Shown here one piece after another: positions 1-64,000 of a stretch of 64,000 nt of DNA (positions are counted from its first letter, which is position 1; every line of letters starts with the position of its first letter). A program made the position numbers and the translations under genes. Origin of the DNA: Lacrimispora sp. BS-2 (GTDB lineage: Bacteria > Bacillota > Clostridia > Lachnospirales > Lachnospiraceae); the NCBI RefSeq assembly GCF_040207125.1, contig NZ_CP157940.1:930001-994000 (forward strand). The letters run 5' to 3'. The notes under the pieces are model-generated. The model searched no databases. It saw only the letters and a program-made list of their open reading frames with translations, and was not told where the DNA came from.

Positions 1-2
1 AA

Positions 3-851
3 GTCATAGCGGAGCGTTCAGGCATGATGGTTACCGCCATCGAAGGGATCTTCCTTATGGGAGCCTGGGGTGGATTTGTGGGAACCTATTTGACCGGCAG
101 TGCATTTATCGGAATCCTTGCCGCCATCCTTTCAGGACTTGTTGCGGCAGCCGTATATGGCGTGGTTTGTATTTATCTGAAGCAGCACCAGGTTGTAACA
201 GGCACGGCCATTAATGTGTTGGCAGCCGGAATCTGTACCTATTTACAGAGAGTGTTGTTCGGAGTCCCCACCGCGCCCCTTAAAATCAGCCCATTGCCTG
301 AGATAGCCATTCCCCTTCTCAGTAAAATCCCTGTTATGGGCCCGGTGTTTTTCCAGCAGAATATATTGACTTATGTGGTATATCTGCTCATCCCGGCAGC
401 CTATTTCCTTTTGTTTAAGACTTCCTTTGGCCTGACCATCCGTTCTACCGGGGAAAATCCGGAGGCAGTGGATGTGGCCGGCATCAATGTAAATGCGGTA
501 CGGTTTTTTACTGTCCTGCTGGCAGGAGTTATGGGAGGAATTGCAGGTGCATTTTATTCCGTAGGATATTTGGGAATGTTCACCACAAATATCATTGGCG
601 GCCGCGGCTGGATCGCATTTGCCATATGCTTTTTGGGCAACTGGAATCCCAAAGGAGCTGTTGCAGGAACCGTGGTATTCGGACTTACGGAGGCCATCGC
701 CATTTATATGCAGTCAGTGGGGGGAGGAAGCTACTTCCCCAATGAATTATTCATTGCCATGCCCTATCTGCTGACCATTATACTGACCGTTTCAAGAAGA
801 AACTTTAATGTACCGGCTAAGCTGGGAGTTGCATACAGCAAAGAAAATTAA
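3..851 (+). CDS. ABC transporter permease, nucleoside/simple-sugar (NupQ/YufQ-like), 5' partial
   Basis: Integral membrane permease of a BMP-type nucleoside or simple-sugar ABC importer. The reading frame is open to the left edge, so the start lies outside the window; the ATG at 24 is probably internal, because residues just before it continue the family's conserved E-R-x-G segment. About eight hydrophobic segments are visible. The EIGL-type coupling region reads S-T-G-E-N-P-E-A-V-D-V-A-G-I-N-V, typical of this permease family (R-x-x-G-E-N-P-x-A-A). The usual order is lipoprotein, ATPase, permease, permease, so this is likely the last gene of its operon; a terminator follows. Substrate cannot be told from this part. 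Confidence 0.85.
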   Translation, partial: VIAERSGMMVTAIEGIFLMGAWGGFVGTYLTGSAFIGILAAILSGLVAAAVYGVVCIYLKQHQVVTGTAINVLAAGICTYLQRVLFGVPTAPLKISPLPEIAIPLLSKIPVMGPVFFQQNILTYVVYLLIPAAYFLLFKTSFGLTIRSTGENPEAVDVAGINVNAVRFFTVLLAGVMGGIAGAFYSVGYLGMFTTNIIGGRGWIAFAICFLGNWNPKGAVAGTVVFGLTEAIAIYMQSVGGGSYFPNELFIAMPYLLTIILTVSRRNFNVPAKLGVAYSKEN

Positions 852-863
852 TAGTGAAAAAAA

Positions 864-917
864 GGCATTCCCTGATCAGTGTGTTACCGCTCACTGCCTC
901 AGAGGATGCCTTTTTTC
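864..917 (+). terminator. Rho-independent terminator after ABC permease
   Basis: GGCATTC pairs with GGATGCC (one G-T), followed by TTTTTT; an inner CAGTG/CACTG stem stacks within the loop. It separates the transporter operon from the mra promoter. Confidence 0.8.
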
Positions 918-998
918 CATTATATGGAAATCCCGAAAAAAACAGCCATCCGCAGTTACATGAAAGCCAAATCAAATTAAAATTCTTCGAAATTGTTC

Positions 999-1027
999 TT
1001 GCTATTTCACTGTAAATGTACTAGAAT
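999..1027 (+). promoter_or_regulatory. Sigma-A promoter of the mra/dcw cluster
   Basis: TTGCTA at 999-1004 and TAGAAT at 1022-1027, separated by 17 bp. The predicted start near 1034 falls at the first MraZ box, as expected for mraZ autoregulation. Confidence 0.7.
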
Positions 1028-1036
1028 TAAACCATA

Positions 1037-1082
1037 AGTGGAGGAAAGTGGTGTAAAGTGGTAGAAAATGGTGGGATAGTGG
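1037..1082 (+). promoter_or_regulatory. MraZ operator (array of AGTGG boxes)
   Basis: AGTGG occurs at 1037, 1047 and 1057, AATGG at 1067 and AGTGG at 1078: four units at exactly one helical turn (10 bp) and a fifth at 11 bp. MraZ is known to bind tandem G-rich 10-bp repeats upstream of its own gene. The array lies between the promoter and the mraZ start, so bound MraZ should block initiation or early elongation. Confidence 0.8.
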
Positions 1083-1118
1083 TCCAAAACTCTACCGCTG
1101 TACAAGCAGGTGATTGGT

Positions 1119-1544
1119 ATGTTCATGGGTGAATACAATCATACAGTCGATGCAAAGGGGCGCCTCATTGTCCCGTCGAAGTTCAGAGAGCAGCTTGGAG
1201 AAGAATTCGTTGTGACGAAGGGTCTGGATGGCTGTTTATTTGTGTATGATAATGAAGAATGGACTGCCCTTGAAAATAAATTGAAAAGCCTGCCGCTGAC
1301 CAACACCAATGCCAGAAAGTTTTCCAGATTCTTTCTGGCCGGAGCCAGCTCCTGTGAAGTGGATAAGCAGGGAAGAATCCTGCTTCCGGCAGTATTAAGG
1401 GAACATGCGGGAATTGAAAAGGATGCGGTTCTTGTAGGAGTGGGAAGCCGTATTGAAATCTGGAGCAAGGATGCATGGATAGCAGCCAATACCTATGAAG
1501 ATATGGAAGAAATCGCGGAAGCTATGGAAGGACTTGGTATATGA
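1119..1544 (+). CDS. mraZ: Transcriptional regulator MraZ
   Basis: DNA-binding regulator of the division/cell-wall cluster, made of two SpoVT-AbrB-type half domains. The sequence begins [16 protein letters not shown], the conserved MraZ N-terminus, and a second copy of the fold has D-K-Q-G-R-I-L-L-P. The 141-residue length is normal. I chose ATG 1119 over the upstream GTG at 1110 because AGCAGG (1105-1110) is correctly spaced for it. The stop overlaps the rsmH start by 4 nt (ATGA), so the two are translationally coupled. The AGTGG array just upstream is its probable autoregulatory target. Confidence 0.96.
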
Positions 1545-2479
1545 TGTTTGAACACAAGTCAGTGCTGCTTTATGAGACCATTGACAGCCTGAATGTTAAA
1601 CCAGACGGAATCTATGTAGATGGAACGCTGGGAGGAGGCGGACACGCTTTGGAAGTGTGCAGGCGCCTTGGAACTTACGGAAGATTAATCGGAATTGATC
1701 AGGATGAGGCTGCGATTCAGGCGGCCACAGAACGGCTGAAGGCTTATGAAGATAAGGTGACGGTCGTAAGAAGCAATTACGAAAATATACAGACAGTATT
1801 AAAGGATTTAGGAATTGAAAGAGTGGACGGAATTTACCTGGACCTGGGGGTATCCTCTTACCAGCTTGACATGCCGGAAAGAGGATTTACCTACAGGGAA
1901 GATGATGCGCCTTTGGACATGCGTATGGATCAGAGGAATGAACAGACGGCAGCCGATATCATCAATACCTACAGTGAATTTGACTTATACCGGATCATAA
2001 GAGATTACGGAGAAGATAAGTTTGCAAAGAATATTGCAAAGCACATTGTAAGGGAAAGGCAGATAAAGCCTATCGGGACAACAGGGGAACTGACGGAGAT
2101 CATTAAAGGAGCGATTCCGGCAAAGGTGAGGGCTGTGGGGGGACATCCTTCCAAGCGGACATTCCAGGCCATACGGATCGAACTGAATAAGGAACTGGAA
2201 GTTTTAATGAAGTCCCTTGATACCATGATCGATCTGTTAAACCCGGGAGGACGGCTGTCTATTATCACCTTTCATTCCCTGGAAGACAGGATCGTGAAAA
2301 CCAGATTTAAGATCAATGAGAATCCATGCACTTGTCCGACCAATTTTCCGGTCTGCGTCTGCGGAAAAAAGAGCAAGGGCAAAGTGATTACAAGAAAACC
2401 CATTGTACCATCGGAAGAAGAAATTGAAGAAAATAAACGTTCAAAGAGTTCGAAACTTCGGGTATTTGAACGAATTTAA
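1541..2479 (+). CDS. rsmH: 16S rRNA (cytosine1402-N4)-methyltransferase RsmH
   Basis: SAM-dependent methyltransferase that modifies C1402 of 16S rRNA in the decoding centre. The N-terminal H-K-S-V-L-L-Y-E-T, the SAM-binding D-G-T-L-G-G-G-G-H motif, the Y-L-D-L-G-V-S-S-Y motif and the late S-F-H-S-L-E-D-R-type segment are all visible. At 312 residues it has family length. GGAAGGA at 1526-1532 serves ATG 1541. It overlaps mraZ by 4 nt. The C-terminus carries a C-x-C-P-x(6)-C-x-C cluster seen in many clostridial homologues. Its stop codon lies inside the first strand of the structured element at 2478-2597. Confidence 0.96.
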
Positions 2480-2597
2480 CCTCATCCAGTAAGTCCCTGC
2501 TTCAATGCTGGAAAAGCATAAGTGGTGGGTGAGGACTTACTTGTATCAGAAGGGGTGCAAGCCCCTTCTGATAAGCTGCGATAGCAGCTATGAGGTT
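2478..2597 (+). ncRNA. Four-stem structured element between rsmH and ftsL
   Basis: A closing stem (2478-2485 with 2590-2597, 8 bp, all Watson-Crick) encloses three hairpins: 2488-2496/2533-2541 (9 bp, long loop with a nested TGCT/AGCA stem), 2545-2555/2562-2572 (11 bp, perfect) and 2574-2579/2584-2589 (6 bp). The last hairpin abuts the closing stem directly, giving a compact four-way junction. No U-tract follows, so it is not an ordinary terminator. It overlaps the rsmH stop and ends about 56 nt before the ftsL start. I do not recognise it as a named family; it could be a processing signal, translational control element or mobile palindrome. Confidence 0.6.
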
Positions 2598-2653
2598 ATG
2601 ACCAAGTAGTGGAGCGGATTGCGAATATCCGCTTGACAAGGGAGGAAGAGAGA

Positions 2654-3136
2654 GTGGCTGCAAGAAAGAATGTGCGTTCCTATGGGAGCTCTGCTTACGT
2701 ACAGGGTAATACTGTCCGTAAAGCCATGCCGGCGCCGGTGCCGGTCCGTACACCAGAAGAAAAGCGTCGTCCATCAGTAAACCATCAAGTCAGAAGAAAC
2801 CGTGAAAAAGCCTTGCAGATGGATCTGCCTTATGTGATCATGCTGACCATTGCCGCAGTCTGCACCCTCTGCCTGTGCGTGAATTATCTGCATTTGCAAT
2901 CCTCTATTACCGCCAGCATTCATGGCGTTGAGCTTTTAGAAGCAGAACTGGAACATTTGAAAACTGAAAATGATGCATTGGAAATGAACATCAATACTTC
3001 CGTCGATTTGGATCATGTGTATAAAGTGGCTACTGAGGAACTTGGTATGGTCTATGCGAATAAGGACCAGATCCTTCACTATGATAAGACGGAAAGTGAG
3101 TATGTAAGACAGAATGAGGATATCCCGAAGCACTAA
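2654..3136 (+). CDS. ftsL: FtsL-like septum formation initiator
   Basis: Small bitopic division protein: a basic, disordered N-terminus (about 55 residues), one transmembrane segment (Y-V-I-M-L-T-I-A-A-V), then an extracytoplasmic heptad-like helix (leucines and isoleucines from about residue 85 on) and E-E-L-G-M-V-Y, the usual FtsL/DivIC ending. I chose GTG 2654 because GGGAGGA sits 7-8 nt upstream; the frame is open further up to 2609, but that part would overlap the end of the structured element and has no ribosome site. FtsL and DivIB form the divisome subcomplex with DivIC; divIB is later in the cluster. Sequence identity alone cannot separate FtsL from other septum initiators; position favours FtsL. 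Confidence 0.8.
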   Translation: MAARKNVRSYGSSAYVQGNTVRKAMPAPVPVRTPEEKRRPSVNHQVRRNREKALQMDLPYVIMLTIAAVCTLCLCVNYLHLQSSITASIHGVELLEAELEHLKTENDALEMNINTSVDLDHVYKVATEELGMVYANKDQILHYDKTESEYVRQNEDIPKH

Positions 3137-5333
3137 AAAAAACAGGAGTAAAAAGAGTAAGGTGTTTCCCCGTTATATGCAGGAAAAGCTGGCGATTACT
3201 GTTCTGGTAATTACGCTGGCTTTGTTTGCATTAGTTATGACGCTTTATAATCTGATGACAAACAAAAAGGAAGATTACAACCAGATTGTGCTGTCCCAGC
3301 AGGAATACGACAGCCGCACCATTCCTTTTAAGCGCGGGGACATCATGGATCGTAACGGAACCTACCTGGCTACCAGCCAAAAGGTGTACAATTTGATCCT
3401 GGATCCCAAACAGATCATGTCGAATCAGGATTCCTATCTGGAACCAACAGTAACGGCCCTGGTGGAATGCTTTGGCTATGACCGGACGGAAATCATGAAT
3501 CTGATACAGGAAAAAAAAGATAAGCAGTATGTGCGCTATGCAAAGCAGCTGGCTTATGACGATAAACAAAAGTATGAAAAGTACAAGGCAGAGCAATCGG
3601 CTGCACTGAAAAAAAGCGGGAAGTCCATTAAGGGAATCTGGTTTGAGGATGAGTATAAAAGGGTGTATCCCTATAATTCCATGGGCTGCAACGTTATTGG
3701 CTTTGCCAACGGTGACGGCATGGATGGGACAGGAGGGATCGAGCAGTTTTATAATACGACCCTTATGGGAACCAACGGAAGGGAATACGGATATTTAAAT
3801 GACGACTCCAATTTAGAAAGAGTCATAAAACCGGCTGCTAACGGCAACACTGTGGTTTCCACCATAGATGTCAACATACAGAAGATCGTTGAAAAATATA
3901 TTAATGAGTGGGAACAGAATACAGGAAGCAAACGGGTAGGCGTAATCGTTATGGATCCCAATAACGGCGAGGTCCTGGCCATGGCAAATGACAAGGCATT
4001 TGATTTAAACAATCCAAGAACCTTAAGGCCGGAGTACACCGATGATGTGCTGCGCCAGCTTGGGATCAAGGAAGCCATGGACGATTACAAGAGAAAGAAT
4101 AAGGAGGCCCAGCCTTTAACGGAAGCAAACGTTTCAGAGCACTATACAAACGAAGAGATCATGTCCCTGGGTACCCAGGTGGCATGGAACCAGACCTGGC
4201 GTAATTTCTGCATAAGCGATGGATTTGAGCCGGGGTCAACAGAAAAGATCTTTACCATATCCGCAGCCCTGGAAGAAGGGGCCATTACCGGAAATGAAAC
4301 CTATGAGTGCAATAAGTTCCTTGAGGTGGGAGGACATAAGATCAACTGTGTCAGCAGGTATGGACATGGCCTTATCACTGCTGAGGAAGGTCTGATGAAA
4401 TCCTGCAACGTGGTCATGATGCGGATTGCCCAGCAGATGGGAAAAGAAAAATTCTATAAGTATCAGCAGATTTTCGGCTTCGGCTCCAAAACCGGGATCG
4501 ATCTGCCTGGTGAAGCAGATAACAAGACTCTTGTCTACACCCTGGACACGGCTGGGCCTACGGATCTTGTGACCAACGCCTTTGGACAAAACTTCAGCAC
4601 CACCATGATCCAGATGGCTGCCGCCTATTGCTCCGTGATCAACGGAGGCTCCTATTATGAACCCCATGTAGTGAGACAGATCCTTAACGAACAGGGTTCT
4701 GTCATTAAAAAGGCAGAGCCGGTCCTTGTCAGGGAAACGGTATCGGAATCAACCACCAAATTCATCAATGAAGCGTTGTTTAAGACCGTTAATGCACAGG
4801 GCGGAACGGGAGGAGCAGCAAAGGTGGAGGGATATAAGGTTGCCGGGAAAACCGGTACTGCGGAGAAGATCCCCCGTGATAAGACCAATTACGTGGTATC
4901 CTTCTGCGGCTATGCTCCATCAGACAATCCTCAGGTTTTAGTTTACGTTGTGGTTGATGAGCCTCATGTGGAGGATCAGCCTCACAGTACCTATGCCAGC
5001 CAGATTTTCCAGAAGATTATGAATGAGATTCTTCCTTATATAAATGTGTTCCCGGATACAGATGCAGGGGACTCACCATCGCCGGAGGATACGGCAAAGC
5101 TTCCTGAGCAGGAAGGCATAACAAGTGAAACAGAAAACTCTTCCCAGGAAGAAGCCGGGGCAGAAGAAACAGGCACAGAAGAAACCACAGGGCAGGTCCC
5201 TACCATGGAAGATGGAAAGCCGATTCCTGATGAGTATTTAAACCCTTCGGAAGAATATGTCAACAGGGAAGAAGGGGATGGCGGCTCCAATCTTCCGGCC
5301 GCACTTCCGAGCGAAGAGACCACGGCCCAATAA
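3114..5333 (+). CDS. Class B penicillin-binding protein (FtsI/PBP2B-type transpeptidase)
   Basis: Division-associated peptidoglycan transpeptidase. It has a basic N-terminus, a transmembrane helix at about residues 27-48, a PBP-dimer region beginning R-G-D-I-M-D-R-N-G, and a transpeptidase domain with S375-T-E-K378, S430-C-N432 and K579-T-G581. The tail after about residue 645 is acidic, rich in E, T, S and P and probably disordered. The 739 residues exceed typical FtsI length because of this tail. The start overlaps the end of ftsL by 23 nt; GTG 3162 is an alternative but its ribosome site is no better. It is followed by a second class B PBP; which of the two is the vegetative FtsI is inferred from order. 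Confidence 0.9.
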   Translation: MRISRSTKKNRSKKSKVFPRYMQEKLAITVLVITLALFALVMTLYNLMTNKKEDYNQIVLSQQEYDSRTIPFKRGDIMDRNGTYLATSQKVYNLILDPKQIMSNQDSYLEPTVTALVECFGYDRTEIMNLIQEKKDKQYVRYAKQLAYDDKQKYEKYKAEQSAALKKSGKSIKGIWFEDEYKRVYPYNSMGCNVIGFANGDGMDGTGGIEQFYNTTLMGTNGREYGYLNDDSNLERVIKPAANGNTVVSTIDVNIQKIVEKYINEWEQNTGSKRVGVIVMDPNNGEVLAMANDKAFDLNNPRTLRPEYTDDVLRQLGIKEAMDDYKRKNKEAQPLTEANVSEHYTNEEIMSLGTQVAWNQTWRNFCISDGFEPGSTEKIFTISAALEEGAITGNETYECNKFLEVGGHKINCVSRYGHGLITAEEGLMKSCNVVMMRIAQQMGKEKFYKYQQIFGFGSKTGIDLPGEADNKTLVYTLDTAGPTDLVTNAFGQNFSTTMIQMAAAYCSVINGGSYYEPHVVRQILNEQGSVIKKAEPVLVRETVSESTTKFINEALFKTVNAQGGTGGAAKVEGYKVAGKTGTAEKIPRDKTNYVVSFCGYAPSDNPQVLVYVVVDEPHVEDQPHSTYASQIFQKIMNEILPYINVFPDTDAGDSPSPEDTAKLPEQEGITSETENSSQEEAGAEETGTEETTGQVPTMEDGKPIPDEYLNPSEEYVNREEGDGGSNLPAALPSEETTAQ

Positions 5334-5407
5334 GGAACTTTTTTTAAAGAACTCATAAAAAGTCCTGAAATTCATATACTGTAGAAATAATGGTGATGGA
5401 GCAGTGC

Positions 5408-7168
5408 ATGAGTTCAAATAAGACACATCACAGAGAAAAAATAGCCATCCTGTTTTTCCTGTTATTTCTTGCCATGACAGGACTTATGGGGCGGCTTATT
5501 TTTCTAATGATCTTTCGTTCTGAACATTACAGTGCCATGGCATTAGACCTTCATGAACGGGAAAGGACCATAAAAGCCGCCAGGGGAAATATCATTGATG
5601 CCAATGGAACTGTCATCGCCACCAACCGGACGGTGTGCACCATATCGGTCATACACAACCAGGTCAGAAAAAAGGATGAGGTTGTGGCAGTTCTTTCTAA
5701 GGAGCTGGGTCTTCCGGAGGAGGAAGTTCGGAAAAAGGTAGAAAAGTACAGTTCAAGGGAAATTATTAAGACCAATGTAGACAAGGCTATGGGAGATTTG
5801 ATCCGGTCCTACCATCTGGAAGGCGTAAAGGTGGATGAGGATTACAAGCGTTATTATCCCTATGACACCCTTGCTTCCACGGTTCTTGGCTTTACGGGCG
5901 GAGATAATCAGGGAATCATCGGTCTGGAGGTAAAATACGAACAATATTTAAAGGGCCTTAACGGAAAAATCCTGACCATGTCCGACGCAGCCGGAATCGA
6001 AATTGAAAATGCGGCGGAAGACAGGATCGAGCCTGTGGCAGGGCAGGATTTATATATCAGCCTGGATGTTAATATCCAGCGGTATTGCGAGCAGGCCGCT
6101 TATCAGGTTCTGGAGAAAAAGGGCGCGAAAAGAGTGTCGATTATTGTTATGAATCCTCAAAATGGGGAGATTATGGCAATGGTCAATGCACCTGAATTTA
6201 ATTTAAATGATCCGTTTACACTAAGTGCAGACGCCGGAGTTCCCGCATCTGACAAAGAAAAGCAGGATATGCTAAACAAAATGTGGAGAAATCCCTGTAT
6301 TAACGACACCTATGAACCAGGCTCCACCTTTAAGATCGTTACCGCGGCCGCGGGGCTGGAATGCGGAGTAGTGAAGCTTGAAGATCATTTTTCCTGTCCG
6401 GGTTTCCGGGTCGTGGAGGACCGTAAAATCAGGTGTCACAAAGTGGGAGGCCATGGCTCGGAAAACTTTCTCCAGGGCATGATGAATTCCTGCAACCCTG
6501 TTTTGATTGACGTAGGACAGCGCCTTGGCGTGGATAATTATTATAAATATTTTGAGCAGTTTGGCTTAAAGGGAAAAACCGGGATCGACCTGCCAGGTGA
6601 AGCGTCCACCATCATGCATAAAAAAGACGATATGGGGCTTGTGGAGCTGGCAACCGTTTCTTTTGGCCAGTCCTTTCAGATTACTCCCATGCAGTTGATC
6701 ACAACCGCTTCTGCCATAGTAAATGGCGGAAACCGGGTCACGCCCCATTTTGGAGTGAAGTCAGTGAGCACCGACGGAGCTTCGGTCCATAACTTTACCT
6801 ATCCGGTAAAAGAAGGGATCCTGTCTCCGGAAACCAGCGAAACCATGCGCTACATCCTGGAACAGGTTGTGGCAGAGGGAAGCGGAAAAAGGGCGCAGGT
6901 CGACGGCTATCGGGTGGGAGGAAAAACAGCCACCTCCGAAAAACTTCCAAGAAGTCTGAAAAAGTACATTTCATCCTTTATAGGCTTTGCGCCGGCGGAT
7001 AATCCTCAGGTGATTGCCCTCATTACCATAGATGAACCTCAGGGGATTTATTACGGCGGAACCATCGCAGCACCGGTGATTGCCGACATTTTTAAGAATA
7101 TTCTTCCATACCTGGGAATAGAGCCAACCGAGGAAAAAACTGTTTCTGCGTTTCGAATCTATGGTTGA
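5408..7168 (+). CDS. Class B penicillin-binding protein (SpoVD/PBP2-type)
   Basis: Second tandem transpeptidase, probably the SpoVD-like spore-cortex or septal enzyme. A transmembrane helix is followed by R-G-N-I-I-D-A-N-G and a transpeptidase domain with S306-T-F-K309, S361-C-N363 and a third motif K506-T-A508, where most PBPs have K-T-G. I chose ATG 5408 because GGAG at 5398-5401 is 6 nt upstream; ATG 5390 is also in frame. It lacks the C-terminal PASTA domain found in Bacillus SpoVD. mraY follows after 75 nt. The K-T-A variant is a natural change at a residue lining the active site and may affect beta-lactam or substrate handling. Confidence 0.88.
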   Translation: MSSNKTHHREKIAILFFLLFLAMTGLMGRLIFLMIFRSEHYSAMALDLHERERTIKAARGNIIDANGTVIATNRTVCTISVIHNQVRKKDEVVAVLSKELGLPEEEVRKKVEKYSSREIIKTNVDKAMGDLIRSYHLEGVKVDEDYKRYYPYDTLASTVLGFTGGDNQGIIGLEVKYEQYLKGLNGKILTMSDAAGIEIENAAEDRIEPVAGQDLYISLDVNIQRYCEQAAYQVLEKKGAKRVSIIVMNPQNGEIMAMVNAPEFNLNDPFTLSADAGVPASDKEKQDMLNKMWRNPCINDTYEPGSTFKIVTAAAGLECGVVKLEDHFSCPGFRVVEDRKIRCHKVGGHGSENFLQGMMNSCNPVLIDVGQRLGVDNYYKYFEQFGLKGKTGIDLPGEASTIMHKKDDMGLVELATVSFGQSFQITPMQLITTASAIVNGGNRVTPHFGVKSVSTDGASVHNFTYPVKEGILSPETSETMRYILEQVVAEGSGKRAQVDGYRVGGKTATSEKLPRSLKKYISSFIGFAPADNPQVIALITIDEPQGIYYGGTIAAPVIADIFKNILPYLGIEPTEEKTVSAFRIYG

Positions 7169-7243
7169 TTATTCAGGCAAAAAGACGTATACTACTTACT
7201 GTGTACTTTTGAAATACAAATACATAAAATATTGAGGTGTGAC

Positions 7244-8212
7244 ATGATTAACGAAACGATTCTGGCAATCATCATAGCATTTGCCATCAGCGCCATGCTG
7301 TGTCCCATTGTAATACCATTTCTTCACAGGTTAAAATTTGGCCAGGAGGTCCGCAAGGAAGGGCCTGAAAGCCATTTGAAAAAGCAGGGTACTCCCACCA
7401 TGGGAGGGCTTATCATATTGACCAGCATTATCATTACGTCGCTGTTCTATGTGAGGGAATATCCGAAGATCATTCCTGTGCTTTTTGTGACAGTTGGATT
7501 TGGTATCGTTGGGTTCCTTGATGATTACATTAAGATCGTGATGAAGCGGTCAGAGGGGCTTACGCCTGTTCAAAAGATGGCAGGGCAGTTAATCATTACA
7601 GGCATCTTTGCCTATTATCTGCTGCATTCAAAGGACGTTGGAACGGGAATGCTGATTCCCTTTACCGGAGGTTTTGAAAAAGGGCTGTATCTGAAATTGG
7701 GAATACTATTTGTACCGGCGGTATTTTTTCTTGTAATAGGGACTGATAATGGTGTGAATTTTACCGATGGCCTTGATGGCCTTTGCACCAGCGTGACCAT
7801 TCTGGTGGCGACCTTCCTGACTGTGGTTTCTATCGGGGAAAATACCGGCATCAGTCCTATTACCGGAGCTGTTGTGGGAAGTCTTTTGGGATTTCTGCTG
7901 TTTAACGTTTATCCTGCCAAAGTATTTATGGGGGACACCGGTTCCTTAGGGCTTGGAGGATTCGTTGCTTCCAGCGCCTTTATGATGCAGATACCGATCT
8001 TCCTTGCCATTATCGGTTTTATTTATATGATGGAAGTATTATCCGTCATCATTCAGGTGACATACTTTAAGAGAACAGGCGGAAAGAGGTTTTTTAAGAT
8101 GGCCCCCATCCACCACCACTTTGAGCTTAGCGGCTGGTCGGAAACACGGGTAGTAGCTGTGTTTGCAATCGTGACTGCGGTTCTTTGCATGCTTGCATAC
8201 CTTGGATTATAG
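7244..8212 (+). CDS. mraY: Phospho-N-acetylmuramoyl-pentapeptide-transferase MraY
   Basis: Polytopic membrane enzyme that transfers phospho-MurNAc-pentapeptide from UDP to undecaprenyl phosphate, forming lipid I. The K-x-G-T-P-T-M-G-G segment, the double-Asp F-L-D-D-Y motif, T-D-G-L-D-G-L, V-F-M-G-D-T-G-S-L and the C-terminal P-I-H-H-H-F-E-L motif are all present. About ten hydrophobic helices fit the family, and the 322-residue length is normal. I chose ATG 7244 (preceded by GAGGTG) over the upstream TTG. It lies between the second PBP and murD; murE and murF, which often sit nearby, are absent from this cluster. Confidence 0.97.
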   Translation: MINETILAIIIAFAISAMLCPIVIPFLHRLKFGQEVRKEGPESHLKKQGTPTMGGLIILTSIIITSLFYVREYPKIIPVLFVTVGFGIVGFLDDYIKIVMKRSEGLTPVQKMAGQLIITGIFAYYLLHSKDVGTGMLIPFTGGFEKGLYLKLGILFVPAVFFLVIGTDNGVNFTDGLDGLCTSVTILVATFLTVVSIGENTGISPITGAVVGSLLGFLLFNVYPAKVFMGDTGSLGLGGFVASSAFMMQIPIFLAIIGFIYMMEVLSVIIQVTYFKRTGGKRFFKMAPIHHHFELSGWSETRVVAVFAIVTAVLCMLAYLGL

Positions 8213-8224
8213 GAGAGAAACCAT

Positions 8225-9568
8225 ATGAATCAGAAAATATTAGTTGCCGGCAGCGGAAAAAGCGGCATCGCCGCATCCAGGCTGATTCTTAAAACGGGCG
8301 GTGAAGTAATTCTTTATGACAGCAATGCTGCCCTTAAAAAGGATGAGCTGCTTCATCAGTTTGATGAGGGAAGGATTTCAGTTTTATTGGGGGAACTTAA
8401 AAAGGAAGACCTTACAGGCGTAAGCTTATGCATCATAAGCCCTGGTATTTCCTTAGATGCCCCCTTTGTGGCTGTCCTTAAGGAAGCGGATATCCCGGTC
8501 TGGAGTGAGATTCAGCTGGCTTACCACCATGCCAGAGGAAAGCTGGCAGCAATTACGGGAACCAATGGTAAGACAACCACTACAACCCTTACAGGGGAAA
8601 TCATGAAGGCATTCTATGAACAGGTATTTGTGGTGGGCAACATTGGAGTTCCATATACAGAGGAAGCACCAAAGACAACTGATAATTCGGTAACGGTTGC
8701 AGAGGTCAGCAGCTTTCAGCTGGAGACGATCACAGACTTCCGGCCGGATGTGAGCGGGATTCTTAACATAACGCCGGACCACTTAGATCGTCATAAAACC
8801 ATGGAATGTTACATAAAAGTAAAAGAAAGCATCACATCAAATCAGAGTCCCCGGGATGTTTGTATATTAAATTATGACGATCCTGTTTTGCGTGAGTTTG
8901 GAAAAACCATCAAACCCAAGGTGATCTATTTCAGCAGCTGCCAGATATTAGAAGAGGGCTACTGCATGGATGGGGACAGGATTATCCGAAACCATGAGGG
9001 CGAGAGAACAGAGATCGCAGACATTCACGAGATACAGCTCCTGGGCCGTCATAACCATGAGAACATCATGGCTGCAGCCGCTATCTCTGCTGAAATGGGA
9101 GTGCCCATGGAGATCATCAGTCAGGTAATCCGGGAATTCAAGGCAGTGGAGCATCGAATTGAATTTGTTGCGGAAAAGGCCGGAGTAAAATATTACAATG
9201 ATTCCAAGGGAACCAATACCGATGCAGCGATCCAGGCAATAAAAGCCATGCCAGGGCCTACGCTGCTCATTGCAGGGGGCTACGATAAGAATTCCCAGTA
9301 TGATGAGTGGATCCAGTCTTTTGACGGCAAGGTGAAGTATATGGTGCTTCTGGGGCAGACCAGGGAAAAGATCGCCGAGTGTGCGGCCAGACATGGTTTT
9401 ACCAACGTGATGTATGCGGAGGATATGCAGGAGGCGGTAAAAGTCTGCGCTTCTTATGCCAACAGAGGCGATCATGTACTCCTGTCACCGGCCTGTGCCA
9501 GCTGGGGGATGTTTAAGTGCTATGAAGAGCGCGGCGAAATCTTCAAGGAGTGCGTCCGAAGTTTGTAG
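8225..9568 (+). CDS. murD: UDP-N-acetylmuramoylalanine-D-glutamate ligase MurD
   Basis: Cytoplasmic Mur ligase adding D-glutamate to UDP-MurNAc-L-Ala with ATP. The N-terminal Rossmann-like domain (G-S-G-K-S-G-I-A) is followed by the ATP site G-T-N-G-K-T-T-T near residue 117, the Mur-ligase centre N-I-T-P-D-H-L-D-R-H, and a C-terminal domain with Y-Y-N-D-S-K-G-T-N-T-D-A and S-P-A-C-A-S-W. The 447-residue length is standard. AGGAGAG precedes ATG 8225 by 8 nt, 12 nt after mraY. The stop lies a few bases before the structured element at 9571-9720 that separates it from ftsW. Confidence 0.97.
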   Translation: MNQKILVAGSGKSGIAASRLILKTGGEVILYDSNAALKKDELLHQFDEGRISVLLGELKKEDLTGVSLCIISPGISLDAPFVAVLKEADIPVWSEIQLAYHHARGKLAAITGTNGKTTTTTLTGEIMKAFYEQVFVVGNIGVPYTEEAPKTTDNSVTVAEVSSFQLETITDFRPDVSGILNITPDHLDRHKTMECYIKVKESITSNQSPRDVCILNYDDPVLREFGKTIKPKVIYFSSCQILEEGYCMDGDRIIRNHEGERTEIADIHEIQLLGRHNHENIMAAAAISAEMGVPMEIISQVIREFKAVEHRIEFVAEKAGVKYYNDSKGTNTDAAIQAIKAMPGPTLLIAGGYDKNSQYDEWIQSFDGKVKYMVLLGQTREKIAECAARHGFTNVMYAEDMQEAVKVCASYANRGDHVLLSPACASWGMFKCYEERGEIFKECVRSL

Positions 9569-9570
9569 AA

Positions 9571-9720
9571 GCAATGAGCCATGCAGAAACATATGTAAAA
9601 TTTATGCGTGGGAGCTTGCTCACAAAGCAAAAATTTTACATATGTTTCTATAGGGCGAATGCCCGTCATGAATAATTTGGCGGCGCTTTTTTGCCAAATT
9701 ATGAATGGCATGGCGGATGA
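9571..9720 (+). ncRNA. Structured RNA element, copy A (murD-ftsW intergenic)
   Basis: Three-way-junction architecture. P1 is GCCATGC (9578-9584) with GCATGGC (9708-9714). P2 is a perfect 19-bp stem (9585-9603 with 9631-9649) whose cap has TGC/GCA and GAGC-TT-GCTC pairings. The joining segment is ATAGGGCGAATGCCCGT (9650-9666). P3 pairs 9667-9681 with 9693-9707 around a symmetric GA/GA internal loop and abuts P1. The 5' flank AGCAATGAG and 3' flank CGGAT are shared with copy B at 19873-20014, whereas all stem sequences differ but remain paired. It lies inside a presumably co-transcribed operon, has no U-tract and no coding potential. Function unknown. Confidence 0.75.
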
Positions 9721-9754
9721 TATGAATGAATAGCAGTTGGCGAGGAGGAATGAT

Positions 9755-10906
9755 ATGGCAGAAAAAAGGCCAGTGAGGAAAAAAAATAAACCGCGCCGTT
9801 TTTATGATTACAGTCTTTTGTTTACTGTAATATTTCTGTCTGTTTTTGGTTTGGTCATGATTTACAGCGCCAGCTCTTACGCAGCCCAGCTTAAATTCGA
9901 TGACGCCGCTTTTTTCATGATGAGGCAGGCCAAGATAGCCCTGGCGGGCTTTGTTATCATGATTGTGATATCCAAACTGGATTACCATTGGTATGCCAGG
10001 TTCGCTGTATTTGCTTACGCTCTTTCTTATGTTCTTATGATTGCCGTATCCCTGTTTGGGCGTAAGGTAAACGGAAAGAGAAGATGGCTGGGAGTGGGAA
10101 GCCTTTCTTTTCAGCCTACGGAATTTGTAAAAATTGCCCTTATTGTCATGCTGGCGGTTTTAATCGTCCAGATGGGAAGGAATATTAATACGAGAAACGG
10201 CGTACTTCTGGTGATTGTGACGACTCTTCCCATAGCGGGAATCGTGGCCGCAAATAACCTAAGTTCCGGAATCATTATCGTTGGAATCGCTTTTGTCATG
10301 CTGTTTGTGGCATGCAAAAAGAAATGGCCGTTTTTTGCCTGCGGTTTTGCAGGTGTAGGCCTGCTGGCTTTTGCCGGACCGATGGCTACTGTACTGGAAA
10401 AGCTTAATATCCTTCATGATTACCAGCTGAGCCGTATCCTGGTATGGCTGGAGCCGGAGGCTTATCCCTCCACCGGAGGCTATCAGGTGCTTCAGGGCCT
10501 TTATGCCATAGGCTCCGGCGGCCTGGTGGGCAGAGGCTTGGGAGAGAGCATACAAAAGATGGGATTTGTGCCGGAGGCACAGAACGATATGATTTTTTCC
10601 ATTATCTGTGAAGAACTTGGTCTTTTTGGAGCAGTTTCCGTGATCCTGATATTCCTCTTTATGATTTACCGGTTCATGCTCATTGCCGATAATGCGCCGG
10701 ATTTATTTGGGGCTTTGCTGGTTGTAGGCGTCATGGGACATATTGCCATACAGGTTATCTTAAATATTGCAGTTGTAACCAATACCATACCCAATACCGG
10801 TATTACCCTTCCGTTTATCAGCTATGGAGGTACCTCAGTCCTTTTTCTGATGATGGAGATGGGCATAGTCTTAAGTGTTTCTAACCAGATAAAGCTGGAA
10901 AAATAA
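9755..10906 (+). CDS. ftsW: SEDS-family peptidoglycan polymerase FtsW/SpoVE
   Basis: Polytopic glycosyltransferase that polymerises lipid II together with a class B PBP. Ten hydrophobic segments follow a basic N-terminus. SEDS signatures are visible: F-G-L-V-M-I-Y-S-A-S-S, K-R-R-W-L, Q-P-T-E-F-V-K, A-Q-N-D-M-I-F and the C-terminal P-F-I-S-Y-G-G-T-S. I chose ATG 9755 since AGGAGG at 9743-9748 is correctly spaced; the in-frame TTG at 9737 would overlap that site. Position within the dcw cluster favours FtsW or SpoVE over RodA; the two cannot be separated by sequence alone. Its natural partners are the PBPs at 3114 and 5408. Confidence 0.92.
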   Translation: MAEKRPVRKKNKPRRFYDYSLLFTVIFLSVFGLVMIYSASSYAAQLKFDDAAFFMMRQAKIALAGFVIMIVISKLDYHWYARFAVFAYALSYVLMIAVSLFGRKVNGKRRWLGVGSLSFQPTEFVKIALIVMLAVLIVQMGRNINTRNGVLLVIVTTLPIAGIVAANNLSSGIIIVGIAFVMLFVACKKKWPFFACGFAGVGLLAFAGPMATVLEKLNILHDYQLSRILVWLEPEAYPSTGGYQVLQGLYAIGSGGLVGRGLGESIQKMGFVPEAQNDMIFSIICEELGLFGAVSVILIFLFMIYRFMLIADNAPDLFGALLVVGVMGHIAIQVILNIAVVTNTIPNTGITLPFISYGGTSVLFLMMEMGIVLSVSNQIKLEK

Positions 10907-10974
10907 TGGGATGTGAAAACATTCTCTCACTTTTAACATAGGATAGTATATAAGAAGCCATGGGAGGTACCGGA

Positions 10975-12225
10975 TTGTCAGTCATACAGGTCCAGGGGTT
11001 ACGATCCTTAAAAGGTGAGATAAAAATTCAGGGTTCCAAAAATGCTGTTCTGCCCATGATGGCAGCAGCGGTTCTCCATAAAGGTACAACAGTGATTCAT
11101 AATGTCCCCAGGATACAGGATGTGTTCTGTATGCTGGGGATACTTGAGCATATTGGTTGTATATGCAGCTTTGACGGCCATTCTTTGACAATTGACGCGA
11201 GGGATTTGACACAAGCGGAAATACCGGAGGAGTATATAAAAAGCATGCGTTCTTCTATCATGCTCTCTGGTCCGTTGCTTGGAAGAACCGGCAATGCGGT
11301 CACCAGCTTTCCTGGTGGGTGTTCCATAGGAGAGCGCCCCATTGACCTGCACTTGTCTGCCTTTCGGAAACTTGGTGCAAGCATCGAGGAGGAGGGGGAT
11401 AAGCTCTTGGCGTCCGCAAATCGATTGATGGGCGCCGATATTTATTTTCCTTTCCCCAGCGTGGGAGCTACGGAAAATGCTCTGATGGCAGCCGTATACG
11501 CCCATGGGGTGACCGTCATCCATGGGGCGGCTAAGGAGCCGGAGATCATCACTCTATGTGAATTTTTAAACAACATGGGGGCTAAAATACATGGAACCGG
11601 TACTTCCAGGCTGGCAGTCACAGGCGTAAGGGAGCTTTGTGATTCGGAATTTACTGTGGCAGGAGACCGGATTGTTGCAGGAACTTATTTAATGGCTGTC
11701 ATGGCAGCTGAGGGGAATATTGTAATACAGGGAATCCAGCCAGGTCATTTAACGTCTGCCTTCTCTCTTGCCGAAAAAATGGGCGGGTCGCTGAAGCGGT
11801 ATGATAACATGGTTGAGGTATCCATGATCGGCCGTCCCGACTGCGTGGATGTTATGACGGAACCCTATCCGGGATTTCCTACGGACCTCCAATCCCAGTT
11901 AATGGCAGTCATGGCATCGTCAAAAGGTACGGGCAGGATAAAAGAAACTATCTTTGAGGGCCGGTTTGGGACTGCAAAGGAGTTGCATAAGCTTGGAGCT
12001 GATATTATAATAAAAGGAAAGCGGGCCGACATACATGGGCTTTATCCTCTGAAGGGAAACCGGGTTACGGCTACGGACTTGCGGGGAGGCGCGGCCCTGG
12101 TGGTTGCGGGGCTTGCATGTGAGGGTTTGACTGAGATTCATGAGTGCCATCATATTGAACGGGGATATGAAGACATTTGCCGTGACTTGAGCAGTCTGGG
12201 CGCAGCAATCAGAGGGATGGAATGA
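10975..12225 (+). CDS. murA: UDP-N-acetylglucosamine 1-carboxyvinyltransferase MurA
   Basis: First committed enzyme of peptidoglycan synthesis, transferring enolpyruvate from PEP to UDP-GlcNAc. The N-terminal G-S-K-N-A-V-L-P motif and the active-site loop P-G-G-C-S-I-G-E-R-P-I-D-L-H are present; the catalytic cysteine is retained, so fosfomycin sensitivity would be expected at this residue. The length of about 416 residues is normal. I chose TTG 10975 because GGGAGG at 10962-10967 is well spaced; the ATG at 10960 precedes that site. The gene takes the place where murG and murC usually lie. The stop overlaps the divIB start by 4 nt. Confidence 0.95.
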   Translation: MSVIQVQGLRSLKGEIKIQGSKNAVLPMMAAAVLHKGTTVIHNVPRIQDVFCMLGILEHIGCICSFDGHSLTIDARDLTQAEIPEEYIKSMRSSIMLSGPLLGRTGNAVTSFPGGCSIGERPIDLHLSAFRKLGASIEEEGDKLLASANRLMGADIYFPFPSVGATENALMAAVYAHGVTVIHGAAKEPEIITLCEFLNNMGAKIHGTGTSRLAVTGVRELCDSEFTVAGDRIVAGTYLMAVMAAEGNIVIQGIQPGHLTSAFSLAEKMGGSLKRYDNMVEVSMIGRPDCVDVMTEPYPGFPTDLQSQLMAVMASSKGTGRIKETIFEGRFGTAKELHKLGADIIIKGKRADIHGLYPLKGNRVTATDLRGGAALVVAGLACEGLTEIHECHHIERGYEDICRDLSSLGAAIRGME

Positions 12226-12947
12226 AAGATTTAAAAAGAAGCAGAAGAAAAATTAAATTTGGAATCGCAGCCGCCGTGATCTTTCTTGGAATTGTCATTT
12301 TTTTGTCGCTGCAGATCAGGGATATTACGGTGTCCGGTAATAAAAAATACACATCGGAGCAAATCGTTAATATTTTATTTAAGGACGGATGGGACCGGAA
12401 TGCGGTTTTTTGTCTCTACAAGGATCGTTTTAAGAAGCATGAACAGATCCCCTTTGTGGAAGATTATAAAATCGTATTCCAGAGCCCGGTGAAAGTTGAG
12501 GTGATCGTTTATGAGAAGTCTGTGGTAGGCTATGTTTCCTATATGGGCAGCTATATGTATTTTGACAAGGATGGAATCATTGTGGAGAGCTCCAACGGAA
12601 AGCTTGAGGGAGTTCCGTGGATTACGGGTCTGCAGTTCGGGCATATAGCCCTTCACCAGCCCCTGCCGGTGGAAAAGGAAAAGATTTTTAGTGAAATACT
12701 GAACCTGACCGACGTTTTGTCAACAAAAGAAATTCTTGTTGACGAGATCCGGTATGATTCCCGGGGAGATGCCACACTTGTGATGGGAGATATCCGGGTT
12801 TTCCTTGGAAGCAATAACCAGATGGATGAAAAAATCTCTGAATTAAAGGACCAGCTTCCTGTTTTGGGAGGTTTATCAGGAACCCTTTATCTGGATACGT
12901 ATGATGAGGCGGAAACAGTCACATCCTATCGATTTGTGAAAGATTAA
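12222..12947 (+). CDS. divIB: Cell-division protein DivIB/FtsQ
   Basis: Bitopic divisome protein. A short basic cytoplasmic tail is followed by one transmembrane helix (about residues 13-31) and a POTRA domain starting D-I-T-V-S-G-N-K-K-Y, then a beta domain. The length of 241 residues fits FtsQ/DivIB. It overlaps murA by 4 nt (ATGA), indicating translational coupling, and is separated from ftsZ by 121 nt that include a separate promoter. Family identity is based on the POTRA start and gene order; overall sequence conservation in this family is low. Confidence 0.88.
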   Translation: MKDLKRSRRKIKFGIAAAVIFLGIVIFLSLQIRDITVSGNKKYTSEQIVNILFKDGWDRNAVFCLYKDRFKKHEQIPFVEDYKIVFQSPVKVEVIVYEKSVVGYVSYMGSYMYFDKDGIIVESSNGKLEGVPWITGLQFGHIALHQPLPVEKEKIFSEILNLTDVLSTKEILVDEIRYDSRGDATLVMGDIRVFLGSNNQMDEKISELKDQLPVLGGLSGTLYLDTYDEAETVTSYRFVKD

Positions 12948-12988
12948 TGAATTTACATAATTTGCTTGGAATTTTGTTTAAAAAGTGG

Positions 12989-13017
12989 TTGATATTTTCG
13001 ACGAAATCAAATATTAT
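12989..13017 (+). promoter_or_regulatory. Promoter of ftsZ
   Basis: TTGATA at 12989-12994 and TATTAT at 13012-13017 with a 17-bp spacer. It would let ftsZ be expressed apart from the upstream cluster. Confidence 0.65.
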
Positions 13018-13068
13018 ATTAATTAGGTTTATAGAGTAAGCTGTTTATGGTTAAAGGAGGATATAATC

Positions 13069-14403
13069 TTGTTAGAGATTAAGATAAATGAGGCGGACAA
13101 TGCCGCAAGAATTCTGGTAATCGGTGTAGGCGGTGCCGGAAATAATGCGGTTAACCGCATGATTGATGAGAATATAGCTGGTGTGGAATTTCTGGGAATC
13201 AACACGGACAAGCAGGCCCTGCAGTTTTGCAAGGCTCCTACAGCCATGCAGATCGGAGAGAAACTGACCAAAGGTCTTGGTGCAGGTGCCAAGCCGGAGA
13301 TCGGTGAAAAAGCGGCAGAGGAGAATGCGGACGAGCTGGCTCAGACCATGAAGGGTGCGGATATGGTATTCGTTACCTGCGGAATGGGAGGCGGTACCGG
13401 TACCGGAGCTGCTCCTGTTGTAGCTAAGATCGCAAAAGATATGGGAATTCTCACTGTGGGTGTTGTAACAAAGCCTTTCCGCTTTGAAGCAAGAACCCGT
13501 ATGAGCAATGCCGTTGCAGGTATTGAGCGTTTAAAAGAAAGCGTAGATACATTAATCGTAATCCCTAATGACCGTCTTCTGGAAATCGTGGACAGACGTA
13601 CTACCATGCCGGATGCATTAAAGAAGGCAGATGAAGTCCTTCAGCAGGCCGTACAGGGAATTACCGATCTGATTAATGTACCTGGACTTATTAACCTGGA
13701 CTTTGCCGATGTTCAGACAGTCATGACGGATAAGGGCATCGCCCATATCGGTATCGGCAAGGCAAAAGGTGATGAGAAGGCTTTGGAGGCTGTGAAGCAG
13801 GCGGTTTCCAGTCCATTGCTTGAGACTACCATTGAGGGTGCTACTCACGTCATCATTAACATTTCCGGTGATATCAGCCTGGTTGAGGCCAATGAAGCGG
13901 CCAGCTACGTTCAGGAGATGGCAGGAGATGAAGCCAATATCATCTTTGGTGCAATGTATGATGAGAATGCTCATGATGAAGCCAGCATTACCGTGATCGC
14001 CACCGGGCTGGACATGCAGTCTGAGACTCCGGTATCCAAGGTTATGACGAATTTTTCCAATCCAAACTTTAAACAGCCGAAAGCAGCACCTCAGACCCAG
14101 GCCGTGAATCAGGAGGCAGCCGCAACTGCAGCAACCCCTGGATATAACCAGAATTATAATCCTAATTACGGGAATCCAAACTATTCCAATCCAGCTTACA
14201 GCAATCAGAATTATCCTAATAATAACAGCGGCTATAATAACCAGAGCTATGGAGCAGGAAACGCAGGAAACTATACGAAGCCAAATTATGCGGGCCAGAA
14301 TAATGGTCAGGGTGCTTCCCAGGGAGGCGGACAGCCTTATCGTCCAACTGTGAATAAGGAAGTTCAGATCAATATTCCGGATTTTTTAAGGAATAAAAGA
14401 TAA
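13069..14403 (+). CDS. ftsZ: Cell-division GTPase FtsZ
   Basis: Tubulin homologue forming the Z ring. The G-V-G-G-A-G-N-N start of the nucleotide domain, the tubulin signature [11 protein letters not shown]-x-D-F-A-D-V and the C-terminal peptide [10 protein letters not shown] are all visible. TTG 13069 is used, 8 nt after AAAGGAGG. The linker between the GTPase core (ending near residue 325) and the C-terminal peptide is about 100 residues of repetitive N, Y, Q, G and P, with many N-P-N-Y or N-Y-N units; this is longer and more prion-like than in Bacillus. A strong terminator follows the stop. Confidence 0.97.
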
Positions 14404-14423
14404 AACTTATCAGATTACATAAT

Positions 14424-14454
14424 CAGGCAGGTTCCGATGAACCTGCCTGTTTTT
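14424..14454 (+). terminator. Terminator after ftsZ
   Basis: CAGGCAGGTT pairs with AACCTGCCTG around a 6-nt loop, then TTTTT. It ends the division cluster. Confidence 0.9.
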
Positions 14455-14463
14455 GGAACACTA

Positions 14464-14562
14464 TACGGGTATACCTATATGCAAAAAAACATGGGCAGGA
14501 AAGATGAAACACCCTGCGGGTATACCTATATGCCCAGAAAGCATGGGCAGGAAAGATGAAAG
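14464..14562 (+). repeat. GTATACC double-hairpin repeat, copies 1 and 2 (tandem)
   Basis: Two units with a 51-bp period. Unit 2 has ACCC-TGC-GGGT, then ATACCTATA, then TGCCCA-N7-TGGGCA and the tail GGAAAGATGAAA; unit 1 has lost the 5' side of both hairpins. Related units occur at 16065, 45663, 59977, 60030 and 62836. The tail runs into the ribosome site of the next gene. Read as protein the repeat gives G-I-P-I-C-P-E-S, creating a false N-terminal extension of the gene at 14573. Confidence 0.8.
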
Positions 14563-14572
14563 GAGTGGCAGA

Positions 14573-14899
14573 ATGTCAGAGAAAGAACTGGATTGGGAGA
14601 TCTCGGAGGATTATTATAACAGCGGGGAAAATGAAAGAAGCTTGTCTTTGGAAGACTTTATTACAGAATCAGACAGTCAGGCCTCCGGCCTAGAGCCTTC
14701 CGGTCAATCCGATGAATTGTTAAAAAAGACAATCGCAGATGTTCATCAGGTACTGGCGCTTGCTCAGGAAGGAAAAAACATTACTGAAATTGCTTTCATT
14801 ACCGGCCTTCAGGAGAAATATGTTTATGATATACAGGTTTGTGCCCAGGGATTCAGAGAGGATGATGAGATTGCAGTGGCTCATCTGGTGCTGGGATAA
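14573..14899 (+). CDS. Hypothetical protein with helix-turn-helix-like C-terminus
   Basis: A 108-residue acidic protein that I do not recognise. The first 45 residues are acidic and serine-rich. The C-terminal half (L-A-L-A-Q-E-G-K-N-I-T-E-I-A-F-I-T-G-L) looks like a small helix-turn-helix of the kind found in regulators that count or sense. ATG 14573 is chosen because AAAGGAG is 8 nt upstream; the open frame extends to 14453 only because the preceding repeat is translatable. It is followed after 15 nt by a zinc-ribbon membrane protein, so the two probably form an operon. Function unknown. Confidence 0.7.
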   Translation: MSEKELDWEISEDYYNSGENERSLSLEDFITESDSQASGLEPSGQSDELLKKTIADVHQVLALAQEGKNITEIAFITGLQEKYVYDIQVCAQGFREDDEIAVAHLVLG

Positions 14900-14914
14900 A
14901 AGGAGGAATTTGGG

Positions 14915-16012
14915 ATGATGAAAAAGATTTGTCCGGTATGTGATCTTCCGGTGAATGAGGTAAATTACTGTCCACGGTGCAGGAGGGTAATCCGCCAGCC
15001 CCTTTTGTGGAACTTAGATTATTATTTGAATGAGAGACGCCCGTCTTATGAAAACAGCCGTGATTTTCCCAAACCGGCTGGACCGGGAAACCAGCAGAAA
15101 GGGAATGTGCAGGGAAATCAGCAAAAAGGGAACCCGCGGGGGCCGGCCAGGCAGATGAATGTGCCTCAGAGGCCGGCAGCCCCCATGCGTCAGGAGGGGA
15201 GAACAACCGCCCCGCCCGCCTCGGGCCAAAATCCTTCCATGCCTTCCCAGCCAGGCCAGGCAAAAAAGAGGAGGAATCCCCTGGCACCTCTGGCAGGGTT
15301 CATTACTGTGATGGTTGTTTTAAATGGCATACCAAGAGTTATTGGAAGCCTGGCCCGGTTCGTAGAGGAAAAGAGCAATTACAGCAATTATGAGACTGCG
15401 GTCCCATACGATGATTCCGGTTTCACTGAGCTTGAAGAAGAGGAAGTAAAGGCTTCCGGAGAACCTTGTACCGGTTATGTCCATTTTCCGGTTGACGGAA
15501 GGCAGGTCGCAGCTTCCATGGGACAGTTTTTTTATGAAACAAACTATGGCTATGAAATAGAAGAGGGAGCTGTTTATTCTGACAATTACATGTTTGAAGA
15601 AGAGGACGGTCCTATATCCTATTATGAGACCGTAGAAAGTTTCTCTTTTGAGGATGAAGTAACCAGCCAGCTGGATACAGGCGATGATAATTACGTATAC
15701 CAGTATGTGGATGTCAATTATGACACTGCTACCGGAGAACTTCATGATTATATCTCTTCCCTGAAAGACCGGGAAAATTCCCTTGTATTTTTAGAAGAGT
15801 TCTTAAGGCTCGTGGAAGCAGAGGCAGGAATTCCTCAGGAAGAAAGCAGCATTCCGGCCATTATGGAGCAGGCCGGGACAGGAGAATGGCAGGAAGATGG
15901 AGCATTCATTACGGAAGGGCTGTTTGATATCAACCTTTATCTTACCAAAGATGGGGTCAGGATTTACGTTTCTTACAGTAATCCTCAGGTAATGGAAAAC
16001 CAGGAAACGTAA
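14915..16012 (+). CDS. Zinc-ribbon membrane protein of unknown function
   Basis: A 365-residue protein not assigned to a named family. The N-terminus has a zinc ribbon (C-P-V-C-x(9)-C-P-R-C), then a proline-, glutamine- and arginine-rich linker to about residue 125, one transmembrane segment (L-A-P-L-A-G-F-I-T-V-M-V-V-L) and an extracytoplasmic acidic domain of about 210 residues. Such zinc_ribbon-TM-domain proteins are common in Clostridia and often sense or anchor envelope components. AAAGGAGG precedes ATG 14915. It probably shares a transcript with the gene at 14573 and is followed by a promoter-like site and a repeat unit. Confidence 0.75.
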   Translation: MMKKICPVCDLPVNEVNYCPRCRRVIRQPLLWNLDYYLNERRPSYENSRDFPKPAGPGNQQKGNVQGNQQKGNPRGPARQMNVPQRPAAPMRQEGRTTAPPASGQNPSMPSQPGQAKKRRNPLAPLAGFITVMVVLNGIPRVIGSLARFVEEKSNYSNYETAVPYDDSGFTELEEEEVKASGEPCTGYVHFPVDGRQVAASMGQFFYETNYGYEIEEGAVYSDNYMFEEEDGPISYYETVESFSFEDEVTSQLDTGDDNYVYQYVDVNYDTATGELHDYISSLKDRENSLVFLEEFLRLVEAEAGIPQEESSIPAIMEQAGTGEWQEDGAFITEGLFDINLYLTKDGVRIYVSYSNPQVMENQET

Positions 16013-16021
16013 AAGGGCAGG

Positions 16022-16050
16022 TTGCGGGGCGTAGTTTTTTGTGGTAAAGT
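16022..16050 (+). promoter_or_regulatory. Candidate promoter upstream of the met block
   Basis: TTGCGG (16022-16027), 17 bp, TAAAGT (16045-16050). It lies between the zinc-ribbon gene and the metF remnant. No S-box or cobalamin riboswitch core was seen here. Confidence 0.4.
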
Positions 16051-16064
16051 GTTAAATAAAAAAG

Positions 16065-16129
16065 AGATACCCTTCAGGTATCCCTTTATGCCCAAAGTAC
16101 GTGGCAGTAGGAATGAAACGAAAGATAGG
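16065..16129 (+). repeat. GTATACC double-hairpin repeat, copy 3 (diverged)
   Basis: GATACCC-TTCA-GGTATC forms the first hairpin and TGCCCA-N6-GTGGCA the second, followed by the AAAGATAGGAG tail that supplies the ribosome site of the next gene. It is the most diverged unit in the window but keeps both hairpins. Confidence 0.65.
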
Positions 16130-16140
16130 AGACAGGCCGC

Positions 16141-16656
16141 ATGAAAATAAAAGATATATTGAGCCAGGGAAAGCCAACCCTATCCTTTGAAGTGTTTCCT
16201 CCTAAAACAGAGGATAAGTATGAGTCCCTGGAACAGGCTGCGGCAGAGATCGCAAAGCTGAAACCTGCTTTCATGAGCGTCACTTACGGGGCAGGCGGAG
16301 GAACCAGCCAGTATACCGTTGATATTGCCTCTACCCTGCATCACCAGCATCATGTGACGGCTCTGGCCCATCTGACCTGTGTATCCTCCACCAAAGAAAA
16401 GGTACACCAGGTCCTTGGAGAGCTGAAAGCCGCTGGAATTGAAAATGTGCTGGCTCTAAGGGGAGATATGCCTACCGGTGTTCCTGCTAAAAGAGAATAC
16501 CACTATGCCTCTGAGCTGATCAGGGAGATAAAGGAAGCGGGAGATTTCTGCATTGGCGCAGCCTGCTATCCGGAAGGTCATGTGGAATCCACCAGCAAGA
16601 CCATTGATATGGATTACTTAAAGCAAAAGGTGGAAGCAGGCTGTGATTCCTTTTAA
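16141..16656 (+). pseudogene. metF: Truncated methylenetetrahydrofolate reductase (metF remnant)
   Basis: Homologue of MetF, which reduces 5,10-methylene-THF to 5-methyl-THF with FAD. The N-terminal part is well preserved: S-F-E-V-F-P-P-K with the catalytic glutamate, T-Y-G-A-G-G, H-L-T-C and L-R-G-D-x-P. Translation stops after residue 171 at G-C-D-S-F, exactly where the family continues with T-T-Q-M-F-F-D. Family members have about 285-295 residues, so the last third of the TIM barrel is missing. Only 62 nt, mainly a perfect palindrome, lie before the next gene, so the 3' part was deleted rather than frameshifted. A stable FAD barrel seems unlikely. If not a pseudogene, it would be a very unusual half-enzyme. 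Confidence 0.8.
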
Positions 16657-16659
16657 CCA

Positions 16660-16689
16660 GGGTCCGCTCCTTTTAAAAGGAACGGACCC
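16660..16689 (+). other. Perfect hairpin at the metF deletion point
   Basis: GGGTCCG (16660-16666) and CGGACCC (16683-16689) flank the palindrome TCCTTTTAAAAGGA (16668-16681). TCCTTTTAA also occurs at the end of the metF remnant, so the two copies could mark a recombination junction. There is no run of T after it, so terminator activity is doubtful. Confidence 0.6.
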
Positions 16690-16718
16690 ATTTAAAATGA
16701 GAAAACGGAGGAACAGCA

Positions 16719-17363
16719 ATGGAAATCAGCCGAAGGGAGATCCGGAGATATCTGGGATACGGGAAAAATGAAGGAGATGAAGCCGTAAATGCCCTGATCG
16801 AGGAATGTATCAGGGAGCTTACGGCTGCAGCATCACCAAAAAGCATAAGCCGGGTATATCCCCTTAAGCTGCTTTCTGATGACTGGATCGATTTTACCGT
16901 ATTTAAGACAAGAAGCCGGAACTTAAGCCGGAATTTACAGGATTGTGAACAGGTGATCTTATTTGCTGCCACTTTAGGCGCAAGGGTGGATGTGCTTTTG
17001 CATAAGTATACAAAACTGCAGATGAGCAAGGCGGTCACCATGCAGGCGGCAGCTACCGCCGTGATTGAGGAATATTGTGATGAAGAGAACCGGAAGCTGA
17101 AGAAGGAGTATGAGGACAGGAAGCTGTACTTAAGGCCCAGATTCAGCCCGGGCTATGGAGATTTTCCCTTAGAGTGCCAGAAGGATATTACAGCAGTTTT
17201 GGAAACGCCCAAAAGGATCGGTATCATGCTGACGGACAGCCTTCTCATGACTCCGTCAAAGTCCGTTACCGCGGTGATGGGTGTCAGCGGACAGCCTTAC
17301 CGCTGTGAGATAAAGGGATGTGAATCCTGTGGAAAAACGGACTGTGCATACCGGAGAGATTAA
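16719..17363 (+). CDS. MetH activation-domain protein (stand-alone)
   Basis: A 214-residue protein matching the C-terminal reactivation domain of cobalamin-dependent methionine synthase, which binds S-adenosylmethionine and reductively remethylates inactive cob(II)alamin. Support: the R-x-x-x-R-Y-L-G-Y start, the R-F-S-P-G-Y-G-D-F-P-L motif characteristic of the SAM site, and a C-terminal C-E-S-C-G-K-T-D-C-A-Y cluster that the fused E. coli domain lacks. GGAGG precedes ATG 16719. The following metH lacks this domain, so the pair together reconstitutes the enzyme. The cysteine cluster suggests a metal or Fe-S site, possibly for an electron donor; this is inference. Confidence 0.88.
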   Translation: MEISRREIRRYLGYGKNEGDEAVNALIEECIRELTAAASPKSISRVYPLKLLSDDWIDFTVFKTRSRNLSRNLQDCEQVILFAATLGARVDVLLHKYTKLQMSKAVTMQAAATAVIEEYCDEENRKLKKEYEDRKLYLRPRFSPGYGDFPLECQKDITAVLETPKRIGIMLTDSLLMTPSKSVTAVMGVSGQPYRCEIKGCESCGKTDCAYRRD

Positions 17364-17390
17364 AAGATACGAACGCAGATGGAGGAATGT

Positions 17391-19829
17391 ATGGCAGGGA
17401 TTTTAGAAGAGATAAAAAAGAGGATGGTATTTTTTGACGGAGGAACAGGAAGCCTTTTACAGGCCAGCGGCCTTGAGCCGGGAGAACTGCCGGAAACCTG
17501 GAACGTGAAACAGCCGGATATTATAACGAAACTTCACCGTGATTATCTGGAAGCAGGTGCGGACATCATAAAGACCAATACCTTTGGAGCCAATGGGCTG
17601 AAATTCCATAAAGGTGCGGAATTTGATCTGGAAGAGGTGGTGACCGCAGCGTTGCAGAATGCCAGAAAAGCGGTGGAGACAGCTTCTTATCCGGCCGGAA
17701 AGGAAAAGGGGTATATTGCCCTTGATCTAGGCCCTACGGGAAAGCTTTTAAAGCCTCTGGGAGATTTAGACTTTGAGGATGCCTATGAGATGTTTTCCCA
17801 GGTAGTTAAAATCGGGGAACGGGAGGGAGCGGACCTGGTGCTCATTGAGACCATGAGCGACAGCTATGAGGCAAAGGCTGCTGTGCTGGCTGCAAAGGAA
17901 AACAGCAGCCTTCCCGTGTTCGTGACCATGATCTTTGATGATAAGGGAAAGCTTTTGACCGGAGGAAATGTTGAATCCACGGTTGCCCTTTTAGAGGGCC
18001 TGGGAGTTGACGCCCTGGGCATAAACTGCGGCCTGGGCCCGGTGCAGATGAAGGGCATATTAACGGATATCATGAAGGTGGTTTCCATACCGGTTATTGT
18101 GAATCCCAATGCAGGACTTCCAAGAAGCGAAGGCGGGAAAACGGTATATGATATCGATGCAGGAGAGTTTGCGGCTGCCATGAAGGAAATTGCAGAGGAA
18201 GGAGCCTGTGTGATCGGCGGCTGCTGCGGAACCACGCCGGAGCACATAGAGAAAACAGTGGCTCTTTGCAGGAATTTCCCTGTAAGGCTGCCGGAAAAGA
18301 AAAACCGTACCGTGATATCTTCCTATGCACAGGCGGTTGTAATTGACAATGACCCGGTCATCATCGGGGAGAGGATCAATCCAACGGGAAAATCCAAATT
18401 TAAACAGGCGCTTAGGGATCATAACCTGGAATACATTCTCAGAGAGGGAGTGGCCCAGCAGGACAATGGAGCACACGTCCTGGATGTGAATGTAGGACTT
18501 CCGGAAATTGATGAGCCTTCCATGATGGTGGAAGTGATAAGGGAGCTTCAGAGCATCATTGACCTGCCCCTTCAGATCGATACCTCCAATACAGAGGCAA
18601 TGGAACGGGCAATGAGGGTTTATAACGGAAAACCTCTGATTAATTCCGTAAACGGGAAAAAGGAAGTGATGGAGGCCGTTTTCCCTCTGGTAAAACGGTA
18701 TGGAGGCGTTGTGGTCGCCCTGGCCCTTGATGAAGACGGCATTCCGGAAACTGCAGAAGGCAGGATCACCGTTGCAAAGAAAATCTATGATAAGGCCGCA
18801 GAATATGGAATTGAGAAAAAAGACATTATTATAGATGCCCTCTGCATGACTGTCAGCTCCGACAGCAGAGGGGCACTGACCACCCTTGAAACCTTAAGAC
18901 GTGTCCGGGATGAACTGGGAGGCAGAACCATACTGGGTGTGTCCAACATTTCCTTCGGGCTGCCCCAGAGGGAAATCATCAATGCCGCATTTTTTACAAT
19001 GGCCCTTCAAAATGGCTTAAGCGCAGCTATCATAAACCCCAATTCAGAAGCAATGATGCGTTCCTACTACAGCTTTCGGACTCTTGCGGATCTGGACCCT
19101 CAGTGCAGCGGTTATATCTCAGTCTACAGCGGCCAGGTAGCCACTCTCGGTGAAACAGTGAGGCAGGGAAACTCTTCCCTGGCAGGAGGTACTTCCGGAG
19201 GTGAGATGACTCTGTCGGAAAGCATTGCAAAAGGCCTAAAGGACCGGGCATATACGGCAGTGACAGAACTCTTAAGGGACCAGGAGCCTTTAGTTATAAT
19301 AAACGGGGAAATGATCCCGGCCCTGGACCGGGTGGGAAAAGGCTTTGAAAATGGAACGGTATTCCTTCCCCAGCTTCTTATGAGTGCGGAAGCGGCAAAG
19401 GCAGCCTTTGAGGTTATAAAGGAGAAAATGGCTGAGGGCGGCGTGGCTCAGGAGAAAAAAGGAAAGATCATCCTGGCTACGGTCAAGGGAGATATTCATG
19501 ATATCGGAAAGAATATTGTTAAGGTCCTTCTGGAAAACTATGGTTATGATGTCATTGACTTAGGAAAGGACGTTCCGCCGGAAAAAATCGTGGAAACAGC
19601 GGTAAAGGATGAAGTAAAACTGGTAGGCCTAAGCGCCCTCATGACCACCACAGTTCCCAGCATGGAAGAGACCATCAGGCAGCTCAATGAGACCGCTCCT
19701 TTTGTAAAGGTAATGGTAGGAGGCGCGGTACTTACAGAAGGATATGCAAAGACCATTGGCGCCGACCAGTATTGCCGGGATGCCATGGCTTCAGTAAACT
19801 ATGCAGAGGGAATTTTTCAGACAAAATAA
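17391..19829 (+). CDS. metH: Cobalamin-dependent methionine synthase, lacking the activation domain
   Basis: Transfers a methyl group from 5-methyl-THF to homocysteine via cobalamin. Domains in order: homocysteine-binding barrel (residues ~1-290; zinc ligands in G-I-N-C-G and G-G-C-C-G-T), pterin-binding barrel (~310-580; G-E-R-I-N-P-T-G-K), B12 cap and B12 domain (~610-812; G-D-I-H-D-I-G-K-N-I-V, whose His ligates cobalt). At about 812 residues it is far shorter than the 1227-residue E. coli enzyme, because the SAM/activation domain is a separate upstream gene. ATG 17391 is preceded by GGAGG. It needs methyl-THF, yet the nearby metF is truncated. Confidence 0.95.
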   Translation: MAGILEEIKKRMVFFDGGTGSLLQASGLEPGELPETWNVKQPDIITKLHRDYLEAGADIIKTNTFGANGLKFHKGAEFDLEEVVTAALQNARKAVETASYPAGKEKGYIALDLGPTGKLLKPLGDLDFEDAYEMFSQVVKIGEREGADLVLIETMSDSYEAKAAVLAAKENSSLPVFVTMIFDDKGKLLTGGNVESTVALLEGLGVDALGINCGLGPVQMKGILTDIMKVVSIPVIVNPNAGLPRSEGGKTVYDIDAGEFAAAMKEIAEEGACVIGGCCGTTPEHIEKTVALCRNFPVRLPEKKNRTVISSYAQAVVIDNDPVIIGERINPTGKSKFKQALRDHNLEYILREGVAQQDNGAHVLDVNVGLPEIDEPSMMVEVIRELQSIIDLPLQIDTSNTEAMERAMRVYNGKPLINSVNGKKEVMEAVFPLVKRYGGVVVALALDEDGIPETAEGRITVAKKIYDKAAEYGIEKKDIIIDALCMTVSSDSRGALTTLETLRRVRDELGGRTILGVSNISFGLPQREIINAAFFTMALQNGLSAAIINPNSEAMMRSYYSFRTLADLDPQCSGYISVYSGQVATLGETVRQGNSSLAGGTSGGEMTLSESIAKGLKDRAYTAVTELLRDQEPLVIINGEMIPALDRVGKGFENGTVFLPQLLMSAEAAKAAFEVIKEKMAEGGVAQEKKGKIILATVKGDIHDIGKNIVKVLLENYGYDVIDLGKDVPPEKIVETAVKDEVKLVGLSALMTTTVPSMEETIRQLNETAPFVKVMVGGAVLTEGYAKTIGADQYCRDAMASVNYAEGIFQTK

Positions 19830-19838
19830 GCCGTCTCA

Positions 19839-19866
19839 TTGACAAATATAGAATGAATGGTATAAT
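19839..19866 (+). promoter_or_regulatory. Strong promoter of the trpS leader
   Basis: Perfect TTGACA (19839-19844) and perfect TATAAT (19861-19866), 16-bp spacer. The predicted start near 19873 coincides with the conserved 5' flank (AAGCAATGAG) of structured element copy B. Confidence 0.85.
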
Positions 19867-19872
19867 ATCCAC

Positions 19873-20014
19873 GAAAGCAATGAGTAGTGCGAAACAGGCC
19901 ACGAGAAGATTTTCGTTGTGCTTGCACATAAGAAAATCTTTTCATGGCCTGTTTCATAGGACGAATGCCCGTGAGCGAACGAATCCTCCGGATTCGTTCG
20001 CTGCACTACGGATT
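19873..20014 (+). ncRNA. Structured RNA element, copy B (trpS leader)
   Basis: Same architecture as 9571-9720. P1 is GTAGTGC (19884-19890) with GCACTAC (20003-20009). P2 pairs 19891-19914 with 19932-19955 (23 of 24 positions paired, counting one G-T) and is capped by GTGC-TT-GCAC, where copy A has GAGC-TT-GCTC: a compensatory change. The joining segment ATAGGACGAATGCCCGT (19956-19972) matches copy A at 16 of 17 positions. P3 is 13 bp (19974-19986 with 19990-20002) and abuts P1. CGGAT follows. It fills the trpS 5' leader from the predicted transcription start to the ribosome site. There is no T-box consensus. Function unknown; it could be a cis-regulator or a stable small RNA. Confidence 0.78.
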
Positions 20015-20042
20015 CACGATATAAAAATCTGGAGGAACAAAC

Positions 20043-21134
20043 ATGAAAAAGATCATATTAACAGGGGACCGGCCCACCGGAAAGCTTCATATCGGCCATT
20101 ACGTTGGTTCATTAAAGCGCAGGGTAGAGCTGCAGAATTCCGGTGAATTTGACGAGATTTTTATTATGATTGCGGATGCCCAGGCACTTACGGACAATTC
20201 GGATAATCCGGAAAAGGTTCGTCAGAATATTATTGAAGTTGCGCTGGATTACCTTTCCTGCGGACTGGACCCGAAGAAATGTACCCTTTTCATCCAGTCA
20301 CAGATACCTGAGCTAACAGAGCTGTCCTTTTACTATATGAATCTGGTAACCGTATCCAGGCTACAGCGGAATCCTACTGTAAAATCAGAGATTGCCATGA
20401 GGAATTTTGAAACCAGCATTCCGGTAGGCTTCTTTACCTATCCCATCAGCCAGGCAGCTGACATTACGGCGTTCCAGGCCACCACGGTGCCCGTAGGAGA
20501 GGACCAGGAGCCAATGATTGAGCAGACCAGGGAAATAGTGCGTAAGTTTAATTCCGTGTACGGAGAAGCTTTAGTAGAGCCGGAGATTCTGCTTCCTGAT
20601 AACAAAGCCTGCTTACGGCTTCCAGGTACCGATGGAAAGGCCAAGATGAGCAAGTCCCTCGGAAACTGCATCTATTTATCCGATCCGGAAGAAGAAGTAA
20701 AGAAAAAGGTCATGAGCATGTATACAGATCCTAACCACATCCAGGTTTCCGACCCAGGAGAAATAGAAGGAAACACAGTATTCACCTACCTGGATGCATT
20801 CTGCAAGGATGAAGATTTTGAAAAGTATCTGCCAGATTATAAAAATCTTGACGAGCTTAAAGACCACTACAGACGCGGCGGCTTAGGCGATGTAAAGGTA
20901 AAGCGGTTCTTAAACAGCATTCTCCAGGCGGAGTTAGAACCTATCCGCAGGAGAAGAAAAGAATACGAGGCCAACATCCCTTACGTATACCAGATATTAA
21001 AAGAAGGAAGCGAAAAGGCAGAGGCAATGGCAGCCCGTACCTTAAAGGGTGTAAAGGAAGCCATGAAGATCAATTATTTTGACGATCTGGAATACATTGA
21101 AGAGCAGGCAAGAAAGTATAAGGGCCAGGAATAG
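20043..21134 (+). CDS. trpS: Tryptophanyl-tRNA synthetase
   Basis: Class I aminoacyl-tRNA synthetase charging tRNA-Trp. The HIGH-type motif appears as H-I-G-H-Y in [12 protein letters not shown], and the KMSKS loop as [12 protein letters not shown]-x-Q-A-L-T-D-N and P-V-G-E-D-Q are also typical. The 363-residue length fits the larger clostridial type. GGAGG is 8 nt upstream of ATG 20043. The leader contains structured element copy B instead of the T-box riboswitch that controls trpS in many Firmicutes. The 80-residue gene at 21143 follows after 8 nt. Confidence 0.96.
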
Positions 21135-21142
21135 AGGCGTAT

Positions 21143-21385
21143 ATGAAGATTGTTTCCATTACCGAGATATTGGAATGCAATGAATTTATAAAAGGCAAAG
21201 GCCTGGAATTTAAGATTCATTTAAGAGATGCCTGCGGCAAACAGTCCTGCTGGATCGAATCAGTTCATGATAAAAACAGCAGCGGGCAATGGGAGGAGCT
21301 TTATAAGGCTTTGGAGGAGTTTTTTGGCAGGCTCCGGTTCCGGCTGGAATACGGAGAGGATAAAACAAACTTCTGGCTGTTGTAA
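21143..21385 (+). CDS. Small hypothetical protein downstream of trpS
   Basis: An 80-residue soluble protein that I do not recognise. It is mixed alpha/beta in appearance, ends in aromatic residues (N-F-W-L-L) and has two cysteines around residues 31-36. GAGG lies just upstream of ATG 21143, and the gap to trpS is only 8 nt, so the pair is likely co-transcribed. A very strong terminator follows immediately. Confidence 0.65.
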
Positions 21386-21395
21386 CGCGACCGAC

Positions 21396-21450
21396 AAAAA
21401 TGCCGGGGAAGTGCAAAGAAAAAAATCTTTGCACTTCCCCGGCATTTTTT
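21396..21450 (+). terminator. Strong bidirectional terminator
   Basis: A perfect 24-bp stem (21396-21419 with 21426-21449) with a 6-A loop, A-tract before and T-tract after. It can act on both strands. Confidence 0.93.
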
Positions 21451-21709
21451 GCAATGTAAATAATCCTTCTCAATATTTTACCCTGATACCAATTATCAAC
21501 CTCACCAACCGGCCCATATGAGCCACCCTCCGAAGTAGGCCTGCCCGCTTTACCGGTCATACAAATATTCAATGAAAACCAGGTAATAAGTTCCGATTGT
21601 TCTCTTTAAATAAGTAATATTAATTAAGTATTTAACTTATATTAGTCATTCTAATAAAATGAAATTAATATAAATAATAAATAAAGCATTAAAACTTTAT
21701 TAAATTTTC
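21451..21709 (+). other. AT-rich intergenic stretch without a recognised gene
   Basis: The first half is of ordinary composition and open on the minus strand, but without a ribosome site or recognisable protein. The second half (from about 21600) is very AT-rich and leads into the promoter at 21710. Confidence 0.5.
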
Positions 21710-21738
21710 TTGAACAAATAACAAAAAAACTTTATAAT
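21710..21738 (+). promoter_or_regulatory. Promoter of the NCS2 purine permease
   Basis: TTGAAC (21710-21715), 17 bp, TATAAT (21733-21738), in an AT-rich UP-element-like context. The leader is only about 50 nt, too short for a purine riboswitch. Confidence 0.75.
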
Positions 21739-21795
21739 TACATGGTAATTAAGAAACGTCAGTCTCTTAAAATAAAATCAAAAAGGAGCTTTACC

Positions 21796-23151
21796 ATGGA
21801 GCAGTTCTTTAAACTCAAGGAAAATGGAACGAATGTCACAACTGAGGTTATAGCCGGAATCACCACATTTTTTGCCATGGCGTACATAGTTATAGTAAAT
21901 CCTAATACATTAAGTCAGGCAGGTATGGAGTGGGGAGCGGTATTTTTAGCGACCATCATTTCTGCGATTATAGGTACCTTAATTATGGGCCTTGTGGCCA
22001 ATGTACCATATGCTCAGGCACCTGGTATGGGATTAAACGCATTTTTTGTTTACACGGTTTGTTTTGGACTAAAATTCACATGGCAGCAGGCTTTATCAAT
22101 GGTTTTCATCTGCGGACTCCTTAATATTTTTATCACTGTGACCAGTATCCGTAAGTATATTATTAAAGCCATCCCTGTAAGCCTGCAAAATGCCATTGGC
22201 GGTGGTATTGGTATCTTTATTGCATACATAGGTCTTTTGAATGCAGGTGCCATCAATTTTGCGGCAGGTGTTCCTGCAATGTCTGTGATCTCAACAAAAG
22301 CACTTATATTATTCATCATAGGTCTTGTATTAATCGTTGTATTGACTGTAATGGACGTAAAGGGCGGCATTTTAATTGGCATTGTCTTAACAACTTTGAT
22401 CGGTATTCCATTAGGCATTACAAAAACAGGCGATACCGTTAATTTTTCAGAAGCCTTGTCAGTGCTTCCAACCACCTTTGGCGTAATTTTTACGGCAGAC
22501 GGGCTTCCTGCCTTATTTAACGATATGGCAAAGCTTCCTATTGTACTAATTACTATTTTCTCTTTCAGCTTATCCGATACATTTGATACAATCGGAACCT
22601 TCATTGGAACAGGCCGCAGAAGCGGAATCTTTAGTGCGGAGGATGAAGCTTCCTTAGAGTTGGGCAAAGGATTTTCTTCCAAGATGGATAAAGCGTTATT
22701 TGCAGATGCCACAGCGACTTCCATAGGAGCCATTTTCGGCACCTCAAACACGACTACCTATGTGGAAAGTGCGGCAGGGATCGGAGCCGGCGGACGTACC
22801 GGCCTTACTTCCGTAGTTGTAGCTGCCTGCTTTGCCTTAAGTGCATTTTTATCCTCCTTTATCAGCGCTATTCCATCTGTAGCAACGGCGCCAGCCCTTG
22901 TTATTGTTGGGTGTATGATGATCTCTTCGTTCAAGGAAATTGATTGGACCCAGCTGGAAGAAGCAATTCCGGCTTTCTTTGCAGGCGTATTCATGGCACT
23001 TTGTTACAGCATTTCTTATGGAATTGCAACAGCGTTTATTTTCTACTGTATCGTAAAGATCTGCAAAAAGAAAGCAAATGAGTTGAATCCTATTATTGTA
23101 GTGGCAACAATTCTGTTTATCATAAACTTTATATTACAGGCGTTTTTATAA
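21796..23151 (+). CDS. NCS2-family purine (adenine/guanine/hypoxanthine) permease
   Basis: Polytopic membrane transporter of the AzgA/PbuG branch of NCS2. Visible features: the N-terminal E-V-I-A-G-I-T-T-F-F-A-M-A-Y-I, A-P-G-M-G-L-N-A-F-F-V-Y, S-D-T-F-D-T-I-G-T and T-S-N-T-T-T-Y-V-E-S-A-A-G-I, with about 12 hydrophobic helices over 451 residues. These motifs indicate proton-coupled guanine/hypoxanthine or adenine uptake. I chose ATG 21796, 5-6 nt after AAAAGGAG; a start at 21742 would lie at or before the predicted transcript 5' end. It is flanked by its own promoter and terminator. Confidence 0.92.
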   Translation: MEQFFKLKENGTNVTTEVIAGITTFFAMAYIVIVNPNTLSQAGMEWGAVFLATIISAIIGTLIMGLVANVPYAQAPGMGLNAFFVYTVCFGLKFTWQQALSMVFICGLLNIFITVTSIRKYIIKAIPVSLQNAIGGGIGIFIAYIGLLNAGAINFAAGVPAMSVISTKALILFIIGLVLIVVLTVMDVKGGILIGIVLTTLIGIPLGITKTGDTVNFSEALSVLPTTFGVIFTADGLPALFNDMAKLPIVLITIFSFSLSDTFDTIGTFIGTGRRSGIFSAEDEASLELGKGFSSKMDKALFADATATSIGAIFGTSNTTTYVESAAGIGAGGRTGLTSVVVAACFALSAFLSSFISAIPSVATAPALVIVGCMMISSFKEIDWTQLEEAIPAFFAGVFMALCYSISYGIATAFIFYCIVKICKKKANELNPIIVVATILFIINFILQAFL

Positions 23152-23213
23152 TTCATATTTTAAAAACTGTTCTAAGAAAAGTAAGAAAAATCGGGTAATA
23201 CAATTTCAAACTC

Positions 23214-23256
23214 AAGCTTTTGTCCCTGTGTAAAGCAGGGGCAGAAGTTTTTTCTT
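23214..23256 (+). terminator. Terminator after purine permease
   Basis: The stem CTTTTGTCCCTG/CAGGGGCAGAAG is followed by TTTTTTCTTTT. Confidence 0.8.
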
Positions 23257-23292
23257 TTATGGAGAAGTCAGTAATAATTATCAATGCCAGTA

Positions 23293-23321
23293 TTGAAGTT
23301 TCTGGTAAAATGTGCTATAAT
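23293..23321 (+). promoter_or_regulatory. Promoter of eno
   Basis: TTGAAG (23293-23298), 17 bp, TATAAT (23316-23321). It leaves a leader of about 228 nt before the enolase start. Confidence 0.8.
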
Positions 23322-23327
23322 CACAAT

Positions 23328-24855
<1,528 letters not shown>

Positions 24856-24868
24856 AGAATGGGGGAAA

Positions 24869-24911
24869 GCCCGGCAGGTCTTAAAGGACAGACCTGCCGG
24901 GCCTGTTTTAT
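24869..24911 (+). terminator. Terminator after eno
   Basis: GCCCGGCAGGTC pairs perfectly with GACCTGCCGGGC around a 10-nt loop; CTGTTTTA follows. Confidence 0.9.
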
Positions 24912-25201
24912 AGAGTGGAAAAAGAATTGATGAAAGAGGCAAAAGATGATATGCTATAAGCCATAAGAAATCAAATGAGGATACGTTTGAACCATAAAGA
25001 GATGGAGGTCAGCCCTGGGGTCCCCCTGAAGATGGAAAATGGAGTAATCGATTGTATATACAGAAAAAGATAGAAAAAAATCGGGAATATACAAGGCCTT
25101 CTTTCAATACAATGAACAATAGCGTAATGGCGCCAAAGGCAGTCCTGAGCCGGGCTCATTGCCTGCAGAAATAAATGTATTTGAAAGAGAGATGAAAAAA
25201 G
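24912..25201 (+). other. Intergenic stretch before the MBL hydrolase gene
   Basis: About 290 bases with no recognised gene. A weak promoter-like pair (TTGATG, 17 bp, TATGCT) lies near 24927-24955. Nothing else could be supported. Confidence 0.35.
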
Positions 25202-25849
25202 TTGGCAGAAGTAAAACGGATCAGGTGCGGGAGCGTGAACAGCTATCTGATTGAGGAACATGGAAGAGCCATTCTTGTGGATGCAGGAAGAAACGGATCA
25301 GAAGAAAAAATACTGGCACAGTGCCGGAAAACAAAGGTGGAACTGATCCTACTCACCCATGGTCATGTGGATCATGTGCAGAATACGGCCTATCTTAAGA
25401 AGAAACTGGGAGTACCGGTAGCCATTCATAAGGAGGATTTAAGCCTTATAAAGAATAATTTTATGGAACATCTCCGTTTTCAGGGGATGCTGGGAATGGC
25501 GGTTGCAGAGGTTTCAGCAAAAAGCTCAGAAACAGACCGGATACCTGAATTTACCCCGGAGGTTTTAATAAATGAGGGAGACTGGCTGAAGGATTATGGA
25601 ATCAATGCCAGGATCATGGGGCTTCCCGGTCATACCAGAGGGTCCATAGGAATTGATCTTGATGGAAAAGCTGTCATTGTTGGTGATGCATTGATGAACA
25701 TGTTTTATCCCGGGCTGTCCCTGGTGTACTGGGACAGGGCAGAGATGTTAAAAAGCGCGGATAAGATTAGCGCCCTTGGCGCAAGAAAGGTATATTTCGG
25801 CCATGGAGGTCCGGTGGAAAACCGGGCGTGGAACAAGGCAGGGATTTAG
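25202..25849 (+). CDS. MBL-fold metallo-hydrolase
   Basis: Metallo-beta-lactamase-fold hydrolase of the glyoxalase II-like group, 215 residues. The metal-binding motif T-H-G-H-V-D-H is near residue 58, the second His is in G-L-P-G-H-T-R-G-S, the bridging Asp in I-V-G-D-A, and a terminal F-G-H-G-G supplies the last ligand. Substrate cannot be told from sequence. The only well-placed initiator is TTG 25202 behind an A/G-rich stretch, a weak site. An Sfp-type transferase gene follows after 18 nt, so they may be co-transcribed. Confidence 0.85.
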   Translation: MAEVKRIRCGSVNSYLIEEHGRAILVDAGRNGSEEKILAQCRKTKVELILLTHGHVDHVQNTAYLKKKLGVPVAIHKEDLSLIKNNFMEHLRFQGMLGMAVAEVSAKSSETDRIPEFTPEVLINEGDWLKDYGINARIMGLPGHTRGSIGIDLDGKAVIVGDALMNMFYPGLSLVYWDRAEMLKSADKISALGARKVYFGHGGPVENRAWNKAGI

Positions 25850-25867
25850 ACAAAGGTTTAAGACGGT

Positions 25868-26482
25868 ATGGTACGGATTTATCTGGAAAGGTATGAAACC
25901 TCCCAAGAAAAGAAAAAATGGGAGCAAGAGCACGAGCTTGGAAAAAAACTTCTTCATACGGGATTGAAGGATTTATATGGAATCGGTTCAGAATTACAGA
26001 ATCAGCCGGTCATTTTACAAGGGGAGCATGGCAAACCCTATTTAAAGGACTTTCCTGACATCCATTATAACATCAGCCATACGGATGGCATGGTGGCCTG
26101 TGCAATAGGAGACAGGCAGTTGGGAATTGATGTGGAGAGGATACGGCCCTTTCGGCAAAATATCCTTAAAAAGGTTTTTTCTGATGCCGAAAGACACCGT
26201 ATGGAGGAAATATCGGAGGAAGATCGTTCCCAGTACTTTTTTCAAATATGGACATTAAAGGAAAGCTACCTTAAGGCGACAGGCTTAGGTATTACCATCC
26301 CCCTGACTACCATTTCTTTTGAATGGAAGGAGGAGGCTTTTTTTGCATGCTCTGTTCCGGGCGCGTCTTTTCATCAGACCATGCTGGAGGGAGATTATGT
26401 TCTTTCCATATGCACCATAGGAGATGAGGAAATTAATTTTGGGCAGAACCTTGTTTTTTCTGACAAAGACGAAAGCCTTTAG
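25868..26482 (+). CDS. 4'-phosphopantetheinyl transferase (Sfp type)
   Basis: Transfers phosphopantetheine from CoA to a serine of carrier proteins. The core motifs are present: G-K-P-Y-L, I-H-Y-N-I-S-H-T, the Mg-binding G-I-D-V-E-R-I-R, and W-T-L-K-E-S-Y-L-K-A-T-G. At 204 residues it is in the normal range for Sfp/AcpT enzymes. It is not flanked by a polyketide or peptide synthetase, so its carrier partner lies outside the window. It follows the MBL hydrolase at 18 nt. Start ATG 25868 has no clear ribosome site, suggesting coupling to the upstream gene. Confidence 0.9.
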   Translation: MVRIYLERYETSQEKKKWEQEHELGKKLLHTGLKDLYGIGSELQNQPVILQGEHGKPYLKDFPDIHYNISHTDGMVACAIGDRQLGIDVERIRPFRQNILKKVFSDAERHRMEEISEEDRSQYFFQIWTLKESYLKATGLGITIPLTTISFEWKEEAFFACSVPGASFHQTMLEGDYVLSICTIGDEEINFGQNLVFSDKDESL

Positions 26483-26899
26483 ACCGGGCTTTGCTTTCAG
26501 AAATTATAAGGCCTGAAAGGGTCGGCACGATTGTGCAGGCAGACTGGAAGCGTCCAGGCCCCAAAACAGAATATTTAATAAGTTCTTTGTATCAGCAAGT
26601 TTGTAAAAACCCAGATGGAAGGGGAGAATTGCCAGTACGGAAACCTTGAACAGAAGGCCATAAAAGAAAATGAGCCTTTGTGTTTCAACGGTCCCATGGC
26701 CGTATTCTCCTATTTTTTTGTGATTACGGAATAAGCGGCCCAGGTAACAGAGGCAGCCAGTCAAAGAGGGCTGTAAAATATGTCCTGCAGAATGCCCTTA
26801 ATATTGAAAAATGGTATTTTGCCAAGAATAAGGCTTATGAAATCATAAAAAACGGGCAAAAATCTCATAAGGAATAAAAAGCAGATTGGAGGAAAAAAC
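26483..26899 (+). other. Intergenic stretch with decayed coding-like segments
   Basis: No gene could be supported. A short GGCTTT hairpin overlaps the sfp stop region. The minus strand is open over about 26504-26764 with a hydrophobic segment, but it has no ribosome site and I recognise no family. The end carries GGAGG for cfa. Confidence 0.4.
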
Positions 26900-28072
26900 A
26901 TGAAAACCATGACAGACAACTTTTTAATTTCCTTTTTACAGAGATTTGACGAGCACCCTTTTGATGTAAAGCTTTGCGGAGAGACCTATCATATCGGAGA
27001 GGGGAATCCGGCGTTTATCGTGAACATGAAAGAGGACATCCAGGGCAAGGATTTGCTGACCAGCACTTCTCTGGCACTGGGAGAGGCCTATATGAAAGGA
27101 ACCCTTGATGTGGAAGGGGATCTGTTTCATGCGCTGAATCATTTCCTGGGCCAGATGGGAAAATTTTCAATGGATCAGGGAAAGCTTAAGAAGCTGATTT
27201 ATTCATCCCAGTCCAAAAAGAATCAGGAAAAGGAAGTCACTTCCCATTATGATATCGGCAATGAGTTCTACCGCCTATGGCTTGACGATACCATGAGCTA
27301 TTCCTGCGGCTATTTTAAAACAGAAAGTGATACATTACACGATGCCCAGTGCAATAAGGTGGAGAGGATATTAAAGAAGCTGTACTTAAAAAAGGATATG
27401 ACTCTTTTGGATATCGGCTGCGGCTGGGGATTTTTGCTGATCAGGGCTGCCAAAGAATACGGGGTTCGGGGAGTTGGGATCACCTTAAGCAAAGAGCAGA
27501 AAAAGAAATTTGAAGAACGGATTAAGGAGGAAGGCCTGACGGGCAGAGTGTCGGTGGAATTAATGGATTACCGGGATTTAGAAACCTGGGGCAGGACCTT
27601 TGACCGGGTTGTCAGCGTTGGCATGCTGGAACATGTAGGAAGGGACAATTATGAGCTGTTCATAAAAAATGCAAAGACAGTGCTAAATCCCGGCGGATTG
27701 CTGCTTCTTCACTACATCAGCGCTCTAAAAGAATATCCCGGCGATCCATGGATGAAGAAATATATTTTTCCGGGAGGCACCATACCAAGCCTTCGGGAGA
27801 TCATCAATATTTTAAGCGAACACCGGTTTTACACCCTGGACGTGGAAAGCCTTCGCCGCCATTATTGCAGGACACTGCTTTTGTGGGAAAGAAATTTTAA
27901 TGACCACCGTTCAGAGATCGAGGAGAAAATGGGTACAGAGTTTGCCAGAATGTGGGACTTATATTTAAGCGCCTGTGCCGCCACTTTTAATAACGGGGTC
28001 ATTGATCTCCATCAGATTCTTGTATCCAAGGGGATAAACAACCACCTTCCCATGACAAGGTGGTACGAATAA
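26900..28072 (+). CDS. cfa: Cyclopropane-fatty-acyl-phospholipid synthase
   Basis: SAM-dependent enzyme that adds a methylene bridge to unsaturated acyl chains in membrane phospholipids. The N-terminal lipid-interaction region contains G-E-A-Y-M-K-G; the catalytic domain has H-Y-D-I-G-N-E-F-Y, S-Y-S-C-G-Y-F, the SAM motif L-D-I-G-C-G-W-G and G-I-T-L-S, plus E-H-V-G near the active site. The 390-residue length is normal. ATG 26900 follows GGAGG. It is a single-gene unit ending at the terminator at 28081. Confidence 0.94.
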   Translation: MKTMTDNFLISFLQRFDEHPFDVKLCGETYHIGEGNPAFIVNMKEDIQGKDLLTSTSLALGEAYMKGTLDVEGDLFHALNHFLGQMGKFSMDQGKLKKLIYSSQSKKNQEKEVTSHYDIGNEFYRLWLDDTMSYSCGYFKTESDTLHDAQCNKVERILKKLYLKKDMTLLDIGCGWGFLLIRAAKEYGVRGVGITLSKEQKKKFEERIKEEGLTGRVSVELMDYRDLETWGRTFDRVVSVGMLEHVGRDNYELFIKNAKTVLNPGGLLLLHYISALKEYPGDPWMKKYIFPGGTIPSLREIINILSEHRFYTLDVESLRRHYCRTLLLWERNFNDHRSEIEEKMGTEFARMWDLYLSACAATFNNGVIDLHQILVSKGINNHLPMTRWYE

Positions 28073-28080
28073 ATTAGAAT

Positions 28081-28125
28081 AGCCGTGGCTGCCCATGTGT
28101 GTCAGCCGCGGTTTTCTGTTTTTTA
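28081..28125 (+). terminator. Terminator after cfa
   Basis: The stem GCCGTGGCTG/CAGCCGCGG (one G-T) is followed by TTTTCTGTTTTTT. Confidence 0.82.
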
Positions 28126-28176
28126 CCGCACAGTGGATCAACTGTATGTCTTGCCTGTTTTGATGAGGAGAAATAG

Positions 28177-28205
28177 TTGCCGTATTTTGGAAAGCGTGTT
28201 ATGAT
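28177..28205 (+). promoter_or_regulatory. Promoter of the metallophosphoesterase gene
   Basis: TTGCCG (28177-28182), 17 bp, TATGAT (28200-28205), about 40 nt before the start. Confidence 0.6.
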
Positions 28206-28243
28206 TCCATAGGATAAAACTGACAGGAAGTGGAAAGGGATCT

Positions 28244-29803
28244 TTGTGGAACAACATGAACAAAAGAAAAAAGAACTGGCTCCTGGTTCTGATTTATACA
28301 ATCATGATTCTCCTTTGTTTTGGCATTGTCATGGTTGTGGATCATTTGGACACCTCCGACCGTGGCGGGAAGGAAACCTCAGGCAGTCCCTGTGAGGAAA
28401 GCTCAGACAGCCCGGGGCAGGAGGAAAGTACAGATGATAAAGACTATACAGCCCCTGAGACAGAAGCAGGCGGTGAGATGACAGAGCTGGAAAGTGAGAA
28501 AGAAATCAGGAAAAAAAGGCCGGATAAGCCTGCTGAGGGAGAAGAAACAGAGGAAGAGGCAGAGGAATATAAGCCTCCTGTGATCGTAGTCGCTTCTGAT
28601 GTTCATTATTATTCTCCAGAGCTTACGGATTACGGTGAAGCATTTGAGGAGATGGAAAAGCGTGACGATGGAAAGCTGGTCCATTATATTCCACAGCTCA
28701 TGGATGCATTTACGGCTGAAATGGAAGAGCTTAAACCCTCTGCCGTGATCTTAAGCGGGGATCTGACCCTTAATGGGGAAAAGGCAGGCCATGAAGCATT
28801 GGCGCAAAAGCTTGGGATACTGGAAGAAAAGGGCGTAAAGGTACTTGTCATACCCGGCAACCATGATATCAACAATTATTCTTCAGCCTCCTATTTCGGC
28901 AAGGAGAGAAAAGTGGCAGATATTGTGGATCCCGAAGGGTTTTATGATATTTACCGCCGGTTTGGGTATGACCAGGCAAGAAGCCGGGATGAGAATTCTT
29001 TAAGCTATGTTTACCAGCTGGATGAGAAAAACTGGCTTCTCATGATTGACTCTGCCCAGTATGAACCCCTTAACAAGGTTGGGGGAAGGATTAAAGAAGA
29101 AACCCTGGCGTGGATGAAGGAGCAGCTTGAAGAAGCAGGGAATCAGGGGATAACCGTGATACCGGTGGCTCATCATAACCTGTTAAAGGAAAGTATCCTT
29201 TATCCAACCGACTGCACTCTGGAAAACAGCCAGAATGTTATCTCCCTTTTGGAATCTTACCGGGTACCTCTTTACATAAGCGGTCATCTGCACTTGCGGA
29301 GGACGAAAAAGCATAAGCCGGAGCCGGGAGAGAGCGGGGATGTGTACCATATCAGTGAAGTGGTTGCAGACTCCTTTGCCATCTCCCCCTGCAGGTACGG
29401 CATACTTAAATGGACTGAAGATGAAAGGCTGGTTTATACCACCAAGGAAACGGATGTGGAACGCTGGGCAAAAGAAACGGAGATTTCCGATGAAAATCTT
29501 CTTAATTTCAAGGAATACGGGACAAAATTTCTTGTAGAGGTGGTCAGCAGCCAGATTTCCGGCAGGATCAAGAATCTGCCTGAGGAACAGGTGGAAAAGA
29601 TGGCGGGATTGTATGGGGATATTAACAAGGCTTATTGTGAAGGGATTCCCGTTGATGCAAAAGAGATACGCTCAGAGGAAGCCTTCCGACTATGGCAGAG
29701 GAATCTGCCTGACAGCCGGATGTTTGATGAGATCGGCATGATTCTTAAGGATACAGGACGGGACCACAATACCTGGGAGTGTGAGCTTCAGAAAAAGGAG
29801 TGA
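28244..29803 (+). CDS. Membrane-anchored calcineurin-like metallophosphoesterase
   Basis: A 519-residue protein with a short basic N-terminus, one transmembrane helix (about residues 13-31), an acidic, low-complexity linker to about residue 105, and an extracytoplasmic phosphoesterase domain. Dinuclear metal motifs are present: A-S-D-V-H, L-S-G-D-L-T, P-G-N-H-D-I, V-A-H-H-N and S-G-H-L-H. The natural substrate is unknown. Start is uncertain: TTG 28244 has AAAGGGA close upstream; ATG 28256 would give a very similar protein. It stands alone between a terminator and the RpiR promoter. Confidence 0.85.
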   Translation: MWNNMNKRKKNWLLVLIYTIMILLCFGIVMVVDHLDTSDRGGKETSGSPCEESSDSPGQEESTDDKDYTAPETEAGGEMTELESEKEIRKKRPDKPAEGEETEEEAEEYKPPVIVVASDVHYYSPELTDYGEAFEEMEKRDDGKLVHYIPQLMDAFTAEMEELKPSAVILSGDLTLNGEKAGHEALAQKLGILEEKGVKVLVIPGNHDINNYSSASYFGKERKVADIVDPEGFYDIYRRFGYDQARSRDENSLSYVYQLDEKNWLLMIDSAQYEPLNKVGGRIKEETLAWMKEQLEEAGNQGITVIPVAHHNLLKESILYPTDCTLENSQNVISLLESYRVPLYISGHLHLRRTKKHKPEPGESGDVYHISEVVADSFAISPCRYGILKWTEDERLVYTTKETDVERWAKETEISDENLLNFKEYGTKFLVEVVSSQISGRIKNLPEEQVEKMAGLYGDINKAYCEGIPVDAKEIRSEEAFRLWQRNLPDSRMFDEIGMILKDTGRDHNTWECELQKKE

Positions 29804-29831
29804 ACCGGAAAGGAAAAGCAGGGGACGCCTC

Positions 29832-29861
29832 TTTACATTATATTTCATGTCGTGATATAAT
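29832..29861 (+). promoter_or_regulatory. Promoter of the RpiR-family regulator
   Basis: TTTACA (29832-29837), 18 bp, TATAAT (29856-29861). Confidence 0.6.
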
Positions 29862-29900
29862 GATGAAACAAAATTACACAAAGTTCGAGGTAGATTGTTT

Positions 29901-30755
29901 ATGCAGGAAAATATTAGTGTATCCGGTGTTCTCTGCTCATCCTATGATTCGTTTTTTGAAGCGGAAAAAAAGATTGCGGATTATATCCTGGCAAATAAAA
30001 GTGAAATAATCGATATGACGGTAGCGGAGCTGGCCCTTGCCAGCGGAACCAGTGATGCCACCGTATCCAGATTCTGCAGAAGGTGCGGCTTTAATGGCTT
30101 TCATCACTTAAAGATCAATCTGGCAAAGGAGGTAGCGGAGGAAAGAGGGAATTCCATTGAGGTTTCCAATGATATCAGCCGGGACAGCATTGGCCAGTCC
30201 CTGCAGAATATATTGGCCAATAAGGTGGCGGAGCTGACCCAGACCATATCCATGATGGACCCGGAAGAACTGGACCGGATCCTGTCTGTGATCGAGCATG
30301 CCAGAACCGTACAGCTGGTGGCTGTGGGAAATACCATTCCGGTCGCCCTGGATGGCTCTTTTAAATTCAACCAACTGGGGATTCCAGCCGTATCCGGCAC
30401 CATCTGGGAGACGCAGATGGCTTATACCTGCAATCTTAAGGAAGAGGATGCCGTTATCGTCATATCCAATTCCGGCTTTTCCAAGCGGCTGATGACCCTG
30501 GTGGCGGTAGCAAAGGAAAACCATACGCCGACCATTGCCATTACCAACAATCAGTCCTCCCCTCTGGGCCAGGCTTGTGATTACCATATTACCACGGCTA
30601 CCAGAGAAAAACTTCTTTTAGGAGAGTTTTGCTTTTCCAGAGTATCCGCAACAACAGTGATGGAAATATTGTATCTGTTTTTATCAGTCAGCAAAGAAGG
30701 CTCCCATGAACGCATCAGGCGCCATGAAATTGCTATTTCTGATGATAAAAAATAA
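29901..30755 (+). CDS. MurR/RpiR-family transcriptional regulator
   Basis: DNA-binding regulator with an N-terminal helix-turn-helix (residues ~1-77; T-V-A-E-L-A-x-x-S-G-T-S-D-A-T-V-S-R-F-C-R) and a C-terminal SIS sugar-phosphate-binding domain (~120-255; V-A-V-G-N-T and I-S-N-S-G-F-S-K). Such regulators sense phosphosugars and control sugar or amino-sugar use. No transport or catabolic gene is immediately adjacent, so the target is unknown; the fructose genes at 33333 are the nearest candidates. ATG 29901 is preferred, with TTG 29895 possible. A clear terminator follows. Confidence 0.9.
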   Translation: MQENISVSGVLCSSYDSFFEAEKKIADYILANKSEIIDMTVAELALASGTSDATVSRFCRRCGFNGFHHLKINLAKEVAEERGNSIEVSNDISRDSIGQSLQNILANKVAELTQTISMMDPEELDRILSVIEHARTVQLVAVGNTIPVALDGSFKFNQLGIPAVSGTIWETQMAYTCNLKEEDAVIVISNSGFSKRLMTLVAVAKENHTPTIAITNNQSSPLGQACDYHITTATREKLLLGEFCFSRVSATTVMEILYLFLSVSKEGSHERIRRHEIAISDDKK

Positions 30756-30763
30756 ATCAGAAT

Positions 30764-30787
30764 CGCCGGCAAAACCGGCGGTTTTTT
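30764..30787 (+). terminator. Terminator after RpiR-family gene
   Basis: CGCCGG/CCGGCG hairpin followed by GTTTTTTA. Confidence 0.88.
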
Positions 30788-30848
30788 ATGGCTTTCGGGT
30801 CTTCTTCCATGTAAATTTAAAATTTATGTAAAGTTGAAACAGAAAACT

Positions 30849-30875
30849 TATGAATGAATACATCTAAGCCGATAT
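30849..30875 (+). promoter_or_regulatory. Candidate sigma-D (FliA-type) promoter of the chemoreceptor gene
   Basis: GCCGATAT at 30868-30875 matches the sigma-D/sigma-28 -10 element (GCCGATAA) at seven of eight positions. The -35 at the expected 15-bp spacing is TATG, a poor match to TAAA. An overlapping TATAAT (30873-30878) could serve sigma-A instead. The location before a chemotaxis gene supports sigma-D use. Confidence 0.5.
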
Positions 30876-30949
30876 AATTCAGTAAAGTCGATGGATTGGG
30901 CAATGGCAATGCAACAATTGCCCGGGAATAATTGAAAAGGGAGATTAAG

Positions 30950-33028
30950 ATGAACGAAGGAAAAATACTATGGAAAAACAGGCTTTCAGTAAAAATTCCA
31001 GTTACAATGGCAATTATAATTTTAATTGTCATTGCTGCAATGTGTTCCTGTTTAAGTCTGCTGACGGGCAGAACCGTAACTAAAATGACGGAAAAAGAGC
31101 TGAATTATATTGCAGATGAAAATGCCAAAGAAGTGCGGTCGTATTTGGACAGCATGCTGGTATTTTCCCAGGCATTATCTTTAGAAGTGCAGAGATATCA
31201 GACACTTAATGCAGAAGAAGCAAATAAAATGCTGCAAAAATCTTTGCAGGGAGTATTAAATAATGACAAGATATTTTCAGCATATTTTGCTTTTGAACCA
31301 AATAAATTTATGCCGAATACACCAAAAGGACTTTCTTATTATGCCTTCCGTGATGGTTCCGGCACAGGATTTGATGTTTTAAATGATTATGATACATATG
31401 GAAATGCAGATTATTATTTGCCTGTAAAAACAAATTTATCTATTCATGTAACAGAACCATATGAATATCAGCTTTCTACAGGTGAAAAAGTTTGGCTGAT
31501 TACATTGAGCTGTCCAATTGTAAGTGAAAGCGGTGAATTTTTAGGAGTTTCAAACTGCGATATTGATATGTCCAGTATTGCAGGATTAAGTTACGCAGAC
31601 GGAGGATATAAGACTTCATACAGCTATATTGTTACAAGCAATGGAACTTGTTTGGCGCATACAGCAGATAAAGGAATCGTTGGCAGCGTGCCCCGGTCTG
31701 TTTCAGATTATGAAGCGATTATGAAGGCAGTAGCAAGCGGAACGTCGGCAACAGATAAAATCAAGAATTCCTATTCTAATGGGAAGACGGCATTGGCTAT
31801 TCATAAAGCCCTTAATTTAGATGGGACTGATGTTAAATGGTCCAGTGCTTTTGTGGTGAATGAAAGTGAGGCCATGGGTTCCGTAACAAAGATCACTTTA
31901 GCATTAGCTGGTATTGGTATGATTGGTTTAGCTGTACTGATACTGGTCAGTGTTGTGACGCTAAAGAAAGGCCTTGCTCCGGTGGATTCTGTCATGGGGC
32001 TTGCAGAAAAGATGAGGAACGGCGATCTTTCTCACAGCAATGGGGACGTAATTTATAAAAAAGATGAATTAGGACTGTTAGCTAACATCTTTTCGGAGAC
32101 TTCGGAGGTATTGGGCGGCTATATCAACGAAATTTCAGGGGTGCTTGAAAATGTGGCTTCAGGCAATCTGAATATTTCAATTGAAAGGGACTTTATAGGA
32201 GATTTTAATAAAATCAAGCTTGATTTATGCCGTATTTTAGATTCGCTAAATGATACCTTCAGCGAAATGAGAGTAGCGGCTGAACAGGTGGCAACCGGTG
32301 CAGAACAGTTTTCTGACGGTTCCCAGTCCCTGAGCCAGGGGTCAATTGAACAGGCAAGTTCAGTAGAAGAACTTTCTGCCAAGATCATGGAGATCACCAA
32401 TCAGGTCAAGGAAAGTGCAATGTACGCCAATAATGCCAATAATAAGGCTGAGAGCGTTGGAACAGAGTTGGTAAACAGTAATAAACAGATGAATGAACTT
32501 CTTAAGTCCATAGGTGATATCACTGAAACCTCCAGCCAGATCGGAAATATCATAAAGACGATTGAAGATATTGCATTCCAGACTAATATACTGGCTCTTA
32601 ATGCAGCGGTTGAAGCTGCCAGGGCCGGAGAAGCAGGAAAAGGATTCGCAGTTGTTGCGGATGAAGTGAGAAATCTTGCGTCAAAGAGTGCAGAAGCAGC
32701 TAAGAATACTACCGTTTTAATTGAAAGTTCTCTTCATTCCGTACAGGAGGGGGCTAAATTTGCTGAGATTGCAGCGGCTTCACTTGGAAATGTTGTGACG
32801 GGGGCCAGAGAAATTATTTCGGATATAGCTGAAATTTCAGAAAAAACAGAGGTGCAGTCTTCCTCTTTAGAAGAAGTTACAACGGGCCTTGAACAGATTT
32901 CAAGTGTTGTTCAGACCAATGCGGCCATCGCTGAGGAAAGCGCTGCTACCAGTCAGGAATTATCGGCACAGGCCCAGTTACTGAAAGAGCAGATTGCAAG
33001 ATTTATAATAAAGAAAAAGGTCTTTTAA
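30950..33028 (+). CDS. Methyl-accepting chemotaxis protein
   Basis: Transmembrane chemoreceptor of 692 residues: N-terminal TM (about 14-36), an extracytoplasmic dCache-like sensor (~40-300), a second TM near 315-335, a HAMP region and a long cytoplasmic signalling helix pair. The hairpin tip that binds CheW/Che[17 protein letters not shown], is near residue 545. I chose ATG 30950 (behind AAAGGGAG) rather than the upstream TTG 30932. The ligand is unknown. Codons in the sensor half are more AT-rich than in neighbouring genes, which may reflect transfer. GGGCAAT/ATTGCCC forms a hairpin just upstream of the ribosome site. Confidence 0.93.
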
Positions 33029-33057
33029 TAAAATATCTCATTGAGAGTATATAGACG

Positions 33058-33104
33058 GCAGGTTTGCACAGGATTATGATGACTGTGTAAACCTGCTTTT
33101 TATA
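33058..33104 (+). terminator. Terminator after chemoreceptor gene
   Basis: GCAGGTTTGCACAG pairs with CTGTGTAAACCTGC (one G-T) and TTTTTATA follows. Confidence 0.88.
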
Positions 33105-33254
33105 TAGGTATTGGGTATGAATACTATAAACTCGTTCAGGAAATATTATAAAGTCAATTAGTATAAAAAGCAGGTTTATTTCTTCCGGATGACAGAGATA
33201 AGTTGTGCAAAATCCTGAAAAATATTAAGAAATAATATTTCTTGAATAAACTTA

Positions 33255-33283
33255 TTGACGAAATAAAGTAATCGTATTATATT
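33255..33283 (+). promoter_or_regulatory. Promoter of the fructose operon
   Basis: TTGACG (33255-33260), 17 bp, TATATT (33278-33283). The stretch 33105-33254 before it holds nothing recognisable; no fruR gene or operator was found. Confidence 0.75.
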
Positions 33284-33332
33284 ATAGGAGAGGGAAGAAA
33301 TAAAATTTTATAGATAAAAGGAGAGGTGACAT

Positions 33333-34250
33333 ATGATTTACACCGTAACATTTAATCCGGCATTGGATTATGTCGTAAGGGTAGATCACTTCACACTTGG
33401 AGCAGTCAATAGAACTGAGCAGGAAAGCATCTATTATGGGGGAAAAGGACTGAACGTATCTGCGGTTTTATCGGCTTTGGGGTATGGAAATACCGCACTG
33501 GGCTTTGTGGCAGGGTTTACCGGAGAAGAAATTGAACGGGGAGTCAAGGGCCTTGGGTTTCAGTCGGATTTTATCCGGGTTGAAAAGGGGCTGTCCAGGA
33601 TCAATGTGAAGCTTAAATCCCAGGAAGAGACAGAGATCAACGGCATGGGTCCTGAAATTACCGGAAAAGACGTAAAGCAGCTTTTTGAAAAGCTGGACCG
33701 TCTGACGGCCGGAGATGTGCTGGTCTTATCCGGCAGCATTCCCAAATCCATTGACGATGACATCTATGAGCGGATCATGAAGTCTCTGGACGGAAGGGGA
33801 GTCCGTATCGTGGTGGATGCAACAAAGGATTTGCTTATTAATGTACTTCCTTACCATCCCTTTCTCATTAAGCCAAATAATCATGAGTTGGGCGAGATGT
33901 TTGGCGTAACCCTTCATGGCCCGGAGGAGATCATCTGCTATGGAAAGCGCCTTCAGGAAAAAGGCGCCGGAAATGTACTGATTTCCATGGCAGGAGACGG
34001 AGCCATCCTGATTACGGAAGAAGGGGACGTGTTCCGGATGGGAGTGCCAAAGGGAACAGTGAAGAATTCTGTGGGAGCAGGAGATTCCATGGTGGCCGGA
34101 TTTATTGCAGGTTACTTAGAAAACGGCAGCTATAAGCACGCCCTGCGCTTGGGAAGTGCAGCGGGAAGTGCCAGTGCCTTTTCAGAGGGACTTGCAGGCA
34201 GGGAAGACATTATGAGACTGTATGAAGAATTATCAAAGGAGGGGTTTTGA
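33333..34250 (+). CDS. fruK: 1-phosphofructokinase
   Basis: PfkB-family kinase phosphorylating fructose-1-phosphate to fructose-1,6-bisphosphate. The N-terminal T-F-N-P-A-L-D-Y, the substrate loop G-G-K-G-L-N-V-S, the L-S-G-S-I-P motif and the C-terminal G-A-G-D-S-M-V-A-G-F catalytic motif with the base Asp are all present. The 305-residue length is standard. AAAGGAGAGG precedes ATG 33333. The stop overlaps the fruA ATG by one nucleotide, so kinase and transporter are coupled. Unlike many Firmicutes, no DeoR-type fruR precedes fruK. Confidence 0.95.
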   Translation: MIYTVTFNPALDYVVRVDHFTLGAVNRTEQESIYYGGKGLNVSAVLSALGYGNTALGFVAGFTGEEIERGVKGLGFQSDFIRVEKGLSRINVKLKSQEETEINGMGPEITGKDVKQLFEKLDRLTAGDVLVLSGSIPKSIDDDIYERIMKSLDGRGVRIVVDATKDLLINVLPYHPFLIKPNNHELGEMFGVTLHGPEEIICYGKRLQEKGAGNVLISMAGDGAILITEEGDVFRMGVPKGTVKNSVGAGDSMVAGFIAGYLENGSYKHALRLGSAAGSASAFSEGLAGREDIMRLYEELSKEGF

Positions 34251-36169
34251 TGAGAATTACAGAATTGCTGAAAAAGGAAAGCATTGAACTGGGAGTAAAG
34301 GTTTCCGGCAAGGAAGAGGCTATTGACAGGCTGGTGGGCTTAATGGAAGCCGGCGGAAGGCTTAAGGATAAGGCCGGATACAAGGAAGGGATTCTGGCAA
34401 GGGAAGCCCTGGGGAGTACGGCAGTAGGTGACGGAATCGCCATTCCCCATGCAAAGGTAGCGGCAGTAAAGGAGCCGGGCCTTTCCGCCATGGTAGTGCC
34501 GGGGGGCGTGGATTATGAAGCTTTTGACGGCTCCCTTGCCCATTTGATCTTCATGATCGCAGCACCGGAAGGAGAAGCGGATGTTCACCTGGAGGCATTA
34601 TCCAGGCTTTCCACTCTTCTCATGGACCCGGATTTTAAGAACGATTTAATGAAAGCCCAATCAAAGGAAGAATTTTTACGTCTTATTGACGATAAGGAAT
34701 CAGAACGGTATCAAAAGAAAGAAGAAAAAACAGAACCTGGGGCAAAGGCCCCCACCGGATATCAGGTTTTGGCAGTGACTGCATGTCCTACGGGAATTGC
34801 CCACACCTTTATGGCGGCTGAGAACTTGGAACAGCAGGGGAAGAAGCTGGGAATAGCGCTTAAGGCGGAGACCAACGGAGCAGAAGGCGCCGGCAATGTC
34901 CTGACAAAGGCTGAGATTGCAGCAGCGGACGGAATCATCATAGCTGCGGATAAGAAGGTGGATATGGCCCGTTTTGACGGAAAGCGGGTGGTTATGGCCA
35001 CTGTAACGGAAGGCATCCAAAAGGGAGAAGAGCTGATCAAAAAGGCGGTCAGCAAAGAGACTCCTGTTTATCATCATTCCGGGTCTGCTTCCTCATCAGA
35101 GGAAAGGGAACAGGAACATGTGGGCCGCTCCATCTATAAGCATTTGATGAACGGCGTTTCCCACATGCTTCCGTTTGTTATTGGCGGCGGTATTTTAATT
35201 GCTCTGGCCTTCCTGTTTGACGATTATTCCATTGATCCTTCTAATTTTGGTAAGAACACTCCTTTGGCTGCTTACTTAAAGACCATTGGAGAGCAGGCAT
35301 TTGGAATGATGCTTCCTGTTCTGGCAGGATACATTGCTATGAGCATTGCAGACCGTCCCGGCCTGGCTGTGGGATTTGTCGGCGGGCTTATTGCTAAAAT
35401 GGGCGCCACCTTTGCAAACCCGGCAGGGGGAAGCGTGAACTCAGGCTTTCTTGGAGCTTTGTTAGCCGGTTTTATCGGCGGGTACATTGTGATCATGCTA
35501 AAAAAGGCATTCAGCAAGCTTCCAAAGTCCCTGGAAGGAATCAAACCTGTTCTTTTATATCCGCTCATCGGTATTTTACTAGTCGCCGTGGTAACCACCT
35601 TTATCAATCCTTTTATCGGCGCTATTAACGATGGAATTACGGGCCTGTTAAACGGTATGGGCGGTACCAGCAAGATCATTCTGGGCGCTGTGGTCGGCGG
35701 CATGATGTCCGTGGATATGGGCGGTCCTGTGAATAAGGCTGCTTATGTGTTTGGTACGGCACAGTTGGCGGAAGGCAATTTTGATATTATGGCGGCTGTT
35801 ATGGCCGGTGGTATGGTTCCGCCTATTGCTGTTGCTCTCTGCACCACATTTTTTAAAAAGAAATTTACGGAAAAAGAGCGCCAGTCAGGCCTGGTCAACT
35901 ATATTATGGGATTGTCCTTTATTTCTGAGGGAGCCATTCCCTTTGCAGCCGCTGACCCGATCCGTGTAATTCCTTCCTGTATCATAGGTTCTGCAGTAGC
36001 AGGCGGTCTTTCCATGGCTCTTGGCTGTACCCTTCGGGCGCCTCATGGAGGTATCTTTGTCCTTCCTACCATTGGAAATCCTTTTGGATACCTGATAGCC
36101 ATTATCGTTGGTTCTGCTGCAGGCTGCCTTATATTAGCAGCGTTAAAGAAGAATCTGGAAACAGAATAA
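34250..36169 (+). CDS. fruA: PTS fructose transporter, EIIABC fusion
   Basis: Imports fructose with phosphorylation at C1, feeding FruK. Domains in order: EIIA (residues ~1-150; phosphorylated His in A-I-P-H-A-K), EIIB (~165-265; catalytic Cys in T-A-C-P-T-G-I-A-H-T) and EIIC (~285-638) with about ten membrane segments and G-G-P-V-N-K-A. The 639-residue length is that of fused FruA. I chose ATG 34250, behind AAAGGAGG and overlapping the fruK stop as TGATG. HPr and enzyme I must be encoded elsewhere. Confidence 0.95.
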   Translation: MRITELLKKESIELGVKVSGKEEAIDRLVGLMEAGGRLKDKAGYKEGILAREALGSTAVGDGIAIPHAKVAAVKEPGLSAMVVPGGVDYEAFDGSLAHLIFMIAAPEGEADVHLEALSRLSTLLMDPDFKNDLMKAQSKEEFLRLIDDKESERYQKKEEKTEPGAKAPTGYQVLAVTACPTGIAHTFMAAENLEQQGKKLGIALKAETNGAEGAGNVLTKAEIAAADGIIIAADKKVDMARFDGKRVVMATVTEGIQKGEELIKKAVSKETPVYHHSGSASSSEEREQEHVGRSIYKHLMNGVSHMLPFVIGGGILIALAFLFDDYSIDPSNFGKNTPLAAYLKTIGEQAFGMMLPVLAGYIAMSIADRPGLAVGFVGGLIAKMGATFANPAGGSVNSGFLGALLAGFIGGYIVIMLKKAFSKLPKSLEGIKPVLLYPLIGILLVAVVTTFINPFIGAINDGITGLLNGMGGTSKIILGAVVGGMMSVDMGGPVNKAAYVFGTAQLAEGNFDIMAAVMAGGMVPPIAVALCTTFFKKKFTEKERQSGLVNYIMGLSFISEGAIPFAAADPIRVIPSCIIGSAVAGGLSMALGCTLRAPHGGIFVLPTIGNPFGYLIAIIVGSAAGCLILAALKKNLETE

Positions 36170-36179
36170 GGTATTTAAG

Positions 36180-36208
36180 GCGCCCCGGCATTGCGGCTGG
36201 GGCGCTTT
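36180..36208 (+). terminator. Terminator after fruA
   Basis: GCGCCCC/GGGGCGC stem followed by a short TTTGCTG; the T-run is weak. Confidence 0.6.
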
Positions 36209-36324
36209 GCTGCATTCTGGAAATGGGTGGATTTTTTTCCGGTTATGTTTTATAATCTTAAGAAGCAGGATTGAATCGTCAAAGAAAGGGGTTAAGCAGT
36301 AAGGATAACAGGAAGGAGAAAACG

Positions 36325-36978
36325 ATGTATAAATGCTGTATATTTGATCTGGACGGTACCATTATTGATACCATTCATTCCCTGGCTTACAGCATCAGCC
36401 TGACCATGGAGCATTTTGGATATGGGCCGGTTGATGTGGATCACACCAAAAAATTTGTAGGCGATGGATTTAAAAAGCTGGTTGAACGGGCCCTTATTTA
36501 TTCGGGAGATGAGAAACTGACCCATTATGAGGAAGCCCTTGCATTTTATGAGGATACCTTTGAGAAAAACTGCCTTTACAAGGTGGAGCCATACGAAGGG
36601 ATGCCAGAGCTTTTGAAGTTTCTTAAAGATAAGGGAATCAAGATCGGGGTACTTACCAACAAAGGCCATGAACGGGCCGTTGAATGCGTGGAAGCTGTTT
36701 ACGGCAAGGGATTTTTTGATTTAATTACCGGAGAGGGCAATGGGGTCAAATGCAAGCCTGATCCCTCGGGAGCCTTTATGACAGCAGAGCACTTTCACGC
36801 AAAGCCTTCGGAATGCCTTTATTTTGGAGATACCAATACGGATATGAGGACAGGCATTCATGCCGGAATGGATACAGTGGCCGTAACCTGGGGCTTTCGT
36901 GACCGGGCGGAGTTAGAAGCATTTCATCCCAGATACATGATTGGACATCCCGATGAGATTAAGCATGTTTTTGAATAA
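36325..36978 (+). CDS. HAD-superfamily phosphatase, phosphoglycolate phosphatase-like
   Basis: HAD hydrolase of 217 residues. Motif I is F-D-L-D-G-T-I-I-D-T with the nucleophile Asp, motif II is L-T-N-K-G-H, and motif III/IV is K-P-D-P followed by F-G-D-T-N-T-D-M-R-T. A four-helix cap domain lies between motifs I and II, as in Gph and PgmB. Substrate is not determined by sequence; phosphoglycolate is the usual assignment. I chose ATG 36325 behind GGAAGGAG. A short terminator follows, so it is a single-gene unit. Confidence 0.88.
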   Translation: MYKCCIFDLDGTIIDTIHSLAYSISLTMEHFGYGPVDVDHTKKFVGDGFKKLVERALIYSGDEKLTHYEEALAFYEDTFEKNCLYKVEPYEGMPELLKFLKDKGIKIGVLTNKGHERAVECVEAVYGKGFFDLITGEGNGVKCKPDPSGAFMTAEHFHAKPSECLYFGDTNTDMRTGIHAGMDTVAVTWGFRDRAELEAFHPRYMIGHPDEIKHVFE

Positions 36979-37004
36979 AATTTAAAAATAATGGGAAATT
37001 AAGG

Positions 37005-37036
37005 AGAGATATGTAAAAGTATCTCTTCTTTTTTTA
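37005..37036 (+). terminator. Terminator after HAD phosphatase gene
   Basis: AGAGATA/TATCTCT hairpin followed by TCTTTTTTT. Confidence 0.85.
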
Positions 37037-37057
37037 TTTGGCAAAGTGGGAGGAACT

Positions 37058-38083
37058 ATGGCGAATCACTTAAAATGGGGATTGATTATGATAGCGGCTG
37101 TCTGGGCTGCGTTAATAGGGACTATGCTGGGATATACCTGGAACATCATGCATATGCCCCAGAGGGTACCAAATATTCAGATACCTCAGATGCAAAATCC
37201 GAATATAAGCATTGAGACCCAGGAAAAAATGGAGGGCTACTGGACCGTGGCGGTGTTTGGCGTGGATTCCAGGGAAGGAACTCTGGGAAAGGGTACCAGG
37301 TCGGATATGCAGATGATCCTTAATGTAGATCTTGGTACAGGAGAAATCCGTCTGGTTTCTGTTTACCGGGATACTTATTTAAGGATCGATGATAAGGAGC
37401 GGTATGATAAGATCAATGAGGCATATTTTAAAGGAGGCCATATACAGGCCATTGAAGCTTTAAGGGAGAATTTGGATTTAAGCATTGATGATTATGCATC
37501 ATTTAGCTGGAAGGCTGTTGCTGATGCCATCAATCTTCTGGGCGGGATCGATGTGGATATCAGCCATGAAGAATTCCGGGTGATTAATGGCTTTATCACG
37601 GAAACTGTGGAATCTACAGGTGTAGGCTCCCATCATTTAAAGCAGGAAGGCATTAACCACTTAGATGGGGTCCAGGCAGTTGCCTATGCAAGGCTCAGGA
37701 AAATGGATACGGATTTTAAGCGTACCGAGCGGCAGAGAGAGGTGGTGGACCTGGCACTTAATAAGGCCAGGGAAGCGGATGCGGCAACCTTAACGAAGGT
37801 AGTTACCGCTGTGCTTCCCCAGATATCCACCAGCATCGGTATGAAGGATATGCTTCCCCTGATGAAAAATGTAAAAAGGTTTCATCTGACTGAAACGGAA
37901 GGCTTTCCGTCAAAGCTTAAGGATGTGATGATCGGAAAAAGAGACTGTGTTGTTCCTGTGACTCTGGAGTCAAACGTAATAAGGCTTCACCAGTTTTTGT
38001 TTGATGAAGAAAACTATGAGCCTTCCGATACGGTAAAGGAGATCAGCAGACAGATCGAGCTTCGGATAAAAAATAAGGGTTAA
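37058..38083 (+). CDS. LytR-CpsA-Psr (LCP) family protein
   Basis: Membrane-anchored enzyme that attaches glycopolymers to peptidoglycan. A transmembrane helix at about residues 5-25 is followed by a short linker and the LCP domain: G-V-D-S-R, the R-S-D-M-Q-M-I-L segment, S-V-Y-R-D-T-Y, K-I-N-E-A-Y and Y-A-R-x-R-K-M-D-T-D-F-K-R-T-E-R-Q, containing the conserved arginines and aspartates that bind the pyrophosphate lipid. The length of 341 residues fits. I chose ATG 37058, 5 nt after GGGAGG. It is flanked by terminators and is probably monocistronic. Confidence 0.92.
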   Translation: MANHLKWGLIMIAAVWAALIGTMLGYTWNIMHMPQRVPNIQIPQMQNPNISIETQEKMEGYWTVAVFGVDSREGTLGKGTRSDMQMILNVDLGTGEIRLVSVYRDTYLRIDDKERYDKINEAYFKGGHIQAIEALRENLDLSIDDYASFSWKAVADAINLLGGIDVDISHEEFRVINGFITETVESTGVGSHHLKQEGINHLDGVQAVAYARLRKMDTDFKRTERQREVVDLALNKAREADAATLTKVVTAVLPQISTSIGMKDMLPLMKNVKRFHLTETEGFPSKLKDVMIGKRDCVVPVTLESNVIRLHQFLFDEENYEPSDTVKEISRQIELRIKNKG

Positions 38084-38093
38084 AAGGGTGTTT

Positions 38094-38148
38094 GGCCTGT
38101 AAAGGGCAGAGGGTAGTTTCTCCTCTTATGTCTTTTACAGGCCTTTTC
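38094..38148 (+). terminator. Terminator after LCP gene
   Basis: GGCCTGTAAA (38094-38103) pairs with TTTACAGGCC (38134-38143) and TTTTCC follows; the loop is long (30 nt). Confidence 0.7.
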
Positions 38149-38229
38149 CTGTTCAAATAAAAAACTGTCCTTTTCCTTCCGTTTAAAATGTGCTATACTA
38201 TGCAAATGGAATCAGATAGGAGATGAAAA

Positions 38230-39219
38230 ATGAATAAAAACAGCTTAAAAAAACTCCTGTTTTTATGCCTGGCCATTCCTTTTGCAGCCGTGGCCTTATG
38301 GGGATGCAGCAGAAATGACAGGCCCTCTGATACGGGAGAGCATAAGCTCAAGGTCGTGACGACCCTGTTTCCATACTATGATTTTACAAGACAAGTAGCC
38401 GGTGACAAAGTCGAGCTGACCATGGTAGTTCCGGCAGGAATGGACAGTCACTCGTTTGAGCCAACTCCTGCAGATGTACAGATCATCCGGGAGGCAGATG
38501 TTTTAATATGCAACGGGGGAGCCCTGGAACACTGGCTATCCCAGGTTCTTAATGCGGTTGATTCCGGTTCCATTACCGTTATTACGGGAATGGACTATGT
38601 AAATACGGTACAGGAAGAACTGGTGGAAGGGATGGAAGAGGAAGAGCACCTGCACCAGGAAGACGGGGATGACCATGACGGGGAGATAGAATACGATGAG
38701 CATATCTGGACGTCCCCTGTAAATGCCATGACTCTGGTGGAGGCCATCCGGGATACCCTTACGGAAAAGGATCCTGAAAACCGGAGTTATTATGAAGAGA
38801 GAGCAAAGGCCTACCTTGATAAGCTTAAAAAGCTTGACGGAGAGTTTTGCAGGGTGGCAGAGAATAAAAAACGGGATATGATCGTTGTGGGAGATAAATT
38901 TCCTTTCCGTTATCTGGCGGATGAATATGGCCTGTCCTACCGGGCAGCGTTTTCCGGCTGCAGCACGGATACGGAACCAAGTGCCAGAACCATTGCCTAT
39001 CTTATCGATAAAATGCGCTTAGAACAGATTCCGGTGATCTATTACCTGGAGCTTTCCAGCCACCGGGTGTCTGAGATCATTGCAGAAGAGACAGGGGCAG
39101 AACCCCTTTTGCTTCATTCCTGCCACAATGTTTCAAGGCGGGAGTTTGACAGCGGTATTACTTATCTTGATCTTATGGAGCAGAATGTGATTAATTTAAC
39201 AAGAGGATTGGATGAATGA
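38230..39219 (+). CDS. znuA: Zinc/manganese ABC transporter substrate-binding lipoprotein
   Basis: Extracytoplasmic metal-binding lipoprotein. A signal peptide ends in the lipobox L-W-G-C, with Cys26 the lipidated residue. The mature part has the cluster A-1 fold signatures V-P-A-G-M-D-S-H-S-F-E-P-T-P, a His/Asp/Glu-rich loop (residues ~137-155; H-L-H-Q-E-D-G-D-D-H-D) typical of zinc binders, and E-H-I-W-T-S-P. The acidic His loop favours Zn over Mn. ATG 38230 follows AGGAG. It overlaps znuC by 4 nt. A TATACT -10 is visible upstream at about 38195, but no clear Zur box. Confidence 0.88.
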   Translation: MNKNSLKKLLFLCLAIPFAAVALWGCSRNDRPSDTGEHKLKVVTTLFPYYDFTRQVAGDKVELTMVVPAGMDSHSFEPTPADVQIIREADVLICNGGALEHWLSQVLNAVDSGSITVITGMDYVNTVQEELVEGMEEEEHLHQEDGDDHDGEIEYDEHIWTSPVNAMTLVEAIRDTLTEKDPENRSYYEERAKAYLDKLKKLDGEFCRVAENKKRDMIVVGDKFPFRYLADEYGLSYRAAFSGCSTDTEPSARTIAYLIDKMRLEQIPVIYYLELSSHRVSEIIAEETGAEPLLLHSCHNVSRREFDSGITYLDLMEQNVINLTRGLDE

Positions 39220-39920
39220 GCCCATTAATACAATGCAGTCATGTGGATTTTGGATATGAGAACCAGGATGCTGTGGTGGATGTGACTATGGACGTTAATC
39301 CAGGGGAGTATGTCTGCATCGTGGGAGAGAACGGTTCCGGAAAGAGCACTTTGATGAAGGGGCTTTTAGGGCTGTTAAAGCCTACGAACGGTGTTATATC
39401 CGTGTCTGATGAATTAAAAAAAAGCGGGATCGGCTATTTGCCTCAGCAGACTGCAGCCCAGAAGGATTTCCCGGCAACGGTTTATGAAGTGGTCTTATCC
39501 GGCTGTTTAAGCCGCAGAGGAATCTGGCCCTTTTATTCAGGGATGGAAAAAAGGCTTGCGGTTCAAAATATGGAACGGCTGGGAATTAAAGCCCTTGCCG
39601 GAAAATGCTACCGGGAGCTGTCAGGGGGCCAGCAGCAGAGAACCCTGATTGCAAGGGCTCTCTGCGCCACTGATAAGCTTCTGATCATGGATGAGCCTAT
39701 CACAGGTCTTGACCCCTCTGCTATAACGGAATTTTATGAGATAATCCGCAAATTGAACCGTGAGGAAGGGGTTGCCATTCTGATGGTATCCCATGATATC
39801 GCCAATGTAGTGAAGCAGGCGGATAAGATCCTTCATTTAAAACGGGAGGTCCTGTTTTACGGACCCACTGAGGAGTATTTAAAAAGCAATGCAGGATTTA
39901 TTGATACAGGAGGTGCGTAA
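39216..39920 (+). CDS. znuC: Metal ABC transporter ATP-binding protein
   Basis: ATPase of the zinc-type importer. Walker A G-E-N-G-S-G-K-S-T, the ABC signature L-S-G-G-Q-Q-Q-R, Walker B L-L-I-M-D-E-P and the switch His in V-S-H-D-I are all present. The 234-residue length is typical. It overlaps the lipoprotein gene by 4 nt and is followed after 2 nt by the permease, behind GGAGGTG. The znuACB order is canonical for the cluster A-1 (Zn/Mn) class. Confidence 0.93.
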   Translation: MSPLIQCSHVDFGYENQDAVVDVTMDVNPGEYVCIVGENGSGKSTLMKGLLGLLKPTNGVISVSDELKKSGIGYLPQQTAAQKDFPATVYEVVLSGCLSRRGIWPFYSGMEKRLAVQNMERLGIKALAGKCYRELSGGQQQRTLIARALCATDKLLIMDEPITGLDPSAITEFYEIIRKLNREEGVAILMVSHDIANVVKQADKILHLKREVLFYGPTEEYLKSNAGFIDTGGA

Positions 39921-39922
39921 AG

Positions 39923-40792
39923 ATGGGAATAATCGGTGAAATGCTGTCCTATCCGTTTCTGGTAAGGGCCCTGGCAGGAGGAATCCTGGTTTCCTTATGC
40001 GCATCCTTATTAGGCGTCAGCCTGGTGCTGAAACGGTATTCCATGATTGGTGACGGACTGTCTCATGTCTCCTTTGGAGCCCTGTCCTTTGCGGTGGCCT
40101 TTGGCTGGTCCCCTTTAAGGATATCTGTGCCGGTGGTGGTGGTGGCCGCATTTTTCCTTCTGCGCATCACAGAGAATGGAAAGATAAAAAGTGACGCAGC
40201 CATTGCCATGATATCTGCCGTTGCCCTGGCAGCAGGCATTATCATCACCTCCATGACAACAGGAATGACAACGGATGTGAGCAGCTATATGTTTGGAAGT
40301 ATACTGGCCATGAGCAAAGAGGATGTCCGTTTAAGCGTGATCCTGTCCTTTCTTGTGCTGGGCCTGTTTTTGATTTGCTATAATAAAATCTTTGCTGTGA
40401 CCTTTGACGAAAGCTTTGCAAGGGCAACGGGAGTGAGGGTATCCTGGTACAATGTTCTGATTGCGGTTTTAACCGCAGTTACCATTGTTCTGGGAATGAG
40501 GATGATGGGAGCCATGCTGATTTCCAGCCTCATTATTTTTCCGTCCCTTACCTCCATGCGTGTGTTTAAAAGCTTCCGGGGAGTGGTTATATGTTCAGGG
40601 ATTTTGTCGGTCGTGTGTTTTGTGATCGGTATAATGGCCTCCTACCGTTACTCCACCCCGGCGGGAGCCAGTGTGGTAATGGTGAATTTGGCGGCATTTC
40701 TGGTTTTCTCAGCTGCAGGCTATGGGGTAAGAATGAGCCGGGCCGATAAAAAAGCGGGCCACAGGACCGCAGGAAAAGAGGAAAGTCAGTGA
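39923..40792 (+). CDS. znuB: Metal ABC transporter permease
   Basis: ABC-3 family membrane permease with about eight hydrophobic helices over 289 residues. The D-G-L-S-H-V-S-F-G-A-L-S motif and the late G-x-x-M-I-S-S-L-I-I-F-P segment are typical of ZnuB/MntC permeases. GGAGGTG precedes ATG 39923. It completes the importer with the two genes upstream. The potassium-uptake genes follow after only 1 nt, so the metal and potassium genes may share a transcript. Confidence 0.92.
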   Translation: MGIIGEMLSYPFLVRALAGGILVSLCASLLGVSLVLKRYSMIGDGLSHVSFGALSFAVAFGWSPLRISVPVVVVAAFFLLRITENGKIKSDAAIAMISAVALAAGIIITSMTTGMTTDVSSYMFGSILAMSKEDVRLSVILSFLVLGLFLICYNKIFAVTFDESFARATGVRVSWYNVLIAVLTAVTIVLGMRMMGAMLISSLIIFPSLTSMRVFKSFRGVVICSGILSVVCFVIGIMASYRYSTPAGASVVMVNLAAFLVFSAAGYGVRMSRADKKAGHRTAGKEESQ

Positions 40793-40793
40793 G

Positions 40794-42155
40794 ATGAACA
40801 TGGAAGAAAAACAATTAAAGCGCGCCAGACGGCACGTAAGCCAGACGCAGTTTATTGCTTATGGATTTTTTTGTCTGATCATGACAGGAGCCCTTCTTTT
40901 GATGCTTCCGATTTCCAGCAGGGATGGGCAGTCTGAAGATTTTTTAAGCTGTCTGTTTACCGCTACCAGCGCCTCCTGCGTGACAGGACTGATTGTCAGG
41001 GATACCTGGACCCAGTGGTCCTTGTTTGGACAAATGGTGATTATGACGATGATACAGATCGGAGGTCTTGGATTTGTAACGGTGGGCGTGTTTATATCCA
41101 TTGTGCTCAGACGGAAGATCGGATTAAAAGAGAGAGGGCTTTTGCAGGAAAGCGTCAATACCTTGCAGATCGGCGGTGTTGTAAGGCTGGCAAAAGGGAT
41201 CATAAAAGGAACTGTTCTCTTTGAAGGAACAGGAGCCATCCTTCTGGCCCTTCGTTTTATTCCCAAATACGGGTTCTGGCGAGGAATGTTTTATGGCATT
41301 TTCCACTCCATATCAGCCTTCTGCAATGCAGGATTTGATTTAATGGGACATCAGGCGCCCTATAGTTCCTTTGTCTCCTATTATGACGACTGGCTGGTGA
41401 ATCTGGTCATTATGTCCTTGATCATCATAGGCGGTATCGGTTTTATCGTATGGGAAGATATATATAAGAACAAGCTTCACTTTAAAAAATATATGCTGCA
41501 TACCAAAATGGTTTTGGTGAGCACTGGGGTTCTGGTTTTTGGAGGCGGATTCCTTTTCTATCTGCTGGAAAGGAATAATCTTTTGGTGGGGATGAATGCC
41601 AGCGGGCAGATTTTAACGTCCATGTTCAGTTCTGTAACAGCCAGAACAGCCGGTTTTAATACCACCGATACAGCGGCGCTGACCGATGGAAGCAAGCTGC
41701 TCACCATAATCCTCATGTTCATCGGAGGAAGTCCCGGGTCAACGGCGGGAGGAATTAAGACTACGACGATCTTTGTCCTTCTTATGTGCGTACATTCCAA
41801 TATCAAGCAGACCTACGGGGTCAATATTTTCGGAAGGCGTCTGGAAGAGACGGTCATTAAGCGGGCAGGCGCTATTTTGACAATCAACCTGTTTTTGGCT
41901 CTTTCCGCAGCTCTTGCCATTATGGCCATTCAGCCTCTGGGATTTTCGGATATCCTGTTTGAAACGGCATCAGCCATCGGAACCGTAGGAATGACCACAG
42001 GCATTACCAGGGATCTTTATCCTGTATCACGGGTAATTATCATTATCCTCATGTACAGCGGAAGGATCGGAAGCTTGTCATTTGCCCTGGCATTTGCCCA
42101 GAGCCATCGTAAAGCCCATGTGGAACAAGTAGCGGAAACCATCAATGTAGGTTAA
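40794..42155 (+). CDS. Potassium uptake protein, TrkH/KtrB family
   Basis: Pore-forming subunit of a Trk/Ktr potassium transporter, 453 residues. Four selectivity-filter-like P-loops are visible: T-S-A-S-C-V-T-G-L, S-A-F-C-N-A-G-F-D, T-A-R-T-A-G-F-N-T and S-A-I-G-T-V-G-M-T-T-G. The helix M-I-Q-I-G-G-L-G-F precedes the second repeat. ATG 40794 is used with GAGGAAAG upstream; ATG 40800 is equally possible. The RCK regulator gene follows after 18 nt. Confidence 0.93.
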   Translation: MNMEEKQLKRARRHVSQTQFIAYGFFCLIMTGALLLMLPISSRDGQSEDFLSCLFTATSASCVTGLIVRDTWTQWSLFGQMVIMTMIQIGGLGFVTVGVFISIVLRRKIGLKERGLLQESVNTLQIGGVVRLAKGIIKGTVLFEGTGAILLALRFIPKYGFWRGMFYGIFHSISAFCNAGFDLMGHQAPYSSFVSYYDDWLVNLVIMSLIIIGGIGFIVWEDIYKNKLHFKKYMLHTKMVLVSTGVLVFGGGFLFYLLERNNLLVGMNASGQILTSMFSSVTARTAGFNTTDTAALTDGSKLLTIILMFIGGSPGSTAGGIKTTTIFVLLMCVHSNIKQTYGVNIFGRRLEETVIKRAGAILTINLFLALSAALAIMAIQPLGFSDILFETASAIGTVGMTTGITRDLYPVSRVIIIILMYSGRIGSLSFALAFAQSHRKAHVEQVAETINVG

Positions 42156-42173
42156 AGGAAAAGGAGTGAAATC

Positions 42174-42827
42174 ATGAAATCAATATTAATTATTGGACTT
42201 GGCCGGTTTGGCCATCATCTGTGTCTTAATATGGCAAGACTTGGAAACGATGTCATGATCGTGGACCAGAAAGAAGAGTGTCTGGAAGACCTGCTTCCTT
42301 ATGTGACCAGCGCAAAGATCGGTGACTGCACCAATGAAACGGTCTTAAAAAGCCTGGGAATAGCCAATTTCGATCTGTGCTTTGTATGCATCGGAACGAA
42401 TTTCCAGAGCAGTCTGGAGATCACAAGCCTGGTCAAGGAGCTGGGGGGCAGGAGAGTCATCAGCAAGGCAAACCGTGATATTCATGCCAAATTCCTGCTG
42501 AGAAACGGCGCGGATGAGGTCATTTATCCGGACAGGGACATTGCAGAAAAGCTGTCTGTCCGCTACAGCACGGATCATGTGTTTGATTATATTGAGCTGA
42601 CACCGGAATATTCTATTTATGAGATTCCTCCTCTTCCGGAATGGGTTCATAAGACCATAAGGGAAATGGATATCAGAAACCGGTATCATATCAGTGTCCT
42701 TGGAATCAAGCGGGAAGGCAGGGCCCAACTCATGCCGCCGGCAGATTATGTGATTCAGGCTCAGGAGCATTTGATGGTAATTGGAAAAAGAGAGCATATT
42801 GAGCATATATTAAAGGAACTAAAGTAA
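42174..42827 (+). CDS. Potassium uptake regulatory RCK protein, TrkA/KtrA family
   Basis: Cytosolic gating ring subunit. The RCK_N Rossmann domain starts I-I-G-L-G-R-F-G-H-H-L and contains V-D-Q-K-E-E-C-L-E; the RCK_C domain begins near residue 140. It binds NAD(H) or ATP/ADP and opens the TrkH/KtrB pore encoded just upstream. The 217-residue length is that of KtrA (one RCK unit) rather than TrkA (two). GGAG precedes ATG 42174. A Cys-rich small membrane protein gene follows after 21 nt. Confidence 0.93.
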   Translation: MKSILIIGLGRFGHHLCLNMARLGNDVMIVDQKEECLEDLLPYVTSAKIGDCTNETVLKSLGIANFDLCFVCIGTNFQSSLEITSLVKELGGRRVISKANRDIHAKFLLRNGADEVIYPDRDIAEKLSVRYSTDHVFDYIELTPEYSIYEIPPLPEWVHKTIREMDIRNRYHISVLGIKREGRAQLMPPADYVIQAQEHLMVIGKREHIEHILKELK

Positions 42828-42848
42828 GGAAGCAATAGGAGGTTTGAT

Positions 42849-43052
42849 ATGCCTGCATGGTTAGCTTCTAATGGTTCAACGGTTTTAGCAGCCCTTGTCA
42901 TTTTGGTGCTGGTGTGTATTTCAATCAGACAATTCATTAAAAATAAGGGGAAAAGCGGCTGCGGACATTGCGGCGGGTGCTGCAGCCATTGCAGCGGAGG
43001 CTGCGGTCAATCCGTCTTTGGAAATGCGGATGAGGAAAAGAAGGAATTATAA
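42849..43052 (+). CDS. Small Cys-rich membrane protein, FeoB-associated type
   Basis: A 67-residue protein with one transmembrane helix (about residues 10-28) and a cytoplasmic C-G-H-C-G-G-C-C-S-H-C-S-G-G-C-G tail. It matches the FeoB-associated Cys-rich membrane protein family, which normally follows feoB and is thought to handle iron. Here it follows potassium and zinc transporter genes and no feo gene is nearby. AGGAGG precedes ATG 42849. The cluster has six cysteines plus histidines, enough to bind one or two metal ions; which metal is unknown. Confidence 0.82.
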   Translation: MPAWLASNGSTVLAALVILVLVCISIRQFIKNKGKSGCGHCGGCCSHCSGGCGQSVFGNADEEKKEL

Positions 43053-43057
43053 AGAGG

Positions 43058-43112
43058 AAAAGGCGGAAGGAGGATGCCCCTATGTTTTAGGGCATCCTCC
43101 TTCCGCCTTTTC
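43058..43112. terminator. Bidirectional terminator between convergent genes
   Basis: A perfect stem of more than 20 bp (AAAAGGCGGAAGGAGGATGC with its complement) and an AT-rich loop, A-tract on one side and T-tract on the other. It serves the metal/potassium operon and the minus-strand IIC gene. Confidence 0.93.
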
Positions 43113-43114
43113 TA

Positions 43115-44140
43115 TTATTTTAAATCCAATTTTAAGTCTCCGAATTTAATCCAGCCGATTTTTCTAAGTATTTCACCAAAGAGCAGAGTGAGAAGGGCAG
43201 GGAGGATGAAGCAGACCATCAGGATTCCAAGCCACATGAATGTACCGCCTTTCATTGCAGTGTAAACTCCGATAGGGCCTACCAGGCCGCAGGTGCCCAT
43301 GCCGGAGCCTGCCGGTATGTTTTTTAGCTGGAATACCATGGTTGCTATGGGACCGGTTATCATGGAAGCCAGGGTGGGGGCGATCCAGATCTTTGGATTC
43401 TTTACGATGTTTCCCATTTGCAGCATACTGGTGCCAAGGCCCTGGGCCATAAGGCCGCCTACTCCGTTTTCCCGGAAGGAGAGTACGGCAAAGCCGATCA
43501 TCTGTGCACAGCAGCCTGCTGTGGCAGCACCTCCTGCCAGGCCGTCAAGGGATAAGGCGATGCAGATGGCAGCGCTGCTGATGGGCAGGGTCAGGGCGAT
43601 GCCGATGAGAGCGGATACCAGGATTCCCATAAAAAGTGGCTGCAATTCGGTAGCTGTTTTCACAAGGACGCCAAACCAGTTCATGAAGCCTGCCACGCCC
43701 GGTCCTACGGATTGTGCTATAAGGACTCCGGAAATGATGGTTACTCCAGGTGTGACCAGAATGTCCAGCCGTGTTTCCTTTGAAACGATCTTCCCAAGCT
43801 CCGTGGCAACCACTGTTGCAGCAAGAGCGCCTACAGGTCCCCCCAGAGCATTGCCGGCAATCCCCACGGTTGCTGCGGAAAAAAGGACAAGGGCAGGGGC
43901 GTGAAGGGCATAGGCAATGGCAACGCCCAGGGCTGCTCCGGTGGCAGCTTTTGCGTAGTCCGCGATCACGTTAAAAATAGTGAGATTGAATTGCTGGCCC
44001 AGAGTACCGAATATGGTTCCGATCAAAAGAGACGCAAAAAGGCCAAATGCCATAGCACCCAATGCATCAATGAGATAGGTCTGGACAGTAATTGTGACGT
44101 TTTTCCTTTTCAGGAACTCTTTTACGCCGCATTTTTCCAT
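43115..44140 (-). CDS. PTS-like EIIC membrane protein (PTS_EIIC_2 family)
   Basis: A 341-residue polytopic protein with about nine hydrophobic helices and glycine/alanine-rich segments such as G-I-A-G-N-A-L-G-G-P and G-T-C-G-L-V-G-P-I-G-V. It resembles the stand-alone EIIC_2 group (YqeI-like), whose substrates are not established. No EIIA or EIIB partner is adjacent, so PTS-coupled transport cannot be assumed. I chose the ATG at 44140 since AAAGGAG lies just upstream. A palindromic site and promoter precede it. It converges on the metal/potassium operon. Confidence 0.75.
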   Translation of the reverse strand: MEKCGVKEFLKRKNVTITVQTYLIDALGAMAFGLFASLLIGTIFGTLGQQFNLTIFNVIADYAKAATGAALGVAIAYALHAPALVLFSAATVGIAGNALGGPVGALAATVVATELGKIVSKETRLDILVTPGVTIISGVLIAQSVGPGVAGFMNWFGVLVKTATELQPLFMGILVSALIGIALTLPISSAAICIALSLDGLAGGAATAGCCAQMIGFAVLSFRENGVGGLMAQGLGTSMLQMGNIVKNPKIWIAPTLASMITGPIATMVFQLKNIPAGSGMGTCGLVGPIGVYTAMKGGTFMWLGILMVCFILPALLTLLFGEILRKIGWIKFGDLKLDLK

Positions 44141-44175
44141 AATAAAAATCTCCTTTAAATAGTATGGTGCACACA

Positions 44176-44232
44176 TTTGACCTTTGTCAAAGCAGTTGAC
44201 ATGTATTCTACCATAAAATAACCGGATTGCAA
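44176..44232 (-). promoter_or_regulatory. Promoter and palindromic operator of the EIIC gene
   Basis: On the minus strand, TTGCAA (44227-44232) and TAGAAT (44205-44210) with a 16-bp spacer. Downstream of the predicted start lies TTTGAC-N4-GTCAAA (44176-44191), a perfect 6-bp inverted repeat, with another GTCAA/TTGAC half-site at about 44195. This looks like a repressor site; the regulator is not known. Confidence 0.55.
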
Positions 44233-44387
44233 ATATTTATGCAGAAATTTGTAAAAATTGATAATTTTTAAACAATATCTGCTGGAAAAACCCATGGGCC
44301 GCTGCTTGACTTTGTTTAAGGTTTGTGACACAATAAATAAATGTAATTTCATGTAAAACTCTGGAAAGAAAAGAGGTACCTATTGAT

Positions 44388-45650
44388 ATGACGAAAATTG
44401 ATATTATTTCCGGTTTTCTTGGAGCTGGAAAAACGACTTTTATTAAGAAACTGCTGCAGGAAGCCATTGCCGGAGAGCAGGTTGTCCTGATTGAAAATGA
44501 ATTTGGTGAGATCGGTATTGACGGAGGTTTTTTAAAGGATGCGGGGATCGAGATCCGGGAAATGAATTCCGGCTGTATCTGCTGCTCCCTGGTAGGTGAT
44601 TTCGGTAAATCCCTTGAAGAGGTGCTGACAAAATATCATCCGGACCGTGTGATCATTGAACCGTCAGGCGTTGGTAAATTATCCGATGTCATGAAAGCGG
44701 TTGTTGATGTGGCTTCTGAGGTGGAAGTGACCTTAAACAGTGCCGTCACCATCGTGGATGCGCAGAAATGCAGGATGTACAGAAAGAATTTCGGAGAGTT
44801 CTTCAATAACCAGATCGAGAATGCAGGAACCATCGTATTAAGCCGTACCGATATCGCTCCTTCCGACAAGGTGGATCAGGCAGTCCAGATCATCCGGGAG
44901 CTGAATCCAAAGGCTTCTGTTGTGACGACTTCATGTGAAGAACTGAGCGGTAAACAGCTTTTGGAGATCATAGAACAACCGGATACCATGGCAGAGGATT
45001 TGATGAAAGAAGTGAGAGAACACCGCCATCATCATGAAGAGGGCTGTGGCTGCGGTCATGACCACCATCACGATCATGTGGAAGCATGCGGCTGCGGAGG
45101 TCACCATCATGACCATGAGAAAGAAGAGTGCGGCTGTGGAGGCCACCATCATGACCATGAGAAAGAAGAGTGTGGCTGTGGCGGCCACCATCATGACCAT
45201 GAAGAAGAGGAGTGCGGCTGTGGCGGCCACCATCATCATGACCATGAGGAAAAAGAGTGCGGCTGCGGAGGCCACCACCATGACCATGGAGAAGAAGAGT
45301 GCGGCTGTGGCGGTCATCACCATGACCATGGAGAAGAATGCGGCTGTGGCCACGATCATGACCATCATGCGGATGAAGTATTCAGCAGCTGGGGTCTTGA
45401 GAATGTAGCTCCTATGAGCAAAGAAGAGCTGGACAAAATTCTTGATGAGCTGGCTTATGGAGATGAATTTGGAGATGTACTCCGTGCCAAGGGCATGATT
45501 CCAGGTGAGGAAAAGGGTACATGGCTTTACTTTGATCTGGTTCCGGAGCAATATGAGATCCGAAACGGAGCACCGGAATATACCGGCAAGGTTTGTGTGA
45601 TCGGAGCGAATTTAAAGGAAGAGGAACTTCAGAAGTCCTTTGGAAAATAA
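44388..45650 (+). CDS. COG0523 (CobW/G3E) GTPase with Cys/His repeat tract
   Basis: Metal-handling GTPase of the CobW/YeiR/ZigA group. Residues 9-16 form the P-loop G-F-L-G-A-G-K-T, C63-I-C-C66 is the conserved metal motif, and E-P-S-G is switch II. Between about residues 218 and 328 there are eight modules of C-G-C-G-(G)-H-H-H-D-H plus acidic residues, far more than the simple His-loop of usual members. A CobW C-terminal domain (W-L-Y-F-D-L-V-P) follows. The tract could buffer Zn, Ni or Co. The znu operon nearby and the divergent regulatory region fit zinc homeostasis; the metal is inferred. A TTGACT -35 lies at 44306. Confidence 0.9.
   Translation: MTKIDIISGFLGAGKTTFIKKLLQEAIAGEQVVLIENEFGEIGIDGGFLKDAGIEIREMNSGCICCSLVGDFGKSLEEVLTKYHPDRVIIEPSGVGKLSDVMKAVVDVASEVEVTLNSAVTIVDAQKCRMYRKNFGEFFNNQIENAGTIVLSRTDIAPSDKVDQAVQIIRELNPKASVVTTSCEELSGKQLLEIIEQPDTMAEDLMKEVREHRHHHEEGCGCGHDHHHDHVEACGCGGHHHDHEKEECGCGGHHHDHEKEECGCGGHHHDHEEEECGCGGHHHHDHEEKECGCGGHHHDHGEEECGCGGHHHDHGEECGCGHDHDHHADEVFSSWGLENVAPMSKEELDKILDELAYGDEFGDVLRAKGMIPGEEKGTWLYFDLVPEQYEIRNGAPEYTGKVCVIGANLKEEELQKSFGK
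45043..45370 (+). repeat. Tandem repeat of about 42 bp encoding Cys/His modules
   Basis: Eight in-frame units within the COG0523 gene, each encoding a C-G-C-G motif followed by 4-5 His/Asp residues and two to four acidic residues. Unit length is mostly 42 bp with 3-bp indels. It also makes other frames and the minus strand open over this stretch. Confidence 0.9.
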
Positions 45651-45662
45651 GCAGAATGAAGG

Positions 45663-45712
45663 GACCCCTTACAGGGATACCTATATCCCTGAGAAAAAGG
45701 GTAGGAAAGAGG
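45663..45712 (+). repeat. GTATACC double-hairpin repeat, copy 4 (diverged)
   Basis: CCC-TTA-CAGGG-type first hairpin, then ATACCTATA, then CCCT-N7-AGGG as the second hairpin and the tail GTAGGAAAGAGG. The second stem has changed from TGCCCA/TGGGCA to CCCT/AGGG while staying paired. It lies between the COG0523 gene and the next start. Confidence 0.65.
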
Positions 45713-45717
45713 AAACT

Positions 45718-46671
45718 ATGAGCAACACGGATACAATGGAAGACGACTTTATGCCGGTATTCCTTATAAATGGATTTTTGGAGTCCGGAAAGACCCAGTT
45801 CCTTCAGTTCACCATGGAGCAGGATTATTTTCAATCTGATGAGAAAACGCTGCTGATTGTTTGTGAAGACGGTGAAAGCGAATATGACCAGTCCCTGTTA
45901 AAGCGCACCAAGACAGCAGGTATATTTATAGAGAGTATAGAGGAACTGAACCCGGACAGGCTTTTAGAGCTGGAACTGCTTTATAATCCGGAACGGGTTT
46001 TGATCGAGTGGAATGGAATGTGGAACTTAGATGACCTGAAGCTTCCCGATGATTGGAGAATCTATCAGCAGATCACCCTGATCGATATGTCCACCTTTGA
46101 TTTGTACTCAGCCAATATGAAACCTTTGCTGTATTCCATGGTCCGTAATTCGGAGATGGTCATTTGCAACCGCTGCGACGGAATAGAAGACTTATCCGGT
46201 TACCGTCGGACCCTTAAGGCTATGTGCCCTAAGGGAGAGATTGTATTTGAAGATTCCGAGGGAGAGATCAATGAGATCCCGGAGGAAGATCTTCCCTATG
46301 ATATGAGTGCAGACGTGGTGAGCATTTCACCGGAAGCCTATGGAATCTGGTATATTGATTGTATGGAAAGACGGGACCGTTATGAAGGAAAGACCGTGGA
46401 GTTTACTGCTATGGTTTTAAAGACTCCCGATTTTCCGAAAAATTATTTTGTACCCGGACGTATGGCAATGACCTGCTGCGAGGATGATATGACCTTTTTG
46501 GGCTTTGTCACAAAGGCAAGGGAAGCCAAGGAGCTGGAAACAAAGCAATGGGTACGTGTAAAGGCAAAGATTGCATATGAATTCTGGAAGGATTATGAAG
46601 GAGAAGGCCCTGTATTGTATGCGGAATCTGTGGTTCCGGCTCAGCCAATTAAGGGATATGTGCAGTTTTAG
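45718..46671 (+). CDS. P-loop protein fused to a DUF1980/YcgQ-like domain
   Basis: A 317-residue protein with an N-terminal CobW-like nucleotide-binding region (P-loop G-F-L-E-S-G-K-T near residue 16) and a C-terminal region from about 200 on with R-M-A-M-T-C-C-E-D-D and L-G-F, resembling the metal-binding part of TIGR03943/YcgQ proteins. It lacks the C-x-C-C motif of COG0523 GTPases. Its usual partner, a YcgR-type permease, is not adjacent. It follows the COG0523 GTPase and is likely co-transcribed with it, so the two may act together in metal delivery or efflux. I chose ATG 45718 (after AAAGAGG); the frame upstream is only the repeat. Confidence 0.75.
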   Translation: MSNTDTMEDDFMPVFLINGFLESGKTQFLQFTMEQDYFQSDEKTLLIVCEDGESEYDQSLLKRTKTAGIFIESIEELNPDRLLELELLYNPERVLIEWNGMWNLDDLKLPDDWRIYQQITLIDMSTFDLYSANMKPLLYSMVRNSEMVICNRCDGIEDLSGYRRTLKAMCPKGEIVFEDSEGEINEIPEEDLPYDMSADVVSISPEAYGIWYIDCMERRDRYEGKTVEFTAMVLKTPDFPKNYFVPGRMAMTCCEDDMTFLGFVTKAREAKELETKQWVRVKAKIAYEFWKDYEGEGPVLYAESVVPAQPIKGYVQF

Positions 46672-46716
46672 GAAGAAAAGATTGTTTCCCACAGTATGAT
46701 TTTGGGATGACAGAAA

Positions 46717-46755
46717 GCCGCCCTGCTGACAGAAAATCAGCAGGGCGGCCTTATT
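46717..46755 (+). terminator. Terminator after the COG0523 operon
   Basis: GCCGCCCTGCTGA pairs perfectly with TCAGCAGGGCGGC; only a short CTTATT follows. Confidence 0.7.
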
Positions 46756-47134
46756 GCGTTATGGAGATTATTTTATCTATCCCGAAGTTCAGTAAAATGC
46801 TGCATACACGGGCAAATGGCTCACTTTGTTCGTAGTGGCACCATGAGGCCGCTACACAAACAAGCACCGCCTGATTCCGTATTTATCAATTAAATCTGTC
46901 ATCAGTATAACAAAGTCCGGCTGTTTTTTCTATCCTTTAGAAATGACTTCTCTCTTTTCCTCCATCTTGTTGGAGAAAGTTTCCTCCCCTCATTTGGGAG
47001 CAGGTGTTTGTACTGCTGGAAAAGAACTTGACGGTAAAACTACCCCGCCCTTATACTTAAAACAGTATCGCCGGAGCCATAACAATTTCTCCGGTGAGAA
47101 AATAAAATATGGTATGAACGAATGGAGAAAGAGT
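46756..47134 (+). other. Intergenic stretch, possible decayed coding fragments
   Basis: No gene supported. The minus strand has two short coding-like pieces separated by stops, and the plus strand is open from 46943 into the next gene but without a ribosome site or family match in that part. Confidence 0.4.
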
Positions 47135-48292
47135 ATGGTGGAGATCAAAACAGAATTACCGCAGATATTTGACAGCTTTGCTCAGGCAAGGCAGAATGGA
47201 TTTCTGACAATGAAGAAAATCAAGGATAGTGGAAAGGGGGTGGTCGGGCAGTTCTGTACTTATACTCCTCTGGAAATTTTTATGGCTGCCGATCTGGTCA
47301 GCGTAGGGCTTTGTGCCACCAGTGACGAGACCATACCGGAGGCGGAGAAAGTCCTTCCGGGCAACTTATGTCCACTGATTAAATCCAGTTACGGCTTTGC
47401 CATCACGGATAAATGTCCTTATATGTATTTCTCCGACCTTGTGGTAGGAGAAACCACCTGTGACGGTAAAGTAAAGATGTACGAGCTGCTGGGGCAGATA
47501 AAAAACGTTCATATCTTAGAACTGCCCAAACGGCAGGACACGCCCCAGGCAAAAGCGCTCTGGTATGCGGAGCTTGTGCGGCTTAAAGAGCGGGTGGAAA
47601 AGGATTTCCAGGTTACCATCACCGATGAGAAACTGCGGGAAGCCATCCGCAGGCGCAATGCAGAGCGGAAGGTTCTGAAAGAGCTGTACGAGCTAAGTAC
47701 CATGACACCTCCACCGGTCACCGGCCTGCGACAGCTTCAAATCTTGTTCGGCTCTCAGTTTAAGTTTAGCTGGGAAGAAAAGATTGCGGAGATTAAAAAC
47801 GCAGTGAACAGCATCCGGCAGGCATATGAAGCGGGAGAACGTCCTGTATCGGAACAGGCTCCCCGAATCCTGATCACCGGATGCCCCATAGGCGGTGTAA
47901 CGGAAAAGGTGGTAAAGGTCATTGAGGATGCGGGCGCAGTGGTCGTAGTCTTTGAAAACTGTACCGGTGCCAAGCAGATGGACCGGCAGTGTAAAGAGGA
48001 AGGGGATCCTTTGACCAACATTGCAGATCATTACCTGCAGATCGGCTGTGCGGTGATGACACCGGATACCAACCGTTTTGAATTGCTTGACCGGCTCTGT
48101 GATCAGTTTAGAGTGGATGGCGTGGTGGAAATGACGTTACAGGCCTGTCATCCGTATGCAGTGGAGGCTCATACGGTTAAAATGCATATGCAGAAAAGGA
48201 ACATCCCCTATCTGCAGCTGGAAACAGATTATGGAACAGCAGACATGGGGCAGCTTTCTACCCGGGCAGGTGCATTTGTGGAGATGCTGTAG
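47135..48292 (+). CDS. Double-cubane-cluster / 2-hydroxyacyl-CoA dehydratase-type protein
   Basis: A 385-residue protein of the HgdB/FldB/BcrC family, closest in type to single-gene YjiM-like double-cubane cluster proteins. The N-terminal half has Q-F-C-T-Y-T-P-L-E, G-N-L-C-P-L-I-K-S and G-E-T-T-C-D-G-K cysteines, and the C-terminal half has G-C-P-I-G and M-T-L-Q-A-C-H-P, fitting Fe-S ligation. The adjacent ATPase is its activator. Such pairs perform ATP-driven low-potential reductions of small molecules; the physiological substrate is not known. ATG 47135 is preceded by GGAG. A CoA-transferase gene, expected for a fermentation pathway, is absent. Confidence 0.87.
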   Translation: MVEIKTELPQIFDSFAQARQNGFLTMKKIKDSGKGVVGQFCTYTPLEIFMAADLVSVGLCATSDETIPEAEKVLPGNLCPLIKSSYGFAITDKCPYMYFSDLVVGETTCDGKVKMYELLGQIKNVHILELPKRQDTPQAKALWYAELVRLKERVEKDFQVTITDEKLREAIRRRNAERKVLKELYELSTMTPPPVTGLRQLQILFGSQFKFSWEEKIAEIKNAVNSIRQAYEAGERPVSEQAPRILITGCPIGGVTEKVVKVIEDAGAVVVVFENCTGAKQMDRQCKEEGDPLTNIADHYLQIGCAVMTPDTNRFELLDRLCDQFRVDGVVEMTLQACHPYAVEAHTVKMHMQKRNIPYLQLETDYGTADMGQLSTRAGAFVEML

Positions 48293-48294
48293 GG

Positions 48295-49065
48295 ATGAAA
48301 AAGATAAGTATAGGTATTGATTGTGGTTCTGCAGCATGCAAAGGTGCCCTTCTGCGGGAGGGGGCCTTTGCTTCATTCTGCGTAAAGCCAACTGGCTGGA
48401 GCCCTAAGGAAACGGCGCGCCAGGTACTTGAGGATCTGCTGGAACAGACGGGAACTGTCAGGGAAGATGCATATATTGTTGCAACCGGATACGGAAGGGT
48501 GGGGATTGATTTTGCAGACAAAGCGGTGACTGAAATCACATGTCATGCCCTTGGAGCGGAATATCTCCTGCCTGGAGTACGCACCGTCATTGACATCGGC
48601 GGACAGGACTCCAAGGTGATCTCAGTAAAAAGCGGCAAAGTACTGTCCTTCCAGATGAATGATAAATGTGCTGCGGGTACCGGACGCTTTCTGGAAATGT
48701 CGGCCCACCGCATGGGAGTTGACATTTCCGGCTTTTCTGCATTGCTGGAAGCCGGAAAGAGCTGTACTCTCAGCAGTATGTGTGCGGTTTTTGCCGATTC
48801 TGAAATCGTGTCCCTGCTGGCTGAAGGAAAAAGCAGGGAAGAGATAGCGGGAGGCATTGTTCATTCTGTGGTTTCACGGACAATATCATTGGCCGCCCGC
48901 CTGGAAGCAGAACCTCCCATCCTGCTGACAGGCGGCCTGGCCGGCCTTGATAAGCTGCGGGCCGCATTGGAGCTGCAAATGGGAAATCCTGTTTTCACGT
49001 CTCCTTTATCCCGCTTTGCCGGGGCAGCAGGAGCCGCAGAATGGGGCAGGCAAAAACAAAGGTGA
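48295..49065 (+). CDS. BadF/HgdC-type ATPase activator of the dehydratase-like protein
   Basis: Iron-sulfur ATPase of the acetate/sugar kinase/actin fold that injects electrons into the dehydratase partner. The ATP-binding start is G-I-D-C-G-S-A-A-C-K-G, the second phosphate motif is I-D-I-G-G-Q-D-S-K, and two cysteines (N-D-K-C-A-A-G-T-G and S-M-C-A-V-F-A-D-S-E) supply the bridging [4Fe-4S] cluster of the homodimer. The 256-residue length is normal. It begins 2 nt after the upstream stop, so the pair is co-translated. Confidence 0.93.
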   Translation: MKKISIGIDCGSAACKGALLREGAFASFCVKPTGWSPKETARQVLEDLLEQTGTVREDAYIVATGYGRVGIDFADKAVTEITCHALGAEYLLPGVRTVIDIGGQDSKVISVKSGKVLSFQMNDKCAAGTGRFLEMSAHRMGVDISGFSALLEAGKSCTLSSMCAVFADSEIVSLLAEGKSREEIAGGIVHSVVSRTISLAARLEAEPPILLTGGLAGLDKLRAALELQMGNPVFTSPLSRFAGAAGAAEWGRQKQR

Positions 49066-49098
49066 CAGGCTCGTTAAGGTGTCATCCTCTTCTAAAAA

Positions 49099-49149
49099 CA
49101 GAAAACCAGCGTCTCCTGCCTGACAGGACACGCTGGTTTTCTGTTTTTT
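49099..49149. terminator. Bidirectional terminator between convergent genes
   Basis: CAGAAAACCAGCG with CGCTGGTTTTCTG forms a long stem with a TCCTG/CAGGA extension; T-tracts lie on both strands. Confidence 0.88.
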
Positions 49150-49161
49150 GTTTTTAACGGA

Positions 49162-50571
49162 TTACATTGGAGGAACCGGTGTCGGTCTTGCCGGATCAAA
49201 AACATCAGGAACATTAAATAAGTCCGTTAAGCTGTTGGGATAATAAAACATCCGGTATCCGTCAAGGTTTCTGCGGGCCTGGCGGAAGTAGTCAGTGCCC
49301 ATCTGCATCCAGGTCGGCTTGCTGGCGTCTACGTTACAGAAATAACGGAAGCCAAGGGATTTTAAATATGTAAAACGTTCATTATCATCGGTGTAAGGAG
49401 TCCAGCTTCCGATATCGCTTCCAAAGGGGAAGAGGATAATATCTGTCGGTCCGATCAGGGATTCAACGTTGCGTTCCCATTTGTCACTGTCCGCCTTAAA
49501 ATGCTGCATGGATATGGTTCCCATATTCCGATGGCCCCAGCTGTGGGAGGATAGCTCCCAGCCATGATCCTTTAAGGCCTGTGCCACCTTTGCAGCCTGT
49601 TCCCGGTCTGCTTCATAATTGGGATTGGTGGTCTTATAGGATTCATCTGTCCGATATCCCAGGATCCCGTTATAACCGGTAAATGCCAGGATTCCCCGGG
49701 CTCCCTTGTAGGAAAAGCCGGGATGGGTTTTTATAAAGTCTTCAAGAATCGGTACCAGATCATAGTCGCCAACAGAAACGCTGCCGTCAGCCATTGTCAT
49801 CTCGCAGGTGGGATATCCATCTTCTCCGATGACCATGCGGGTGGCAAACCCGTCGTCCTTCATATATTCGTAATAGCACACATCATCCTGTGATAAGACA
49901 AAAGCTTTCTTTCCCGGAGGAAGCATGATATCACCATAAACGAATTTTGGATTTCCATTCTCATCTTTCGTCTCATAAGCCAGGTCATGGATCTTTACAA
50001 GAACATATCCCTTGTCATACATGGACTGCATCATTTTAAGAAATTCCGATTTGGTGGTCATCATCTGGTTGTAGCCCCCCTGTTTTGAATCCCCGTCAAA
50101 GGCTTTTGAAGTATCCATAATAAGGGAATGGAAAAAAACATGGGTGACATCCTGAGGATTGAACCGTACCAGGGCTTCCTTGGCGGTATTATAACCGGCA
50201 ACTGCAGAAGTCACTTCTTCTCTTGTGCTGAAATCCGGGTCAGACTGGAGAAGACTGATCGCCCCGTCATAATCATATTCCAAAGAAAGGGCTTCTGCCT
50301 GGGAAAGAAGGGCTTTTAATTTCTCTTCGCTGGATGGTTCACTTTCTGTGGCCTCTTCAGGGGAAGAACCTGGTGTTCCGTCTCCGGAAGGAAGCTCTGC
50401 GACTGAAGTATCGGCAGGCAACGCCTTATATTTTAACTTTTTGTTAATCATAATTCCGCATAGAGTCAATACGGTAACGATTAAAATTCCAAGGAGAACG
50501 ATCAGGATAACCTGCATTGTATTGTTCCGGCCTCCGCCAGAATTTCGTCCACGAAAATCATGTCTGTTCAT
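49162..50571 (-). CDS. Membrane-anchored polysaccharide deacetylase-like protein
   Basis: A 469-residue protein with a basic N-terminus, one transmembrane helix (about 19-42), a Ser/Glu/Pro-rich linker and a catalytic domain of the CE4/NodB fold. The metal motif T-F-D-D of typical enzymes reads L-S-Q-D-D-V, and the histidine motif is S-H-S-W-G-H, so the key Asp and His residues are retained but the motif is divergent. Substrate unknown; cell-wall polysaccharide is likely. GAGG precedes the ATG at 50571. It is divergent from the carboxypeptidase gene and ends at a terminator shared with the dehydratase pair. Confidence 0.82.
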   Translation of the reverse strand: MNRHDFRGRNSGGGRNNTMQVILIVLLGILIVTVLTLCGIMINKKLKYKALPADTSVAELPSGDGTPGSSPEEATESEPSSEEKLKALLSQAEALSLEYDYDGAISLLQSDPDFSTREEVTSAVAGYNTAKEALVRFNPQDVTHVFFHSLIMDTSKAFDGDSKQGGYNQMMTTKSEFLKMMQSMYDKGYVLVKIHDLAYETKDENGNPKFVYGDIMLPPGKKAFVLSQDDVCYYEYMKDDGFATRMVIGEDGYPTCEMTMADGSVSVGDYDLVPILEDFIKTHPGFSYKGARGILAFTGYNGILGYRTDESYKTTNPNYEADREQAAKVAQALKDHGWELSSHSWGHRNMGTISMQHFKADSDKWERNVESLIGPTDIILFPFGSDIGSWTPYTDDNERFTYLKSLGFRYFCNVDASKPTWMQMGTDYFRQARRNLDGYRMFYYPNSLTDLFNVPDVFDPARPTPVPPM

Positions 50572-50759
50572 AGCTCAACCTCTTAATTCTGTAGTATTGG
50601 GGCAGTATTGATAGATTTTAAACATACCCGGTACAAGTATAGCATACTTTGTCAGAAGATGAAACGAAAAGATGGTAATTATTTTTGGAAAAAATGGCAT
50701 ATGTACGGGAAGCAGTCCCATACAATGATACAAAGGAATTTTAGGGGATCGTGTATCAT

Positions 50760-51995
50760 ATGAAGAGAGTTACGGCATTTATATTAAGCTGTCTTCTGCT
50801 ATTTTTCTGTTTATGCTTTCCGGCAGCAGGGCAAGAGCCGGATGTGGCGGTAGCCTCGGACATGATTATCCAGGCAGAAGAGGCGAAAAAGGTGAATGAG
50901 TCGGGCGGTCCGGCTTTGCAGTCACCCAGCGCCGTTTTGATGGAAGCGTCAACCGGTCAGATTATCTATGAAAAGAACGCGGATGAAAAAAGGAGTCCTG
51001 CCAGCATCACGAAAATTATGACCTTGATACTTATTTTTGATGCGCTTGATTCCGGCAAAATCAAGCTGACGGATGAAGTGGTGACCAGCGCTCACGCAAA
51101 GTCCATGGGAGGCTCTCAGGTTTTTCTGGAAGAAGGAGAAGTACAGACGGTGGAAACCCTGATCAAGTGCATCGTAATCGCTTCAGGGAATGATGCCTCC
51201 GTAGCCATGGCGGAATACATAGCAGGAACAGAAGATGAATTTGTTCGGATGATGAATGAACGGGCGGCAGGACTTGGGATGACAAACACTCATTTTGAAG
51301 ATTGCTGCGGACTTACCGAATCCGGCACCCATGTGACAACGGCCAGGGATATTGCGGTTATGTCAAGAGAACTGATTACCAAATATCCCCAGATTCATAA
51401 CTATTCCACCATCTGGATGGAGAATATTACCCATGTAACAAAGCAGGGAACAAAGGAATTCGGCCTTTCCAATACCAATAAGCTTTTAAAGATGGCTACG
51501 AATTTTACTGTGACCGGTTTAAAGACCGGCTCCACATCAGTGGCAAAGTATTGTCTTTCCGCAACAGCGGAAAAGGAGGGGGTACGCCTCATTGCTTCCA
51601 TCATGGCGGCTCCGGATTACAAGGTCAGGTTTGCCGATGCCCAGACCCTTTTGAACTATGGATATGCCAACTGCAAGCTGTATGAAGATAAGGAAATGCT
51701 TCCTCTCCCCGAAATGGTGGTGGATAACGGAGTAACGGATCAGGTGACCTTGCAATATGGAGGATCCTTTTCTTATTTAAGCCTTAAGGGAGAAGATTTC
51801 TCCACCATAGAAAAGAAGCTGGAACTGGAACCTTCCATCTCTGCACCGGTAGAAGAGGGACAGAAGGCTGGAAACCTTATTTACACCCTTGGAGGGCAAA
51901 AGATAGGAGAAGTCCCCATCTTAACTGCCGAGGCAGTCAGAGAAGCCAAATTTACCGATTACTTTAAGCGCCTTTGGAGGGCCTTTAATCTGTAA
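50760..51995 (+). CDS. D-alanyl-D-alanine carboxypeptidase (DacF/PBP5-type)
   Basis: Peptidase S11 family enzyme trimming the terminal D-Ala of peptidoglycan stem peptides. A signal peptide (residues ~1-25) is followed by the catalytic domain with S-I-T-K, S-G-N and K-T-G-S, then the PBP5_C-like domain and a C-terminal amphipathic helix. The 411-residue length is normal. ATG 50760 or GTG 50751 could be the start; AGGGG lies upstream of both, and the choice changes only three residues. A strong terminator follows. The symbol dacF is plausible but not certain. Confidence 0.9.
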   Translation: MKRVTAFILSCLLLFFCLCFPAAGQEPDVAVASDMIIQAEEAKKVNESGGPALQSPSAVLMEASTGQIIYEKNADEKRSPASITKIMTLILIFDALDSGKIKLTDEVVTSAHAKSMGGSQVFLEEGEVQTVETLIKCIVIASGNDASVAMAEYIAGTEDEFVRMMNERAAGLGMTNTHFEDCCGLTESGTHVTTARDIAVMSRELITKYPQIHNYSTIWMENITHVTKQGTKEFGLSNTNKLLKMATNFTVTGLKTGSTSVAKYCLSATAEKEGVRLIASIMAAPDYKVRFADAQTLLNYGYANCKLYEDKEMLPLPEMVVDNGVTDQVTLQYGGSFSYLSLKGEDFSTIEKKLELEPSISAPVEEGQKAGNLIYTLGGQKIGEVPILTAEAVREAKFTDYFKRLWRAFNL

Positions 51996-52017
51996 GATAT
52001 TCATGGAATAAACAATG

Positions 52018-52069
52018 CCCTGTAAGCGGTACACAAAAAAGAACCTGTGTACCGCTTACAGGGTATTTT
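52018..52069 (+). terminator. Terminator after carboxypeptidase gene
   Basis: CCCTGTAAGCGGTACACA (52018-52035) pairs perfectly with 52046-52063; TATTTTG follows. Confidence 0.88.
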
Positions 52070-52131
52070 GTCGTATGCTTAAAAGAAAGAGCTGATGTAT
52101 CTTGACGTTTTCTCTTCTTTCTGTAAAAATA

Positions 52132-52160
52132 TTGACGGAAGGCCAAGGAAAGGATAAGAT
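52132..52160 (+). promoter_or_regulatory. Promoter of the two-component system
   Basis: TTGACG (52132-52137), 17 bp, TAAGAT (52155-52160). The predicted start is near 52167, upstream of GTG 52203. Confidence 0.65.
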
Positions 52161-52202
52161 TAGTTAGTGCATGGGAGAAAACGAATCAGGGGAGGAACAC
52201 AG

Positions 52203-53720
52203 GTGGGAGATCGATTGCTTGCCCTTTGGTATCAGATGTCTTTGAAGCGGAAGCTGTATGTGATCATTGGAAGTGTGGGGATCATTATGGCGGCTTCCAT
52301 CTTCATCAATCTGAAAGTGGCATATATTTTTATAAACGATGTGAGCATTATCATGGATGACAACCTGGCCTGTTACAAGTTCCAGGAGTCCATGAAAAAT
52401 GAGAGCGTATTGTTTGCCCAGCTGCTGGCAAACAATACTGCGGAAAATAAAGCAGCATACCAGTCAGCCTGTCAGGAGACCAGGATGTATTTAAACAGCC
52501 TGCCCTATGATTATGATAAAATCGGGGAAGAGCGTTATGGGATCACCTGGAACATCATCAATTGTTATGATACCTATGAGAAGCAGCGGGAAAAAGTGGT
52601 GGAAATGAGTCAGAATGACCCTGGCTATATCAAGGAACTGTATATAACATACAATATGCAGAAATATCTGGATAATTATGGGACACGCCTGACCAAGGTG
52701 GTTTTAATGGGCGGGAATGATTACTACGAGATCCAGATCCCTGTGCTTAAGCGCATGCCCTACATTCTGGTTGCCATCAGCATTGTCGCTTTTTTTGTGC
52801 TTATGCTTCTTTTGCGATTTATTACGGGCAGCATTGTAAAAACAGTGGTGCAGCTGGCCACGGTTTCAGGTAAGATCGAGAAAAACGATTTTTCTTCCCC
52901 TGACGTCCACTGGGATGGAAGGGATGAGATCGGGCAGCTGGTAAGCGCATTCAACAAGATGAAGCATGCCACACGGGACTATATCACAGCCACAGAAGAG
53001 AAACGGATGATGGAAGAAAAGCTGTACCGTCAGGAATTGGAAAGGACAGAGCTTGAGAAACGGTTTTCCATGGCCCAGCTTCAGCTGATCAAAAGCCAGT
53101 TAAATCCCCACTTTCTCTTTAATACGCTGAACATGATCACCAGGATGGCGCAGATGGAAGAAGCACCGGTGACCGAGGAAATGCTGGTTGCCATCAGCAA
53201 CCTTCTTCGTTACAGCCTCCGTACATCCAGTGCCTTTGAGCCGCTTGAACAGGAGTTAAAGGTGATCAGGGATTACATGTATATCCAAAAGATGCGTTTT
53301 GGAGACCGGATTCAATGGAAAATCCACTGCAGCACGGACTTATACAAGGAAGAGGTTCCGGTTTTTATGCTGCAGCCTCTGGTGGAAAATGCGGTAATCC
53401 ACGGCATACAGGAAAAGGAGAGCGGAGGAAGCATTGACATACGGATCGAGAAAAGAGGAGAGCTTTTATGGATATCCGTAGCGGATACGGGAAAGGGAAT
53501 GGACCCGGAAACCCTTGCTGCTATCAGGGGAGCCGTTGAAACAAAGGGGACCGGGCTTGGAATCGGGCTGGGAAACATATACAGAAGGGTTTCTTATTAT
53601 TATGAATACGGGAAGGTAACCATTGACAGCGGCGAAAACAGCGGCACAGTGGTACAGATAGAATTTGGCCGGAGAAGGGATAAGATGGATCATGTATCAG
53701 TTAATGATAGTGGAAGATGA
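52203..53720 (+). CDS. Sensor histidine kinase, YesM/LytS type
   Basis: Membrane sensor kinase of 505 residues. TM1 is at about 20-40, an extracytoplasmic helical sensor follows, TM2 is near 185-205, then a HAMP domain, a coiled coil and the His_kinase domain with Q-L-N-P-H-F-L-F-N-T-L-N; the phospho-acceptor His is near residue 303. The N-box is P-L-V-E-N-A-V-I-H-G and G1 is D-T-G-K-G-M. This type commonly regulates sugar uptake, and the transporter genes lie downstream. I chose GTG 52203 behind GGGGAGG. It overlaps the response-regulator start by 29 nt. Confidence 0.9.
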   Translation: MGDRLLALWYQMSLKRKLYVIIGSVGIIMAASIFINLKVAYIFINDVSIIMDDNLACYKFQESMKNESVLFAQLLANNTAENKAAYQSACQETRMYLNSLPYDYDKIGEERYGITWNIINCYDTYEKQREKVVEMSQNDPGYIKELYITYNMQKYLDNYGTRLTKVVLMGGNDYYEIQIPVLKRMPYILVAISIVAFFVLMLLLRFITGSIVKTVVQLATVSGKIEKNDFSSPDVHWDGRDEIGQLVSAFNKMKHATRDYITATEEKRMMEEKLYRQELERTELEKRFSMAQLQLIKSQLNPHFLFNTLNMITRMAQMEEAPVTEEMLVAISNLLRYSLRTSSAFEPLEQELKVIRDYMYIQKMRFGDRIQWKIHCSTDLYKEEVPVFMLQPLVENAVIHGIQEKESGGSIDIRIEKRGELLWISVADTGKGMDPETLAAIRGAVETKGTGLGIGLGNIYRRVSYYYEYGKVTIDSGENSGTVVQIEFGRRRDKMDHVSVNDSGR

Positions 53721-54495
53721 GATGATTGAGCGGATTGTACTCAAAAAAATGCTTCAGAAGAAGTTCGGAGGGGAGTGTCAGGTTCTTGAAGCGCAGAACG
53801 GAAATGAGGCGGTGGAGATTTTTAAAAGGGAGGATATTCAGGTGGTGATCCTGGATATTGGGATGCCGGGAATGAATGGAATCCAGACTGCGGAAATCAT
53901 GAGGAAGCAAAAGAAGGATTGCTGCCTTATTTTTCTGACAGCCTATGACCGCTTTGATTATGCAAAAAAGGCGATCTCCATCAGAGCTATGGAATATCTG
54001 CTGAAGCCTTATTCCCAGAAAGAGGTTTTGAATGTGGTTGAAGAGGCCCTGCGGCTTGCCGGTGAGCGGGAGGAGAAGCAGGAATGTGCCGAAGCGCCGG
54101 CTGAAGAGGAAAAGGCCCATCAGGTCCTGGACGATGAGTCTGATTTTAACGGAAGCCGTTTGTCTGTGCTGACATCCATGGTGGAGGAATACATCCGGTC
54201 CAATTATATGAATGATATCTCCATGAGTGAAACAGCCCGGGCCGTGGGATATTCAGAGCCTTATTTTTGCAGGATGTTCAAGCTGCAGTTTGGACAGAGC
54301 TTTACCTCCTATCTGGCGGAATACAGGGTCGGGGAAGCCAAAAAGCTTCTGGTCCAGCCCAATGTAAACGTGAAAGAAGTAGGGGCCAGGGTAGGCTATC
54401 TGGATTCCAATTATTTTACAAAGGTTTTCAAGCGATTGGAAGGGATGAATCCCTCAGAGTACAGAATGGAAAGACTGAAGGACCTTCAAAGTTAA
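53692..54495 (+). CDS. AraC-type response regulator (YesN-like)
   Basis: A 267-residue regulator. The receiver domain has D-E-M near the N-terminus, the phosphorylated Asp at position 55 in V-I-L-D-I-G-M-P-G-M-N-G, T-A-Y-D and L-L-K-P-Y. A Glu-rich linker follows, then two AraC helix-turn-helix motifs (from about 175; S-E-P-Y-F-C-R-M-F-K and G-Y-L-D-S-N-Y-F-T-K-V-F-K). It is paired with the upstream kinase, overlapping by 29 nt. Its likely target is the ABC operon at 54671, whose promoter has TATAAT but no good -35. ATG 53692 is the likely start. Confidence 0.9.
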   Translation: MYQLMIVEDEMIERIVLKKMLQKKFGGECQVLEAQNGNEAVEIFKREDIQVVILDIGMPGMNGIQTAEIMRKQKKDCCLIFLTAYDRFDYAKKAISIRAMEYLLKPYSQKEVLNVVEEALRLAGEREEKQECAEAPAEEEKAHQVLDDESDFNGSRLSVLTSMVEEYIRSNYMNDISMSETARAVGYSEPYFCRMFKLQFGQSFTSYLAEYRVGEAKKLLVQPNVNVKEVGARVGYLDSNYFTKVFKRLEGMNPSEYRMERLKDLQS

Positions 54496-54506
54496 ACGGA
54501 TTGTAA

Positions 54507-54541
54507 AAATACCTGTCACCGTAGAGTGGCAGGTATTTTTA
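54507..54541 (+). terminator. Terminator after response-regulator gene
   Basis: AAATACCTG/CAGGTATTT with an inner CAC/GTG pairing, then TTATG. Confidence 0.75.
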
Positions 54542-54617
54542 TGTCCATTTAACTGAAAAGACAAAATTCTACTATGGATGATAAAAAGTTACGATAGAAT
54601 CTGCCAGGGGCTGCCGG

Positions 54618-54623
54618 TATAAT
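54618..54623 (+). promoter_or_regulatory. -10 element of the sugar ABC operon, -35 poor
   Basis: A perfect TATAAT lies at 54618-54623, but the region 16-18 bp upstream (GGGG- and CC-rich) lacks a -35 match. This is typical of activator-dependent promoters and fits control by the AraC-type regulator upstream. Confidence 0.5.
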
Positions 54624-54670
54624 GAATTCAAACACAGAAAGTGTATACAAAGCAGAGAGGAGGATGGGGC

Positions 54671-56215
54671 ATGAAACAGGAACTGTTTCGAATGGAAGGG
54701 ATAAGTAAAAGCTTCCCCGGAGTCAAGGCTCTCGATAAGGTAAATCTGTCGGTTAACAAGGGGGAGGTTTTAGGGCTTGTCGGTGAAAACGGAGCCGGTA
54801 AATCCACCCTGATGAAGATTCTATCCGGTGTACACCGGGCAGATGAAGGTGAAATATTCATTGAAGGAAATAAGGTGGTCATAGATTCCGTTGCAAAGGC
54901 CCATGAGCTTGGTGTGTGCATCATCATGCAGGAGCTTAATATGTGCGGTCATCTCAGTGTGGCAGACAATATCTTCATTGGCAGGGCTCATAAAAAGGGA
55001 ATTTTCATCGATGACAGCAAGATGCATGAGGAAGCGAAGAAGATCCTTGATGATCTGGGTATTGAACTAAATACCTATGCCCATGTGGGAAGTTTAAGCA
55101 TTGCCCAGCAGCAGATGGTGGAAATTGCAAAAGCGATCAGCTTTAATTCGAAAATACTGGTTCTTGATGAGCCGACAGCAACCCTTACGGAAAAGGAGAT
55201 CGAGCAGCTGTTCGGTATCATCCGCCGCTTAAAAGAAAAGGGAGTGGGCATGGTTTATATTTCCCACCGAATGGCGGAGCTTAATCAGATCTGTGAACGG
55301 GTTACGATCATCAGGGATGGTCAGTACATAGGCACCAGGAATCTTAATGAGATCACCATGGATGAGCTGGTGAACATGATCGTGGGCCGTTCCTTGGAGG
55401 ATAAGTATCCTAAATATAAGCGTAACATCGGAGAAATAGTTCTCGAGGCCAGAAATGTCCGCAGAGGCACAAAAGTGAATGCGGATTATTTTTATGTGAG
55501 AAAGGGAGAAATCCTTGGAATTTCCGGACTGGTGGGAGCGGGAAGAACAGAGCTTATGCGCTGCATCTTCGGTGCGGATCAGGCGGATTCCATGGAACTG
55601 ACTCTGGAAGGAAAACCCATCAAGGTAAATTCCGTGATCCAGGCCATTAAGCATGGGATCGGATATGCAACGGAGGACCGGAAGCGGGATGGTCTGGCTC
55701 TTGGCCTTGACATCAAATATAACACCAACATGGCCCATCTCCCAAACCTTACCCGTTATGGATTTATCAATGACAGGGAAGGGCTTAAGAATGCGGAAAA
55801 ATATGTGGAGCTTCTGCACACCAAAACCCCCAGCGTGCATCAGCTTTGCGGGAATCTTTCCGGAGGCAATCAGCAAAAGGTAGTTTTGGCCAAATGGCTG
55901 TGCAATGATGTAAAGGTGCTGATCGTTGACGAGCCAACAAGAGGAATCGATGTAGGAGCCAAGTATGAGGTGTATGAGCTGTTTAACAAGCTGAGCGCCC
56001 AGGGAGTGTCCATCATCATGATTTCTTCGGAGCTGCCGGAAATCCTTGGCATGAGCGACAGGATTCTGGTCATCCATCAGGGAGAGATCAACGGGGAATT
56101 GGATGCAAAGACCGCTACTCAGGAAGATATCCTGTATCTTGCGGCAGGTTATAACAAACTAGAAGGAAAACCGGCGCCGGTGCTATCAGGCGGCGGTAAT
56201 AGAAAGGGAGAGTAA
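54671..56215 (+). CDS. Sugar ABC transporter ATP-binding protein (RbsA/MglA type)
   Basis: Twin-ABC ATPase of the CUT2 family, 514 residues. The first half has Walker A G-E-N-G-A-G-K-S-T near residue 42, a signature S-I-A-Q-Q-Q-M-V-E-I-A-K and L-D-E-P-T. The second half has the degenerate S-G-L-V-G-A-G-R-T-E and S-G-G-N-Q-Q-K-V. I chose ATG 54671 because GGAGGA is just upstream. The ATPase-permease-lipoprotein order is standard for the ribose/galactose/xylose class; the substrate cannot be read from this protein. Confidence 0.93.
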   Translation: MKQELFRMEGISKSFPGVKALDKVNLSVNKGEVLGLVGENGAGKSTLMKILSGVHRADEGEIFIEGNKVVIDSVAKAHELGVCIIMQELNMCGHLSVADNIFIGRAHKKGIFIDDSKMHEEAKKILDDLGIELNTYAHVGSLSIAQQQMVEIAKAISFNSKILVLDEPTATLTEKEIEQLFGIIRRLKEKGVGMVYISHRMAELNQICERVTIIRDGQYIGTRNLNEITMDELVNMIVGRSLEDKYPKYKRNIGEIVLEARNVRRGTKVNADYFYVRKGEILGISGLVGAGRTELMRCIFGADQADSMELTLEGKPIKVNSVIQAIKHGIGYATEDRKRDGLALGLDIKYNTNMAHLPNLTRYGFINDREGLKNAEKYVELLHTKTPSVHQLCGNLSGGNQQKVVLAKWLCNDVKVLIVDEPTRGIDVGAKYEVYELFNKLSAQGVSIIMISSELPEILGMSDRILVIHQGEINGELDAKTATQEDILYLAAGYNKLEGKPAPVLSGGGNRKGE

Positions 56216-56217
56216 GG

Positions 56218-57267
56218 ATGGGAAACTTAAAAGCAAAGGGACAGGACAAGAAAGGCGGTTCGTTCAACAAGCTAAATGCAGCCACACGCCGGGCAATCTA
56301 CTCATTATGCATCCTTGTGGGACTGTTTGTGCTGTTTTCGATTCTTCAGCCTGCTAAATTTTTAGCTCCGGCCAATTTGCAGAACCTTCTGCAGCAGATC
56401 GTTACCTATACCATCATCGGCTGCGGCCTGACCTTCTGTCTGGTCTGCGGAGGAAACGATTTATCCGCCGGTGCTTCCATGGCATTGTCAGGCATTATTA
56501 TGGTATCACTTCTGATGCAGGGACTGCCTCTTGTGGTATGCATCGTGCTTTGCCTGGCCATGGGTATTATGACAGGTATTATGAATGGGTTTTTTATAGA
56601 AATTCTGGGCGTTGTGCCCTTTGTTGCAACTTTGGCAACCCAGTGGGTATACCGGGGAATGGCAAACGTGCTGGTAAACGGTGCGCCCCTGTATACGACC
56701 AACATTCCTTCTAAAGCCATACAGAAACAGTTTTACGTTCTGGGCGGCGGAAGGATCGGAGGGGATGGACTTCCTTACAGCGTTATCATCACTCTGGTAT
56801 ATGCTTTGGTTTTAGGGATCGTTCTTGCAAAAATGCGGATTGGACGCCAGATCTATGCCTGTGGTTCCAACTTGGAGGCTGCGAAGCTTTCCGGCATTAA
56901 TGCAGTAAAAACCCGTATGTTTGCATATTGTATTTCCGGTTTGTCCGCAGCGATCTGCGGAATCCTGGTTGCTTCCCGTCTTTCCAGTGCCCAGCCTACG
57001 GCAGGAAACGGATATGAGATGGAAGCCATTGCAGCGTCCGTGTTAGGAGGAATCTCTATCCTTGGCGGAGAAGGAACGATTCTTAATACAGTAATCGGAG
57101 CCTTGATGATGGGAGTAATCAGGAACGGACTGAACTTAAACGGTGTCAATTCGTTCTGGCAGCAGATGATCGTAGGTATTATCCTGCTGATCGCAGTGGC
57201 ATCCCAGACGGCGAAAAAGAGCGGAGACTTAGGGGCAATCAAGCGGTTTTTTGGCTTGAAAAAATAA
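56218..57267 (+). CDS. Sugar ABC transporter permease (RbsC/MglC type)
   Basis: CUT2-family membrane permease of 349 residues with about 8-10 hydrophobic helices. Typical segments are G-L-T-F-C-L-V-C-G-G-N-D-L-S-A-G, F-V-A-T-L-A-T-Q-W, and I-Y-A-C-G-S-N-L-E-A-A-K-L-S-G-I, the ATPase-coupling loop. It follows the ATPase by 2 nt, behind GGGAGAG. A substrate-binding lipoprotein gene follows 28 nt later. Confidence 0.93.
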   Translation: MGNLKAKGQDKKGGSFNKLNAATRRAIYSLCILVGLFVLFSILQPAKFLAPANLQNLLQQIVTYTIIGCGLTFCLVCGGNDLSAGASMALSGIIMVSLLMQGLPLVVCIVLCLAMGIMTGIMNGFFIEILGVVPFVATLATQWVYRGMANVLVNGAPLYTTNIPSKAIQKQFYVLGGGRIGGDGLPYSVIITLVYALVLGIVLAKMRIGRQIYACGSNLEAAKLSGINAVKTRMFAYCISGLSAAICGILVASRLSSAQPTAGNGYEMEAIAASVLGGISILGGEGTILNTVIGALMMGVIRNGLNLNGVNSFWQQMIVGIILLIAVASQTAKKSGDLGAIKRFFGLKK

Positions 57268-57295
57268 TAACAATCAATTCAGGAGGAAAAGAAGA

Positions 57296-58372
57296 ATGAG
57301 AAAAGTAACGGCAGTTTTGTTGGCAGCGGCTATGGCAGTTGCCGGTCTGACCGGCTGTGGAAGCCAGTCAAGCAGCGCTACCACCGCGGCAGCAGAATCC
57401 AGCCAGGGGGCAGCTGCTGAAAAGACGGAGGAATCAAAAGATTCAGCCAAGAGCGAAAAAGCAAAGAGCGAGAAAACCATTTACGTAATTGTAAAGGTTC
57501 TTGGAAACCAGTACTGGAGCGTGCTTCAGGCCGGCGCAGAGCAGGCTGGTAAGGAGCTGGGCTGTAACGTAGTAGTAGTAGGAACCGCTCTGGAGTCAGA
57601 TATTGAAGGCCAGCTTACCCTGCTGCAGAATGCAGTATCCGCACAGGCAGATGGAATCGTTATCGCTCCTCTTGACAGTGTATCTCTTGACGCCCCTATT
57701 ACAGAAGCGTATAATTCAGGTATCCCTGTAGTTCTGGTGGATACGGTGATCAACAGTGAAAACTACAGCGCAGCTCTTCTGACCAACAACGTGGAAGCAG
57801 GAAAGGTTGCTGCTGAGGAACTGATCCGCAGACTGAAAGATCAGGGAGTTTCTGAAACAGAAGATGCTCAGGTCGCCATTCAGGTTGGCTCCACCGGTTC
57901 TCAGACCATCAATGACCGCGTTAAGGGCTTTAACGAGTACTGGAAGGATAATGCACCTGAAAAATGGCAGGTTTTAAACAACGATATTAAGGTGAACGAT
58001 GGAGATATCAGCAAGGCAGTAGGCTTTTGCCAGGACTTTATCACCACATATCCGAACTTAAAGGCAGTGTTTGGTCCTAACAACGGTTCTACCGTAGGCT
58101 TTGTAACCGGCCTTACAGAAACCGGACGCACCGACATCTCCATGGTTGGATTTGATTTCTCTGCGGAAATTGAAACCATGATCCGCAGCGGCGAATACGA
58201 TGTGTCTTCCGTAGTACAGCGTCAGTTTTACATGGGATATGACGGCGTAAAAACAGCTCTTGAGCTGTCCGATGGAAACCAGGTTAGAGAAAAGACTGTA
58301 GATACAGGCGTTATCCTGGTAAATACTGAAAATGTGGATGATTCTGAGGTACAGAGCATCATCAATCCATAA
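57296..58372 (+). CDS. Sugar ABC transporter substrate-binding lipoprotein
   Basis: Periplasmic_binding type 4 lipoprotein of 358 residues. The lipobox is L-T-G-C with Cys21 lipidated. A serine/alanine/glutamate/lysine-rich tether (residues ~22-60) leads to the two-lobe sugar-binding fold: I-Y-V-I-V-K-V-L-G-N-Q-Y-W, the D-G-I-V-I-A-P-L segment and V-D-T-V-I. Its sequence is closest in type to ribose/galactose/xylose binders, but the ligand is not resolved. AGGAGG precedes ATG 57296. A hairpin follows that could lower readthrough into dctP. Confidence 0.92.
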   Translation: MRKVTAVLLAAAMAVAGLTGCGSQSSSATTAAAESSQGAAAEKTEESKDSAKSEKAKSEKTIYVIVKVLGNQYWSVLQAGAEQAGKELGCNVVVVGTALESDIEGQLTLLQNAVSAQADGIVIAPLDSVSLDAPITEAYNSGIPVVLVDTVINSENYSAALLTNNVEAGKVAAEELIRRLKDQGVSETEDAQVAIQVGSTGSQTINDRVKGFNEYWKDNAPEKWQVLNNDIKVNDGDISKAVGFCQDFITTYPNLKAVFGPNNGSTVGFVTGLTETGRTDISMVGFDFSAEIETMIRSGEYDVSSVVQRQFYMGYDGVKTALELSDGNQVREKTVDTGVILVNTENVDDSEVQSIINP

Positions 58373-58394
58373 TTAAAAAAATCATATAAATATC

Positions 58395-58428
58395 AAACGC
58401 TTCCTCTGTGCCCAGGGGAGGCGTTTTG
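58395..58428 (+). terminator. Hairpin between binding-protein gene and dctP-like gene
   Basis: A 14-bp stem (AAACGCTTCCTCTG with its complement, including two G-T pairs) ending in TTTTGGGGG. The T-run is short, so it may attenuate rather than stop transcription; it could also protect the 3' end of the lipoprotein message. Confidence 0.55.
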
Positions 58429-58440
58429 GGGGTAGAAGGA

Positions 58441-59481
58441 ATGGACAAACAGATTGTAAAAAGGGTGGCCTGGTTCTTTTTTGTAGTGGCTGCCGCTTGC
58501 TTTTTTTTCATTTTCCTGAAATTAATAAATCAGGGGAATGCCCTTTTCATGGGGAGCCGGAAGGAGGCACCGGAATATGTGTTTTCCTATGCGGATAACC
58601 AGCCGGAGGATTATCCCACGGTACAGGGTGCAAGAAAATTTGCGGAGCTGGTGCAGGAAAAGACATCCGGAAGGATCAGGATCAATGTGTTTGCAGGCGG
58701 TGAAATGGGGAACGAAAATGAAGTGGTGGAGCAGCTGCAGTACGGCGGAATCGATTTTGCCCGGGCTTCGGTTATGATGCTGACCGAAATAAAACCTAAG
58801 TTTAATGTGCTGCAGCTTCCTTATCTGTATCGGGATGAAACCCATATGTGGAAGGTGTTGGACGGAGAGATCGGAGAGGAATTTAAGGAGGAGCTTAAAG
58901 GAAGCGGTCTGGTGGCTCTTTCCTGGTATGATGCAGGCGCCAGGCATTTTTACAATTCCTCCGGTCCCATAGAATGTATGGAGGATATGAAAAAAATGCG
59001 CATTCGCGTTGCCAATTCCGATATGATGTCGGCTATGGTGGAGGCTCTGGGAGCAAGGGCAGTGCCAATGGCTTATTCTGAAGTATATGCGGCTCTGGAG
59101 ACCAAAAGCATTGATGGTGCGGAAAACAACTGGCCTTCCTATGAAACTATGAGGCATTATGAGGTGGCGAAGTACATCACCCTGGATGCCCACAGCCGGA
59201 TCCCTGAGATGCAGCTAGCCTCTCAGGCTACCTGGGAGAAGTTAGGCGAGGCGGACAGGGAAATCATTTCGGCCTGCGCAGAAGAGTCCGCCAGGTATGA
59301 AAGAAGGCTGTGGGAGATACGTGAACAGAGTGACAGGGAGAGGCTGACAAAGGCCGGCTGTGTTATCACGGAGTTAAGCGGGAAGGAACAGGTGCGCTTC
59401 CGGGCGGCCGCCATGACGGTTTATCAGATGTATTGCATCGAATACATTGATGTGGTGAACCGGATCTCCCAGATACGGTGA
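58441..59481 (+). CDS. DctP-type TRAP substrate-binding protein, membrane-anchored orphan
   Basis: A 346-residue protein of the DctP family. A single N-terminal transmembrane helix (about 8-28) replaces the cleavable signal, so it is probably tethered. The mature part has the TRAP features: V-F-A-G-G-E-M-G, L-P-Y-L-Y-R, the sugar-/acid-binding arginine region R-I-R-V-A-N-S and E-V-Y-A-A-L-E-T-K-S-I-D-G-A-E-N-N. No DctQ or DctM membrane subunits are next to it. It lies at the end of an ABC operon driven by a two-component system, where an accessory sensing role is a reasonable inference. I chose ATG 58441. Confidence 0.85.
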   Translation: MDKQIVKRVAWFFFVVAAACFFFIFLKLINQGNALFMGSRKEAPEYVFSYADNQPEDYPTVQGARKFAELVQEKTSGRIRINVFAGGEMGNENEVVEQLQYGGIDFARASVMMLTEIKPKFNVLQLPYLYRDETHMWKVLDGEIGEEFKEELKGSGLVALSWYDAGARHFYNSSGPIECMEDMKKMRIRVANSDMMSAMVEALGARAVPMAYSEVYAALETKSIDGAENNWPSYETMRHYEVAKYITLDAHSRIPEMQLASQATWEKLGEADREIISACAEESARYERRLWEIREQSDRERLTKAGCVITELSGKEQVRFRAAAMTVYQMYCIEYIDVVNRISQIR

Positions 59482-59518
59482 CGGATTGTTTTTGGAAACA
59501 GGATAGGGAAATCATAAT

Positions 59519-59560
59519 GGATGCGTTCAAGTTGAATTGCTTGAATGCATCCGTTTTTTA
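59519..59560 (+). terminator. Terminator after dctP-like gene
   Basis: GGATGCGTTCAAG/CTTGAATGCATCC (one G-T) followed by GTTTTTTA. Confidence 0.88.
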
Positions 59561-59599
59561 GTTTCTCTGAAGGGGAGGTTGAAAATTTTTTAATAGATG

Positions 59600-59649
59600 T
59601 TGACAAGTAATATTATATCGCATATAATATATATTATACGACATATAAT
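59600..59649 (+). promoter_or_regulatory. Consensus promoter with twin palindromic operators (PadR-type)
   Basis: Perfect TTGACA (59600-59605), 17-bp spacer, perfect TATAAT (59623-59628). Two 17-bp palindromes ATTATA-N5-TATAAT lie at 59612-59628 (N5 TCGCA) and 59633-59649 (N5 CGACA), with 21-bp register, i.e. about two helical turns, so two dimers would sit on the same face. The first overlaps the -10. A PadR-family repressor is encoded in the operon, so autorepression is likely. Confidence 0.75.
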
Positions 59650-59707
59650 ATAGGGAATGAAACAATATTATATATCAGTTCAATAGAAGAAAGGAAGGTG
59701 GGAAATC

Positions 59708-59956
59708 GTGGAACCAAAACGTTTGTACCGGTCTGTAAAGAACAGAGTCCTCTGCGGTGTATGCGGTGGCATTGGAGAATATTTTCAGGTGGATCCTGTT
59801 ATGATAAGGCTGATTTGGGTTCTTTTGATGTTTCTTCAGTCATGGCGCCATTTGTTCCGTTCGTTCATGGGATTTTCCCTGGTGGGAGGAAGCCTGGTTC
59901 TCTACATTATTGCTGCGGTCATCATACCCCAGGCGCCAAAGGATCAAGCACAATAA
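59708..59956 (+). CDS. PspC-domain membrane protein
   Basis: An 82-residue PspC-family protein. It starts with K-R-L-Y-R-S, then C-G-V-C-G-G-I-G-E-Y-F, the usual PspC core, and has one or two transmembrane segments (L-I-W-V-L-L-M-F-L and L-V-L-Y-I-I-A-A-V-I). PspC domains occur in envelope-stress systems. GTG 59708 is used behind AAGGAAGGTGGG. It is the first gene after the consensus promoter; two repeat copies separate it from the padR gene. A paralogue is at 62175. Confidence 0.88.
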   Translation: MEPKRLYRSVKNRVLCGVCGGIGEYFQVDPVMIRLIWVLLMFLQSWRHLFRSFMGFSLVGGSLVLYIIAAVIIPQAPKDQAQ

Positions 59957-59976
59957 GGTTCTTTCATGTATCAGGA

Positions 59977-60086
59977 ATACACCCTTCGGGTATACCTGTA
60001 TGCCCAGAAAGCGTGGGCAATAATTAAAGATACACCCTTCGGGTATACCTGTATGCCCAGAGAACGTGGGCAATAATTAAAGATAG
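59977..60086 (+). repeat. GTATACC double-hairpin repeat, copies 5 and 6 (tandem)
   Basis: Two near-identical 53-bp units with ACCC-TTC-GGGT, then ATACCTGTA, then TGCCCA-N7-TGGGCA and an AATAATTAAAGATA tail. They differ at only a few positions in the second loop (GAAAGCG versus GAGAACG). They fill the gap between pspC and the padR-type gene, ending at the AGGAGTGGG ribosome site. Confidence 0.85.
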
Positions 60087-60096
60087 GAGTGGGCAC

Positions 60097-60417
60097 ATGG
60101 TTTTTAACACAGGAGCAGCATTATTGGACGCCATTGTCCTTGCGATAGTGTCAAGGGATCAGGAGGGTACCTATGGTTATAAAATCACGCAAGACGTGAG
60201 AAACGTCATTGAGATTTCAGAATCAACCCTTTATCCGGTACTCCGAAGATTGCAGAAGGAAGAGTGTCTGGAGGTTTATGATCTGGCATTTGACGGAAGA
60301 AACCGAAGATATTATAGGATTACGGAAAAGGGAAGGGTTCAATTGAATCTCTATAAAGGTGAGTGGGAAAGCTACTCCCAGAAGATATCCCGGATTTTTG
60401 AGGAGGCACATATATGA
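60097..60417 (+). CDS. PadR-family transcriptional regulator
   Basis: A 106-residue winged helix-turn-helix repressor of the PadR-s1 class. The DNA-binding part has T-Y-G-Y-K-I-T-Q-D-V and E-S-T-L-Y-P-V-L-R-R-L-Q-K-E, and the C-terminal helix ends in I-F-E-E-A-H. In this operon type (PadR-DUF1700-DUF4097) it is believed to repress the operon until an envelope or drug signal is sensed. Its likely operator is the twin palindrome at 59612-59649. It overlaps the DUF1700 gene by 4 nt. Confidence 0.93.
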   Translation: MVFNTGAALLDAIVLAIVSRDQEGTYGYKITQDVRNVIEISESTLYPVLRRLQKEECLEVYDLAFDGRNRRYYRITEKGRVQLNLYKGEWESYSQKISRIFEEAHI

Positions 60418-61157
60418 GCAGGGATGAGTTTATGAGAGAGCTGGAATATCTGCTTTCGGATATTCCAGATAATGAAAAGGCGGATGCCATCGGATATTAC
60501 AGGGATTACCTGGAAGAAGCAGGTCCGGAAAATGAAGAAAAGGTAATCAGGGAGTTTGTAAGCCCTGAGCGCATAGCGGCCATTATCCGCTCGGACATAT
60601 CCGGGAATTTAAAGGATGGGGGAGAATTCACGGAGACCGGTTATCAGGATGAACGGTTTAAAGATCCAAATTACCAGATGGCAAAGCGGTATGATCTTCC
60701 TGAGGTATCTGATGATAATCAAAACGGTCACGAAGGACCGGATAAAAAACATGTCAGGCGAAGAAGGGGCATGGATGGGAATAAGGCGGTGAAAACTGTT
60801 TTATGGATCATTTTAATTCTTGTAGCTTCGCCTATGCTGGTGGGAATAGGAGGAGGTCTTGCAGGATTGATAGGAGGAATATTTGGCTGCCTTGTGGCAG
60901 CAGTCGTTGGAGTTGGAGCCCTGACCTTTGCCTTTCTTGCGGCCGGGGTTTGTATGATCTTAGCCGGTGTTGTCTCCATGGTGATTCATCCCTTAAGCGG
61001 AACCCTGCTTTTAGGGCTGGGAATTTTGCTTCTTGGCCTGGGACTGATAGCCCTGGCTGTCTGCAGTGCTTTTTATGGAAGCTTTCTTCCGTTTCTTTTC
61101 AGGAGCTGTGTGAACGTCCTTAGCAGATTATTTCACGGAAGGAGAGGTCGTTTATGA
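60414..61157 (+). CDS. DUF1700 (HAAS) membrane protein
   Basis: A 247-residue protein. The N-terminal HAAS domain (S-R-D-E-F-M-R-E-L, then L-L-S-D-I-P and E-A-I-G-Y-Y-R-D-Y-L-E-E-A-type motif) is followed by an acidic/charged linker and four hydrophobic segments after residue ~125. DUF1700 proteins are nearly always encoded with PadR and DUF4097 genes and are thought to act as an anti-regulator or sensor partner. It overlaps genes on both sides by 4 nt, so the three are coupled. Confidence 0.9.
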   Translation: MSRDEFMRELEYLLSDIPDNEKADAIGYYRDYLEEAGPENEEKVIREFVSPERIAAIIRSDISGNLKDGGEFTETGYQDERFKDPNYQMAKRYDLPEVSDDNQNGHEGPDKKHVRRRRGMDGNKAVKTVLWIILILVASPMLVGIGGGLAGLIGGIFGCLVAAVVGVGALTFAFLAAGVCMILAGVVSMVIHPLSGTLLLGLGILLLGLGLIALAVCSAFYGSFLPFLFRSCVNVLSRLFHGRRGRL

Positions 61158-62056
61158 AGAGGTTTGTAAAGATATGTTTGATCGCCGGAAGTGTCTGCGT
61201 CCTGATCGGCGGGGGAATTTCAGCCGTATCCGCTGTGCTCGGAGGAAGTTTAAGTGAAATAGTACCCCAAAGAGCCCTTGAGTGGAGAAGAGAGATTTCA
61301 GGAGTTAACCTGGATGGTTTCTGGGAAGGGGTAAATTTTGACGATATTTACATTCCCGAAGTTTCTAATAAGGAAGAAAAAGGCCAGGAAATTTTTTCTT
61401 CTCCTGAAGTAAAAAAACTGGATATAGTAATACGGTCAGGAAATGTTGTTTTTGTAGAGGGTCCCAGGGGAAGTGAAGTAAAGGTTTTCTGCAACAGGGA
61501 TAAAACCTGTTTTAACCTGTACGAAGATAATGGTGATCTGGAGCTTCAGGAATATGATGGCTGGGAAAGAAGGGAAGGCCCGGAACTGCTTTTTACGGTC
61601 CAGGTACCAAAGGATTACCGTTTTTCCGAAGTTGAATTAAAATCCGTTCATTCAAACCGGTTTTTAGACGGGGAGGGTTCCGGCCCGGCCATGATGGCCA
61701 GAGTTCTGTCTGCGGATGAATTGAATATTGAAGCACAGGTGGGCGCCGTAAAAATCGACAGTGGCAGCGTGGGAGACCTTTACGTGAAATGCAATGCAGG
61801 TGCCGTGGAGTTTTCCGGAACAACTTCCGGAGACATTGAAGCGGAATGCCAGGTGGGCGCCATAAGGCTTGAACTTGCCGGGAAAAAGGAAGATTATAAT
61901 TACGATATCAAGTGCAGTATGGGAGCTGTAAAGATCGCAGATGAAGGCAGCGCGGCTTTAAAGGGCAGAAAGCAGACGGATAACGGAGCCGGAAAAGATA
62001 TGGAACTGGAATGCAAGACAGGAGCCATCCAGGTGGATTTTATGAATGAAGTATAA
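61154..62056 (+). CDS. DUF4097-family membrane-anchored beta-solenoid protein
   Basis: A 300-residue protein with an N-terminal transmembrane helix (about 5-28) and, from residue ~90 on, an extracytoplasmic DUF4097 domain of repeating beta-strand segments such as L-D-I-V-I-R-S-G-N-V, V-G-A-V-K-I-D-S-G-S, A-G-A-V-E-F-S-G and M-G-A-V-K-I. This fold looks like a right-handed beta-helix and is found at the end of PadR-DUF1700 operons. Role in envelope stress is inferred. ATG 61154 overlaps DUF1700 by 4 nt. Confidence 0.88.
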   Translation: MKRFVKICLIAGSVCVLIGGGISAVSAVLGGSLSEIVPQRALEWRREISGVNLDGFWEGVNFDDIYIPEVSNKEEKGQEIFSSPEVKKLDIVIRSGNVVFVEGPRGSEVKVFCNRDKTCFNLYEDNGDLELQEYDGWERREGPELLFTVQVPKDYRFSEVELKSVHSNRFLDGEGSGPAMMARVLSADELNIEAQVGAVKIDSGSVGDLYVKCNAGAVEFSGTTSGDIEAECQVGAIRLELAGKKEDYNYDIKCSMGAVKIADEGSAALKGRKQTDNGAGKDMELECKTGAIQVDFMNEV

Positions 62057-62174
62057 TACGGCTTATGATAAGGTTAAGCTTTTAACCCCAACCGCTGATC
62101 AGGAAAACACCCTTCTTTTCATAATAATATAATTTTAGGATTTACAGGTCAAAGGACAGAAAGGAGATACAAAA

Positions 62175-62363
62175 ATGGAAGACAATCAGAAAAAATTATA
62201 CCGATCTGATACAGACAAAATGCTTTGCGGTGTATGCGGCGGAGTTGCGGAATATTTTAACGTGGATGCTACCCTGATCCGGCTTTTATGGGCAGTGCTG
62301 GCCTGCTCAGGCCCAGGCATTGTAGCCTATTTTATTGCGGCAATCATCATTCCCAGAAGATAA
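62175..62363 (+). CDS. PspC-domain membrane protein, second copy
   Basis: A 62-residue single-PspC protein: K-L-Y-R-S-D-T-D-K-M-L-C-G-V-C-G-G-V-A-E-Y-F-N-V-D followed by a hydrophobic C-terminus. It is a paralogue of the protein encoded at 59708, lacking the extra loop between the two membrane segments. AAAGGAG precedes ATG 62175. It lies 118 nt after the DUF4097 gene; a TATAAT is visible near 62126-62131 but no clear -35. A terminator follows. Confidence 0.9.
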   Translation: MEDNQKKLYRSDTDKMLCGVCGGVAEYFNVDATLIRLLWAVLACSGPGIVAYFIAAIIIPRR

Positions 62364-62395
62364 AAAGAGATTTGCAAAGACAGAAAGCAGGAAAA

Positions 62396-62438
62396 ACAGG
62401 CTGCAGCGGACCAGAGTTACGCTGCGGCCTGTTCTTTT
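62396..62438 (+). terminator. Terminator after second pspC
   Basis: ACAGGCTGCAGCG (62396-62408) pairs with CGCTGCGGCCTGT (62420-62432) with one G-T; TCTTTTG follows. Confidence 0.8.
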
Positions 62439-62521
62439 GAAAATACTGGATTAAATATACGTTTAATTCTCCTGGCAGGGGGCATACTCTCTTTAGATTT
62501 AAGAAAAGGAGATGTAAAAAA

Positions 62522-62743
62522 ATGTCAAAGGGAAAGAAAAACGAACCATTTGATCCTCGCAATATGAAGCCGGAGGAAGTACTTAAATTTGAGATTGCCA
62601 CAGAGCTTGGTCTTGGTGATAAGGTAATACAGAGCGGATGGCGCAGCCTGAGCGCAAAGGAAAGCGGCCGGATCGGAGGCCTGATTACAAAAAGAAAAAG
62701 AGAAATGAAAAACGAAGCTCTGTCAACGGATGAAAAAGCATAG
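62522..62743 (+). CDS. Alpha/beta-type small acid-soluble spore protein
   Basis: A 73-residue DNA-binding spore-core protein. It has K-F-E-I-A-T-E-L-G, the usual GPR protease cleavage neighbourhood, and W-R-S-L-S-A-K-E-S-G-R-I-G-G-L-I-T-K-R, the conserved DNA-binding helix. It is the divergent, shorter SASP type typical of Clostridia. GGAG precedes ATG 62522. A CATACT at 62483-62488 could be a sigma-G -10, but no -35 match was found at the right spacing. It shows that the organism belongs to a spore-forming lineage. Confidence 0.9.
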   Translation: MSKGKKNEPFDPRNMKPEEVLKFEIATELGLGDKVIQSGWRSLSAKESGRIGGLITKRKREMKNEALSTDEKA

Positions 62744-62779
62744 GGAAACAAAGAGGAAAATGAAAACTCAGGAATTTTC

Positions 62780-62808
62780 TTGCACCAAAAGGGAAAATAT
62801 TTTATAAT
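62780..62808 (+). promoter_or_regulatory. Promoter of the cobalamin-synthesis operon
   Basis: TTGCAC (62780-62785), 17 bp, TATAAT (62803-62808). The leader is about 70 nt, too short for a cobalamin riboswitch, and is largely made of repeat copy 7. Confidence 0.8.
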
Positions 62809-62835
62809 GTACCTCACAGAGGAAACAACCAGTAA

Positions 62836-62880
62836 GTACCACCCTGATGCCCGGAACCCATGGGCAGGAAAGATGCAGGA
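62836..62880 (+). repeat. GTATACC double-hairpin repeat, copy 7 (diverged)
   Basis: ACCACCCTG, then TGCCC-GGAACCCA-TGGGCA and the tail GGAAAGATGCAGG, directly upstream of the cbiD start. The first hairpin is largely lost; the second is intact. Confidence 0.7.
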
Positions 62881-62882
62881 AG

Positions 62883-64000
62883 ATGGAGAAAAAGGAATTA
62901 AGAAGCGGATTCACTACGGGAACCTGTGCCGCTGTTGCTGCCAAAGCAGCGGCGGTCATGCTGTTGACCGGGCGTGAATTACAACATATGAAGCTTATGA
63001 TGCCTAAAGGAAGGTCGGCTGATCTTCCTGTTTTTCATGTTGCCATAAAACAGGATAAAGCAGAATGCGCTGTTAAAAAGGATGCAGGGGATGACCCGGA
63101 TGTGACGCATCAGGCCATGGTGTTTGCTGCCGTTAAGTATTCCGACGAAAAGGAAGTGGAGCAGGCTGCCGGGATCTACCGCAGGGACGGAGAGGAGGGG
63201 AAAGGCCCTCTTTTCCTCATTGCCGGCGAAGGAATCGGCTGGGTAACAAGGCCGGGATTATCCTGTCCTGTAGGCATGCCGGCCATTAACCCGGTTCCCC
63301 GTGACATGATATTCCGGGGGGTGGAGGAAGCCAGGAGAGAAGCGGACTTTGATGGTTCTTTAACAATCACCATCTGGATGCCGGAAGGAAAAAAACTGGC
63401 GGAAAAAACCTTTAATTCCAGGCTGGGAATTGAAGGCGGTCTTTCCATACTGGGGACAACAGGAATCGTAAAGCCCATGAGCGAAGAGGCGCTGATTGCC
63501 ACCATACGCTTAGAATTACATATGAGGGCAGTGGCAGGGCTAAAGCGGGTGATCCTGATTCCGGGAAATTATGGAGAAGCTTTTATTCAGGAAACCCTTG
63601 GCCTTGATCTAAAGGCTGGGGTGATCTGCAGCAATTTTATAGAGATAGCTTTAAATGCGGCAGGCGAAGAAGGATTTGACCAGATCTTGTTTGCAGGCCA
63701 TATAGGGAAACTGGTTAAGACTGCAGGAGGCGTACCCAATACCCATTCAAAATATGGAGACCGCCGTATGGAAATATTGTGGGAATGCACTGCCCCTTTC
63801 TCCGATGACAGGGACGAATTAAAAGATAAGATTTTGGCAGCCAATACCACGGAGGAGGCCGCAGGAATCCTTAAAAGCTGTGGGATGTTAGAACCTGTCA
63901 TGGAAGAGGTTGTAGACAGGATCCAGAGGTATATGACTCTCTGGTCAGGAGGGAGAAAGGTGGAAGTGGTGACATTTTCCACGATGTACGGTATACTGGG
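62883..64000 (+). CDS. cbiD: Cobalt-precorrin-5B (C1)-methyltransferase CbiD, 3' partial
   Basis: Anaerobic cobalamin pathway enzyme methylating C1 of cobalt-precorrin-5B. The frame is open from ATG 62883 to the right edge (about 372 codons), so the end is outside the window. Family motifs: L-R-S-G-F-T-T-G-T-C-A-A near the start, D-D-P-D-V-T, G-L-S-C-P-V-G-M-P-A-I-N-P-V-P-R, G-T-T-G-I-V-K-P-M and N-T-H-S-K-Y-G-D. The ribosome site is close (GCAGGA), lying at the end of a repeat. Other cbi genes probably follow. Cobalamin made here would serve MetH. Confidence 0.93.
   Translation, partial: MEKKELRSGFTTGTCAAVAAKAAAVMLLTGRELQHMKLMMPKGRSADLPVFHVAIKQDKAECAVKKDAGDDPDVTHQAMVFAAVKYSDEKEVEQAAGIYRRDGEEGKGPLFLIAGEGIGWVTRPGLSCPVGMPAINPVPRDMIFRGVEEARREADFDGSLTITIWMPEGKKLAEKTFNSRLGIEGGLSILGTTGIVKPMSEEALIATIRLELHMRAVAGLKRVILIPGNYGEAFIQETLGLDLKAGVICSNFIEIALNAAGEEGFDQILFAGHIGKLVKTAGGVPNTHSKYGDRRMEILWECTAPFSDDRDELKDKILAANTTEEAAGILKSCGMLEPVMEEVVDRIQRYMTLWSGGRKVEVVTFSTMYGIL

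Follow-up and report, generated by a model that had tools for sequence, protein, structure and literature searches.

Two copies of one structured element lie in the window, by which we mean the whole 64,000 nt stretch of Lacrimispora sp. BS-2 DNA analysed here, and a search with our covariance model R2 returned only these two within it (Table 1). Copy A separates murD from a gene that an earlier note, made from the sequence alone, had called ftsW; judged by its NCBIfam scores this gene belongs to the FtsW/SpoVE/RodA family, the exact member being left unsettled (311.5 bits for FtsW against a cut-off of 337.5, 313.6 bits for SpoVE against 448.8). Copy B precedes trpS. The earlier note saw no promoter at copy A, which a consensus scan confirms; copy B, by contrast, is placed behind a perfect -35/-10 pair. 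A terminator was looked for at the 3′ end of both copies and none was found.

Table 1. Genes, promoter and element parts at copies A and B (window coordinates).
Feature	Position	Strand	Evidence
murD; stop codon TAG (9566-9568) abuts copy A	8225..9568	+	TIGR01087, 414.5 bits
copy A, whole element	9567..9720	+	model R2, 114.9 bits; 80.2 bits with model R1, from which copy A was left out
copy A 5′ flank AAGCAATGA, conserved family-wide	9569..9577	+	read directly; alignments A1, A3, A4
copy A P1, 5′ strand GCCATGC, partner 9708-9714	9578..9584	+	read directly; fold; helix 1 covaries
copy A P2, 19 perfect pairs and a capped inner stem	9585..9649	+	read directly; fold
copy A joint, with hairpin P2b GGGC-GAAT-GCCC at 9653-9664	9650..9666	+	fold; outer pair covaries
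copy A P3, tandem GA/GA (9670-9671 with 9703-9704)	9667..9707	+	read directly; fold
copy A P1, 3′ strand GCATGGC	9708..9714	+	read directly; fold
FtsW/SpoVE/RodA-family gene, downstream of copy A	9755..10906	+	NCBIfam, under the FtsW and SpoVE cut-offs
trpS host promoter TTGACA-16-TATAAT, directly 5′ of copy B	19839..19866	+	consensus scan; five relatives with an empty site have TTGACA and TACAA there
copy B, whole element	19873..20015	+	model R2, 138.4 bits; read directly; fold
trpS, downstream of copy B	20043..21134	+	TIGR00233, 260 bits

The presence of structured elements at both places, with a common layout and differing stem letters, is confirmed by direct reading. Copy A (9569-9718) and copy B (19874-20013) share one fold made of P1, P2, P2b and P3. 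In copy A, P2 pairs 9585-9603 with 9631-9649 under the cap GAGC-TT-GCTC (9612-9621), and P3 pairs 9667-9681 with 9693-9707; in copy B, P1 pairs 19884-19890 with 20003-20009, followed by P2 (19891-19955), the joint (19956-19972) and P3 (19974-20002). The 17-nt joint is the conserved segment that had been described, but it is not unpaired: it folds by itself as the small hairpin P2b, overlooked earlier, and the modelled fold is therefore a four-way junction. Two other ways to account for the joint, both judged by eye, were a pseudoknot between AUGAG of the 5′ flank and CGAAU of the joint and a rearranged version of the Rfam family Clostridiales-1; the covarying P2b accounts for it better than either. 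Folding z-scores were -6.4 (A) and -9.0 (B) with flanks and -7.9 and -11.2 when trimmed, with 0/200 shuffles equally good. The opposite strands do no worse (-8.6 for A, -11.4 for B), so that folding energy alone cannot pick the strand.

Insertion beside -10 boxes and stop codons

The element is widely dispersed. At least 28 distinct places in the source genome score at least 48 bits (one antisense match collapsed), a lower bound, since 150 of 2129 candidates from a first look were scored. Copy number varies within the genus, some lineages carrying many more than others: among the matches listed on both strands for 25 genomes, with up to 52 candidates scored in each and again as lower bounds, seven genomes have at least 29-44, 17 have at least 1-4 and one has none. 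R2 matches (E <= 1e-6) occur in 180 of 299 genus representatives of Lachnospiraceae and, in a sample of 196 genomes of the order, in 44, the weakest accepted match of this second sample having 42.3 bits; with up to 10 and 16 candidates scored per genome in the two samples, copy numbers are lower bounds here too. As a negative control, 26 loci without the element, 22 of which had been fetched by a 16-base joint motif, gave R2 scores of 27.8 bits at most, mostly at that motif.

Comparison of 60 orthologous regions of 12 loci, classed by eye from alignments or side by side, gave 33 empty sites, 19 filled ones (among them a degenerate pyk site in G011; G and L numbers denote our genomes and loci) and eight remnants. 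The murD-ftsW junction is empty in five of eight relatives (G001, G006, G016, G021, G024), filled in two (G011, G013) and internally deleted in one (G005); the trpS site is empty in five relatives and filled in three. At L020 the source genome has the element and none of the four relatives compared does, a gain in the source lineage or, less simply, several losses. Copies are thus insertions and the element is mobile. The argument that variable stems exclude a mobile palindrome fails on this point, since empty sites show insertion, and the differences between the stems of copies come from co-evolution in place once a copy has inserted.

In its scattered copies and the empty sites of relatives the element is MITE-like, but by eye copies have no terminal inverted repeats, the only inverted segment being P1, several bases inside the ends. 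A test for flanking repeats gave p = 0.33 in the source genome (21 copies) and 0/5000 permutations in the named set (69 copies). Flanks share at least 11 bases in seven of 208 copies against 0.25 expected, of which three are pieces of neighbouring elements and two have the same right end. A 17-base repeat at L193 was considered as a target-site duplication and set aside, given that L137 has an identical right end, which may be the element's own.

Insertion is phased to the -10 box, many copies lying directly 3′ of one and many others at a stop codon. Among 90 copies from other genomes, 22 have an exact TATAAT at offset -12 relative to model position 1, while no other offset within 60 nt has it in more than one copy; allowing one mismatch, the count is 25, and 7 at the next highest offset (-9). 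These 90 copies come from at most 89 genomes and some are orthologous. In the source genome, 21 copies give 7 exact boxes at this offset, 11 within one mismatch and 14 within two. With the usual numbering of a -10 box, model position 1 is presumably the +1 base. On rough ORF calls, the 5′ setting of the 90 copies is a -10-like box in 32, the stop codon of a same-strand ORF in 26, a T-tract in eight, a tRNA in four and elsewhere in 20; the majority thus lack a -10 box at this position.

At five loci the box belonged to the host. TTGACA and a -10 box, TACAA(T), are present already in the empty trpS site, and in the filled site the element comes directly after it; a -10 box likewise pre-exists in empty sites at four other loci (a MerR-type gene, L011, L020 and L013). 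Stop-codon sites with empty relatives (rplQ, groEL, L012, L008) also carry -10-like letters, for example GTATAA and TGTAA, and for this reason we infer that one target preference may cover both classes.

Several positions recur. Several species of the genus, and G081 from a different genus, have a copy at the 3′ end of one gene, whose protein ends in ...MENQDY (L066, L070, L072, L073, L076, L397; L023/L050 in the source genome), and some insertions are therefore old and kept in place. Other copies lie, in different genomes, 3′ of genes with near-identical endings (...AAAGAGATAA; L386, L408, L420, L422, L421, L366, L393) or behind tRNA genes (L376, L403, L418, L425), a pattern suggestive of sites that are used recurrently or are old and shared.

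In many copies the 3′ part, namely P3 and the P1 strand and sometimes the joint, is repeated in tandem beyond the element (L010, L014, L018, L338, L356, L111, L096, L201), as if the end of the element had been duplicated repeatedly. Partial copies are found in the source genome as well: L017 lost P2, L022 has a terminator-like hairpin in place of its 3′ half and L052 misses its 3′ part.

Paired change in the stems

The strong covariation of stems that had been proposed is borne out by covariance models built from the copies and searched across genomes of the family. Among own-genome copies (n = 19, copy A held out), 26 of 52 pairs changed on both sides, and model R1, built from own-genome copies without copy A, recovers it (Table 1). 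The figure is 48 of 52 for 111 distinct matches of named and neighbouring genomes, partials included, and 49 of 52 for 99 matches fetched by R2 (90 loci, other genomes), both alignments being fitted to the model and so biased towards its structure. For the 99 R2 matches the covariation score was 0.740, compared to at most 0.113 with the pairing slid, and 0/500 shuffles scored as high. In this alignment (A4), which was fetched and aligned by R2 and hence leans to its structure, the outer pair of P2b is G-C in 81 of 97 cells, C-G in nine, U-A in four, G-U in two and A-U in one; alignment A3 (named loci, L083-L201) cannot test P2b, its loci having been picked by the exact 16-base joint motif. Of the P3 pairs in the model, two do not form in 65 and 76, respectively, of the 99 A4 sequences, and we take these two as the tandem GA site.

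At nine of ten fixed loci, each a set of orthologs, pairwise comparison gave 503 cells with two-sided Watson-Crick changes and, among one-sided cells, 333 G.U, 122 A.C and 170 other mismatches; cells are non-independent, and the structures were derived from these alignments themselves, a bias towards G.U relative to A.C. A symmetric score for P2 in 89 usable copies of the 90 gave 73 G.U vs 24 A.C, and per copy 36 lean to G.U vs 13 to A.C (p = 0.0014). Split by group, over the 122 copies that passed our end-finding rules (others were dropped), G.U:A.C is 50:18 in P2 and 51:15 in P3 for named genomes, 29:10 (n = 27) and 11:8 (n = 23) for further copies, mostly of the same genus, and 9:11 and 4:1 for own-genome copies (n = 20). 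Pairing thus favours one strand, in agreement with the earlier proposal of selection on RNA-like structure: with G.U above A.C on the drawn strand, it is the fold of this strand that is selected, own-genome P2 being even and showing no such excess. After insertion the stems evolve in place through paired substitutions, and loops and joints are retained. Templated repair may contribute alongside selection on the stems, because double transversions slightly exceed double transitions in the two-sided cells of the nine loci (265 vs 238).

A probable mobile element and rival readings

Taken together, A and B probably belong to a large family of structured, gene-less miniature mobile elements of about 140 bp, spread across Lachnospiraceae and selected for their folded strand. 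As a mechanism, the many copies directly 3′ of a -10 box would form the transcript start; the folded strand, be it RNA transcribed from the promoter of the host or single-stranded DNA of that polarity, would be recognised by an enzyme acting in trans, so that pairing rather than letters would be selected. As a by-product each insertion would leave the host gene with a long, folded leader or spacer, with possible effects on the processing or decay of its mRNA.

Neither of two candidate partners tracks the copy-rich genomes. An IS200/IS605 derivation, with a Y1 transposase in every copy-rich genome, does not agree with G008 and G014 (at least 35 and at least 31 element matches), in which none was found, and a search for reverse transcriptases returned no RVT_1 match in G011 (at least 34). 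The source genome encodes one reverse transcriptase outside the window (L318, 1232-2230), an Ec107-like retron protein, with matches akin in length and score in G005, G006, G007, G008, G010, G013, G014, G016, G021 and G024; R2 finds no element in the 3.6 kb of L318.

Empty sites and multi-copy spread would also be expected of a conventional MITE acting at the DNA level, mobilised by a cut-and-paste transposase with a preference for -10-like targets and having a fold that matters as DNA only or not at all. Clostridiales-1, of similar plan, even has the exact direct repeats that such transposases leave (see below). We nevertheless consider this account unlikely: the element of A and B shows no clear target duplication, its sole inverted repeat is the inner P1, and a passive repeat should decay, yet stems at fixed loci stay paired with G.U above A.C.

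Conserved loops and joints with covarying stems also suit a cis-regulatory RNA, riboswitch-like or a protein-bound leader, that would govern a single regulon comprising ftsW, trpS and the remaining genes downstream of copies; 46 of the 68 copies with a gene within 300 nt downstream (rough ORF calls) have it on the same strand. The downstream gene is on the opposite strand in the other 22, however, and downstream genes are unrelated and vary between genomes, with no coherent function kept across species. An ftsW-specific role, as suggested earlier, is at odds with the element lying beside trpS, groEL, rplQ, pyruvate-kinase and other unrelated genes, and it fails at murD-ftsW itself, where sister species have the same genes without the element or, in one case, with an internally deleted one. 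A regulon is accordingly very improbable in our estimation. Copy A seems to be an old insertion that a few species share within the genus, and it probably does not serve as a dedicated ftsW switch; of the earlier suggestion, a generic local effect on mRNA processing is possible.

Two further readings we find scarcely tenable. A multi-copy small-RNA gene with its own promoter would explain the phased TATAAT (22 of 90 copies, 25 within one mismatch), but most copies miss the box, the promoter was the host's before insertion at five loci and no terminator follows A or B. Covariation from mutation, by template switching that copies a change in one arm of a hairpin into the other, would fit two-sided changes with few intermediates and the excess of double transversions, but such repair treats both strands alike, while copies lean to G.U on the drawn one.

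If a mobile element it is, ready-made folded leaders and spacers would be supplied to many genes of gut Lachnospiraceae, and sister species that have the same gene with and without it offer a natural experiment on the effect that a long duplex at +1 has on expression. It is also a warning that strong covariation can flag a mobile element and not a dedicated regulator.

Comparison with known families

The best reading of these data is a new element family with an unusual promoter-phased position. We found no published description of it in a literature search mostly outside subscription journals. As the earlier note expected, no Rfam family reaches its cut-off for A or B, and matches to microRNA families were dismissed as generic long-hairpin matches. 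Twenty loci from other genera also reached no family's cut-off at the element, while nearby rRNA and two tRNAs did.

By description, without comparing sequences and without claiming membership, the element resembles structured MITEs carried in UTRs. The NEMIS or Correia repeats of Neisseria are small non-autonomous mobile repeats whose RNA stem-loops are, in the parts of PMC2229807 that concern us, proposed RNase III substrates within adjoining mRNAs; they are described with terminal inverted repeats, whereas the present element has the inner P1 repeat only, a multi-arm fold and freely varying stems. The bcr1-bcr3 repeats of the Bacillus cereus group are likewise dispersed, non-coding and MITE-like, often in UTRs or operon spacers (PMC3446304); they belong to one species group, and the passages of that paper dealing with them do not mention a -10 phase, whereas the element of A and B is family-wide.

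The nearest Rfam family is Clostridiales-1 (RF01699), whose model gives 34.2 bits for A and 36.4 for B against a gathering cut-off of 48. Against 20 own-genome loci it gives two matches at E <= 0.001, none above the cut-off, and a search of the source genome as a whole returned none above it either. This RNA of Clostridiales and the human gut is entered in Table 1 of Weinberg et al. 2010 (PMC2864571) as "RNA? y, cis-reg n, switch n". It too is dispersed in Lachnospiraceae (above its cut-off in 129 of 299 sampled genomes), and full-length sub-threshold alignments show a GCUUGC-capped long first hairpin, middle and last hairpins and one closing stem. It differs in that its conserved joint is another one, its middle arm is larger and an additional hairpin lies on the 3′ side. 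With the counting used above, its first hairpin is even (G.U:A.C 19:20 in 27 of 40 loci).

Clostridiales-1 copies also look mobile. Among the 31 of 40 loci with both ends (L206-L225 and L298-L317, other genomes, many from one genome), 20 have exact 7-8 bp flanking direct repeats, compared to 3% of mismatched pairs; for the element of A and B none is established. Such repeats do not belong to the Rfam definition of Clostridiales-1 and emerged from the present analysis. These repeats suggest that Clostridiales-1, listed by Rfam as an "sRNA" family, is a mobile element as well. A bolder comparison, which we rate as a long shot, is with SINEs: the element would be an RNA without a gene that begins at the transcription start and is copied, by way of the folded RNA or a DNA strand exposed in the transcription bubble, into new -10/+1 sites. 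Each productive insertion behind a ready-made promoter would then be re-transcribed from its own first base, and Clostridiales-1 would be a second such lineage.
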